From Bacteroidales bacterium (GTDB taxonomy: Bacteria > Bacteroidota > Bacteroidia > Bacteroidales > UBA932): a stretch of DNA of 42,049 nt. Every line of letters starts with the position of its first letter. Positions within the stretch are counted from its first letter, which is position 1. Made by a program: the position numbers and the translations under genes. Of this stretch, positions 1 through 42,049 are shown piece by piece. Below the pieces are notes generated by a model. The model saw only the letters and a program-made list of their open reading frames with translations, did not search any database and was not told the DNA's origin. Where the stretch lies: contig JAFZVQ010000027.1 of the NCBI GenBank assembly GCA_017617715.1, positions 1 to 42,049 on the forward strand, in the 5' to 3' direction.

Positions 1-1
1 C

Positions 2-754
2 GCCTACGGTATCGGTTTCGCCATTGCCAAGGCATTCGTGCAGGCAGGCGTCGACAACATCATCTTCAACACTTCCAACGAGGCTTCGATGCAGAAGGGC
101 CTGGACGCCTACCGCGAAGCCGGAATCACCAACGTCCACGGCTATGTGTGCGACGTGACGGACGAGAATGCCGTCAAGGCTCTCGTGGAGCGCATCCATA
201 AGGAAATCGGACAGATCGACATCCTGGTCAACAACGCCGGCATCATCAAGCGCATCCCTATGCACGAGATGAAGCGTGCCGAGTTCCAGCAGGTCATCGA
301 CGTTGACTTGGTTGCTCCCTACATCTGCTCGGCTGCTGTTGTGCCCGAGATGATGGAGCGCCGGGAGGGAAAGATTATCAACATCTGCTCCATGATGAGC
401 GAGCTCGGCCGCGAGACCGTGAGCGCCTATGCAGCGGCCAAGGGAGGACTGAAGATGCTCACCCGCAACATCTGCTCCGAGTATGGCGAATACAACATCC
501 AGTGCAACGGCATAGGCCCCGGCTACATCGCCACGCCCCAGACCGCCCCGCTGCGTGAGCGTCAGCCCGACGGCTCCCGCCATCCTTTCGACAGCTTCAT
601 CTGCGCAAAGACTCCGGCAGGCCGCTGGCTGGAACCCAGCGAACTCGGCGGCCCGGCCGTATTCCTTGCATCAAAAGCATCGGATGCCGTCAACGGCCAC
701 ATTCTTTACGTGGACGGCGGCATCCTTGCATATATAGGCAAACAGCCTAAGTAA
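2..754 (+). CDS. kduD: KduD-type short-chain dehydrogenase (5' truncated)
   Basis: A short-chain dehydrogenase/reductase that probably interconverts 2,5-diketo-3-deoxygluconate and 2-keto-3-deoxygluconate in the cytosol, the last step for unsaturated galacturonate released by pectate lyases and GH105. The window opens inside the Rossmann glycine motif (AYGIGFAIAK); the true start and first strand lie upstream. Visible family marks are NNAGI, the catalytic Ser and YxxxK (SAYAAAKGG), and the C-terminal NGHILYVDGG. The reading frame is open from base 2, so the GTG at 38 is only an internal codon. The stop TAA abuts the stop of the convergent esterase gene. Bacteroidetes homologues are often annotated gluconate 5-dehydrogenase; the pectin setting favours KduD. 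The family is certain, the exact substrate less so. Confidence 0.85.
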   Translation, partial: AYGIGFAIAKAFVQAGVDNIIFNTSNEASMQKGLDAYREAGITNVHGYVCDVTDENAVKALVERIHKEIGQIDILVNNAGIIKRIPMHEMKRAEFQQVIDVDLVAPYICSAAVVPEMMERREGKIINICSMMSELGRETVSAYAAAKGGLKMLTRNICSEYGEYNIQCNGIGPGYIATPQTAPLRERQPDGSRHPFDSFICAKTPAGRWLEPSELGGPAVFLASKASDAVNGHILYVDGGILAYIGKQPK

Positions 755-2488
755 TTACCAACCAAGCACTGACTGGCGGCTGGAGTAGGGTTCTGCTTCG
801 GCCGCTGTCAGTTGGCGGCCATAGCTGTTGCGGGAGGCGGACAGGGGTGCGCCGCCAAGGTCGGTGCTGCCATATTCGCGCCAGCCGGCTGTGGCCGTGG
901 GCACTGCCGGAGTGGGTGCGGGATTGGCAAACCAGCCTGCGGAAGCTATGACGGGCGACATCTTGCAGCCAATGTAGGTCACATTATCCGATTTCGTGGT
1001 GTCGCCGCCTGAACGGGCGAGATACATCGAGCCGTCCTTCACGCCGCTTTCTGCGGTGAGCTTGCAGTTCAGGAACACGAATCCCTTGTGCGAGGCGCTT
1101 TCTATGCGGGCCTGCACTATATAGCCTCCTGCGCGGGACCGTATTTCGCAGTCCTCGAACAGGCAGGCTTCCGGATAGCCCCAGATGTAGTCCACATGGC
1201 CGGCAATCAAGGTGTTGTGTACCCAGACCTTGCCTTTTGTCAGGAAGGTGTCCTGCCACGAAAGTAGACTGCAGCTTTCTATGACCATCTTGCCTGCGGA
1301 ATTGAAATAAATGGCTTCCGCCTGCCCCTTTTGCCCGCCGAAACTGTTCTCGAGAGTGAGGCTCTCTATCCTGAGGTTGTCGCTGTTGTTGATGAGGAAA
1401 AGTCCGCGTCCGCCAGGCGTGACTACCTGTGCTCCCCTGGATGGGAGAGAACTGGTGCTTGAGCCCGTGCCGGAGCAGTAGCTCTCGTTGTTGGGGTAGG
1501 AAATGACGGTGCCGCCTGCCGATGCTCCTTTGATCGTGATATTGCCCTTGTCGTACAGGAACAGCATCTCATTGAAGACGCCTTTCCCTATTTCGACGGT
1601 GACTTCGGCGTTCTTGTCGAGCGAGGATGCATGTGTCAGGGCGCCCTGCACTGTGCAGAAGTCGCCGCTTCCGTCCTGGAGCACGCTGAATACCGGCCCG
1701 GCAGGCCTGGATTTGGTGCTGAAGGTCCATTCGTCCTTCCCGACTGCCTTGCCGGCCACGCTCTGGTCCACTGTCACGTAGTAGCTCTTCCCGAAATCGA
1801 GGGCTCCGTTGTGGAGCTTTATTTCCAGCTTGTTGCCTTTGATCCGCAGGGGAGTGTAATGCTCTATGCGATAGCGTTTTCCGGACTGTATCGCGTCCAT
1901 GAAGCTGTTGAACTTGCTGTCCTTCCCGAGGGGCTCCTTGGGAATCATGCAGCCGTCTTCGCGTATGGTCACTCCGGCAAGGTCGGCGAGGTCTATCCTG
2001 TCCACTTCCTTGCCGTCCCGGGTGAACACCTTGATGCAGCCGCTGCTGCCCAGAGTCGGAGCGGAGTCCAGTCCGAGCACAAGCGGAGCGTCGATGCACT
2101 GGACTTTCCCTTCCGGCACGTCGGGCTGCTGGCTGCCCGGGGTGGTGAAATCCAGGCTGCTGAATTCCGAATTGCATTCGGAGTTGCGGCTGCGGACGCT
2201 GAAGGTGTAGGCCGTGCCAGGCTTGAGGCCTTCTACGGTGACGTTCCGTTTGGTCTCATTGCCCGATTTCGCGGTCCCGGCGCCTTCAAGCACTTTCCAC
2301 TCATAGGATGTCGCCCCTTCCACAGGATTCCACTGCATGGTCACGGAGTTCTCGGTGAGTCCCTTGACCGTCAGGCCCTCCGGTGCGGCAAGGGCAACGG
2401 GAGTATCCGGATTGTCCGGCTGCCCGCAGCCGGGACTAAGTATCCCGGCCGCGATGCAGAGGGCAAGCAGTTTAAAAGGTAGTCTCAT
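755..2488 (-). CDS. Multidomain CE8 pectin methylesterase lipoprotein
   Basis: 577 aa. Probably removes methyl esters from homogalacturonan at the cell surface. The signal peptide ends in lipobox SPGC (Cys21). Residues 36-117 form an FN3 domain, about 121-262 an Ig-like beta domain, and 263-577 the pectinesterase beta-helix. CE8 key residues are present though their surroundings are changed: Gln389, QDT at 412-414, Asp433 in DYIWG (usual DFIFG) and Arg492 in YLARSG (usual LGRPW). This makes it a divergent but probably active esterase, unlike the canonical CE8 at 25122-26138. Its FN3 domain closely resembles the one on the lyase at 22091-23941. It is the last gene of the minus-strand run, two bases after the transporter gene. 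The family is firm; activity is inferred from the retained residues. Confidence 0.85.
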   Translation of the reverse strand: MRLPFKLLALCIAAGILSPGCGQPDNPDTPVALAAPEGLTVKGLTENSVTMQWNPVEGATSYEWKVLEGAGTAKSGNETKRNVTVEGLKPGTAYTFSVRSRNSECNSEFSSLDFTTPGSQQPDVPEGKVQCIDAPLVLGLDSAPTLGSSGCIKVFTRDGKEVDRIDLADLAGVTIREDGCMIPKEPLGKDSKFNSFMDAIQSGKRYRIEHYTPLRIKGNKLEIKLHNGALDFGKSYYVTVDQSVAGKAVGKDEWTFSTKSRPAGPVFSVLQDGSGDFCTVQGALTHASSLDKNAEVTVEIGKGVFNEMLFLYDKGNITIKGASAGGTVISYPNNESYCSGTGSSTSSLPSRGAQVVTPGGRGLFLINNSDNLRIESLTLENSFGGQKGQAEAIYFNSAGKMVIESCSLLSWQDTFLTKGKVWVHNTLIAGHVDYIWGYPEACLFEDCEIRSRAGGYIVQARIESASHKGFVFLNCKLTAESGVKDGSMYLARSGGDTTKSDNVTYIGCKMSPVIASAGWFANPAPTPAVPTATAGWREYGSTDLGGAPLSASRNSYGRQLTAAEAEPYSSRQSVLGW

Positions 2489-2490
2489 TT

Positions 2491-3972
2491 TTAAATCTCC
2501 ACGGGCTTGTATTTAGGCACGAGGGATTTCATTATGGACCAGGCGATTATGTAGGCCAGGCCGCAGAAGCAGAACATGATGAAGTAGCCTGCGGGCTTGC
2601 CTTCGAAACCGAGGAAGGTGAAGGCCGCACCCTGCGATTCTGCATAGGTGAAAAGGTTGCCGGCGACTTTCTGGATGATCATGGAGCCCAGGCCTCCCGC
2701 CATTGCGCCTATACCCGTAATGGATGCTATGGTGCTCTTCGGGAACATGTCACCGATAGTGGAGAAGAGGTTGGCGCTCCATGCCTGATGGCCCGCTCCG
2801 GCGAGGCCGATCAGGATGGCCGGCCACCAGGGGGAGTCGAAGCGTATGCCAAGGGGCTGCGCGAAAAGGGCGGCCAGGGGGAAGAACGCGAATATGAGCA
2901 TGGCAAGCATACGTCCGGCATAGGGATTCATGCCTTTCTTGTCCACGAACACCTTGGGCAGGTAGCCGCCTCCGATGGAAATCACCGTCACTATCAGATA
3001 AAGGGTGAAAATCAGCCATTGTCCCAACGGCGAGGTGGCCGGGGCATGGAACTGGTTGCTAAAGTAGGAAGGCGCCCAGAACAGGAAGAACCACCACACG
3101 CCGTCGGTGAAGAACTTGCCTACGATGAACGACCAGGTCTGCCTGTACTTGAAGCACTTGATGAAGGGGATGGAAGGAGATTCTTCGCTGGCGCTCGGAA
3201 TGACAGGGGAGGAGGCGTCATGGCCGGCTTGACCGGCCATCTCTGCGTCATCCTGGTGGATGTAGGCGAGTTCGGCTTCATTGACTCTCTTGCTCTTCTC
3301 GGGCTTGTCGTACATGAAGGCCCAGAAAAACATCCAGATGAAGCCAAGTCCGCCGATGATGATGAATGCCCATTCCCAGCCGAACTTGAGGGCAAGCGGC
3401 GGGATAAGCAGCGGGGCGGCCAGTGCACCGACGGAAGCGCCGGCGTTGAAGATGGACGTAGCGAAAGCGCGGTCCTTCTTGGGGAAGTATTCGGCAGTGA
3501 CCTTGATGGCGGCCGGGAAGTTGCCGGCCTCGCCGAGAGCCAGTATGCCGCGGCAAAGCAGGAACAGGTACACCGAAGTGGTGGACACGGCCAGGGCGGC
3601 ATTGGATCCGATCTCAACAGCGCGCATGGCGGCGACGGAGCCGAAACCGGCGATGTGGGCTGTGGCCCAGCCGCAGGCTGCGTGGAGGCAGGCGCCCGCC
3701 GACCACACGCCTATGGCGATAAGGTAGCCCTTCTTGGTGCCCATCCAGTCCACGAACTTGCCTGCGAAGAGGCAGCAGATGGCGTAGAAGATGGAGAAGA
3801 AACTGGTGATGGTGCCATAGTTGGCATCGGTCCAGTGGAACTCGGGCTTTATGAACTCCTCATAAGTGAGGGACAATACCTGCCTGTCGAGGTAATTGAC
3901 GGTGGTGGCCACGAAAAGCAGGCTGCAGAGCCACCAGCGCCAGTTTGTCATTAATTTAGTTTGTGTACTCAT
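2491..3972 (-). CDS. exuT: ExuT-type hexuronate MFS transporter
   Basis: 493 aa inner-membrane major facilitator protein with about 12 hydrophobic segments. It begins with the NYLDRQVLSL motif of the anion:cation symporter family, which contains hexuronate transporters, and has GEAGNFPAAIK and DWMGTKKGY. It should import galacturonate or related uronates for UxaC, UxaB and UxaA, encoded beside it. The central cytoplasmic loop between TM6 and TM7 carries an unusual stretch at about residues 244-265 (EMAGQAGHD ... VIPSASEES), written by two short palindromic repeats at 3179-3204 and 3217-3243. It starts 4 bases after uxaB and ends 2 bases before the CE8 gene. Substrate is inferred from family and neighbours. 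Confidence 0.88.
   Translation of the reverse strand: MSTQTKLMTNWRWWLCSLLFVATTVNYLDRQVLSLTYEEFIKPEFHWTDANYGTITSFFSIFYAICCLFAGKFVDWMGTKKGYLIAIGVWSAGACLHAACGWATAHIAGFGSVAAMRAVEIGSNAALAVSTTSVYLFLLCRGILALGEAGNFPAAIKVTAEYFPKKDRAFATSIFNAGASVGALAAPLLIPPLALKFGWEWAFIIIGGLGFIWMFFWAFMYDKPEKSKRVNEAELAYIHQDDAEMAGQAGHDASSPVIPSASEESPSIPFIKCFKYRQTWSFIVGKFFTDGVWWFFLFWAPSYFSNQFHAPATSPLGQWLIFTLYLIVTVISIGGGYLPKVFVDKKGMNPYAGRMLAMLIFAFFPLAALFAQPLGIRFDSPWWPAILIGLAGAGHQAWSANLFSTIGDMFPKSTIASITGIGAMAGGLGSMIIQKVAGNLFTYAESQGAAFTFLGFEGKPAGYFIMFCFCGLAYIIAWSIMKSLVPKYKPVEI
3179..3204. repeat. Short dispersed repeat inside exuT (type 1)
   Basis: A 26-base copy of the GATTCTTCGCTG...GAATGAC element also found at 11481-11505, 11658-11682 and 13390-13414. 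It has one extra G and one changed base. On the coding strand it reads VIPSASEES, a different frame from the uxaA copies, and leaves the exuT frame open. Confidence 0.8.
3217..3243. repeat. Palindromic repeat inside exuT (type 2)
   Basis: A perfect 8-base inverted repeat, ATGGCCGG and CCGGCCAT around a 5-base loop, flanked by GTC and CTC. It is read in frame within the exuT central loop as EMAGQAGHD. It has the same 8+5+8 design as the element at 24908-24932. It lies 12 bases from a type 1 repeat, so the two form a compound insert. Confidence 0.75.
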
Positions 3973-3976
3973 GGGA

Positions 3977-5416
3977 TCAGATTATTGCTTTGACTGCGGA
4001 ACGCATACCTTCAAGTTGTATCAGTGTGAGGGCTTTCGCCAGAAGCCTCTGCAGGCCGGGAATGGCGCGGAGGTCTTCGCCCCAGATGAATTCGGCGCCA
4101 AGCACGCCGTCCGCCACCTTGGCCGGATCTTCGGTGGCCCAGAGCTCCTGCAGGAGCCCGGTGATCTTCGGGTCGTCGTTGGGCACTATTTCATCGTTGC
4201 CCCTCTTGCCGCCCTTGTAGTAGGTGCAGATGCCGGCAAGGCCGAGCACCAGTCCCACGGGAAGTTCGCCCTTGCGCTCCAGATAGGTCTTGAGGCCGGG
4301 GAGGTCGCGGGTCTTGAACTTGGGGAAGGAGTTGAGCATGATGGAAGTCACGAAGTGCTTGACGAATGGATTGCGGAAGCGCTCCATCACGTCGGCGGCG
4401 AATTTCTCCAGCTCTTCTTTCGGGAGGTTGAGGGTGGGGAGAAGCTCGTCGAACATCACCTTGTGGACGAATTTTCCCACTTCCGGATCCTCGCAGCACT
4501 GCTTCACGGTGTCGAGGCCGGATAGGTAGCCGACAGGGGAGAGCACGGTGTGGGGACCGTTGAGGAGGGTGACCTTGCGCTCGTGGTAGGGCGCCTCGCT
4601 GGGCACGAAGAGCACGTTGAGGCCGGCCTTGTCGGCGGGGAACTCTGCGGCGACTTCCTTCGGGGCCTCGATGACCCAGAGGTGGAATATTTCAGCCTTG
4701 TCGAGGAGGTTGTCCTGGTAGCCCACCCTTTCGCAGAGCTGGGCGGCGGTGTCGCGGGGGTAGCCCGGAACTATGCGGTCCACCAGCGTGCTATAGACTC
4801 CGCAGCTCTCTTCGAACCACGTGCGGAAGCCTTCAGGAAGCTGCCAGAGGTCGATGTACTGCTCGATGCACTCCTTCAGGTGCTTGCCGTTTTCGAAAAT
4901 AAGCTCGCAGGGGAAGATGATGAATCCCTTGGTCTTGTCGCCTTTGAAGAACTCCCAGCGGTGGTAAAGCAGCTGGGTCAGCTTGCCGGGATAGGAAGAT
5001 GCGGGGGCGTCGTCCAGCTTGCATGCCGGGTCGAACGCTATGCCGGCTTCGGTGGTGTTGGATATCACGAAGCGCATCTCCGACTGCTCGGCAAGTTTCA
5101 GGTAGGCCTCGAAATCCTCGTAAGGATTAATTCCACGGCTGATTACGTCGATGAGGTCCACGCTGTCCACGGGTTCTCCGTTCTGGAGGCCCTGGAGATT
5201 GAGGTGATAGAGGCCGTCCTGCTCGTTGAGCCAGCCGACCATTCCCTTTTCAATGGGCTGGACCACCACGACAGAACCGTTGAAAGCGGTCTTCTGGTTG
5301 GTTTTCCAAATAATCCATTCAATGAAGGCACGAAGGAAGTTGCCTTCTCCGAACTGAATGACTTTTTCTGTGTAGCGTTTCGCCTGGGGGGCGGAAGTAC
5401 GGTTTAATTTTTCCAT
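3977..5416 (-). CDS. uxaB: Tagaturonate reductase (altronate oxidoreductase)
   Basis: 479 aa, the usual length for UxaB. Member of the polyol-specific long-chain dehydrogenase (mannitol dehydrogenase) family; reduces D-tagaturonate to D-altronate with NADH in the cytosol. The N-terminal nucleotide-binding motif QFGEGNFLRAF and the following VVQPIEKG are typical, and LLNGPHTVLSP and the C-terminal helical domain match. It is the second step after UxaC and feeds UxaA, both encoded upstream in the same run. It begins 12 bases after the PL1 lyase gene and ends 4 bases before exuT. The relative mannonate oxidoreductase UxuB is the main alternative; pairing with uxaA and no uxuA in the window favours UxaB. 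Confidence 0.92.
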   Translation of the reverse strand: MEKLNRTSAPQAKRYTEKVIQFGEGNFLRAFIEWIIWKTNQKTAFNGSVVVVQPIEKGMVGWLNEQDGLYHLNLQGLQNGEPVDSVDLIDVISRGINPYEDFEAYLKLAEQSEMRFVISNTTEAGIAFDPACKLDDAPASSYPGKLTQLLYHRWEFFKGDKTKGFIIFPCELIFENGKHLKECIEQYIDLWQLPEGFRTWFEESCGVYSTLVDRIVPGYPRDTAAQLCERVGYQDNLLDKAEIFHLWVIEAPKEVAAEFPADKAGLNVLFVPSEAPYHERKVTLLNGPHTVLSPVGYLSGLDTVKQCCEDPEVGKFVHKVMFDELLPTLNLPKEELEKFAADVMERFRNPFVKHFVTSIMLNSFPKFKTRDLPGLKTYLERKGELPVGLVLGLAGICTYYKGGKRGNDEIVPNDDPKITGLLQELWATEDPAKVADGVLGAEFIWGEDLRAIPGLQRLLAKALTLIQLEGMRSAVKAII

Positions 5417-5428
5417 CAGTTATGTTGT

Positions 5429-8400
5429 TTATTCTGTTTCTTTTACGATTACCAGGAGCAGGGCCTGTTCGGCGCTTTTCTGCTTGATTGTGTATCCCTT
5501 GCCCTTCTCGAGAGCGAGTTCGCCGGAGTCTCCGGCCGTGTCGTATGGGACAGGGAATTCCTGTGCGGTGCCTCCGTCCGGAACGATCTGGATCTTTGCA
5601 GTGTCGGCTGAGCTCGACCTTCGGATGAACCAGAACCGGACCGTAGAGTTGAATGTGGCGGAAGTGGTGAAGGAAAGCGCACCTGAACTGTTCAGCTTGA
5701 GCCCCTTGGTCGAAGAGTAATCCCCGATGGTCCAGGGATTGAAGTTCTGGGAGTAATCCTTGCTCAGATCGGTCTTCGCACTTGCGGTGAAATAGCTTCC
5801 CTGAACTCCGTCTGTGAGGTTCTGGGCCACGCTGGAAGAGTCGTAGTAGAACACGTGGGTGTGTGCTTTGTCGTCGCCGGTGCCGGATCCTGAAGGATCG
5901 TCGGGGTCATCCTGGCCGGGATCTGTCGGGTCGTCGCCGGTGCCGTTGAATTCGGTGATGCCGCCGTTGTTGACGGCAACCGGGGCCGAAGTCCAGCCGA
6001 GCTTCCCGTAGCCTGCATTTGCTTTCACTACCTCGGGTACGTCCGCCGCCGCAGTGACGGTGTAGTCGTAGGCGGGCTTGAAGTCGCTGTAGGTCAGGGG
6101 AGTAACAGTGCTTCCGTTGTAGGAGGTGTACTGTACGTTGCTCAGCGGGTACGGGTCTTTAGCCTTTGCAGGACGGTTCTTATACACGTTCTGCGTGGGG
6201 TAAAGATAACCGGCCACGGAGCCCTGGAGGTTGGACTCATTGCTCTCCTTTGCCGGATACGTGCAGATATCCGTGGGCAGTTGCACGCCGTCGAAGCAGT
6301 TGTATTCCACCAGCACCTTTGCGCCGTAGGCGGAACCCACTCCGTAGGTGGTGCACCCGTCGAACAGGTTGTTGTAGACGTGGGCGGTGCCGAAGCGCAC
6401 GCGGGGATGGCGGGAAGACGACTGGTCGAACCAGTTGTGGTGGAAGGTGGCTGTGATGGCCACGTCGCCGCTCTGGCTGTTGGAGTGCCCGACAAGGCAG
6501 GATTTCTGCGTCTTGACGTAGTGGCACCAGCTCACGGTCACGTTCTTGCTGCCGTGGGTGATGTCGGTGGAGCCGTCTTCGTAGTCCTTGGTCTGGTTGA
6601 GGGACGTGAAGGTGCAGTGGTCTACCCACACACCGTCGCATTCCTGCATGCTCACGGCGTCGGCGCCGTTGTTGGCCTTGGGCTGCTGGAAGTTGATGTT
6701 GCGGATTATTATGTTGCTTGCGCGCACGCAGAACAGTCCTATGCGGTCCATCACGAACCCGTCGGTGCCGTAGAAACTGAGGTTGCTGACTTCTTTCACG
6801 TCGAACCAGGGATGCCCTTCGCTGAAGTCACGTCCGTCGGATGGACCGAAGGTGCCGCTGAGCCATATGATCACGGGACTGTGGTCACCCTTCTTTTCCG
6901 ATTTGGCACGCGCGAGCAGCCAGGTCTGGAGGGCCTTGCCGTTGTCGAAGTGCAGCACGTTGGCTGAAGTTGCCCCTTCGCCTCCCGTGACGCTCCGGGC
7001 AAAGCCGTAAAGCATTGTGGGATCAACGGTTGCGGCCTGCGGCGGGGTGGTGCATTCGAGCTCGGCGGATGATGCCGGCACGTCGGGATCATCGGGAGTG
7101 CCGGGGTCGTCGTTCCCGCCGCTGCTTGCTCCGGGGGTGTACTCCAGCTTGTAGATTCTGAGCGGCCCGCCTGTGCAATAGATGTAGACGTCGCCGGCGC
7201 TCACGTTGAACGCGCATTCAGCCTTGGTGCCGTTGGAAGGCCCGCCGGCTTCAATGGAACTCTCCGAACCGCCCGAGAGAACGCTGACCGAGCGCCCTGA
7301 GGCGGTGCTGGAGCCGGTGTTAGTGGCCCAGACCTTGAGCAGCCCGTTGCCGGTGGCGGTGAACTTGAAGTAGCAGTCCGAAGATGAGCCGGCAAGTGCC
7401 ATCTGGAAGCAGTCCGTGCGGAACTTGCCCTTTGATGCGACAATGGTCAATCCGTCGTAGCTCATATTGAATGGTTCCTTCCAGGTGTCGTTGGAACCGA
7501 CTTTCTTGAATTCGGTCTGCCAGGCTGAGGATGAGAAGTCCCAGGTCACGGGCTCTCCGAGCTGGGAGGCGTCGGTGATGTCGCTGTCTGAGATGTTGAA
7601 CGTCAGGGTGTTGACCACGTTCGGCCTGAATTCGATGTCGCTGCTGAGGGTGGCGGAGCGGCTGATCAGCATATTGCTGTCGTCGGTTTCCACGTCCAGG
7701 GTCAGCCTGGAGCCTGCCGGGAGGGTGGTCGGATTGAGGATCACGAACACTCCGGTGCTGCTGTCTGCCGTCCAGTCGTCGCCGGAATACATGGCTTTGA
7801 CATAGTTCTGCTGCGACTTGCTTTCCCAGCCGTCGATGGCGGCGGTGGTGATGTCCACGCGCACTTCTCCGCTCAGCGTCGCTGCTGAAGACTTTAGGCT
7901 TACGCTCCTGATTTTCTTGCCCGAGAGCTTTCCTCCGGAGGTCGCGTCGGCTACGACTATCTTGCTGACAGCCAGAACGCGGTGGAAATGCAGACTGCCG
8001 GCCGCTTCGGCTTTGTTGCCTGATACGGAGACCTGCAGCGCGTCGCTGACCAGCACGTCGGCTTCAGGGTCGAAGGTCGTGAGGCGGGGGAGTTTCTGGT
8101 CCGGGCCGGTGACGAACTTGAAGATATTCTCGCTGCGGTTGGATTTCCTGGGATGGAAGGCGTAGATTGTCTCAGAGCCGTCTTCCGCTTCAATCGAACC
8201 GGAGAAACTGCCGGTAATGCCCTCTCCGCTGCCGTTGGTGAACTTGAAGGCTTTGGAGAGGTCGCCGGAGAGGGTCACGTAGATGGAGTCTGAATCGTCC
8301 CATTTGGGCTGCCAGCCGGATGGCGCCGTCTCGATGAAGGTGCGGGTCTGGGGAAGGTCGGCGGAAAGCGTCATGGCAATCTCGCGGATGCCGGATGGCG

Positions 8401-8482
8401 CGCTTTCCATCAATTCCCGTGGCTGACAGGCCGAAAGCGCCAATGCGACGATGCTCAGGAATGTGATAAATGTCTTTTTCAT
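5429..8482 (-). CDS. Fimbrillin-fused PL1 pectate lyase lipoprotein
   Basis: 1017 aa. Predicted surface lipoprotein (lipobox LSAC, Cys19) that cleaves polygalacturonate by beta-elimination. Order of parts: a fimbrillin-like beta domain (about 28-300), a carbohydrate-binding-like beta-sandwich (about 310-455), a low-complexity linker rich in Asp, Pro and Gly, a PL1 beta-helix (about 480-840) and a final beta domain (about 875-1017). PL1 marks are WVDHCTF near residue 620 and SRHPRVRFG near 690, which holds the catalytic Arg. The last domain resembles the C-terminus of the non-catalytic protein encoded at 8634-10256, and the N-terminal domains also match. A 45-aa ORF lies 12 bases upstream. The fusion of a fimbrillin-like domain to a lyase is unusual; the enzyme class is secure. 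Confidence 0.88.
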   Translation of the reverse strand: MKKTFITFLSIVALALSACQPRELMESAPSGIREIAMTLSADLPQTRTFIETAPSGWQPKWDDSDSIYVTLSGDLSKAFKFTNGSGEGITGSFSGSIEAEDGSETIYAFHPRKSNRSENIFKFVTGPDQKLPRLTTFDPEADVLVSDALQVSVSGNKAEAAGSLHFHRVLAVSKIVVADATSGGKLSGKKIRSVSLKSSAATLSGEVRVDITTAAIDGWESKSQQNYVKAMYSGDDWTADSSTGVFVILNPTTLPAGSRLTLDVETDDSNMLISRSATLSSDIEFRPNVVNTLTFNISDSDITDASQLGEPVTWDFSSSAWQTEFKKVGSNDTWKEPFNMSYDGLTIVASKGKFRTDCFQMALAGSSSDCYFKFTATGNGLLKVWATNTGSSTASGRSVSVLSGGSESSIEAGGPSNGTKAECAFNVSAGDVYIYCTGGPLRIYKLEYTPGASSGGNDDPGTPDDPDVPASSAELECTTPPQAATVDPTMLYGFARSVTGGEGATSANVLHFDNGKALQTWLLARAKSEKKGDHSPVIIWLSGTFGPSDGRDFSEGHPWFDVKEVSNLSFYGTDGFVMDRIGLFCVRASNIIIRNINFQQPKANNGADAVSMQECDGVWVDHCTFTSLNQTKDYEDGSTDITHGSKNVTVSWCHYVKTQKSCLVGHSNSQSGDVAITATFHHNWFDQSSSRHPRVRFGTAHVYNNLFDGCTTYGVGSAYGAKVLVEYNCFDGVQLPTDICTYPAKESNESNLQGSVAGYLYPTQNVYKNRPAKAKDPYPLSNVQYTSYNGSTVTPLTYSDFKPAYDYTVTAAADVPEVVKANAGYGKLGWTSAPVAVNNGGITEFNGTGDDPTDPGQDDPDDPSGSGTGDDKAHTHVFYYDSSSVAQNLTDGVQGSYFTASAKTDLSKDYSQNFNPWTIGDYSSTKGLKLNSSGALSFTTSATFNSTVRFWFIRRSSSADTAKIQIVPDGGTAQEFPVPYDTAGDSGELALEKGKGYTIKQKSAEQALLLVIVKETE

Positions 8483-8494
8483 CGCTGCAATGGG

Positions 8495-8632
8495 CTAAAA
8501 TGTGTATTCTTCTCCTCCGGTGAGCACATCTCCCGCACCGTCATCGGTCAGGTCACTGCCCCCGAGCAGGGCAGTGGCCTCACAGATGATGTCGTATTCG
8601 CAGCATGGGGCTGCGTATGGGAATGTTTTCAT
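8495..8632 (-). CDS. Small 45-aa ORF before the PL1 lyase
   Basis: 45 codons from ATG (8632-8630) to TAG (8497-8495). Begins MKTFPYAAPCCEYD, has LLGGSDLTDDGAGD in the middle and ends GGEEYTF. No signal peptide or known domain is visible. It fills the whole gap between the fimbrillin/BACON-like gene (stop at 8634) and the PL1 gene (start 8482). It resembles the 43-aa ORF at 10270-10401 in size, position and pattern: a Y.AP..E start, an acidic Gly/Ser middle and an aromatic last residue after E-x-T. Both precede a fimbrillin-like lipoprotein gene. Function unknown; repeated placement and likeness argue that it is translated. Confidence 0.65.
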   Translation of the reverse strand: MKTFPYAAPCCEYDIICEATALLGGSDLTDDGAGDVLTGGEEYTF

Positions 8633-8633
8633 C

Positions 8634-10256
8634 TTAGAAAGTCTCTACTACTTCAATGTAGAACAGTCCGACTTCTCCGGATTTGTTGAATTTGTAATCG
8701 GTGCCTTTATCGAGATTCACGACGCCTGAATCATAGATTGTCCCGAGGGTCATTGTCGCGTTCACGATATTCGAGCTTCCCTTCTGCAGTTTGATGACCC
8801 CGTCCTTGTTGGACTGACGTTTGGCTGCGAAGAAGCGGATGGTGGTCGCGGCGCTCGAATGGGTGGTGAAGCTGACGTTATTGCTGCCGTCGATTTTCAT
8901 GGCGTGTGAATAGGTGTTGCCGAGAATGGTGAAGCTGTCCACGGCGAAATAACCGCTTGCGGAGCAATCGAGTATGCTTGTGCCCGTGACGGTGAAATAC
9001 GTTCCGGCCTGGCCGTCCTGGGTCTGGACAACATTCTTTTCATTGTCGATGTAGAATGTGTAGGTGTGGGAGGCTGCGGCGCCCGGGGCTGCCTGGGTGA
9101 GGGTCATAGTGGCCGTAGCGGCAATCTGGGTGTTGTCGGAAGCGTTGTAGTAGGTGAAGGTGATGGTCGCGCTGCGCGGCTCGGTGCCGGTGTTGGCATC
9201 GGTGGTGTAGAAATACAGGTTGCCGCTGGTGCCCATGTCAACGTAGTCATTTGAATGCAGCATCAGCCAGTCTGCACCGGCGTCCCTTCTTGAGCCGACT
9301 ATATATCCGGGAATGGGGTTGACTATCTTGAACGGTATCATGGCCTGGCCAAGTATGGCTTTGTCGGCTTCGATGAGCATGTCATCGACGAGGATTTCGG
9401 GCTCGAAACTCACGGTCGGGCTGCCTAGATCGTAGATCTTGCCGGAAGCGAGGGATACGCTTGTCAGGGATTTGGTGGTGATGGAAGCGGCGGTATCATC
9501 CGTCCGGGTGAAGGTCAGCTTGAGGTCGCCGCAGTTGGACTGCTTGGTCAGTACGGGAAGATAGTAGGTGGAACCGTTCTTGAATCCTCCGCTGCAGGTG
9601 AAGTCCATAAAGTTCTTGGCGCCGTTCACCTGGAAGGTTGCACCTGTGGACATGGTGTAGATGGGACGTCCACCGAGGCGGGCTCCGCCGGATACTTCGA
9701 CGTGGATGGCCTTGATGTCATCCATTGCCATGGTGATCTTAAGATATGCGGCGCCGTGGCGGAACGACAGGACGTTGCCGGAGGCAGCATCGGCTACGGC
9801 TGTCATGAACGCACCGGCGGTGGGAAAGCCTGCCTCGACGGCTTCCTGGGTGGTGACGACCTGGTCGATCACGAGCTGGCCGAGGTCGAGGGCCCAGCGG
9901 TTGCCTTTGGTGTCTGTCTCTTCGGGGCGGATGGCCACGTTGGGATAAAGTGCGTAGAATTCGGTTTCGGAGGCGTCGGTGTCGGCTATGGAGCCGCTGA
10001 ATTTGGCATTTGCGGTGCCTGCGCCTTCGGTTAGGGTGAAGGTGTACTGTTTGCCTGATGTCTTGGCGATGACGTTGATTTCATCTCCGGTGGACCAGAC
10101 TACAGACTTGGTGCCGGAGAGTTCGGTCTTGGTGTCGGGTGCGTTGACGGTGAAGGTCTTGGTGACCATTTTTCCGGTTTCGGGGGCGACTTCCTTGTTG
10201 CAGGAGACGGCGAGCAGCGAAAGTGCTGCGATGGTGAATGCGATAATCTTTTTCAT
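8634..10256 (-). CDS. Fimbrillin/BACON-like non-catalytic surface lipoprotein
   Basis: 540 aa from the ATG at 10256. A longer frame opens at 10331, but its extra 25 residues overlap the upstream small ORF and lack a signal peptide; from 10256 a signal with lipobox AVSC (Cys19) appears at once. A strong Shine-Dalgarno AAGGAGG at 10271-10265, eight bases away, supports this start. Parts: a fimbrillin-like N-terminal domain; a BACON-like Ig domain in the middle (FYTTDANTGTEPRSATITF); and a C-terminal beta domain starting HTYTFYID shared with the PL1 lyase. No lyase or hydrolase fold is visible. Probably a surface pectin-binding protein in the role usually held by SusE/F or SGBP proteins; that role is inferred from domains and context. 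Confidence 0.78.
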   Translation of the reverse strand: MKKIIAFTIAALSLLAVSCNKEVAPETGKMVTKTFTVNAPDTKTELSGTKSVVWSTGDEINVIAKTSGKQYTFTLTEGAGTANAKFSGSIADTDASETEFYALYPNVAIRPEETDTKGNRWALDLGQLVIDQVVTTQEAVEAGFPTAGAFMTAVADAASGNVLSFRHGAAYLKITMAMDDIKAIHVEVSGGARLGGRPIYTMSTGATFQVNGAKNFMDFTCSGGFKNGSTYYLPVLTKQSNCGDLKLTFTRTDDTAASITTKSLTSVSLASGKIYDLGSPTVSFEPEILVDDMLIEADKAILGQAMIPFKIVNPIPGYIVGSRRDAGADWLMLHSNDYVDMGTSGNLYFYTTDANTGTEPRSATITFTYYNASDNTQIAATATMTLTQAAPGAAASHTYTFYIDNEKNVVQTQDGQAGTYFTVTGTSILDCSASGYFAVDSFTILGNTYSHAMKIDGSNNVSFTTHSSAATTIRFFAAKRQSNKDGVIKLQKGSSNIVNATMTLGTIYDSGVVNLDKGTDYKFNKSGEVGLFYIEVVETF

Positions 10257-10264
10257 GATCGTGT

Positions 10265-10272
10265 CCTCCTTA
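10265..10272 (-). promoter_or_regulatory. Strong Shine-Dalgarno overlapping a stop codon
   Basis: The sequence TAAGGAGG merges the TAA stop of the 43-aa ORF (10272-10270) with AAGGAGG, eight bases before ATG 10256. Bacteroidetes genes usually lack Shine-Dalgarno sites, so this decides the start of the lipoprotein gene and suggests termination-reinitiation coupling with the small ORF. Confidence 0.75.
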
Positions 10273-10401
10273 CCATGTGATTGTGATTTCGCTGTCTTCC
10301 AGCTCGGGAATTCCGCCGGTCGGGCTCTCAATGAGGAAACTGAGGGCGTTCTCAGTTTCGAGCCATTCTGCCTGAGGAGCAGTGTAGCGTGTTTTTGTCA
10401 T
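10270..10401 (-). CDS. Small 43-aa ORF before the fimbrillin/BACON lipoprotein
   Basis: 43 codons from ATG (10401-10399) to TAA (10272-10270). Begins MTKTRYTAPQAEWLETENAL and ends LEDSEITITW. It lies in the gap between uxaA (stop at 10430) and the lipoprotein gene at 10256. No signal peptide, membrane segment or known domain is seen; it is acidic toward the C-terminus. It pairs in form with the 45-aa ORF at 8495-8632. Its stop codon is part of the Shine-Dalgarno of the next gene, so translation through it would affect the neighbour. It may be a coupling leader, a chaperone-like partner or a small structural protein; none can be chosen from sequence. Confidence 0.65.
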   Translation of the reverse strand: MTKTRYTAPQAEWLETENALSFLIESPTGGIPELEDSEITITW

Positions 10402-10429
10402 AACAAAATATGTTTGGTTTTATTGTTTT

Positions 10430-11959
10430 TTACAGTGTGACTCCGCTTTTGAAAATGGCTATTTCGCGATAGCCGCTGGCTTCTGCGCGCACGGGCTCTC
10501 CGCTGGCGGCGGCAAGCACCGCATCGATGAAACGGGGAGCCACTTCCTCCATCGGGGAGTCCTGTGCAAGCACTCCGGCATTGAAATCTATCCAGCCGGG
10601 TTTGTTCTCAAACAGGGGGGTGTTGGTGCTTATCTTCATTGTGGGTACGAAGCTGCCGAAAGGGGTGCCGCGGCCAGTGGTGAAGAGCACTATCTGGCAT
10701 CCTGCGGCACCGAGGGCCGTGCTGGCCACGAGGTCGTTGCCGGGGGCGCTCAGCAGGTTCAGACCATTGACGCTCAGGCGCTCTCCGTATTTCAGCACGC
10801 CGCGCACAATGCTCTTGCCGCACTTCTGCGTGCAGCCGAGGCTCTTTTCTTCCAGGGTGCTGATACCGCCCGCCTTGTTGCCGGGGGAGGGGTTCTCATA
10901 CACCGGCATGCCCTGAGCGATGAAGTACTCTTTGAAGTCGTTGATGAGGTTCACCGTCTTGTCGAAAGTGGCCCTGTCCTGGCAGCGGTTCATAAGTATG
11001 GTCTCTGCGCCGAACATTTCGGGCACCTCAGTGAGCACCGTAGTGCCGCCCCGGGCCACGAGCCAGTCGGAGAACACTCCCAGCAGGGGATTGGCGGTGA
11101 TGCCGCTCAGACCGTCGGAACCGCCGCATTTCAGGCCGACGCGCAGCTCGCTCACGGGCACCTCGGTGCGGACGTCCTTGCTCACTGTGGCGTAGATCTC
11201 ACGCAGCTGCTGCAGCCCGTACTCGATTTCGTCGCCGACTTTTTGCGTGGCGAACATGCGCACCCGGGATTCATCCACCGGGCCCACAAGCTCGCGGAAG
11301 GCGTCCAGCTGGTTGTTTTCGCAGCCCAGGCTCACCACCAGCACGCCTCCGGCGTTGGGGTGGTGCACCATGTCGGCGAGGATGGTACGGGTGTTCTCAT
11401 GGTCGGTGCCCAGCTGCGAGCAGCCGTAGTTGTGCGGGAACGCGATTATGGCGTCGACGGAAGATTCTTCGCTGCAATCAGATTCTTCGCTGCGCTCAGA
11501 ATGACAGATCTCCGCGTTGAAGCGGTCGGCGAGCTGCTGGCAGATGCCGTTCACGCAGCCGACAGTGGGGATGATCCATATCTGGTTACGGATACCTACC
11601 TGACCGTCAGAACGCCGGAAACCGAGGAATGTGCGGTCAGATTCTTCGCTGCTTTCAGATTCTTCGCTGCGCTCAGAATGACAGAACAGCGGCTCGTACT
11701 TATATTCAAGCAGGCCTTCCAGGTTGGTCTTGATGCAGGAATGGTCGATCAGCGTGCCGGAGGCGGCATCCCGGGCCACGTGCCCGACAGGGTAGCCGTA
11801 CTTAATCACGTTATCCCCGGCCTTCAGGCCCTTCAGCAACACCTTGTGCCCACGTGGCACCGATTCCTGCAGCACCACTCCTTCCACTACCTCTCCAGCC
11901 GCCAGGTCCTGCAGCGCCACCGCTACATTATCATCTTTATTGATCTTTATGTACTTCAT
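10430..11959 (-). CDS. uxaA: Altronate dehydratase with two repeat-encoded inserts
   Basis: 509 aa. Dehydrates D-altronate to 2-keto-3-deoxygluconate in the cytosol. The N-terminal SAF domain starts MKYIKI-KDDNVAVAL, followed by the large catalytic domain with GCVNGI, NYGCSQLG, SLGCENNQ, CGGSDGLSGITANP, PSPGNKAGG and C-terminal IAIFKSGVTL, very close to the E. coli enzyme. Two stretches are foreign to the family: about residues 93-107 (CHSERSEESESSEES) and 152-166 (CHSERSEESDCSEES). Both are written by the same 43-base compound repeat, at 11640-11682 and 11463-11505, and sit in linker positions between conserved blocks, so activity is probably kept. The start overlaps the uxaC stop in TGATG, suggesting coupled translation. 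Confidence 0.95.
   Translation of the reverse strand: MKYIKINKDDNVAVALQDLAAGEVVEGVVLQESVPRGHKVLLKGLKAGDNVIKYGYPVGHVARDAASGTLIDHSCIKTNLEGLLEYKYEPLFCHSERSEESESSEESDRTFLGFRRSDGQVGIRNQIWIIPTVGCVNGICQQLADRFNAEICHSERSEESDCSEESSVDAIIAFPHNYGCSQLGTDHENTRTILADMVHHPNAGGVLVVSLGCENNQLDAFRELVGPVDESRVRMFATQKVGDEIEYGLQQLREIYATVSKDVRTEVPVSELRVGLKCGGSDGLSGITANPLLGVFSDWLVARGGTTVLTEVPEMFGAETILMNRCQDRATFDKTVNLINDFKEYFIAQGMPVYENPSPGNKAGGISTLEEKSLGCTQKCGKSIVRGVLKYGERLSVNGLNLLSAPGNDLVASTALGAAGCQIVLFTTGRGTPFGSFVPTMKISTNTPLFENKPGWIDFNAGVLAQDSPMEEVAPRFIDAVLAAASGEPVRAEASGYREIAIFKSGVTL
11463..11505. repeat. Compound type 1 repeat in uxaA (second insert)
   Basis: A full 25-base element (11481-11505, GATTCTTCGCTG...GAATGAC) preceded by an 18-base partial copy (GATTCTTCGCTGCAATCA). 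In the uxaA frame it reads CHSERSEESDCSEES. The same compound layout recurs 134 bases away in the gene. Confidence 0.88.
11640..11682. repeat. Compound type 1 repeat in uxaA (first insert)
   Basis: An 18-base partial copy (11640-11657) followed by a full 25-base element (11658-11682). In the uxaA frame it reads CHSERSEESESSEES. It differs from the other uxaA copy only in the few bases joining the two parts. Confidence 0.88.
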
Positions 11960-13374
11960 CAGAAATTAAAGTAATTCTTGGCGTTGTTGTAGCTGATGTC
12001 TTCCACCATCTTGCCGATGAAATCAAGTTCGCTGGCAGGGAGCTTGCCCTCTTCGATATCGCGCCCGAGCAGGTCGCACAAAATGCGGCGGAAATACTCG
12101 TGGCGGGGATAGGAAATGAATGAACGGCTGTCCGTGAGCATGCCCACGAAACGGCTCAGCAAGCCGAGCACACTCAGCGCGTTCATCTGCTTACGCATGC
12201 CGTCCTCCTGGTCCAGGAACCACCAACCGCTGCCGAACTGCATCTTGCCGGGCACCGTGCCGTCGTTGAAAGTGTAAGCCATAGTCATCATCACCTCGTT
12301 ATCCTTGGGATTGAGGCAATAAAGGATAGTCTTCGCCAGCTTGTCGCATGACGCCAGCCTGTCGAAGAACCTATGTCCGGCTGCCGCCGTGGGCAGGTCG
12401 TGAATGGCATCGTAGCCCGTGTCGGGACCCACGAGACCGAACATCTTGCTGTTGTTGTTGCGGATGGCACCGATATGGAACTGCTGCGCCCAGCCGGCCT
12501 CTGCGTCCATGACGGCCTGGTCGAAGAGGAACGCGCTGCGGAACTTCTCCAGCTCGCGCGGCCCCGGCGCTATGCCCATGAGCACCTTCTTGAAGATGAG
12601 CTCAATTTCAAGCTCCTTGTAATCAGCTGCATAGAAAGTCTCGAGGCCGTGGTCGGAGAGTTTGCAGCCGTTGGCCGCGAAATAATCATGCCTTATCTTC
12701 AGCGCCTCCTGCAGGTCGGCGTAGGAATCTATCTCTTTGCCTGCGGCCTCTCCAAGCACCTTCAAATACTCTTTATAAGGGACGGGATTCTCAATCGCCA
12801 TAGCCTTGTCGGGCCTCCATGCAGGGATGACGCGCGTGCCGAAAGGCTTTTCGGCAATCATCTTGTGCCAGCGCAGGTCGTCGGCCGGGTCGTCGGTGGT
12901 GCAGACCACCTCCACCCCGAATTTGCGTATCAGCGCCTGGCCGCGGAATTCCGGAGTCGCCAGCTTGGCATTGCATTCTTCGAAGATTTCGCGGGCGGTG
13001 GCAGGGGAGAGGAGCTTGTCTATGCCGAAAACGCGACTCAGCTCCAGGTGGGTCCAGTGGTAGAGAGGGTTGCGCATCGTGAAGGGCACAGTTTCGGCCC
13101 ATTTCTCGAAGGTTTCCCACGCGCTGTGCTTGCCGCCGGTGAGATAATCCTCGCTCACTCCGTTCGCACGCATGGCGCGCCATTTATAATGGTCGCCGTA
13201 GTGGCCGTCCACCAGCCAGAGCTGGGTGATGTCGCGGAACTGTATGTTCTCCGCTATTTGCTGCGGCACGAGGTGGCAGTGGTAGTCGATGATGGGCATG
13301 CCCTCGGCATGTTCGTGGTAAAGCTTGCGGGCGGTTTCCGTCTGCAGCATGAAGTCTTTGTGGATAAAGCTCAT
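11959..13374 (-). CDS. uxaC: Uronate isomerase
   Basis: 471 aa, the normal family length. Isomerizes D-galacturonate to D-tagaturonate (and D-glucuronate to D-fructuronate) in the cytosol, the entry step of the saturated uronate branch. Amidohydrolase-fold metal site at the N-terminus in DYHCHL (30-35). Other family blocks are CTTDDPADDLRWH, SWRPD-like AWRPDKA, HIGAIRNNNSKMF, GSGWWFLDQEDGM and a C-terminal SYNNAKNYF. It precedes uxaA with overlapping stop and start codons. Its leader of about 96 bases, the longest gap in the minus-strand run, holds a type 1 repeat and a strong hairpin, so expression may be set apart from the SusCD genes upstream. Confidence 0.95.
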   Translation of the reverse strand: MSFIHKDFMLQTETARKLYHEHAEGMPIIDYHCHLVPQQIAENIQFRDITQLWLVDGHYGDHYKWRAMRANGVSEDYLTGGKHSAWETFEKWAETVPFTMRNPLYHWTHLELSRVFGIDKLLSPATAREIFEECNAKLATPEFRGQALIRKFGVEVVCTTDDPADDLRWHKMIAEKPFGTRVIPAWRPDKAMAIENPVPYKEYLKVLGEAAGKEIDSYADLQEALKIRHDYFAANGCKLSDHGLETFYAADYKELEIELIFKKVLMGIAPGPRELEKFRSAFLFDQAVMDAEAGWAQQFHIGAIRNNNSKMFGLVGPDTGYDAIHDLPTAAAGHRFFDRLASCDKLAKTILYCLNPKDNEVMMTMAYTFNDGTVPGKMQFGSGWWFLDQEDGMRKQMNALSVLGLLSRFVGMLTDSRSFISYPRHEYFRRILCDLLGRDIEEGKLPASELDFIGKMVEDISYNNAKNYFNF

Positions 13375-13389
13375 ATATTGTGTTATTTA

Positions 13390-13414
13390 GATTCTTCGCT
13401 ACGCTCAGAATGAC
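13390..13414. repeat. Type 1 dispersed repeat in the uxaC leader
   Basis: A 25-base copy of the GATTCTTCGCTG...GAATGAC element with one changed base (ACGCTC for GCGCTC), lying 15 bases upstream of the uxaC start. Together with the hairpin 22 bases further on it forms a compound intergenic insert. Confidence 0.85.
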
Positions 13415-13436
13415 AAATGGATTCTGGTAATTGGGA

Positions 13437-13464
13437 GGGAGTCGGGCGGTCAGGCCCGGCTCCC
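13437..13464 (-). terminator. GC-rich stem-loop between the large lipoprotein and uxaC
   Basis: GGGAGTCGGGC and GCCCGGCTCCC form an 11-base-pair stem with one mismatch around a 6-base loop. It lies 7 bases after the stop of the large lipoprotein gene. There is no following T tract on the minus strand, so it is more likely an mRNA-stabilising or attenuating hairpin than a full terminator. Its loop and upper stem (GGTCAGGCC) resemble the type 2 palindromic repeats. Confidence 0.45.
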
Positions 13465-13470
13465 CATGGA

Positions 13471-16400
13471 TTATTTTGCTATAAACAGCACTTCGTAGAT
13501 GAAAGGAGAGTTGGATCCGGACGGTTTGACGATCTGGATGTCCTGGGCCTCACCGCTTTCGTTGGTGATATCCCATTCATAGACTTCGGCACCCATTCCT
13601 GCCTTGTCCAGGTCGAAACAGACCAGGTCTACGTCGGCGCCGATGGCGTTGCCGCCAATCTTCACTCCCAGCTTGCAGTTGCCGTTATCGGCGACCGACT
13701 TGCCCACGGATGCAGTGACCTTGAGCTTGCCTGCTTTGGCGGTGTGGATGAACATGTATGCCGCTCCTCCGCCGTAAGTGATGGGCTGATATGTGACTCC
13801 GTCGGCAGTGCACGTCTTGGGAGAGTGCTTGATAGCCTTGCCGTTGGGCGAGAAGTACAACTGGCCCTCAGCGAATGCAGTGGCAACCTCAACCGCGCCG
13901 GCATCGTAGTGATAAACCTGCGAGTCTGAGACGCTGACAGCGCTGACGTACTCTTCGGTAAAGTTCCACTTGTACTCAACTCCTTGAGGAGCAGCCTCGG
14001 TGTAGACAAAGTCAACCTTGTAGATGAAAGGTGAGTTGGATCCGGAAGGCTTGACAATCTGGATGTCCTGGGCGGCACCGCTTTCGTTGGTGATGTCCCA
14101 TTCATAGACTTCGGCACCCATGCCCGCCTTTTCCAGGTCGAAACAGACCAAGTCCACGTCGGCTCCTATGGTGTTGCCGCCGATCTTGACGCCCAGCTTG
14201 CAGTTGCCATTATCGGCGACCGACTTGCCCACGGAGGCCGTTACCCTGAGTTTGCCTGCCTTGGATGTGTGGATGAACATGTATGCCGCTCCTCCACCAT
14301 AGGTGATGGGCTGATAAGTGACGCCGTCTGCGTTGCACAGTTTCGGCGAATGCTTGACAGCCTTGCCGTTAGGCGAGAAGTACAACTGGTCTTCTGCGTA
14401 TGTGGTGACGGCTTCCACCGCACCGGCATCATAGTGATAGACCTGTTTGTCGGAGACGCTGATGGCGCTCACGTACTCAGCGGTGAAATCCCATGTGAGA
14501 TGCTTCTCCACAGCCTCTTCTCCCGAGCCCTGGGGCTGGATGGCGATGGAAGCGTTGCCGAGTTGTGACTTCACGTAGTAGATGTCGTCCTGTGCGGGGA
14601 AAGCCTGGATGGTGAAGTTGTAGAGGCCTGCCTCAAGGGCGGCTATGGTCTCGGCCGGTACTGTGTACGACAGCGCGCCTTCCGTCAGTTCCACGGGACG
14701 TTTGTTGAACTTAAGTTCATAGGACGCTGCATTTGCCACTGCTTCCCAGGACACGTTGACCTCAGTCGCTTCGCCCTCTTTGACGGTGACAGGCTCGACA
14801 GTCAGCTTCGGGGTCGCGAGAACACTGTTGCCACCCTTGGCGTCTTTGCTCCAGGCAAGTTTCTTCACGCTGACGGGACCGTTTGCATAGATGTACACAA
14901 TGCCATCGCCGCTCACCCGGGGGACAAGAATCTTCTGCACACCGACCGACGATACCGCGGCGCTGCCTTGAATGGCAAAGCCTTCGTTATCGGCAAGGGC
15001 CACCACGACACTTCCGCCCGTCTTGCCGGGGTCGGCAAGAAGAATGTCCACGGAACCGGGGCCGTTCACCAGGAAGGATATATAACCTTCCGTGGGTATT
15101 CCCTTAGTGGAAAGCGGGGAAGCGGAAAGGAAGTTGATACCGTCGTCGGCATTGAGAGGCGTCGCCTCGGAACCGACGAGCAGGAGCCCGTCGCGGACGC
15201 GGCTGTTCTTGACCTCTCCGGCAAAGAGACTTGCATCCTGAAGATTCCATGTATGGGCACCCTCGATCACGTTCTGGGTAAGGTCCTCCGGCTTCTCTAC
15301 GTAGGAAATCCACCACTTGGAAGCACCCACTTTCTTGTCTATGAGCTCATCGTTGGCGAGCTGGAAGAAGTTGCCCTTGGAATTGTAGCAAGGATCGGCG
15401 TTCAGTACCGTGCAACCCGCATTCTGGGCGGAAACCCTCTTGAAGAAGTCCTTGCCCTGGGCGAATACGTAGTTGCCGGATGCCGAAATGGCAGGATCGG
15501 CAGTCTTGGAATTGTCCTGGACAAGCTGGGCGTAATCGACCACGGTCGGATCGGTCTTGCCGCCGTCTTCATAAAGGAACAGATTGTCTTTCAGGACGAG
15601 TTCGGTGGGAACGTAGAACGAGAAAATACCGCGGTTGTTGGTGTCGTTGATAGTGCAGATGTTCTTCACCGTGTTGTTGGTGAATTCCACCTTCCCGATC
15701 TTGTTGGCATCGAGCTGGTCGATGCGGAACAAGGTGCGGATGCCGTCCCAGATAGTGTTGTTCCTGAAAACTACGTTGCCGACCTGTCCGTTCTTGCGGA
15801 TGTCGAAAGCATCACCGCCGCTGGCCAGAATGTCGTGGATGTCGCAGGAGTCAAACAGGATATCGCCAACCTTGATGGCTGCGTCGGCTTTATCACCTTC
15901 GTAGAACAAGCCGGCTTTGTAATTGGTGATTTCGCAATTCACGACTTCAATGCTTGTAATCTCGACAGCTGTTGCCGTGCTGCGTTCGACTAGGCGGGAT
16001 TTGTCTGCGTTGCCGTTGAACGAAATACCCTCGAAGCGGAGGCTGCTGCCAGCGGCAATCCCGTCCACCAGGAAGCGGGCGATCACTACAGGCTTGGAGC
16101 CGTCGGCGCCGATTTCTCCAGTGAGGGTTACGCTTGCAGCAGGCTTGACGTCGCTGACGTTGTAGGGACTGCCGGACAGCTTGAGGTAGATGTTGCCGCC
16201 GGCCTGGAGGGCGGTGGCAAGTTCGGCTTCACTGGCAATCACGTTGGCCGTCCCCTTGTCTGCCATGGTCCAGACATCAAGCGCGCCGCGGGAAGCGCTG
16301 AGGTAGTAGAGAACCAGTTGATATTCGGTGGAAGGCTCCAGACCGCCCACGGTGACTGCTGCAGCCACCTGGTCGGACTCGCTTATTTCCATCTTCACCT

Positions 16401-16926
16401 CCTTGCCTCCCTTGACGGGGGTGCAGGTGACGTGGGTGACATCATCATAGTCGGACAGGTCCGTGGCCCATTTGATGGAGATGGAGTTTTCGGTGCGGGC
16501 GGTCACTTCGGGGAAGAGGTTGTCTTTCACTGCGAAGGTCTTGACGGAACCGTCATAGACGGCCCAATGGGAGTCTTCGCGGCCCTCTGCCTGGGCGCAA
16601 ACCTTGAACCAGTACTTGCTGTCGGCAGGGAAGGTGAGGGTGTATGGCACTTCGTCAGCATCGATTTTCCCTTCAAAGGCCACGTCCGTCATTTCTTCGT
16701 TCTTGTAGACCAGGAGGTTGAATGATTCTGCGTCCCTGTTGACATCCCATGAGAATGTCACCTGGTCGCCGGTGGCGCTGTTGACGCGCGCCGAGAGATT
16801 CTGAGGCTCAAGGCAGCGGGCGAGATTCAATTCCGTGACCTCGTTGAATTCCTTCTGGACGCAACTTGCCGCGCCGAAGGCCAGTAAGGCAAGGAATACA
16901 GATTTAGTTATTATGCTGTGTTTCAT
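13471..16926 (-). CDS. Large FN3/beta-helix lipoprotein of the pectin locus
   Basis: 1151 aa surface lipoprotein (lipobox AASC, Cys22). Two FN3-like domains (about 40-130 and 138-228) are followed by a right-handed beta-helix region (about 235-540) with many ladder-like asparagine strands, then a beta-sandwich (about 560-700), another FN3 (about 715-805) and two nearly identical 175-residue units (about 811-975 and 986-1149). The layout resembles Bacteroidetes pectin-locus proteins with DUF4957/DUF5123-type regions; no catalytic residues of PL or GH families are evident to me. Coming 12 bases after susD, it holds the SusE/SGBP position, so pectin binding or a cryptic lyase-like role is likely. 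Function is inferred from place and fold. Confidence 0.75.
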   Translation of the reverse strand: MKHSIITKSVFLALLAFGAASCVQKEFNEVTELNLARCLEPQNLSARVNSATGDQVTFSWDVNRDAESFNLLVYKNEEMTDVAFEGKIDADEVPYTLTFPADSKYWFKVCAQAEGREDSHWAVYDGSVKTFAVKDNLFPEVTARTENSISIKWATDLSDYDDVTHVTCTPVKGGKEVKMEISESDQVAAAVTVGGLEPSTEYQLVLYYLSASRGALDVWTMADKGTANVIASEAELATALQAGGNIYLKLSGSPYNVSDVKPAASVTLTGEIGADGSKPVVIARFLVDGIAAGSSLRFEGISFNGNADKSRLVERSTATAVEITSIEVVNCEITNYKAGLFYEGDKADAAIKVGDILFDSCDIHDILASGGDAFDIRKNGQVGNVVFRNNTIWDGIRTLFRIDQLDANKIGKVEFTNNTVKNICTINDTNNRGIFSFYVPTELVLKDNLFLYEDGGKTDPTVVDYAQLVQDNSKTADPAISASGNYVFAQGKDFFKRVSAQNAGCTVLNADPCYNSKGNFFQLANDELIDKKVGASKWWISYVEKPEDLTQNVIEGAHTWNLQDASLFAGEVKNSRVRDGLLLVGSEATPLNADDGINFLSASPLSTKGIPTEGYISFLVNGPGSVDILLADPGKTGGSVVVALADNEGFAIQGSAAVSSVGVQKILVPRVSGDGIVYIYANGPVSVKKLAWSKDAKGGNSVLATPKLTVEPVTVKEGEATEVNVSWEAVANAASYELKFNKRPVELTEGALSYTVPAETIAALEAGLYNFTIQAFPAQDDIYYVKSQLGNASIAIQPQGSGEEAVEKHLTWDFTAEYVSAISVSDKQVYHYDAGAVEAVTTYAEDQLYFSPNGKAVKHSPKLCNADGVTYQPITYGGGAAYMFIHTSKAGKLRVTASVGKSVADNGNCKLGVKIGGNTIGADVDLVCFDLEKAGMGAEVYEWDITNESGAAQDIQIVKPSGSNSPFIYKVDFVYTEAAPQGVEYKWNFTEEYVSAVSVSDSQVYHYDAGAVEVATAFAEGQLYFSPNGKAIKHSPKTCTADGVTYQPITYGGGAAYMFIHTAKAGKLKVTASVGKSVADNGNCKLGVKIGGNAIGADVDLVCFDLDKAGMGAEVYEWDITNESGEAQDIQIVKPSGSNSPFIYEVLFIAK
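13480..13970. repeat. Tandem domain repeat, copy 2
   Basis: DNA and protein copy of the unit at 14005-14495, offset by exactly 525 bases (175 codons). It encodes the final domain (QVYHYDAGAVE, LYFSPNGKA, YGGGAAYMFIHT, KPSGSNSPFIY). Confidence 0.9.
14005..14495. repeat. Tandem domain repeat, copy 1
   Basis: First protein copy of the duplicated C-terminal carbohydrate-binding-like domain. Differences from copy 2 are scattered, many at third codon positions, so the duplication is recent but under protein-level constraint. Confidence 0.9.
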
Positions 16927-16938
16927 AAGGCATCGCTG

Positions 16939-18780
16939 TTAATAGCCATAGTCGTTTTTGAGAGCGCCCTGGCTGTTGGTGATGGAATCATTGAAGATTG
17001 GCCAGTACATATGCTGGATGGGATCGCCGGTATACAGGCCATGCTCCACGAGGTCGTCGTAGAGGCCGGTATCGGTGCCGGTGTCGCTGACAACTTTGGT
17101 GATATACCCCGTCTTCTTTTCCCAGACGCCCTTCGGCTTTGTGGTTTCGCCGGTAAATCCCCAGATCGTGAGTTCGTCGCCGTCAGCCTGATAATAAACG
17201 TCTCCATCGAGTCCGTTGATTCCGGCAAAGCGCCCGCTCAGGGAGCGTAGCTCTTTCATCTCGGCAATGGTCTCGTCCATCTTGACCTTCAGCAGGTTCC
17301 AGCGGATAAGGTCGAATTTGCGGGTCATCTCGCCGCAGAATTCCAAGGCCCTTTCATCAACTATGGCGTTGAACATGGCTTCTTTGGAACTGATGGCGTT
17401 GACATAATCTTCAGCCATTTGCACGTTGCCCTTGAAAGCACGGCTGCGGACTTTCAGCAGATAGCCTTTGGCTTCGTCAAGGGCGTCGAGTTCATTTGCC
17501 ATCTCGGCTGCCATGAGCAGGATGTCGGCGTAACGGAGCACTACAGGTTTGACACCGTCGTCATTGCCGCCGGTGTAGGGTTTCTTCGTCATCCATTCGA
17601 AGCGGTATTTTCCGAAATACCACCTTTGGATGCCGGGGAGATCCTTTTCGTTCTTTTCGTTCCAGCGCCAGTTGACGCAAGTTATGTCACGGCGTACATC
17701 CTTGGGGTCGTACCGGAACCACATGGTCGGGACGGGACCGGCATCACCGCCGCGTTTGACAGTTGCGCCGCCTCCATATTTGGAGCCCTCGGAACGGACG
17801 GCAAAGGTCCAGTTCCAGCGTCCGCGACCGTCGGAGAACGGTATGACATAAAGGGTTTCATATCCGGGACCGGCCTTGAGGTTGTCCAGGTCGCTTTGCT
17901 TTTTCCACATGGCCTCATAGTCTTCCAAAGAGGCTTTTCCGGACCCGATGGCGTCGCGAAGATAGTCGAGAGCCTTGGGATACAGGACACTCTTCTGGAG
18001 CTCGGGATCGGATGAAAGACGTACGGTCCCGAGGTCTCCGGTGCCCACCATGTCGTCATCGGGGCGGATGGCATAGCCGGAAGCCATGAGGGCTATCCTG
18101 GCGTACAGGCCCTGGGCGAACATCTTGTTCACGCGGTCGGTACGGGATGTCCTCTGGTCGGTGCCGGGCCAGGGCAGGTTGGGAATAGCCAGCTCAAGAT
18201 CTGAAAGGAGCTGCTTGAAGATGATGTCGCGGCTGTCCTTGGCCTTGTAGATTGTGCTGCTGCTGGTCGGCTCAAAACGTGCGGGAACGTCTCCCCATGC
18301 ACGTACCAGGTCGTAGTAGACCATGGCCCTCATGGTAAGAGCTTCGGAGAGCAGGTAATTCATGTCCGCATTCTCTTCAGGCTTGCCGTATGTCCTGATG
18401 CCGGAGATGCAGAGATTAAGCCGCTCGATTGATTCGTACATCTTAGCGAACGGACCGTTGCCTACGTTGAGCTGTCCGTTGTTGGGGCGCATGCTGTAGC
18501 CTGCTATCTGGTATTTTTCGTCGGTCGGCTTGTATGTGTTGTACCACTCAATATCGCTGTTGAGACCAATCCAGCTGAGATAACGTCCCCGGTATGAGTT
18601 GGTCTCGCCAAGCGACTGAAGTGCGGAGAAGTACTGCCCTTCGGCAAAATCATAGTTGGAGAAGATCGTTTCCGCATTGAAGGCGGAGGGGGATGACGAA
18701 TCCAGGAATTTCTCGCAAGAGACCGCGCATAGTGCAATCATCGCGGCGGAAAGTAAACATATTATCTGTTTCATATGCAC
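16939..18780 (-). CDS. SusD/RagB-type glycan-binding lipoprotein
   Basis: 613 aa outer-membrane lipoprotein that caps the SusC channel and binds pectin fragments. Signal peptide with lipobox AVSC (Cys22 from the first Met; the second Met, two codons on, is an equally good start). Typical SusD features: N-terminal CEKFLDSSSP, TPR-like helical segments with ALTMRAMVYYDLVRAWGDVP, and a C-terminal PVVLRYADILLMAAEMANEL block and WPI-type end. It follows susC after 6 bases, the standard SusCD layout, and precedes the large FN3 lipoprotein by 12 bases. Ligand identity (homogalacturonan or its oligomers) is inferred from neighbours. Confidence 0.95.
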   Translation of the reverse strand: MHMKQIICLLSAAMIALCAVSCEKFLDSSSPSAFNAETIFSNYDFAEGQYFSALQSLGETNSYRGRYLSWIGLNSDIEWYNTYKPTDEKYQIAGYSMRPNNGQLNVGNGPFAKMYESIERLNLCISGIRTYGKPEENADMNYLLSEALTMRAMVYYDLVRAWGDVPARFEPTSSSTIYKAKDSRDIIFKQLLSDLELAIPNLPWPGTDQRTSRTDRVNKMFAQGLYARIALMASGYAIRPDDDMVGTGDLGTVRLSSDPELQKSVLYPKALDYLRDAIGSGKASLEDYEAMWKKQSDLDNLKAGPGYETLYVIPFSDGRGRWNWTFAVRSEGSKYGGGATVKRGGDAGPVPTMWFRYDPKDVRRDITCVNWRWNEKNEKDLPGIQRWYFGKYRFEWMTKKPYTGGNDDGVKPVVLRYADILLMAAEMANELDALDEAKGYLLKVRSRAFKGNVQMAEDYVNAISSKEAMFNAIVDERALEFCGEMTRKFDLIRWNLLKVKMDETIAEMKELRSLSGRFAGINGLDGDVYYQADGDELTIWGFTGETTKPKGVWEKKTGYITKVVSDTGTDTGLYDDLVEHGLYTGDPIQHMYWPIFNDSITNSQGALKNDYGY

Positions 18781-18786
18781 GTCGTG

Positions 18787-21700
18787 TTAAAATGAGAGAT
18801 TGATACCTGCCACGAAGCCTATGCTCTTGGGGTATGCAGAATAATCCACACCCGGAGTGAGAGGCGTGGCGCGTCTGGTGTCCACTTCCGGATCATAGCC
18901 TGAATAATTGGTCAGGCAGAAAAGATTGGTGCCTGTGGCGTAGATCCTTGCCCTGCGGACATGTACTTTTTCAGTGAGCTTCTCAGGCAGCGTGTAGCCA
19001 AGGGTGAGGGTCTGCAGGCGCAGGAAAGAAGCGTCCTCGACCGCCCAGTCGCTGAAAACCGCCTTGGGTATCGCGGGATTCCACATGGTCTTGCCGGCGT
19101 TCATTGCCTTGAGCGTCTCGGGATCATTGACGAGTTCGCCGGTGGTCCAGTCTATGTTGCACCAGCGCTTGTCCACATCCATCATATTGACCAGATTACG
19201 GTTGAAGAACTTTCTGGAAGAGGTGAACTCTATCTTGTTGGCGTTGTAGACCTCGTTGCCTATCATGAAGTTGAAGTTGGCGCTGAAGTCAAAGCCTTTC
19301 CAGAATGCGCTCAGCGAGAAACCGCCGGTGAAATCAGGAGCTGCGTTGCCGATGACGGTGCGGTCTGCCACAGTGACTTTTCCGTCAGTGGTGTAGCCGG
19401 TAATCTTTCCGTTCTCGTCATAGACCGGCACGTTCGCAAGTTCTTTGTACTTCGGCGCGCCGGGACGCATGTAATCTCCCAATAATTCGGAGCAGTCCAC
19501 GACACCTTCATTCAGTACCCATTTGGAACCGTTCCAGGTGAAATCGTCCACGGTGTACATCCCGTCTGAAATGTAACCATACATGTTGCCAAGAGGCTGG
19601 CCCACCTGCACGATGTAGTCGTCGCCTATCTCGGAAGAGGCCCAGTAGGACTGTGCGGTGATGCTTTCAAGGCCGCCCAGGTCGGTCACGACGTTCTTGT
19701 TGTAGGCTATGTTGCCGCTGATGTTCAGGGAGAAGTCCTTCTTGGACACGATAGGAGCATTGAGCGTAAGCTCTATACCGCGGTTGCGGGTGGAGCCTAC
19801 GTTCTGGTACTGGTGGTCATATCCGGAGCCGGGAATGGGGAACTTTATCAAAAGGTCCTTGGTGTCGTTCTGGTAGACTTCGATGCTTCCGTTGAGCCTG
19901 GATTGCCACAGGCTGAAGTCGAGGCCGATGTTGTGGGTGTAGGTGGTCTCCCAGGTCAGGTTGCTGTTGCTCATGACGTTGATCGTCTTGTGCTCGAGTT
20001 CGTCGTAGTGGGGAGTGCCGAAGTAGTTGTTGGTCATCGACAGCCAGGATGTGACGGAGGAGTAGTAGAGGGTGAGCAGCTGGCCGGACGGGATGTTGTT
20101 GTTGCCGGCGGTACCGAAACTGTAGCGGAGCTTGAGCTGGTCCAGCCATTCGCGGGAGTTGTCCATCCAGGGCTCGTTGGAAATGGTCCAGGATGCGGCG
20201 GCGGAAGGGAAGAAGCCCCAGCGCTTGCCGCGTGCGAACTTGGAGCTGCCGTCGGTACGGAGCGTGGCTCCGAGGGAATAACGGTGCTTGTAGTCATAGT
20301 TCACACGGCCGAAGAAGGACAGCAGTTTATCATCGGGATTGATGTAATTGTTGGTGCTGCCCCATGGTGCGGAAGACATGAAGTCCCATGCCATTTCGGC
20401 ATCGTAGAACAAAGCGAATCCCTTTGCTGTGGAAGAAACGGTATTGCTCTTGGTGATGGTCATTTCTTCGCCGAGGATGGCGTTCAGGGAATGGTCTTCT
20501 CCAAGTACCTTGCCGAAATCGTAGCTCAGGGTGTTGGTGTTGCGATAACGGGTGCGGAAAGCATCTTTGTGCTGGGTCTGGGGATATCCCTGGTAATCAG
20601 CATCGTTGGCAACGGCGTATGTGGTGATGCCGTAGAAGCGGTCATCGCTCTGCCTGTAGTCTTCAAGGCCTCCTTCCACCTTAAGGCGGAGGTTGTCGAT
20701 AATCTCCCAGTTGAAAGCGGCATTTGCGTTCCAGGTGGTCCTGATGCGCTTGGAGTCGTTGTCGGAGATGGAACGGAGGGGCGGAGCGTTGTCGCCGTAA
20801 TTCTGCTCTTCATCTGCGTCCTGCAGGGAAGCGACCACGGGAATCGGGGCATATGAGACGGCATGTTTGAGACGACCGTTTCCGGAGTTGGTGCCGGAGT
20901 CGTTGATGCTGTTGGCTCCGGACCCGCGTACGTTCACTTTCGAATACCTGACGTTGGCGTCGATGCTGGTAGTCCTGCCGGTCTTGAAGTGGCCTTTAAA
21001 GTTGAGGTTGTCACGGCTGTAGTTGGAACCCGCCATGATGGCCTGGTCGCCCATGTGGGCGTAGCCGACCGTCCAGTTGTAGCCTTCGCCGCTGCCGGAC
21101 ACCGATGCGTCTGCACTGAAAGTCGACCCGGTGTTTCCGAACACGGCGTCTATCCAGTCGTTCGTAGGGATGCCTTTGTAAAGGTCGATGTCGGAGAACG
21201 AGCCGAAATAGGGAACATAGTGTGAACTCAGTTCTTTGGAGATGGAAGCGAGCTCATACTGGAATTTTACGAAATTTTCCGCATCCATAGTCTGGATGGC
21301 GTCTGCATTGGCCATCTTCTTGAGTCCGTAATAGGAATTGACTTTCACGGAAACCTTCTGGCCCTTTTCGGCACTCTTGGTGGTCACTATCACGACACCG
21401 TTCGCGCCCCGGCTACCGTAGATAGCGGTCGAGAAAGCATCCTTGAGCACGTCTATGCTCTGGATTTCGGATGAAGGGATGTCGTTGATGGACTCAACCG
21501 GGAAGCCGTCCACGATGTAGAGGGGGCTGTTGTCCTGGGTGATGGAGCTGCCGCCGCGGACGCGGATCTTGATGTCGGCGTCGGGGTCGCCTTCGGTGGT
21601 GACCACGGACACGCCGGCCATCTTGCCGGTAAGTGCCTGGCTGACGGTGGTGACGGGCTGCTCGGTGAGCTTGTCGGAGGTGACGGAAGACACGGAGCCG

Positions 21701-22059
21701 AGGAGGTCGCGGCGCTTGACCGTCTGGTAACCCACGACAACCACTTCGTCAAGTACTGTTGCGTTCGTTGCGAGCACTGCGTCGATGGTGGAGCGTCCGT
21801 TGATGGGGACGACCTGGTCGGCGAGTCCGATGAACGAGAACACCAGATTCACGGCATCTGCGGGGACCGTGAGCTCGTAGTCGCCGTCGAGGCCGGTGAC
21901 GGTGCCGATGGATGTGCCTTCCACGAAGACACCGGCGCCGATCAGCGGCTCACCGCTCCCGTCCGTCACGACACCTTTCACGGTGGTCTGTGCGGACAGC
22001 GACCAAGCTGCTCCCAGGCAGAGTGCCATAAGAATCAATTTCTTTGCTAAACTGTTCAT
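18787..22059 (-). CDS. SusC-type TonB-dependent outer-membrane transporter
   Basis: 1090 aa. Imports pectin oligosaccharides across the outer membrane with energy from TonB. Signal peptide 1-23 ends at SLSA-Q. A carboxypeptidase-regulatory-like domain spans about 27-100 (GVVTDGSGEPLIGAGVFVEG), then TonB-box-like DEVVVVGY (104-111) and plug domain about 118-225 with IRVRGGSS, YIVDGFPV and the SusC signature STAIYGSRGANGVVIVTTK. The remainder is a beta-barrel ending in an aromatic residue (NLSF). It is not first in its run: a 31-base gap separates it from the PL1-type lyase upstream, with no TAnnTTTG promoter box visible. Partner of the SusD encoded 6 bases downstream. Confidence 0.97.
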   Translation of the reverse strand: MNSLAKKLILMALCLGAAWSLSAQTTVKGVVTDGSGEPLIGAGVFVEGTSIGTVTGLDGDYELTVPADAVNLVFSFIGLADQVVPINGRSTIDAVLATNATVLDEVVVVGYQTVKRRDLLGSVSSVTSDKLTEQPVTTVSQALTGKMAGVSVVTTEGDPDADIKIRVRGGSSITQDNSPLYIVDGFPVESINDIPSSEIQSIDVLKDAFSTAIYGSRGANGVVIVTTKSAEKGQKVSVKVNSYYGLKKMANADAIQTMDAENFVKFQYELASISKELSSHYVPYFGSFSDIDLYKGIPTNDWIDAVFGNTGSTFSADASVSGSGEGYNWTVGYAHMGDQAIMAGSNYSRDNLNFKGHFKTGRTTSIDANVRYSKVNVRGSGANSINDSGTNSGNGRLKHAVSYAPIPVVASLQDADEEQNYGDNAPPLRSISDNDSKRIRTTWNANAAFNWEIIDNLRLKVEGGLEDYRQSDDRFYGITTYAVANDADYQGYPQTQHKDAFRTRYRNTNTLSYDFGKVLGEDHSLNAILGEEMTITKSNTVSSTAKGFALFYDAEMAWDFMSSAPWGSTNNYINPDDKLLSFFGRVNYDYKHRYSLGATLRTDGSSKFARGKRWGFFPSAAASWTISNEPWMDNSREWLDQLKLRYSFGTAGNNNIPSGQLLTLYYSSVTSWLSMTNNYFGTPHYDELEHKTINVMSNSNLTWETTYTHNIGLDFSLWQSRLNGSIEVYQNDTKDLLIKFPIPGSGYDHQYQNVGSTRNRGIELTLNAPIVSKKDFSLNISGNIAYNKNVVTDLGGLESITAQSYWASSEIGDDYIVQVGQPLGNMYGYISDGMYTVDDFTWNGSKWVLNEGVVDCSELLGDYMRPGAPKYKELANVPVYDENGKITGYTTDGKVTVADRTVIGNAAPDFTGGFSLSAFWKGFDFSANFNFMIGNEVYNANKIEFTSSRKFFNRNLVNMMDVDKRWCNIDWTTGELVNDPETLKAMNAGKTMWNPAIPKAVFSDWAVEDASFLRLQTLTLGYTLPEKLTEKVHVRRARIYATGTNLFCLTNYSGYDPEVDTRRATPLTPGVDYSAYPKSIGFVAGINLSF

Positions 22060-22090
22060 TTGGAGTTGATTGGATTTGGTTAGTAATATG

Positions 22091-23941
22091 TTATATTATT
22101 GTGTAAGTTCCTTTTCCATTGCCTCCCGACACAATATGGCGGACAAGGTAATGCAGGTACATTTCAATATTAGTGTAGCGTTTGTGCATGTCCAGGCTTT
22201 TGGCTGAAGCGTCGGAGGGGTTGAATTTGGCAAGGCCGAACTGGTCTTCGAACCAGTCGGGCATACCGTCGGCATCGGAGTCGTTGGAGGCTTCTCCCTT
22301 GTATTCGGGCCATCCGCCGGCGTCGGTCTGGGAGTCTATAAGTCCGCCCGAGGAGCCGTTGCTGCCTTTGCAGCTGTATGTGCCGTTACGGGTTTCGGCG
22401 GTCACGCGCTCGTCGACCGTGTCCCGATTGCCGGACGCCCCGACGGCCCCGGCACAGCCGAGCACGGCGTCGAATGCGTCGCCGGCGCCCAGGAGGGTCA
22501 TATAAGCGGTTTCGGGTGCGTATGTAAAGGGCGTTTCGGACCTTATCGTGGCTATGGTGCCGGATGACGCCGTGGTGCCCTTCCAGTTGTCGTAGCTCAT
22601 TGAAGCATTGCCTTCCATGAAGTTGCCGGTCATGTAGAAGTGGCCGGGAACGATAGGCCCGGTACCGAGTGCGCTGCAGTTGCTGCAGGAAGTGGTGGGG
22701 TCGATGAACCAAATCTTCTTTGAGCTGGTCGCGGGGCCGGGTTTGTAGTAATTGCAGATGAGGTTGTACTGCTTGAACAGGCCCTGGTTATTTGCGCTCT
22801 CGCCGCCGTAGCAGGTGTTGCTGCCCCAGTTGTAGACCACGTTGTTCACAAGGCTCACGGGCCCTTTCTGGGTGGAGACGTAGTCGTGGTCGATACGGGG
22901 GTTGCGGCTGTCGTGGTGCGCGAGCAGGTTGTGGAGGTAGGTGGCGTTGGTGCCGCCCCAGATGCCGCCGTAGCCGTGTGAGCCTTTGCCGTGGATTGAA
23001 TTCCGCAGGCTCTCCGAGATGATGCACCACTGGAGCGTGAAGTTGTCCATGCCGTAGAATGACGCGCACTCGTCGGTGCTCCAGCTGAGGGAACAGTGGT
23101 CGATGATGATGTCCTTGAACTGGCCGTTTTCGTGGGACATTATGTTCATGGCGTCGTCTTCCGTTTGCTTCTCGTCGCCCATGCGGCAGCGGATGTGGCG
23201 GATCACGACGTTGCTGGCGTTGATGGCCACGCGGTAGTTCTTCAGGCAGATGCCGTCGCCCGGGGCGGTCTGGCCGGCGATGGTGACGTCGTTCCTGTTG
23301 ATGTTCAGGGTGCTCTTGAGCTCGATGATGCCGGCAACGTCGAAGACTATTATGCGCGGGTAGTTCTGCGTCACGGCCCAGCGGAGCGTGCCTTCCTTGG
23401 TGGTGTCTTCCAGGGAGTTGACGTGGAGTATCTTGCCTCCGCGGCCTCCCGTGGCCCACATTCCGCCGCCCTCTGCGCCAGGGAAGGCGCGGGCGCGGCC
23501 GTCTTCCTCGCTGGCGGGAATGAGGAATTGTTCATAGACCGTGGGATCGACGGGGGTGTCGGGATCAGGATCGGGGTCCGGGTTTTCCGAACCAAGGGTT
23601 GCGGCCTCCACGAAGGCGGACCATGCGGAGCTGCCGGCGGCATTGACGCTGCGGGCGCTGAACCTGTATGCCGTCCCGGGAGTGAGCTCGGTAATCAGGG
23701 CGTTCCGTGCCGTGGACGTGCCTGTGGTCACTTCCGTCGCTCCCTGCAGCAGGCGCCAGTCGTAGGAGGTGGCGCCTTCGGTGGGTGTCCACTGGAAGGC
23801 CAGCGAGGTCTCGGTGGCGGAGTGGAGCTTTATGCCTTCAGGCACTCCGGGAACGGTCGGGGTGTCGTTGCCGTTGTCTTTCTCCCCGCAGGTCGCGGCC
23901 AGGAAGACCAGGGATAAAAGTATGAACAGATACTTCTTCAT
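22091..23941 (-). CDS. FN3-linked PL1-type pectate lyase lipoprotein
   Basis: 616 aa. Predicted surface lipoprotein (Cys18 in AATC) with an N-terminal FN3 domain (about 33-118), a Asp/Pro linker and a right-handed beta-helix of the second PL1 type (from AFPGAEGGG). Family marks are GTLRWAVTQ, IAGQTAPGDGICLK, DHCSLSWSTDE and the Arg-bearing HHDSRNPRID. Near the C-terminus an EF-hand-like acidic loop, NDSDADGMPDWFEDQFGL, probably binds calcium. The FN3 domain is close to that of the CE8 at 755-2488. Its start overlaps the GH105 stop by four bases (ATGA), implying coupled translation. It should release unsaturated oligogalacturonides that SusCD imports and GH105 trims. Confidence 0.9.
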   Translation of the reverse strand: MKKYLFILLSLVFLAATCGEKDNGNDTPTVPGVPEGIKLHSATETSLAFQWTPTEGATSYDWRLLQGATEVTTGTSTARNALITELTPGTAYRFSARSVNAAGSSAWSAFVEAATLGSENPDPDPDPDTPVDPTVYEQFLIPASEEDGRARAFPGAEGGGMWATGGRGGKILHVNSLEDTTKEGTLRWAVTQNYPRIIVFDVAGIIELKSTLNINRNDVTIAGQTAPGDGICLKNYRVAINASNVVIRHIRCRMGDEKQTEDDAMNIMSHENGQFKDIIIDHCSLSWSTDECASFYGMDNFTLQWCIISESLRNSIHGKGSHGYGGIWGGTNATYLHNLLAHHDSRNPRIDHDYVSTQKGPVSLVNNVVYNWGSNTCYGGESANNQGLFKQYNLICNYYKPGPATSSKKIWFIDPTTSCSNCSALGTGPIVPGHFYMTGNFMEGNASMSYDNWKGTTASSGTIATIRSETPFTYAPETAYMTLLGAGDAFDAVLGCAGAVGASGNRDTVDERVTAETRNGTYSCKGSNGSSGGLIDSQTDAGGWPEYKGEASNDSDADGMPDWFEDQFGLAKFNPSDASAKSLDMHKRYTNIEMYLHYLVRHIVSGGNGKGTYTII

Positions 23942-25125
23942 AACTTTTCGTATTCGATAGATGCGCGGATAAGGGGGCCTATGCCCTTGGGGTCATTGGC
24001 CCGCACGCGCTCGTGTATGTAATAATCATAGTCGCCGCTGCGATTGTCCTTGCCTCCGAGACCGGCCACTTCGCAGCACTGCACCATGTCCACGAGGCCG
24101 TCCGGTCCGCGTGTGACGAAGGTTTCGATCACTTTTTCATATAGCTGCCCGGCGTATTGGGCGTCAGGGAAAATGCCAAGGTTCACCGCTTTGGAGAAGG
24201 AGTAGGAGAACATGGCGTTGCAGGTGGCTTCCAGGTAATTGCCTTCGCGGCCGGGGCAGTCGAGCACCTGGTACCAGAGGCCGGTGGCCGGATCGGCATT
24301 ATTCTTAAGGGCTTCGAAGACGTCCAGGAGTATATGCTCCAGGGAGTCTTTTCCGGTTTCGACGGAGGTCTCGCGGCCCATCACGTCTATCACGTCCACC
24401 AGGGCCATGCAGTACCAGCCCAGGGCGCGGCCCCATGCATGGGCCGACTGGCCGGTGGATGGATTACACCAGAACATCTCGTGCGAGGAGTCCCAGGCGT
24501 GGCGGAGCAGCCCGGTGGCCGGGTCGTAGCAGTGTTCGTAGATCAGGCTGAACTGGTGCACGATGTCGGCGTAATTTGCCGCCCTGAGGCTGTCCGGCAC
24601 GAATTCCAGGGTGTAGCGGGCATAGAAGGGCTGGGCCATGAAAAGGCCGTCCAGCCACATCTGGCCGGGATAGATCTTCTTGTGCCAGAAACCGCCCTCG
24701 GGTGTGCGGGGCTGATTCTGGAGCTGACGGTACAGATTGTCCATGGCCTTGCGGTATTTCTCCGCAGGGCAGTATTCGCAAAGGTCGAAAAGGGTGAAGC
24801 CGGGGCAGATGTGGTCCAGGGAGTAATTGGATTCCTTGTATTTGCCGCCTATGGCGCCCGTGGAATCGATTATTGCATCGTACCAGACGTTGACGTAGCC
24901 CACGAGGGATTCCCGGTCAGGCCGGGAATGACGGGCGACGTCCAGCAGGGCCTGGAGTTCGAGGCCGGTGGTGTAGTTCCATTTGAGCTTGCCCTGCTGC
25001 CCGTCGATGAAGGACGCTTCGGGGCAGCGGGCCATCTCGGAACGCGCCACGTCCAGATACAACGGAGCCCCGGCCGTGCATGAGGCCAAGGCTAAGGCGC
25101 AGAATATGAGGTGCATGAGCTTCAT
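23938..25125 (-). CDS. GH105 unsaturated galacturonyl hydrolase lipoprotein
   Basis: 395 aa. Hydrolyses the delta-4,5-unsaturated end residue from lyase products, giving the keto acid that KduI/KduD process. The open frame extends to 25446, but the extra residues lie inside the pectin methylesterase gene; ATG 25125 gives a lipoprotein signal (LASC, Cys16) and a normal ATGA overlap. GH105 marks are GQMWLDGLFMAQP with catalytic Asp159, HAWGRALGWYCMALVDV, and GNYLEATCNAMFSY. Residues 65-73 (RHSRPDRES) are encoded by a palindromic repeat at 24908-24932 at the N-terminal helix region. Unsaturated rhamnogalacturonyl activity is the alternative; the homogalacturonan gene set favours galacturonyl. 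Confidence 0.93.
   Translation of the reverse strand: MKLMHLIFCALALASCTAGAPLYLDVARSEMARCPEASFIDGQQGKLKWNYTTGLELQALLDVARHSRPDRESLVGYVNVWYDAIIDSTGAIGGKYKESNYSLDHICPGFTLFDLCEYCPAEKYRKAMDNLYRQLQNQPRTPEGGFWHKKIYPGQMWLDGLFMAQPFYARYTLEFVPDSLRAANYADIVHQFSLIYEHCYDPATGLLRHAWDSSHEMFWCNPSTGQSAHAWGRALGWYCMALVDVIDVMGRETSVETGKDSLEHILLDVFEALKNNADPATGLWYQVLDCPGREGNYLEATCNAMFSYSFSKAVNLGIFPDAQYAGQLYEKVIETFVTRGPDGLVDMVQCCEVAGLGGKDNRSGDYDYYIHERVRANDPKGIGPLIRASIEYEKL
24908..24932. repeat. Palindromic repeat inside the GH105 gene (type 2)
   Basis: ATTCCCGG and CCGGGAAT form a perfect 8-base-pair stem around a 5-base loop, within a 25-base unit starting GATTC and ending GAATGAC like the type 1 elements. In frame it reads RHSRPDRES, the same register as CHSERSEES in uxaA. 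Confidence 0.82.
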
Positions 25126-26138
25126 CTGTTGTCGTAGGGGTCCCACACTATGCCGTCTTCTTTCTGGTACATCACCTTCTCGAAGGTGAATTCCGCCGCT
25201 TTCCGGGCGTTCAGCTTTTTCGCCCATTTGACTCTCGGACCCCTGGCTCCCGGGCCGTAGCTGTCGTATTCGGCATACCAGGAATTCTTCTTTGTGTCGG
25301 GCTTGCCCTCCTTCTCCCAGTCGTGCCAGCCTTCCGGGACTATGTGGGCCCCCAGGTCGCAGTGGATGAACACCGTCCTGGCGTAGGCTCCCCAGGGCCG
25401 CCCCAGATAGACTTTGTCGATGCCGGGCGCTGCAGTGAGCCGGCAATCCTTGAACACGTAGCCGTATTTCTGGCCCTTGAGGGTGGAGGCTGCGGTCACG
25501 TAGCTGTTCTTCTTGGAGTGGATGGTGCAGTTTTCAAAGAATGCTATGCTGGGGCCGAAGATGAAATCGGTAGTGCCTTCTATGTAGCAGTCCAGGAAAT
25601 AGTTGCGCTTGATGCCGCCGTCCTTGCCGAAGCGGCCGTAGGTGTAGAGGGTGTCCTGGTTGCCTATGAAGCGGCAGCCCTTGAAGAAGAGGAAGTCGCC
25701 GTCGGTGAACACCGCCACGGCCTGTGCTATCTCCTTTCCCTCGCCGGCGGAGTTCTCAAAGGTGAGGTTCTCAAAACTTATGTAGCTGGCGTGGATGTAG
25801 ATGGTGGCGCTGCCGGAAGTGCCAACGGGGAAGTCGCGGCCGGGCCATTGCTGCCTGGCGTATTTGTCGAAGGTGATCACGGTGCTTTCCGCATCCTCGC
25901 CGATGATATGGAGACGGAATTTGGAGTGGGGTATGCTCACGCACTCCTTATAGACGCCCTTGCGGATGAAGATGGTGGTGATTTCCTTGTGGCTGTAGTC
26001 GGGGCAGGCGTTGATGGCTTCCTGCACGGTCTTGTAGTCGCCCTGTCCGTCGGCGGAGACTATTATGTCGTATGGGGCGGCGAAGGAGCTGCACAGCATC
26101 CAGATGGCGGCCATGGCCGCGGGGAAGAGACGTTTCAT
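25122..26138 (-). CDS. CE8 pectin methylesterase (canonical)
   Basis: 338 aa single-domain pectinesterase with a signal peptide (about 1-21, no lipobox), so probably periplasmic. It de-esterifies imported or surface-trimmed homogalacturonan so that GH28 and lyases can act. All CE8 motifs are intact: GVYKE (61-65), Gln139 in AQAVAV, Gln161-Asp162 in GNQDTLY, Asp191 in TTDFIFG and Arg247 in YLGRPWG. It overlaps the GH28 stop (four bases, 26135-26138) and the GH105 start in the same way, making a tightly coupled three-gene set. The second CE8, at 755-2488, is larger and divergent, perhaps for another location or methylation pattern. Confidence 0.95.
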   Translation of the reverse strand: MKRLFPAAMAAIWMLCSSFAAPYDIIVSADGQGDYKTVQEAINACPDYSHKEITTIFIRKGVYKECVSIPHSKFRLHIIGEDAESTVITFDKYARQQWPGRDFPVGTSGSATIYIHASYISFENLTFENSAGEGKEIAQAVAVFTDGDFLFFKGCRFIGNQDTLYTYGRFGKDGGIKRNYFLDCYIEGTTDFIFGPSIAFFENCTIHSKKNSYVTAASTLKGQKYGYVFKDCRLTAAPGIDKVYLGRPWGAYARTVFIHCDLGAHIVPEGWHDWEKEGKPDTKKNSWYAEYDSYGPGARGPRVKWAKKLNARKAAEFTFEKVMYQKEDGIVWDPYDNR

Positions 26139-27601
26139 AGGCTTTTGCCGTTGACGGTGACGTTTTCGAATGTGACGTTTTCGGCGTAGTTGATTTCGGC
26201 TTTCTTCCTGGACGTGAAGCGGCAGTCGGTGAAATCAATGTTGCTGACGGGCAGTTCCGGCAGGCCGTTGATGAAGATGGCCTGCTTTGAGCCGGCGCAA
26301 GTGATGCCGCTGAAATGGCAGTCGCGGAATTCGGGGGTGGTCTCATCCACCGGCACCAGGTCCGCATTGCCGTCCCTGGACAGTTCGGTGGCGGCCACGC
26401 CGGCGTAGTAGAGATTGAAGATGACGCCGTAGGTGACGATGTCCTTCATCAGAATGTCGCGGCACCAGATATTCCGCACCAGGCCGCCGCGCCCGCGGGT
26501 GCTCTTGAAGCGCAGGCCCACGTCGGTGCCGATGAAGCGGCAGTTGCTTACGAGTATGTTCTCCACGCCTCCGGACATCTCGCTGCCCACCACGAAGCCG
26601 CCGTGGCCGTGGTAGACCGTGCAGTCGGTGATGATGAGGTTGGAGCATTTGCGGGCGTGCCTGCGGCCGTCGGCGTCCTTGCCGGACTTGATGCAGATGG
26701 CGTCGTCGCCGACGTCGAAGGTGGAGCCGGTCAGGATGACGTTGGTGCAGGCGTCGATGTCGATGCCGTCGCCGTTGGCGGAGTAGTGCGGATTGCGCAC
26801 GTTGATGCCGCGTATGGTGAGGTCTTCGCACCACAGGGGGTGGATGTTCCAGCAGGGGGAGTTCTGGAAGGTGCAGCCTTCAAGCAGCACCCGCTTGCAG
26901 CTGCGCAGCGACACCATGACGGGACGCAGGAACGACTTTATCTCATTTTCGTCCAGCGACGGGTCCGGCAGGTTGAGCGAGCCGGCGCTCATGCGGGCTT
27001 TATAATAGCCTTCGTCGGGATACCAGCCTTTGCCGTCTTCGGGGATGTAGCCGCCGCGGGCCTTTATGAGCTTCCACTGGTCGTCGGAGACCTTGCGGCG
27101 CTTGATTTCGCGCCAGGCGTCTCCGTTGCCGTCGATAATGCCCTCGCCGGTAATCGCTATGTCGTGGGCGCCGTCGGCGTTGATGGGGGAGAGGCAGCGG
27201 CGCACGTCGAGGCCTTCGAAATTAGTGTCGATTATGGGGTAGAGGTCCTGGTCGGGACTGAAGACCAGGATGGCGTCTTTCTCAAGGTGCAGCTCGGTGT
27301 TGCTGCCAAGGGTTATGGGGCCGGTCAGCCAGATGCCGGCAGGCACGGTGAGGCGGCCTCCCTTGCTCCCGATTTCGGCGAGGGCTCTGGCGAAAGCCGC
27401 GGTGTTGTCGGTCACTCCGTCGGCCACGGCGCCGTAGTCGGCGACGGAAACGCTCCGGCTGGGAATGGAGGGGAGGGAAACCCTCGGCATGTTGAACGGT
27501 ACATTGTCGTAAACGGCCTCCAGAGCGTCTGCGCTGCCTTCGCAGCAGCAGAGCAATAGGGAAGCGGCGAGAATCAGGACTGTCCGTGGGCTGGTTTTCA
27601 T
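26135..27601 (-). CDS. GH28 polygalacturonase lipoprotein
   Basis: 488 aa. Hydrolyses alpha-1,4-galacturonosyl bonds. An N-terminal signal ends in a Cys cluster (18-20), so lipidation is likely. GH28 motifs are all present: NGDGIDID (276-283, Asp278), GDD (298-300), YHGHGG (His331/His333 region) and RFK (364-366). The N-terminal DYGAVADGVTDNT is usual for bacterial members; exo-action is likely but cannot be proved. It is the first gene of the 16-gene run; its start lies about 27 bases downstream of a TATATTTG promoter box, next to a palindromic operator. The stop overlaps the CE8 start in ATGA. Confidence 0.94.
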   Translation of the reverse strand: MKTSPRTVLILAASLLLCCCEGSADALEAVYDNVPFNMPRVSLPSIPSRSVSVADYGAVADGVTDNTAAFARALAEIGSKGGRLTVPAGIWLTGPITLGSNTELHLEKDAILVFSPDQDLYPIIDTNFEGLDVRRCLSPINADGAHDIAITGEGIIDGNGDAWREIKRRKVSDDQWKLIKARGGYIPEDGKGWYPDEGYYKARMSAGSLNLPDPSLDENEIKSFLRPVMVSLRSCKRVLLEGCTFQNSPCWNIHPLWCEDLTIRGINVRNPHYSANGDGIDIDACTNVILTGSTFDVGDDAICIKSGKDADGRRHARKCSNLIITDCTVYHGHGGFVVGSEMSGGVENILVSNCRFIGTDVGLRFKSTRGRGGLVRNIWCRDILMKDIVTYGVIFNLYYAGVAATELSRDGNADLVPVDETTPEFRDCHFSGITCAGSKQAIFINGLPELPVSNIDFTDCRFTSRKKAEINYAENVTFENVTVNGKSL

Positions 27602-27627
27602 TGATTATAATTGTAGTGTTACTGGCG

Positions 27628-27635
27628 CAAATATA
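27628..27635 (-). promoter_or_regulatory. -7 promoter box for the pectin gene run
   Basis: TATATTTG on the minus strand matches the Bacteroidetes TAnnTTTG consensus and lies 27 bases from the GH28 ATG. Exactly 16 bases upstream lies operator 1, covering the expected -33 position. Confidence 0.7.
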
Positions 27636-27651
27636 CAACAATTTTTGAATT

Positions 27652-27661
27652 CCGTGCACGG
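27652..27661. promoter_or_regulatory. Operator palindrome 1 (CCGTGCACGG)
   Basis: A perfect 10-base palindrome, identical to the one at 27682-27691 and 30 bases from it centre to centre, about three helical turns. It overlies the -33 region of the GH28-side promoter. Likely site for the adjacent LacI-type protein. Confidence 0.72.
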
Positions 27662-27681
27662 TAACGGAAAAATTTTCGTGC

Positions 27682-27691
27682 CCGTGCACGG
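27682..27691. promoter_or_regulatory. Operator palindrome 2 (CCGTGCACGG)
   Basis: Second copy of the palindrome, 16 bases upstream of the TAACTTTG box of the regulator gene, mirroring operator 1. The spacer between the copies is itself nearly palindromic (ACGGAAAAATTTTCGT). Suggests autoregulation and control of both directions by one dimer pair or tetramer. Confidence 0.72.
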
Positions 27692-27707
27692 AAATAAATA
27701 TTTTTAT

Positions 27708-27715
27708 TAACTTTG
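27708..27715 (+). promoter_or_regulatory. -7 promoter box for the LacI-type gene
   Basis: TAACTTTG matches TAnnTTTG. Transcription would begin near 27722, giving a leader of about 12 bases before ATG 27734; this also argues against the TTG start at 27713. Confidence 0.65.
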
Positions 27716-27733
27716 CCTTTGGAAAACACTGAT

Positions 27734-28786
27734 ATGGAGCCAAAGGATAAACCCACAATCAAGGACATCGCACGCATCACCGGCCTGTCGAAAGGCACGG
27801 TGGACCGCGTGCTCCACAACCGTGGCGAAGTGTCCCGGAAGAGTTTCGATAAAGTGATGGCTGCAATAGACTCTCTTGGCTACAAGCCCAACGTCTTTGC
27901 GTCCCTGCTCGCCAGGGGAGAGAGCCGCAAGATTGCGCTTCTCATTCCCACGCACGACATGGATTCCTTCTGGGATGTCGCCCTGAAAGGCGTCACCAGG
28001 GCCGAGGAGCTCGTGGGGCCGCTCGGGCTTGCCATCCGCGTCTATGAATATGAGGCCAACGACATAAAGGCGTTCAGGGAAGTTGTTGAAAGCGTCATTT
28101 CCGACTCTCCCGACGGTATTGTGCTCGCTCCTATGTTCGGCGACGAGACCCGCCTTGTCACCGAAAGGCTTGTGAAACTCGGGATTCCCTACGTGTTTTT
28201 CGACTCCAAGATTGAGGACGAGGGCTACCTTGCATATTTCGGCCTCCCGGAGTATAAGAGCGGTTATCTCTGCGCCGACCAGCTGACTGGCGGTTTCCCA
28301 GTCTCGGAAGTGCTTCTGCTGCGCCTGAAGCGGGATCCGCTGAGGCAGTCCGATCCCACGGTGAAGCGCAGGGCGGGCTTCCTTGCATATATGGAGGAGC
28401 ATAATCCCCAGTGTGTGGTGCGGAGCGTCTTCATCGACCCCCACGACCCGGCCCGCACGGACCAGGAGCTCAGCGCGTTCTTCTCCACCTTCCCCGGCAC
28501 CCGGCACGTCGCCATGTTCAATTCCAGGATACACCTGGTGGTGCCGTGGCTTGAGCGGAATCCTGCCGCGGTGCGAAGGATAGTCGGTTTCGACAATCTC
28601 GCCCCGAACATGGCGGCCCTCCGCAGGGGCACCGTTTCCGCCCTCATAGCCCAGCACCCCGACGAGCAGGTCTCCAATTCCATTCAGGCGCTTGCGGAAT
28701 TCATCGTGCTCGGCAAGAAGCCGGCGCGCCGCGACAATTACATGCACATGGACATCCTGACCCGCTACAACGCTGATTATTATTAG
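27734..28786 (+). CDS. LacI-family transcriptional regulator
   Basis: 350 aa from ATG 27734; an in-frame TTG at 27713 would fall inside the promoter. The N-terminal helix-turn-helix (residues 8-31, TIKDIARITGLSKGTVDRVL) and hinge region (LGYKPNVFASLLARG) precede a periplasmic-binding-protein-like sensor domain (KIALLIPTHDMDSFWD onward, DGIVLAP, FFDSKIEDEG, IVGFDNLAPN). It is divergent from the 16-gene pectin run and shares with it the twin-operator control region, so it probably senses a uronate intermediate such as 2-keto-3-deoxygluconate and controls both directions. Repressor action is likely from operator placement over the -33 regions. The ligand is inference. No hybrid two-component sensor is seen in the window. 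Confidence 0.9.
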   Translation: MEPKDKPTIKDIARITGLSKGTVDRVLHNRGEVSRKSFDKVMAAIDSLGYKPNVFASLLARGESRKIALLIPTHDMDSFWDVALKGVTRAEELVGPLGLAIRVYEYEANDIKAFREVVESVISDSPDGIVLAPMFGDETRLVTERLVKLGIPYVFFDSKIEDEGYLAYFGLPEYKSGYLCADQLTGGFPVSEVLLLRLKRDPLRQSDPTVKRRAGFLAYMEEHNPQCVVRSVFIDPHDPARTDQELSAFFSTFPGTRHVAMFNSRIHLVVPWLERNPAAVRRIVGFDNLAPNMAALRRGTVSALIAQHPDEQVSNSIQALAEFIVLGKKPARRDNYMHMDILTRYNADYY

Positions 28787-28802
28787 TCTTTTACGGAAAA
28801 GA
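28787..28802. terminator. Short hairpin between convergent genes
   Basis: TCTTTT and AAAAGA around ACGG, immediately after the regulator stop and just before the pncA stop. Symmetric and T-flanked, so it could end transcription both ways, but the stem is only six AT-rich pairs. Confidence 0.35.
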
Positions 28803-28803
28803 A

Positions 28804-29349
28804 CTACCAGACTTTGATGCCGTTCTCGGTCATGAAGGCGACGACGGTGTCGTGGCTGGCGAATTTGGCGGTGCCTCCAAGGAATACCTTGACGGTGAAT
28901 CCGATTTGCTTGCTGATGGCGTAGAGGTTTTTCAGCGTCTCTAGCACGCAGTACTCGGCAGCTATGCCGCACACCACCACTTCGTCTCCCGGCTCGAAAA
29001 GATCCTGATTATCAGGGTCGAAGCCGACGAATGCGCCATACTCCTCACGCTCGGGAAGACGCCCCTTCAAGATGAACTTCATGCGGCTCTCCTCCAGCCC
29101 CTCGAACATCTCGTCAGGGATGGAAGCACCGGCAGTATGGTGGACGCAATGCACCGGCCAGGGACCACCGAAATCCTTGAAGGAGCAATGGTTCACCGGA
29201 TGCCAGTCCAAAGTGAAATACACCAGGTCGAAATCCTTTTTCACACGGTTGATCTCGGGCAGCACCGACGCTGCGCCGGGGACGGTCAGGGAACCGTCGA
29301 TAAAATCTTTCTGCAGATCGACTGCAAGCAATATAGTCCTCTTAGCCAT
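28804..29349 (-). CDS. pncA: Nicotinamidase (pyrazinamidase)
   Basis: 181 aa. Deamidates nicotinamide to nicotinate for NAD salvage in the cytosol. The catalytic triad is Asp11 (VDLQKDF), Lys95 (ILKGR) and Cys134 (AAEYC); the metal site is Asp48, His50, His54 and His67 (LDWHPVNH, WPVHC). Starting at ATG 29349 puts Met directly before AKRTILLAVD; the upstream TTG frame adds only two residues. Convergent with the regulator gene and divergent from the thioesterase, it belongs to neither cluster. Well supported. Confidence 0.95.
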   Translation of the reverse strand: MAKRTILLAVDLQKDFIDGSLTVPGAASVLPEINRVKKDFDLVYFTLDWHPVNHCSFKDFGGPWPVHCVHHTAGASIPDEMFEGLEESRMKFILKGRLPEREEYGAFVGFDPDNQDLFEPGDEVVVCGIAAEYCVLETLKNLYAISKQIGFTVKVFLGGTAKFASHDTVVAFMTENGIKVW

Positions 29350-29394
29350 ATACAAAGTATTTCCGGCAAAGATAAAAAATTAAAACAAAATTCG

Positions 29395-29402
29395 TACATT
29401 TG
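29395..29402 (+). promoter_or_regulatory. -7 promoter box for the thioesterase gene
   Basis: TACATTTG matches TAnnTTTG and lies 15 bases before ATG 29418. It argues for that ATG over the in-frame TTG at 29400, which lies inside the box. Confidence 0.6.
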
Positions 29403-29417
29403 GCCGAATTTCAAGAT

Positions 29418-29822
29418 ATGACCACAACACCCTACATCCACGAAGTAAAGTACTACGAATGCGACCGCATGGGCGTCACGCACCACTCCAACTACATACG
29501 CTTCATGGAAGAAGCCCGCATCGACTGGATGGACCAGCTTGGTTACGGGTTCGAGCGCATGGAGGCCGAAGGCATCGTGTCCCCCGTAATGACCGTCGAA
29601 TGCACCTACAAGCGCACCACCACCTTCAAGGACAAGATAGAAATCGAAATCCGCGTCACTTCCATGACGGAACTCAAGATCAGCTTCTCCTACACCATGA
29701 AGGTCGCCGGCAAACTGGTATGCAGCGCATCCAGCACGCACTGCTTCCTTGCTGACGGCCGTCCCGTAGTGCTGTCCGAGCGCTTCCCGGAGCTGTATGC
29801 CGACATCGTTTCCACCATGTAA
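29418..29822 (+). CDS. Hotdog-fold acyl-CoA thioesterase (YbgC-like)
   Basis: 134 aa. Single hotdog domain of the 4-hydroxybenzoyl-CoA thioesterase/YbgC group, hydrolysing acyl-CoA or acyl-ACP thioesters in the cytosol. The active-site region reads ECDRMGVTHHSNYIRFMEEAR with the usual Asp and a Tyr after the His pair. ATG 29418 is chosen over TTG 29400 because the earlier codon overlaps the promoter box. It stands alone between pncA and the queuosine genes, whose promoter begins just after its stop. Exact acyl substrate cannot be told. Confidence 0.9.
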   Translation: MTTTPYIHEVKYYECDRMGVTHHSNYIRFMEEARIDWMDQLGYGFERMEAEGIVSPVMTVECTYKRTTTFKDKIEIEIRVTSMTELKISFSYTMKVAGKLVCSASSTHCFLADGRPVVLSERFPELYADIVSTM

Positions 29823-29845
29823 CTTGCATTATTGCGTTTTTTGCG

Positions 29846-29853
29846 TACCTTTG
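29846..29853 (+). promoter_or_regulatory. -7 promoter box of the queuosine operon
   Basis: TACCTTTG matches TAnnTTTG, with a TTG about 19 bases upstream (29824-29826) as a possible -33 element. Transcription would start near 29860, at the foot of the hairpin 29860-29880. Confidence 0.62.
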
Positions 29854-29859
29854 CGGCGA

Positions 29860-29909
29860 GAAAGTCCGATGCGGGCTTTCAAGTGTAACAGGTACCACTC
29901 AAAAAACTG
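29860..29909 (+). promoter_or_regulatory. Candidate preQ1-I riboswitch with 5' hairpin
   Basis: After an 8-base-pair hairpin (GAAAGTCC/GGGCTTTC, 29860-29880) comes a small H-type pseudoknot candidate. Stem AGTG (29882-29885) pairs with CACT (29896-29899) around loop TAACAGGTAC; the A-rich tail CAAAAAA then leads to CTG (29907-29909), which can pair with CAG in the loop (29889-29891). This matches the preQ1-I order: short stem, ~10-base loop, A6 tail, pseudoknot. It ends three bases before the ATG of a queuosine-precursor transporter gene followed by queF, so it would act on translation. The stem is only four pairs, which keeps confidence moderate. Confidence 0.6.
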
Positions 29910-29912
29910 CAA

Positions 29913-30590
29913 ATGAACAACAAGTTTTCCGCCACCTTCCTGGTGATGTCCATACTGTTCGTAGTATGCCTCATCACTTCCAACCTCTTCGCTACAAAGG
30001 TCATAGATCTCTGGGGTATAACGCTCCCGGGAGCGGTGATCATTTTCCCCGTATCTTACATCCTTAATGACTGCCTCACTGAAGTCTGGGGCTACCGAAA
30101 AGCCCGGCTTGTCATCTGGATTGCCTTCGCGATGAATTTCCTGGTCGTGGTTCTGGGGCAATTGGTAGTGTGGCTGCCAGCCGCTTCATTCTGGGACGGA
30201 GCGCCCCACTTCGACTATATGTTCAGGATGGCGCCCCGCGTGGCCGGCGCTTCACTTCTTGCATTCATCGCCGGCTCCAATCTCAACGCCTATGTGCTCA
30301 GCAGGATGAAAGTTGCCGGCGGAGGCCGTCGCTTCGGCCTGCGCGCAGTTCTTTCCTCCCTTGCCGGAGAGATTCTCGACTCTCTGATTTTCATGCCTAT
30401 AGCCTTTTGGGGCACCCCCTTCAAGACCCTGCTTCCAATGATGCTCGCACAGGTCACGTTCAAGGTATGCTATGAAATAGTCATCCTTCCCGTCACCAGC
30501 CACGTGGTGCGCAAAGTGAAGAAAAGCGAGGGAGTTGATGTGTTCGACAATGGAATATCCTATAACCCTTTTAAACTTGGCGATATATGA
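29913..30590 (+). CDS. Queuosine precursor transporter (YhhQ/VUT family)
   Basis: 225 aa inner-membrane protein with about six hydrophobic segments. Family marks: [36 protein letters not shown] near the N-terminus, and [18 protein letters not shown] in the second half. It imports preQ0, preQ1 or another 7-deazaguanine for tRNA queuosine synthesis. Its stop overlaps the queF start in ATGA, and a candidate preQ1-I riboswitch sits directly before its ATG, so pathway membership is well supported. The exact precursor carried is unknown. Confidence 0.93.
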
Positions 30591-31048
30591 TTGAATCACG
30601 TAAGGACGAGGGGCTGCAGGCCCTTGGCAAGAAAAGCGAATACAAGAGCCACTATGCACCGGAAGTGCTGGAGGCCTTCGACAACAGGCACAGGGACCAC
30701 GACTACTGGGTGCGTTTCAACTGCCCCGAATTCACCAGCCTGTGCCCGATCACTGGCCAGCCGGACTTCGCTGAAATCCGCATCGGTTACATACCCGACC
30801 TGAAAATGGTCGAAAGCAAGAGTCTCAAGCTCTATCTTTTCAGCTTCCGCGACCAGGGCGCCTTCCATGAAGACTGCGTGAACATAATCCTCAAGGACCT
30901 CATCAAGCTGATGGACCCCAAATACATAGAAGTCACCGGCTTCTTCAGCCCCAGGGGCGGCATCAGCATACATCCATACACCAACTACGGCCGTCCCGGC
31001 ACACGCTACGAAGAGCTTGCCCTGCGTCGTCTTGAAACCCACGAATAG
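30587..31048 (+). CDS. queF: NADPH-dependent preQ0 reductase
   Basis: 153 aa, the short unimodular (YkvM-type) QueF. Reduces the nitrile of 7-cyano-7-deazaguanine (preQ0) to preQ1 in the cytosol. Catalytic Cys53 and Asp60 lie in [11 protein letters not shown]; the substrate Glu and QueF motif are in [14 protein letters not shown] (75-88); HEDC follows. It overlaps the transporter gene by four bases and is one base from the CBM9-like gene. Identification is firm. Confidence 0.97.
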
Positions 31049-31049
31049 T

Positions 31050-31682
31050 ATGAAAACCATGCAGATACCCCTTCTCCGCAGCCTTGAAGAGAAGGATCTC
31101 GACACCGCCCTTGAGACCGAGGGCGCAAGGTTTATCGTCAGCGAAGTAAACTGGCCGTCAGAATACCCCTACGCCCCTCTCTGCGGCGGGCGCATGGCCC
31201 GCACCGAGGATGCGCTGGTGGTGGATTTCCACGTCAGCGGGCTCGATCTGCGCGTGGAGAACCTCACCGACAACGGCCGCCAGTGGGAAGACAGCTGCTG
31301 CGAGCTTTTCCTGCAGCTGCCCGGCGACCCGGCATATTTCAATTTCGAAATCAACGCAGCCGGCAAGATACTGGTCGCCCGCGGCACCGGCAGGGGAGAC
31401 CGCGTGCAGCTGCCCGTGGAAGAAGTTGCCCGGATAGTGCGCGTCGCTACGGTTGAAGGCCCCCAGGACCACGAAGGCGGCATCTGGGACTGGAGGGTGC
31501 TTGTCATGATTCCGTTCGATCTGCTCGGAATCGATTCCGACGCCCTTCCCGGTAAGCTGCTGGGCAACATCTACAAGTGCGGCGACAAGACCGCCCATCC
31601 CCATTTCGTGAGCTGGGCTTCCATCGGCACCCCCGCGCCGGATTTCCACCGGCCGGAGTATTTCGGGGAATTCTTATTCTGA
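31050..31682 (+). CDS. CBM9-like domain protein
   Basis: 210 aa from ATG 31050; the TTG frame start at 31017 would run into queF. A single domain resembling the carbohydrate-binding family 9-like fold (EDSCCELFLQLPG, YFNFEINAAGKILVARG, WDWRVLVMIPFDLLG). There is no signal peptide, so it is probably cytosolic, which is odd for a glycan-binding fold. It follows queF after one base and probably shares its transcript. Its 3' end overlaps the convergent kinase gene by nine bases. Role unknown; the fold call rests on sequence pattern only. Confidence 0.75.
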   Translation: MKTMQIPLLRSLEEKDLDTALETEGARFIVSEVNWPSEYPYAPLCGGRMARTEDALVVDFHVSGLDLRVENLTDNGRQWEDSCCELFLQLPGDPAYFNFEINAAGKILVARGTGRGDRVQLPVEEVARIVRVATVEGPQDHEGGIWDWRVLVMIPFDLLGIDSDALPGKLLGNIYKCGDKTAHPHFVSWASIGTPAPDFHRPEYFGEFLF

Positions 31683-32762
31683 GACAGCTGCCTGCATCTG
31701 CGGCACCTTGGACAGTGCGGACCTGAAAAGGGCCCACTGGTTGCGCGTACGCACCAGGTTGTGCTCAGGGTAGCGTATCTTGTAGTAGGTGTCGCCGTTG
31801 ATGTAGTCGGTAAGGAAACGGACGGCCTGCATGAACGGGAACAGGCAGGCGGCGTACGGCAGATTGTCCCTTTCCACCTTGGTCAGGAAACCGCCTGCGG
31901 ATTCGAGATAGCCGCCGGCGAAGGCGTTGAAAATGTCCATCCTGAAGTCCACCTTTTCGATTTCCGGGGAATCCTCGGCCACGGTGTTGGCGGCGGTGCG
32001 CAGGAAGTCGCCGAAATCCGAGAAGACGAACGAAGGCATGACCGTGTCCAGGTCAATGACACATAGCACGTTGCCGTCTTTGTCGAACAATATGTTGTTG
32101 ACCTTTGTGTCGCAGTGGCAGATACGTTTTGGCAGCAGGCCCTCGCGGTGGAGGCGCTCCGCCTTGCACATTTCCTCCTCATGCTCCTCGATGCCGCGCA
32201 CAAGGGCCCTGACCTCCGGAATGGCCATGCGGCCCATGGCGTCGCGGGCCACGGCATCGTGCAGCTGGCGGGCGCGGAGCTCCATGTTATGGAAATCGGG
32301 AATGGTTTCGCCCAGGGTGTCTGGCAGGTCGGAGAGGCGCGCCTGGAATTCCCCGAAGGCCAGGCCGGCTATGCGGGAGTGTGCGGGGTCCACGGTCTCG
32401 TGGGTATATGAATCCGGAATGAGCACTGAAACTCGCCACGCTTCCCCGTTTTCTTCCCACCATGTCTTGCCTGTCGCAGGGCAGGGAAGGAAGCGCAGCA
32501 CGCGGCGGTCTATGTCTTTTGCGCCTTCGGCTTCAAGCTGCTTTCGAATGTGCCTGGTCACGCATTCGATATTGTGCTGCAACAGGGCCACATCCTTGAA
32601 AATGGATGTATTGATGCGCTGGAGCACATAGTTGTCGGGGCCGTCGGTGGATACGAGGAGGGTGTCGTTGATGAGACCGTTGCCCAGGGGCTTGATGCCG
32701 GTGATGTTGCCTTCGATGGCAAAGCGGCGCGCTATTGCGCCCAAAGTTTCAGTGTTATGCAT
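31674..32762 (-). CDS. APH-fold sugar kinase (NahK-like)
   Basis: 362 aa from ATG 32762; an in-frame upstream start at 32798 lies within the SRP RNA gene. Aminoglycoside phosphotransferase-fold kinase with the catalytic loop HCDTKVNNILF and metal-binding VIDLDT, plus an N-terminal KPLGNGLINDTLLV nucleotide loop. Bacteroidetes members of this type often resemble N-acetylhexosamine 1-kinases; the substrate is not evident here. Its 3' end overlaps the CBM9-like gene by nine bases. It lies just downstream of the SRP RNA terminator, so it may need its own promoter or read-through. Confidence 0.82.
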   Translation of the reverse strand: MHNTETLGAIARRFAIEGNITGIKPLGNGLINDTLLVSTDGPDNYVLQRINTSIFKDVALLQHNIECVTRHIRKQLEAEGAKDIDRRVLRFLPCPATGKTWWEENGEAWRVSVLIPDSYTHETVDPAHSRIAGLAFGEFQARLSDLPDTLGETIPDFHNMELRARQLHDAVARDAMGRMAIPEVRALVRGIEEHEEEMCKAERLHREGLLPKRICHCDTKVNNILFDKDGNVLCVIDLDTVMPSFVFSDFGDFLRTAANTVAEDSPEIEKVDFRMDIFNAFAGGYLESAGGFLTKVERDNLPYAACLFPFMQAVRFLTDYINGDTYYKIRYPEHNLVRTRNQWALFRSALSKVPQMQAAVSE

Positions 32763-32775
32763 TTTGTCAGAAAAT

Positions 32776-32781
32776 AAAAAA
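32776..32781 (-). terminator. T-run terminator of the SRP RNA
   Basis: Six Ts follow directly after the GGGAAAG/CTTTCCC closing stem of the RNA, the form of an intrinsic terminator in which the RNA's own end stem serves as hairpin. Confidence 0.7.
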
Positions 32782-32878
32782 GGGAAAGCTTGATACATCG
32801 CACCGCTACAACCTCATACCCTTGCTTCCTTCCGGACCTGGGGGAATTTTGAGGGAGCTGGTCGTGTATGACTTTCCC
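32782..32878 (-). ncRNA. ffs: Small bacterial SRP RNA (4.5S)
   Basis: About 97 nt. The minus strand holds the conserved apical loop CAGGTCCGGAAGGAAGCA, the Ffh M-domain binding site with its GGAA tetraloop. The arms fold back to a closing stem GGGAAAG at the 5' end and CTTTCCC at the 3' end, followed by a T run. A TATATTTG box at 32890-32883 lies just before the 5' end. With Ffh it targets nascent membrane and secreted proteins. Short form with no Alu domain. Confidence 0.93.
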
Positions 32879-32882
32879 GTTG

Positions 32883-32890
32883 CAAATATA
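32883..32890 (-). promoter_or_regulatory. -7 promoter box of the SRP RNA
   Basis: TATATTTG on the minus strand matches TAnnTTTG five bases before the inferred RNA 5' end. It lies in the 20-base gap after the cytidine deaminase stop. Confidence 0.7.
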
Positions 32891-32898
32891 TGAAAAAA

Positions 32899-33372
32899 TC
32901 AGATACTGTCGAAAATCAGAGGCAGAATATCATCGACTTTTTCAAATTTCCATATTCTTTTGGCTCCGACCATCAGCACGGAGATGGGTTTTCCGGCCTT
33001 TGCCTGGTACTGTGCCATGACCTGGCGGCAGGCGCCGCAGGGGGTGGCCGGCTCGTCGGTGATGCGGCCGTACACGCCTCCGACCAAAGCCAGGCTGCAC
33101 ATATCCTTCTCAGGATACTTGGCTCCGGCGGCGAACATGGCGGTGCGCTCGGCGCACAGACCGGACGGGAAGGCGGCGTTCTCCTGGTTGGCCCCGCGGA
33201 CTATCTGCCCGTTGGACATGCGCACCGCGGCGCCGACGTTGAAATGGGAGTAGGGGGCATAAGAGCCCTTCATCCCTTCAATGGCGGCCTGTGCCAGTTC
33301 GCGGTCCTCGGCATTCAGCTCGTCGATGCTGGAGAACTCCTGGTAGGTGATATTGATCTGTTTAGCTGTCAT
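32899..33372 (-). CDS. cdd: Cytidine deaminase
   Basis: 157 aa, the tetrameric short form. Deaminates cytidine and deoxycytidine to uridine forms for pyrimidine salvage. Zinc ligands are Cys73 in CAERTA with proton-shuttle Glu75, and Cys112 and Cys115 in TPCGACRQ. The start shares one base with the stop of the phosphohexomutase gene (TAATG), so translation is coupled in the ftsE-mutase-cdd series. Clear identification. Confidence 0.96.
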   Translation of the reverse strand: MTAKQINITYQEFSSIDELNAEDRELAQAAIEGMKGSYAPYSHFNVGAAVRMSNGQIVRGANQENAAFPSGLCAERTAMFAAGAKYPEKDMCSLALVGGVYGRITDEPATPCGACRQVMAQYQAKAGKPISVLMVGAKRIWKFEKVDDILPLIFDSI

Positions 33373-35033
33373 TATGTGAACTGTTGTTTGAGTTTTTCAA
33401 TCTTGGCGTCGGCGTCGTCACCCTTGGCTCCGAAATAGAATTTGATCTTGGGTTCGGTGCCGGAAGGACGCACGGACACCACGTCGCCGGCTTCGTCGAA
33501 GAACTGCAGCACGTTGGACTTGGGCTGTCCGGTCTTCTCCGGCTCGAGGTAATCGACGACGCGCGTGACGGGCGAGCCGCAGAGCTCTGCCGGGGGATTG
33601 GCGCGCATGTCCACCATGATCTGCTGGATTTCGCGGGCTCCGGAAATGCCCTTGCGGACGAGGCTCACGAGGCCCTCCTTGCGGTAGCCGTATTCCTTGT
33701 AGATGCGTTGCATCAACTGATAGAGAGTCAGGCCCTTGCTTGCGGCCCATGCGGCGCATTCGGCTATCATCATGCAGCTCACGGGAGCGTCCTTGTCGCG
33801 GACGAACTGGCCCACGTTGAAGCCGTAGCTCTCCTCGCCGCCGCAGATGAATTCTCCGCCTTCGGCTTCCTTGCGCTTGACCACCTCGGCAATGTATTTG
33901 AACCCGGTCAGCACGTTGTACACGGGCACGCCGAAGCTCTTGCAGATGTCGGTGATGAGTTCGGTGGTCACGATGGTCTTGACCACGTATTTGCCCTCTG
34001 TGAGCTTGCCCAGTTCCTTCCAGCGGGTAAGGATGTAGTAAGTGAGCATGGAAGCGGTCTGGTTGCCGTTGAACAGCACCAGCTTGCCGTCATTGTCGCG
34101 GACTGCGATGCCCACGCGGTCGGCATCGGGGTCGGTGCCGATAACCAGGTCGGCTCCGGTGGCTTCGGCCTTCTCCAGGGCCATCTTGAGGGCGGCCGGC
34201 TCCTCCGGGTTGGGGGAGACGCAGGTGGGGAAGTTGCCGTCGGAAATATCCTGCTCGGGCACATGGATTATGTTCTCGAAGCCGCTGCGCTTGAGAATTT
34301 CGGGTACCAGGCGGACGCCGCAGCCATGGAGGGGAGTGTAGACAATCTTGAGGTCCTTGTTACTGGCTACTGCCTCGGGGCTGAGCCTCAGGGAAAGCAG
34401 GTCGTTCAGGTACAGTTCGTCAACTTCTGCGCCCATGGACTCGATCTCGCCGCAGCGCAGACCGGCCTGGAACTTCACCATTGAAGGATCGGTAATCTTG
34501 GCTACTTCAGCGACGATTTCTTTGTCCACCGGAGAGGTAACCTGTCCGCCGTCGGACCAGGAGACTTTGTAGCCGTTGTATTCCTTGGGATTGTGGGATG
34601 CGGTGATCATTATGCCGGCCACGGCCTTCTTCAGGCGCACGGCATAGCTCATCTCAGGGGTGGGGCGTATGTTGTCGAAAATGAAAACATGGATACCGTT
34701 GGCTGAAAGCACGTCGGCTGCAATCCTTGCGAATTCCTTGCTGTTGTTGCGGGAATCGTAGGAAATCACGACCCGCAGGTCGTCGCCTTCGCACTTCTTG
34801 AGGATGTAGTTGGCAAGGCCCTGGGTGGCCATTCCCACCGTGTACTTGTTCATGCGGTTTGTGCCCACGCCCATAATGCCGCGCAGGCCGCCGGTGCCGA
34901 ATTCGAGGTTTTTGTAGAATGCGTCCTCGAAGCCTGCCGGGTCTTCGTTGCGCAATTTGAGGATCTGCATTTTGGTGGCCTGGTCGAAGTCGCCATCCAG
35001 CCAGCTCTGGGCTTTTAGTTCAAATTCTTTCAT
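33372..35033 (-). CDS. Phosphoglucomutase/phosphomannomutase family enzyme
   Basis: 553 aa from ATG 35033, which overlaps the ftsE stop in ATGA; a TTG 12 bases upstream is unlikely. Alpha-D-phosphohexomutase: phospho-Ser146 in TASHNP, metal loop [10 protein letters not shown] and phosphate-binding [14 protein letters not shown] at the C-terminus. Interconverts hexose 1- and 6-phosphates, linking glycolysis to cell-wall and glycan sugar nucleotides. Length and pattern fit the PgcA-like group rather than the shorter GlmM. Sugar preference cannot be fixed. Confidence 0.93.
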
Positions 35034-35698
35034 ATTTCGGTACAAGTTTCATTTTTGGTTTCGAACACGCGGCCGGGGTATTTGTCGATAATGCTGCGGT
35101 TGTGGGTGACCATCACTATCGCGGTGCCCTGCTCCTTGTTGATGCGCCGGAGCAGCTGGAGTATGCCGTCGGCGGTCTCGGCGTCGAGGTTGCCCGTGGG
35201 CTCGTCCGCGATAATCACTTCCGGAGAATTGAGTATGGCACGGGCGATGGCGATGCGCTGCTGCTCGCCGCCGGAAAGCTGGTGGGGCATCTTGTGGGCC
35301 TTGGTCTGCATGCCCACAGCTTCAAGCACTTCGGCTATGCGTTTGTCCATGGCCTCGCGGTCTTTCCAGCCGGTGGATTTGAGCACGAACTCGAGGTTGG
35401 CTTCGACGCTCCTGTCCATAAGCAGCTGGAAATCCTGGAAGACCACTCCGAGGCGCCTGCGCAGAAGGGGGATTTCCTTGGTGCGGAGCTTGCGCAGATC
35501 GAAGCCGCACACCTCTCCCTCGCCCTTTGAAAGGCGGTTTTCGGCGATTATGGTGCGTATTATTGAAGTCTTTCCGGTGCCTACCTTGCCCACTATGTAC
35601 ACGAGGTCGCCTTCCCTGACTTCGAGGTTGACGCCATACACCACGACGTTTTCGCCGTTTGAAATGTCGGCATCGTTAAAAAATATGACTTTTTTCAT
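35030..35698 (-). CDS. ftsE: FtsE-like ABC transporter ATPase
   Basis: 222 aa nucleotide-binding protein: Walker A GKVGTGKT (37-44), signature LSGGEQQR (141-148), Walker B VIIADEP (161-167) and a switch His in VMVTHNRS. Length and [13 protein letters not shown] match FtsE, which with FtsX controls cell-wall hydrolysis at division. No ftsX lies next to it in the window, as is common in Bacteroidetes where the two are split. First gene of a run with the phosphohexomutase and cdd; the promoter lies in the divergent gap with the TPR gene. Confidence 0.88.
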
Positions 35699-35720
35699 AA
35701 AAAACTCACCATAAACTCTG

Positions 35721-35728
35721 CAAATATA
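35721..35728 (-). promoter_or_regulatory. -7 promoter box for ftsE
   Basis: TATATTTG on the minus strand, 23 bases before the ftsE ATG, in the 70-base AT-rich divergent gap. Confidence 0.62.
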
Positions 35729-35740
35729 ACTTAAATTGAG

Positions 35741-35748
35741 TAAATTTG
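35741..35748 (+). promoter_or_regulatory. -7 promoter box for the TPR gene
   Basis: TAAATTTG matches TAnnTTTG, 20 bases before ATG 35769. It and the ftsE box are back to back with 12 bases between them. Confidence 0.62.
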
Positions 35749-35768
35749 TAAGTTAAAAATGTAATTTT

Positions 35769-38714
35769 ATGCGAGTGAGACTTTTTATTGCCGCTATTTT
35801 GCTGTCTGCGACTGTGTACGCGGCGCCGGATGAGCGCACTGCAATCTATCGCGAGGCGGTCAACCTCTACAACAACGGCATGTACGAAAGGGCTGCGAAC
35901 CTGCTCGACAAGATACAGGGAGACCCGATGTCCGACGGCTACGCCCTGCTCTGCGCAATCAAGATGCAGAGCCCCGGCTTCGAAGACAAGCTGGCCGACT
36001 ACGAGCGCGTGTGGCGCAAGTCAAGCATATCCAATCTTATCGACCATGAATACGGTCTCGTGCTCTTCGACCGCGGCTCCTATGAGCAGGCCTCGGAGCG
36101 CCTGGGCGCAGTCGAAAAGAAGTATCTGGACGAAAGCTGCTATCCCGAACTGGCGTTCAAGAAGGGTTATGCCGATTTCAGCAGGGGCCTCTACGACGAC
36201 GCCCGTCCCTGGTTCCATGAAGTCGAGGAGCTCCCCATGTCCGACTACAAGGCTCCGTCCAGGTATGCCCTCGGCTACATGAGCTATTGCGAGAAGGACT
36301 TCGAGGAAGCGAAGAAGTGGTTCGAGCTTTCCAAGACCGACCCCAGGTTCAAGGAACTTTCCTCCTTCTACCTCGTGGACTGCCACTTCATGCAGAACGA
36401 CTACGACTACGTGATCGACGAAGGCGTGGCCCTCTACCAGGATGAGCCCGGAGTGCGCCAGGCCCACCTCGCCCGCATCATTTCCGAATCCTACCTCGTC
36501 AAGGGCGAGAAAAAGAAGGCTAAGGAGTATTACGCCGCCACTTCCAAGGAGAATATGACGCGCGCCGACTATTTCTACGCCGGCTCCGTGCTCTATGCAG
36601 TCGAGGACTACAAAGGCGCCATCGCCAACTACACGAAGATGACCGAGCGCACCGATTCTCTCGGGCAGATAGCCAACTACCAGCTGGCCAACGCATACCT
36701 CCACACCGGCAACAACGTGGCGGCCATGAACTCATTCAAGGATGCTTCCGAATCCGGTTCCAACGCCGTGATGAAGGAGGACGCCCTCTTCAACTACGCC
36801 AAGCTGGCGTTCGACCTCAACAAGGACACCTCCGTCTTCGCCCGCTACATCGATCTATACAACACATCCAGGCGCGGCGACGAAATCTACGGCTACATGG
36901 CCCTGTCGTCCCTCTACAACCGCGACTATGCCGCCGCCGTCGAAGCCTACGACAAGATAGACGAGCTCGATTCCGACCAGCGCAACAATTACATCAAGGC
37001 CTACTACCTTCGCGCCGAGCAGCTGATTGCCAACGGCGCCTGGCGCGACGCCATACCGTGCCTGCGCGCTGCCGCATACTACCTGCCCAAGCAGGACCGC
37101 CTCGGCCAGCTGGCCCGCTACTGGCAGGCCGAAGCCAACTACCAGTCGGAGAATTACGGCGAAGCGGCCGGCATCTACGCCGACCTCTACAACCTCTCAG
37201 CCCTCGACGGCGAGCCTGAAGGCAAGATACTTTCCTACAACGTGGCCTATTCCCACCTCTGCGACAAAGACTACGCTTCCGCCGCTCGCTGGTTCGACAT
37301 CTACCTTTCAGAAGGCGACCGGACCTACCGCAAGGACGCCGTGGTGCGCAGGGGCGACTGCGATTTCCTTGCCCGCAACTATCCCGGCGCCATAGCGGCC
37401 TACCGCAACGCCATCAAGGAAATCGACGTCAAGGAAGACCTCTATCCCTATTGCCAGCTGGCACTGTCCTACGGCCTCTCCGGCGACAAGAACGCCCGTG
37501 CCGACGTTCTGGCCTACGTGCTGCACGCCGACCCCGACACCCCCATGTATGCCGACGGCCTCTATGAGCTCGGACGCGCCAACATGGATATATCCGACTA
37601 CCGCAAGGCCCTCGAGGCCTTCACCATCCTGCGCGACACCGCCCCCGACCGCGAGACCAGGGCCAAGGCCCTCATAGGCATGGGCATGGTGAACCGCAAC
37701 ACTTCCGACTACGACCAGGCGCTGGCCTGCTACAAGGATGTGGTCAGGCTGATGCCCGGCAGCCAGTATGCCGAAGACGCCCTCGCCGCCATCGAGTCCA
37801 TCTACCAGACCCGCCAGCAGCCGGAGAAATATCTCGAATACATAGAGAGCAACAACCTGGCAGCCGGCAAGTCCGACTCCGACAGGGAAGAGCTCTATTT
37901 CAACACGGCCGAGCAGATCTACCTGGCAGGCAACTACGTCCAGGCGGCTTCTTCCCTGCAGAAATACCTCGACAACTATCCGTCCGGCAACCACACCACC
38001 AACGCCGTCTTCTACCTGGCCGAGTCCTATTCCGCCCTGGGCAACAAGGAAAAGGCCTGCGACTACTACGCCAGGGTGATCGACGCTCCCGATGCCGGCT
38101 CTTTCTCCGAGGTGTCCAACCTCCATCTCGCCGAACTGTCCTACTCCCTGGAGCACTACAACCAGGCCTATGACGCCTACAAGCGTCTCAGGGAGACGGC
38201 CCGCATGGATGCCAACCGCACCGAAGGCCTCTACGGCATGATGCGTTCCGCCTACAGGGCCAAGTCATATGAGAACGCCGCCGATGCGGCCGGCCTCGTG
38301 GACGCCCTGCCCGAGGCTCCCGAGGCCGTGAAGAGGGAAGCGCTCTACGTGCGGGCCAAGTCCTTCATGGCCATGAGCCGCCGCGACGACGCCCTTGCCC
38401 TGTTCCGCACCCTTTCGGCCCAGCCCGCCACAAGCGAAGGCGCCGAGGCCCGCTACATAGTGATCCAGGACGCCTACGACAGGGCCGACTACGCCGCTGT
38501 CCAGAACGGTGTCTTCGACTTCTCCGACAAGTCCGGCGGCCAGAACTACTGGCTCGCCCGCGCCTTCCTGACGCTCGCCGACACTTTCATCAAGCTCGGC
38601 AAGACCGAGCAGGCCAAGGCCACCCTGGTGAGCATACGCGACGGTTATGAGCCGGAGCGCCCCGACGACGACATCCAGGATCTCGTGCAGTCCAGACTTT
38701 ACAAACTTAACTAG
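35769..38714 (+). CDS. Large periplasmic tetratricopeptide-repeat protein
   Basis: 981 aa. Signal peptide 1-18 (ending TVYA) without lipobox, so soluble periplasmic or loosely envelope-bound. Nearly the whole length is TPR-like helical repeats with the spaced A, Y and G pattern (for example AVNLYNNGMYERAANLLDKI, ALACYKDVVRLMPGSQYAED, AASSLQKYLDNYPSGNHTTN). A protein-protein scaffold; the outer-membrane barrel protein encoded nine bases later is the natural partner. No enzymatic domain is seen. Strong plus-strand codon bias gives a long spurious antisense frame here. Confidence 0.9.
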   Translation: MRVRLFIAAILLSATVYAAPDERTAIYREAVNLYNNGMYERAANLLDKIQGDPMSDGYALLCAIKMQSPGFEDKLADYERVWRKSSISNLIDHEYGLVLFDRGSYEQASERLGAVEKKYLDESCYPELAFKKGYADFSRGLYDDARPWFHEVEELPMSDYKAPSRYALGYMSYCEKDFEEAKKWFELSKTDPRFKELSSFYLVDCHFMQNDYDYVIDEGVALYQDEPGVRQAHLARIISESYLVKGEKKKAKEYYAATSKENMTRADYFYAGSVLYAVEDYKGAIANYTKMTERTDSLGQIANYQLANAYLHTGNNVAAMNSFKDASESGSNAVMKEDALFNYAKLAFDLNKDTSVFARYIDLYNTSRRGDEIYGYMALSSLYNRDYAAAVEAYDKIDELDSDQRNNYIKAYYLRAEQLIANGAWRDAIPCLRAAAYYLPKQDRLGQLARYWQAEANYQSENYGEAAGIYADLYNLSALDGEPEGKILSYNVAYSHLCDKDYASAARWFDIYLSEGDRTYRKDAVVRRGDCDFLARNYPGAIAAYRNAIKEIDVKEDLYPYCQLALSYGLSGDKNARADVLAYVLHADPDTPMYADGLYELGRANMDISDYRKALEAFTILRDTAPDRETRAKALIGMGMVNRNTSDYDQALACYKDVVRLMPGSQYAEDALAAIESIYQTRQQPEKYLEYIESNNLAAGKSDSDREELYFNTAEQIYLAGNYVQAASSLQKYLDNYPSGNHTTNAVFYLAESYSALGNKEKACDYYARVIDAPDAGSFSEVSNLHLAELSYSLEHYNQAYDAYKRLRETARMDANRTEGLYGMMRSAYRAKSYENAADAAGLVDALPEAPEAVKREALYVRAKSFMAMSRRDDALALFRTLSAQPATSEGAEARYIVIQDAYDRADYAAVQNGVFDFSDKSGGQNYWLARAFLTLADTFIKLGKTEQAKATLVSIRDGYEPERPDDDIQDLVQSRLYKLN

Positions 38715-38723
38715 TGCGCGATT

Positions 38724-40313
38724 ATGAAAAGAAACATTATATTCCTCGTGGCGACACTGCTTCCCCTCGGACTTGCGGCCCAGAACCTCAATCCGGAAGT
38801 GCAGGTGACCAATGAATACCAGACGCGTATAGACGACGTGACGAAGAAGGGCCCCGGGATGAGGATACCCGATTCCCTGATGCGTTTCGACTACCATTTC
38901 GACTATTCGGTCTTCGATTCCCCTTACAAGGGCTCCTATGAGTTCTCGCCCTATTCCGTGACCATCACGCCCGACCCCAAGGTCTATGACGGCCGCAAGC
39001 TCTATCTGCGCGGCGGTCTCGGATACGTGCTCAAGCCCGAGCTCGACGTGGTGTGGGCCGCAGTGGACCAGAAACGTATGGCAGTCAACGTGTTCGCTTC
39101 CGGCAAGGGCTATTACGGCAACTACCGCCACATCGTGCCCCTGAGCCTGCAGCTGGACAAGAGTACCCTCGACAAGGGCTGGGATTTCCGCACCCTCGTC
39201 GGGGCCGATGCCCGCTTCAACCTCGGCCAGGTGGTGCTGAGCACGGAACTTGGCTACGATGGCGTCTACAACGGCCACAAGGTGTTCCGCCGGGACAATT
39301 GCCATGCCCCGTACATCTCCGCCAGGGCGAACTATGAGAAGCACGGCTCCATCGGCCTCAGCGGAGGCGTGCAGTACCGCTACGTCCACGACTGGCTCAA
39401 CGGCGCGGACCCGGTGATAGACAATGAGATTGGCGTGGACGCCACCATAACCCCCTACCTTTTCGACGATTACCGCATCAGCGCCGACCTCGTGTTCTGC
39501 CACAACCTGTTCTACACGGCGTTCAACATCCATCCCCATTCGGTGTTCCAGCTCGGCAAGGCGGATTTCGACGCCGGCTTCAGGCTGGGATGGTACACAG
39601 GGCATTTCACCGTCTGTCCCGACATCACGGTGTCCATGCACCTGTTCCACGACTACCTCGACATTTATGCCGGTGCGGTGGGGCAGGACCACCTTATGAC
39701 CTATTGGGACTATAAGACCAGGGTGCACAGGTATCATTCCACTTCTTACGGGGATCCGCGTCCCGTGCGTGAGGTCGCCGACCTCTTCCTCGGATTGCGC
39801 GGGCACGCCGATTTCGGACTCCAGTACGATGTCAAGGGTGGCTACAAGTTCCTCAAGGACGCTCCGTTCTGGGCCCTCGGCCCCGTGGGTGAGGAGATGC
39901 TCGGATTCCAGGACTGCAATATGATACACGCCGACCTCCTGCTCTCCTGGGCGTCCGAACGTTTCAACCTGGACGGTAGCTTCCACTACACCAACGTGCC
40001 CGGGGAAGTGGCCGACCGCGTGTTCAAGCCAGCCGCAGTCACAGGCACCATAAAGGGCGGCTACAATTGGAAGAAGCGCATCTACGCCGGCCTGTCCGTG
40101 AACATGAGCACCAAGCGCAAGGCCATGCTCGGCAACATAGAGACCAAGATTCCAGGTTATGTGGACGTGGGTCTCTGGGGCGAGTACAAGGTCAACAACC
40201 GCCTGAGTTTCTGGCTCAACGGAAGCAACCTGCTTGCGCACGACATACGCATCAGCCCTATGCTGAGCGAGTGCGGTCCCGCCATCATCGCGGGCGCTGC
40301 CTTTAGTTTGTAA
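38724..40313 (+). CDS. Outer-membrane beta-barrel protein paired with the TPR protein
   Basis: 529 aa. Signal peptide 1-19 (PLGLAA-Q). A mature N-terminal segment (to about 80) is followed by alternating amphipathic strands rich in Tyr, Gly and Asp (LYLRGGLGYVLKPELDVVW, GYVDVGLWGEYKVNNRLSFW) and a C-terminal end FSL typical of barrels. It resembles TonB-dependent receptor barrels without a plug. Nine bases after the TPR gene, so probably one operon and one complex. Function unknown. Confidence 0.75.
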   Translation: MKRNIIFLVATLLPLGLAAQNLNPEVQVTNEYQTRIDDVTKKGPGMRIPDSLMRFDYHFDYSVFDSPYKGSYEFSPYSVTITPDPKVYDGRKLYLRGGLGYVLKPELDVVWAAVDQKRMAVNVFASGKGYYGNYRHIVPLSLQLDKSTLDKGWDFRTLVGADARFNLGQVVLSTELGYDGVYNGHKVFRRDNCHAPYISARANYEKHGSIGLSGGVQYRYVHDWLNGADPVIDNEIGVDATITPYLFDDYRISADLVFCHNLFYTAFNIHPHSVFQLGKADFDAGFRLGWYTGHFTVCPDITVSMHLFHDYLDIYAGAVGQDHLMTYWDYKTRVHRYHSTSYGDPRPVREVADLFLGLRGHADFGLQYDVKGGYKFLKDAPFWALGPVGEEMLGFQDCNMIHADLLLSWASERFNLDGSFHYTNVPGEVADRVFKPAAVTGTIKGGYNWKKRIYAGLSVNMSTKRKAMLGNIETKIPGYVDVGLWGEYKVNNRLSFWLNGSNLLAHDIRISPMLSECGPAIIAGAAFSL

Positions 40314-40328
40314 TAATTTGAGAATTAA

Positions 40329-42049
<1,721 letters not shown>

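Follow-up and report, generated by a model that had tools for sequence, protein, structure and literature searches.

Small ORFs ahead of fimbrillin-like lipoprotein genes in Bacteroidales as probable RiPP precursors of an LPP-like system

Closest described systems and the two small ORFs

Linear polyphosphorylated peptides (LPPs) are RiPPs that were reported from Bacillota in 2026, among them the product of the lpp cluster of Paenibacillus alginolyticus (PMC13381572). That report describes LPPs as restricted to Bacillota, its main text contains no word beginning with "Bacteroid," and its discussion gives the roles of LPPs and paeninodins as unknown. The clusters described there hold one to three precursors, a discrete RRE, an archaeal-type SpI-like leader peptidase, an HprK-like kinase and an MsbA-like exporter, with a nucleotidyltransferase in some. 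The precursors have a YxxP leader with the consensus YxxPxVLxHQxIxFETxxS, placing Ser at Y+18, and a more variable C-terminus; discrete lasso-peptide RREs bind a motif that includes YxxP (PMC13381572). Phosphorylated lasso peptides of the paeninodin type likewise combine a YxxP or WxxP leader with a discrete RRE and an HprK-like kinase. Among known Bacteroidetes RiPPs, the GG-leader (with PCAT) and graspetide types also have small precursor peptides, for graspetides several per locus (PMC10352776, PMC8939145).

The window, that is, the whole analysed stretch of 42,049 nt, carries two small ORFs, each directly ahead of a lipoprotein gene. The features are as follows.

10270..10401, minus strand: small ORF 1, putative RiPP precursor peptide of 43 aa, MTKTRYTAPQAEWLETENALSFLIESPTGGIPELEDSEITITW (orthologues; dN below dS)
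10336..10401, minus strand: putative leader of ORF 1, residues 1-22, with Y6xxP9xxE12 (from the family position table; presumptive boundary)
10273..10335, minus strand: putative core of ORF 1, residues 23-43, acidic, with Ser26 and a C-terminal Trp (presumptive boundary)
10265..10272, minus strand: TAAGGAGG, stop codon of ORF 1 fused to the Shine-Dalgarno-like site of the partner 1 gene
8495..8632, minus strand: small ORF 2, putative RiPP precursor peptide of 45 aa, MKTFPYAAPCCEYDIICEATALLGGSDLTDDGAGDVLTGGEEYTF (orthologues)
8567..8632, minus strand: putative leader of ORF 2, residues 1-22, with Y6xxP9xxE12 (from the family position table; presumptive boundary)
8498..8566, minus strand: putative core of ORF 2, residues 23-45, with Ser26 (presumptive boundary)
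8634..10256, minus strand: partner lipoprotein 1, 540 aa, lipobox Cys19
9396..10175, minus strand: modelled fimbrillin fold of partner 1, residues 28-287
9093..9278, minus strand: BACON domain of partner 1, residues 327-388 (Pfam PF13004, over cut-off)
8637..9077, minus strand: pectin-binding (CBM77-like) domain of partner 1, residues 394-540
5429..8482, minus strand: partner lipoprotein 2, 1017 aa, pectate lyase (PF00544)

Both ORFs were found where a sequence-only reading of the window had placed them, and the Y-x-A-P-x-x-E start that it described is indeed common to the two. The E-x-T-aromatic end that it proposed was present in ORF 2 (EYTF), while ORF 1 (SEITITW) fitted it only loosely. 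The fusion of the ORF 1 stop codon to a Shine-Dalgarno site, also claimed there, was located at 10265-10272. The gaps to the downstream lipoprotein genes are 13 nt for ORF 1 and 12 nt for ORF 2. In comparison with the LPP leader consensus, the small ORFs share YxxP, a tendency to a hydrophobic residue at +5 and a Ser at a similar distance from the Tyr, one or two residues later than in LPPs, whereas the rest of the published consensus is not matched (PMC13381572). The GG-leader/PCAT and graspetide types were set aside for these ORFs, as both the leader type and the enzymes differ (PMC10352776, PMC8939145).

Conservation and extent of the small-ORF family

Orthologous loci were compared in four Bacteroidales MAGs, representing four of the five loci found (L170, in which only 28 residues were matched, was left out). 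ORF 1 was present in 4/4 and ORF 2 in all three that reached its position, the L167 contig stopping before it. For ORF 1, dN was 0.21 to 0.37 against dS of 0.49 to 2.04 in 10/10 pairs; for ORF 2 the values were 0.34 to 0.58 against 1.79 to 3.21 in the four of six pairs with computable dS, dS being near saturation. Within the ORF 2 core, SDLTDDGAGD..EYTF was mostly kept across orthologues. Both small ORFs are thus real, are kept in Bacteroidales MAGs that have the orthologous locus and are under purifying selection, contrary to two of the outcomes (no conserved small ORF, dN/dS near 1) that the sequence-only reading had named as refuting it.

The profile that the same reading had called for was built from the family and run over 1.63 Mb of fetched DNA, where it gave 173 matches at E<1e-3, a count that includes training sequences and overlapping loci, against 0 for the reversed profile. 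The ORFs are short and matched no family in the libraries used, as would be expected of chance ORFs in intergenic gaps, but this explanation is contradicted by the conservation at orthologous positions, the dN and dS values and the profile control, and its probability is negligible.

The family pattern consisted of a YxxPxxE leader, a Ser at about Y+19/20, an acidic core and usually an aromatic residue near the end. Ser was at Y+19 in 70/116 peptides and at Y+20 in 43/116, and Y+5 was I, V, A or L in 64 of the 116. About 30 family profile matches were obtained in the window's genome alone. No significant family emerged when 101 precursors were scanned against Pfam and NCBIfam. In single-sequence searches of 149 family genomes, all matches other than self had E > 0.01; L003, L012 and L020 were singled out among these weak matches because they were short frames ahead of lipoprotein genes.

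For counting, a set of 117 rows was curated by hand. Nitroreductase frames (L057, L058, L063), long TonB-like frames (L117, L119) and matches with internal stops (e.g., L004, L011, L120, L124) were dropped beforehand, and partial, doubtful or duplicate matches, some of them maybe real, were left out (e.g., L049, L054, L099, L104, L108, L113, L118, L123). A local profile yielded 30 further frames outside this set, of which at least five were false; six from the window's genome joined the analysis of 27 precursors described below, and seven joined profile A8.

Association with an RRE, kinase, protease and exporter cluster

The window's genome contains two enzyme clusters on other contigs, out of sight of the sequence-only reading (G000:C27:2353-5546 and C64:12341-15583), made up of an HprK-like kinase, an archaeal-type signal-peptidase-like protease, a discrete PqqD/RRE protein and an MsbA-like ABC exporter. 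PF05402 (PqqD) was over the Pfam cut-off in 16/17 genomes, the window's included, all 17 having been selected as small-ORF-bearing. The best NCBIfam matches of the PqqD protein were lasso PqqD models, below their curated cut-offs, and the only PDB match of its profile at E<=0.1 was TfuB1 (6jx3, E 1e-6), which we take to be a lasso-peptide RRE. The protease had TIGR02228 (archaeal-type signal peptidase) as its best NCBIfam match (E 1.5e-6 and 2e-6, below the curated cut-off) and matched SEC11C/SEC11A among structures (E 3e-5 and 5.6e-5), with S33, H71 and D86 invariant in 10 rows. The kinase matched HprK/PEPCK models weakly, below cut-offs, with the motifs SGTGKSTH, NDD and PWSGKT invariant in 13 rows. 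For the exporter, PF00664/PF00005 were over cut-off, and MsbA TIGR02203 (E 8.7e-74 and 1.1e-61) was the second or third best NCBIfam match, below its curated cut-off.

Presence of the small ORFs was strongly associated with these enzymes. At the level of the order, the kinase was detected in 24/32 small-ORF-positive and 25/312 negative genomes (Fisher 6.6e-17, or 2.7e-20 after five clear false small-ORF matches were moved; shared ancestry ignored in both), and with kinases at E<1e-60 only, the counts were 19/32 and 3/312. At the level of the family, the kinase was detected in 52/60 precursor-positive and 7/89 negative genomes (Fisher 9.7e-24, shared ancestry ignored), and the 12 of 25 genera with the precursor were the same 12 that had the kinase. 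Across 267 genomes of the phylum, precursors were found in two (the window's and G489), and these were also the two with a close kinase (E<1e-60). The association had exceptions in both directions: no kinase was detected in 8/60 precursor-positive genomes of the family, including G021, G033 and G051, which are 96 to 99% complete; no precursor was detected in 7/59 kinase-positive genomes; and G030, G225 and G328 in the order sample had a close kinase without a small ORF at E<=0.1.

Physical linkage was also observed. The gene order in G166 was precursor, kinase, protease, PqqD, nucleotidyltransferase and ABC transporter; G375 had the same order with a lipoprotein gene after the precursor; and G489 had precursor, lipoprotein, PqqD and kinase. 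Precursor genes lay within the enzyme cluster in these three genomes and in G049, while the inspected precursors of the window's genome were dispersed. The nucleotidyltransferase was identified in G234 (PF14907, E 1.5e-36) and by sequence likeness in G166, G375 and G489; none was seen adjoining the two clusters of the window's genome.

A closely similar set of core components is described for LPPs (PMC13381572), where some clusters also hold a nucleotidyltransferase. The differences are the host (Bacillota versus Bacteroidota), the arrangement (one to three precursors inside the cluster versus two clusters and some 30 precursors scattered over the window's genome), the tie of the precursors here to surface lipoproteins, and the lack of a visible nucleotidyltransferase beside the clusters of the window's genome. 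Phosphorylated lasso peptides differ in that a signal-peptidase-like protease is present here, and neither a macrolactam synthetase nor a B2 protease was noticed among the enzyme neighbourhoods listed.

Taken together, the two small ORFs are very probably precursors of this RRE/kinase/protease/exporter system. It is likely, at a slightly lower level of confidence, that they are RiPP precursors of an LPP-like system, with an RRE-bound leader, maturation in trans and export. Leader binding, phosphorylation, cleavage and export are all steps that we infer. The precursor would be made together with its lipoprotein, the genes being adjacent and presumably cotranscribed. The discrete PqqD/RRE, encoded elsewhere, would bind the leader at Y-x-[AS]-P together with a residue that is usually hydrophobic, as the motif and the co-occurrence suggest. 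The HprK-like kinase would phosphorylate the conserved Ser about 19 to 20 residues past the Tyr, the protease would cut off the leader, and the MsbA-like transporter would export the acidic core of about 20 to 25 residues. Two enzyme clusters would thereby serve about 30 dispersed precursors in the window's genome. The suggestion of a function in export or assembly made from the sequence thus survives in altered form, the peptide itself being probably matured and exported.

Pairing of the precursors with lipoproteins

In the window's genome, 27/27 inspected precursors sat ahead of a lipoprotein gene. These 27 were a nonrandom draw, most of them from profiles; L092 was found only through the upstream region of a PF13149 gene, the second precursor of L134 was a weak match (E 0.14), and the two of L130 share one lipoprotein. 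Across genomes, an automatic rule (a lipobox gene at -60 to +160 nt downstream) placed a lipoprotein gene downstream in 88/117 curated rows, with a median gap of 15 nt. Of the 29 rows failing the rule, two passed by eye (G000:C57:125986, then confirmed, and G096:C15:8585), L168 ran to the contig end, and the rest had mixed contexts apart from two f111-family genomes, in which 12/13 rows directly followed a large protein gene instead. Some family members are 3' of a large protein gene rather than 5' of one. Where extra lipoproteins were inserted, in L166 and L168, each had its own precursor. These data strongly support the earlier proposal of a small-protein family dedicated to lipoproteins with a fimbrillin fold.

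PF13149 matches in the window's genome had a small ORF at only 3/8, and four of the five without one were in tandem lipoprotein groups. This low count speaks against pairing as a general rule for fimbrillins.

The short spacing and the fused stop codon of ORF 1 are what would be expected of translated leader ORFs serving translational coupling or attenuation, coupling being one of the purposes first suggested for these ORFs. Yet the amino acid sequence is under selection, with dN below dS, the C-terminal half covaries with the partner, some members lie inside the enzyme operon or after a large gene, and small-ORF presence tracks the RRE/kinase/peptidase/exporter cluster. Coupling as the purpose is accordingly very improbable.

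A structure model of low confidence (mean pLDDT 55.6) gives the N-terminus of partner 1 a fimbrillin fold, as in the fimbrillin (Mfa_like_1/FimA) superfamily. In this it resembles the Type V (FimA/Mfa) pilins, from which the partners differ by running on into other domains. Partner N-domains were similar to fimbrillin-group lipoproteins of the window's genome, and a Pfam scan of 68 partner proteins minus one (2232 aa, omitted for size) showed further domains including pectate lyase, CBM77-like, LRR, Ig-like and others. Searches of partner profiles against PDB sequences gave nothing useful.

Similarity among cores followed similarity among the lipoproteins' N-domains, with a Mantel r of 0.643 (p 0.0002, n=27), and did so also without near-duplicates (r 0.323, p 0.0008, n=19). 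For leaders, the corresponding values were 0.307 (p 0.0002, n=27) and 0.035 (p 0.36, n=19), and for the core against the rest of the lipoprotein with the N-domain held fixed, -0.305. Because cores track the neighbour's N-domain more than leaders do, the mature peptide probably acts on that lipoprotein; leaders also correlate with the partner domain if near-duplicates are kept, so the covariation is in part due to co-duplication. The match between core and N-domain, and the usual count of one small protein per lipoprotein, would also suit small proteins that stay unmodified in the cytosol and serve fimbrillin-fold lipoproteins as chaperones or assembly factors. This reading does not explain why the ORFs co-occur and are linked with the genes for RRE, kinase, protease and exporter, or why they have the RRE-type YxxP motif, and it merits little credence.

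A stronger competitor, though an unlikely one, is that the ORFs are RiPP precursors whose mature peptide is no partner of the lipoprotein but a secreted bacteriocin, signal or metal ligand, adjacency reflecting co-regulation only. The enzyme evidence fits it equally, the LPP role is unknown according to the discussion in PMC13381572, and the 12/13 precursors of the two f111-family genomes follow other large proteins. The tie of all 27 inspected precursors to lipoproteins, the tracking of the N-domain by the cores, the arrival of inserted lipoproteins with their own precursor, and the presence of precursor, lipoprotein and enzymes together in some operons argue against it. The chances that the cognate lipoprotein is the target of the mature peptide are about evenly balanced. 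From the covariation of core and domain, the core might act on the neighbour's fimbrillin-like domain, for example by filling a strand groove, gating display or marking the protein.

More tentatively, and with the balance somewhat against it, a genome-wide pairing code can be envisaged. Each such fimbrillin-fold surface lipoprotein would have its own matured, phosphorylated peptide, exported through the shared RRE/kinase/protease/ABC system. The peptide would dock on the lipoprotein's fimbrillin-like domain, for instance in the manner of a soluble donor strand or a plug that can be removed, and would thereby control whether enzymes and binding proteins, pectate lyases among them, fold, assemble or are displayed at the surface. 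A literature search, which covered few subscription papers or preprints, found no paper on this system in Bacteroidota. If the interpretation is true, the peptide system would be new to this bacterial group and would add a RiPP class to the Bacteroidales. It also accounts for a short-ORF family that is nameless in Pfam and NCBIfam. The precursors are numerous and scattered, and each is coupled to a surface lipoprotein and has a core that varies with the N-domain of that lipoprotein, which gives a direct and testable hypothesis on the role of such peptides. In this window peptide maturation would be linked to surface pectin degradation.

Two small ORFs in a pectin-use locus

The two small ORFs, putative RiPP precursors of 43 and 45 aa, each stand directly before a lipoprotein gene in a locus that serves pectin use.

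Genes of the pectin-use locus
755-2488, minus strand, pectinesterase
2491-3972, minus strand, MFS transporter
3977-5416, minus strand, mannitol-dehydrogenase-type oxidoreductase
5429-8482, minus strand, pectate lyase lipoprotein, 1017 aa
8495-8632, minus strand, small ORF 2
8634-10256, minus strand, lipoprotein, 540 aa
10270-10401, minus strand, small ORF 1
10430-11959, minus strand, altronate dehydratase
11959-13374, minus strand, uronate isomerase

A 26-bp repeat, GATTCTTCGCTNCGCTCAGAATGACA, was present in three exact copies (0 expected): two within the altronate dehydratase ORF (11481-11506 and 11658-11683), in frame as HSERSEES-like inserts, and a third just 5' of the uronate isomerase gene (13390-13415).

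The orthologous locus was compared in four named Bacteroidales MAGs, of which three came from the omasum or rumen of yak or water buffalo. Conservation at orthologous positions, which the sequence-only reading implied, was found: small ORF 1 was retained in 4/4 loci and small ORF 2 in 3/3 loci extending that far. Two orthologous loci, L166 and L168, carried an extra inserted lipoprotein, which was likewise paired with a small ORF (57 aa in L166, 54 aa in L168). In all computable pairs dN was lower than dS, at 0.21 to 0.37 versus 0.49 to 2.04 for small ORF 1 (10/10 pairs) and 0.34 to 0.58 versus 1.79 to 3.21 for small ORF 2 (4/6 pairs, those with computable dS). The small ORFs are real genes. 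Among small ORF 2 orthologues, conservation was higher in the putative core (0.58) than in the leader (0.43), whereas small ORF 1 showed the opposite trend (core, 0.55; leader, 0.74).

A large family of putative precursors paired with lipoproteins

An initial profile was built from 5 seeds, and further short frames were recovered with it in genomes of the family. The 101-row profile gave 30 matches in the own genome and matched 60/149 family genomes (E <= 0.01). The real profile gave 173 hits in 1.63 Mb, training sequences and overlaps included, and the reversed profile, used as a control, gave 0 in the same 1.63 Mb. The 116 unique curated peptides (mean length, 47 aa; mean net charge, -4.5) followed the pattern K..Y-x-[AS]-P-x-[IVCTMA]-E-[VIL]-[VIL]-E-[VIL]-x-[VL]-E-x-[GA]-[IFL]-[ALC]-x-[S], with an acidic stretch after it. 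Tyr was anchored in 115/116 and Pro in 116/116, counts that are partly due to the selection of rows; Glu was found at +6 in 79 and at +13 in 74, Ser at +17 to +21 in 112 (+19 in 70, +20 in 43), and an aromatic residue among the last four in 93. Pfam and NCBIfam scans of 101 precursors returned no fitting family, the best NCBIfam match being paeninodin family lasso peptide for one member (E 0.017, not significant). The dedicated small-protein family tied to fimbrillin-fold lipoproteins, as proposed from the window, is strongly supported: the small ORFs belong to a large family, and its precursors are regularly paired with lipoproteins bearing a fimbrillin-like N-domain.

Other arrangements were also observed. 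At L130 (own genome, C15), tandem precursors (5409-5552 and 5556-5696) preceded a single lipoprotein gene. In f111 genomes G258 and G438 (L137, L138, L140, L141, L145, L149, L162-L164, and L107), peptides, several with SYRNSLWGDDE-like tails, were encoded immediately downstream of large protein genes, opposite to the order in the window. At L088-L091 (own genome, C53 and C18), fimbrillin PF13149 genes stood in tandem lipoprotein groups without a small ORF.

Linkage to an LPP-type enzyme set

PqqD, which has the RRE fold, was found in 16/17 genomes, all 17 picked as small-ORF-bearing. Around it lay an HprK-like kinase, an SpI-like protease, an ABC transporter and, in some genomes, a nucleotidyltransferase; gene order and completeness differed among genomes. 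The own genome, a 2.32-Mb draft of 86 contigs (completeness, 76.6%), contained two clusters.

Enzyme clusters of the own genome
C27, 2353-3243, kinase
C27, 3236-3661, protease
C27, 3658-3927, PqqD
C27, 3924-5546, ABC transporter
C64, 12341-15583, second enzyme cluster

The PqqD profile had one PDB match, TfuB1 (6jx3, E 1e-6). The protease resembled archaeal-type signal peptidase and SEC11, MsbA was among the exporter's best matches, and the kinase carried P-loop and PWSGKT motifs with weak HprK/PEPCK matches. At L191 in G237 (C99, 8098-12565), from a distant family of the order, a YxxP small ORF came after a PqqD gene and before a kinase-like gene, an S24-like peptidase and an ABC transporter.

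Co-occurrence of the precursors with this enzyme set was shown at three scales (order, family and phylum), together with operon linkage. Among 344 order genomes, the kinase (E<=1e-10) was present in 24/32 small-ORF-positive versus 25/312 negative genomes (Fisher p 6.6e-17, shared ancestry ignored), and at E<1e-60 only, in 19/32 versus 3/312, as counted from lists. Among 149 family genomes it was present in 52/60 precursor-positive versus 7/89 negative genomes (Fisher 9.7e-24, shared ancestry ignored) and in 32/33 with at least three precursors; by the lists, the 12/25 kinase-bearing genera were the same 12 that bore precursors. Among 267 phylum genomes, precursors were found in two, G489 and the own genome, from which the analysis had started, and a close kinase was present in exactly these. 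Seven others had kinases of distant similarity (E from 5.9e-12 to 9.2e-23). G166 carried consecutive genes for precursor, kinase, protease, PqqD, nucleotidyltransferase-like protein and ABC transporter; G375 had the same row plus a lipoprotein after the precursor, and in G049 a precursor and lipoprotein lay immediately behind the cluster. G489, which belongs to the same class and consists of one contig, had eight precursors, each immediately before a 553- to 659-aa protein with a lipoprotein-like start in the rows read; one such pair was followed by PqqD and kinase, another by PqqD and a nucleotidyltransferase-like gene.

The core parts given for LPPs are SpI, discrete RRE, HprK-like kinase, NTP transferase and MsbA-like transporter (PMC13381572), and the cluster has these, the NTP transferase in some genomes. 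The leader motif resembles [Y/W]xxPx[L/V/I/F/A], to which the discrete RREs of lasso peptides bind (PMC13381572). In the LPP system, LppK phosphorylates Ser3 of the core, and leader removal by LppS is aided by the RRE; the biological role of LPPs is described there as unknown (PMC13381572). The present system probably works like an LPP system: the precursor leader would be bound, the conserved Ser phosphorylated and the leader cleaved off, after which the matured peptide would be exported and may act on the lipoprotein. It is not counted among the LPPs here, since the precursors match the leader consensus of that family in part.

Covariation of core and fimbrillin-like domain

Among 27 own-genome precursor/lipoprotein pairs, similarity of the partner N-domain (first 230 residues) was correlated with core similarity (r 0.643, p 0.0002) and, at a lower level, with leader similarity (r 0.307, p 0.0002). 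With the other part held fixed, the partial correlations were 0.601 for the core and 0.117 for the leader; for the core and the rest of the partner protein, with the N-domain held fixed, the value was -0.305. Smaller own-genome sets agreed with this result, as did 82 pairs across all genomes (core, 0.449; leader, 0.139; both p 0.002). A partial alternative is that precursor and gene front were duplicated together, which would explain part of the covariation; with near-duplicates removed (n=19), the correlation was 0.323 for the core (p 0.0008) and 0.035 for the leader (p 0.36). At L126 (own genome, C27:58000-68000, minus strand), two tandem pairs shared an identical core, CESPEGLTEDFGGFEDFTW, the first precursor lying at 1611-1748 when the locus is read as its reverse complement and the second further downstream; their leaders differed at 4/17 positions, and the two lipoproteins after them were similar.

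The covariation is consistent with a leader that the precursors share and common enzymes recognise, and with a core that matches the fimbrillin-like domain. Donor-strand exchange is used by type V pili; on the boldest view compatible with the data, the core may act on the fimbrillin fold as a soluble donor strand.
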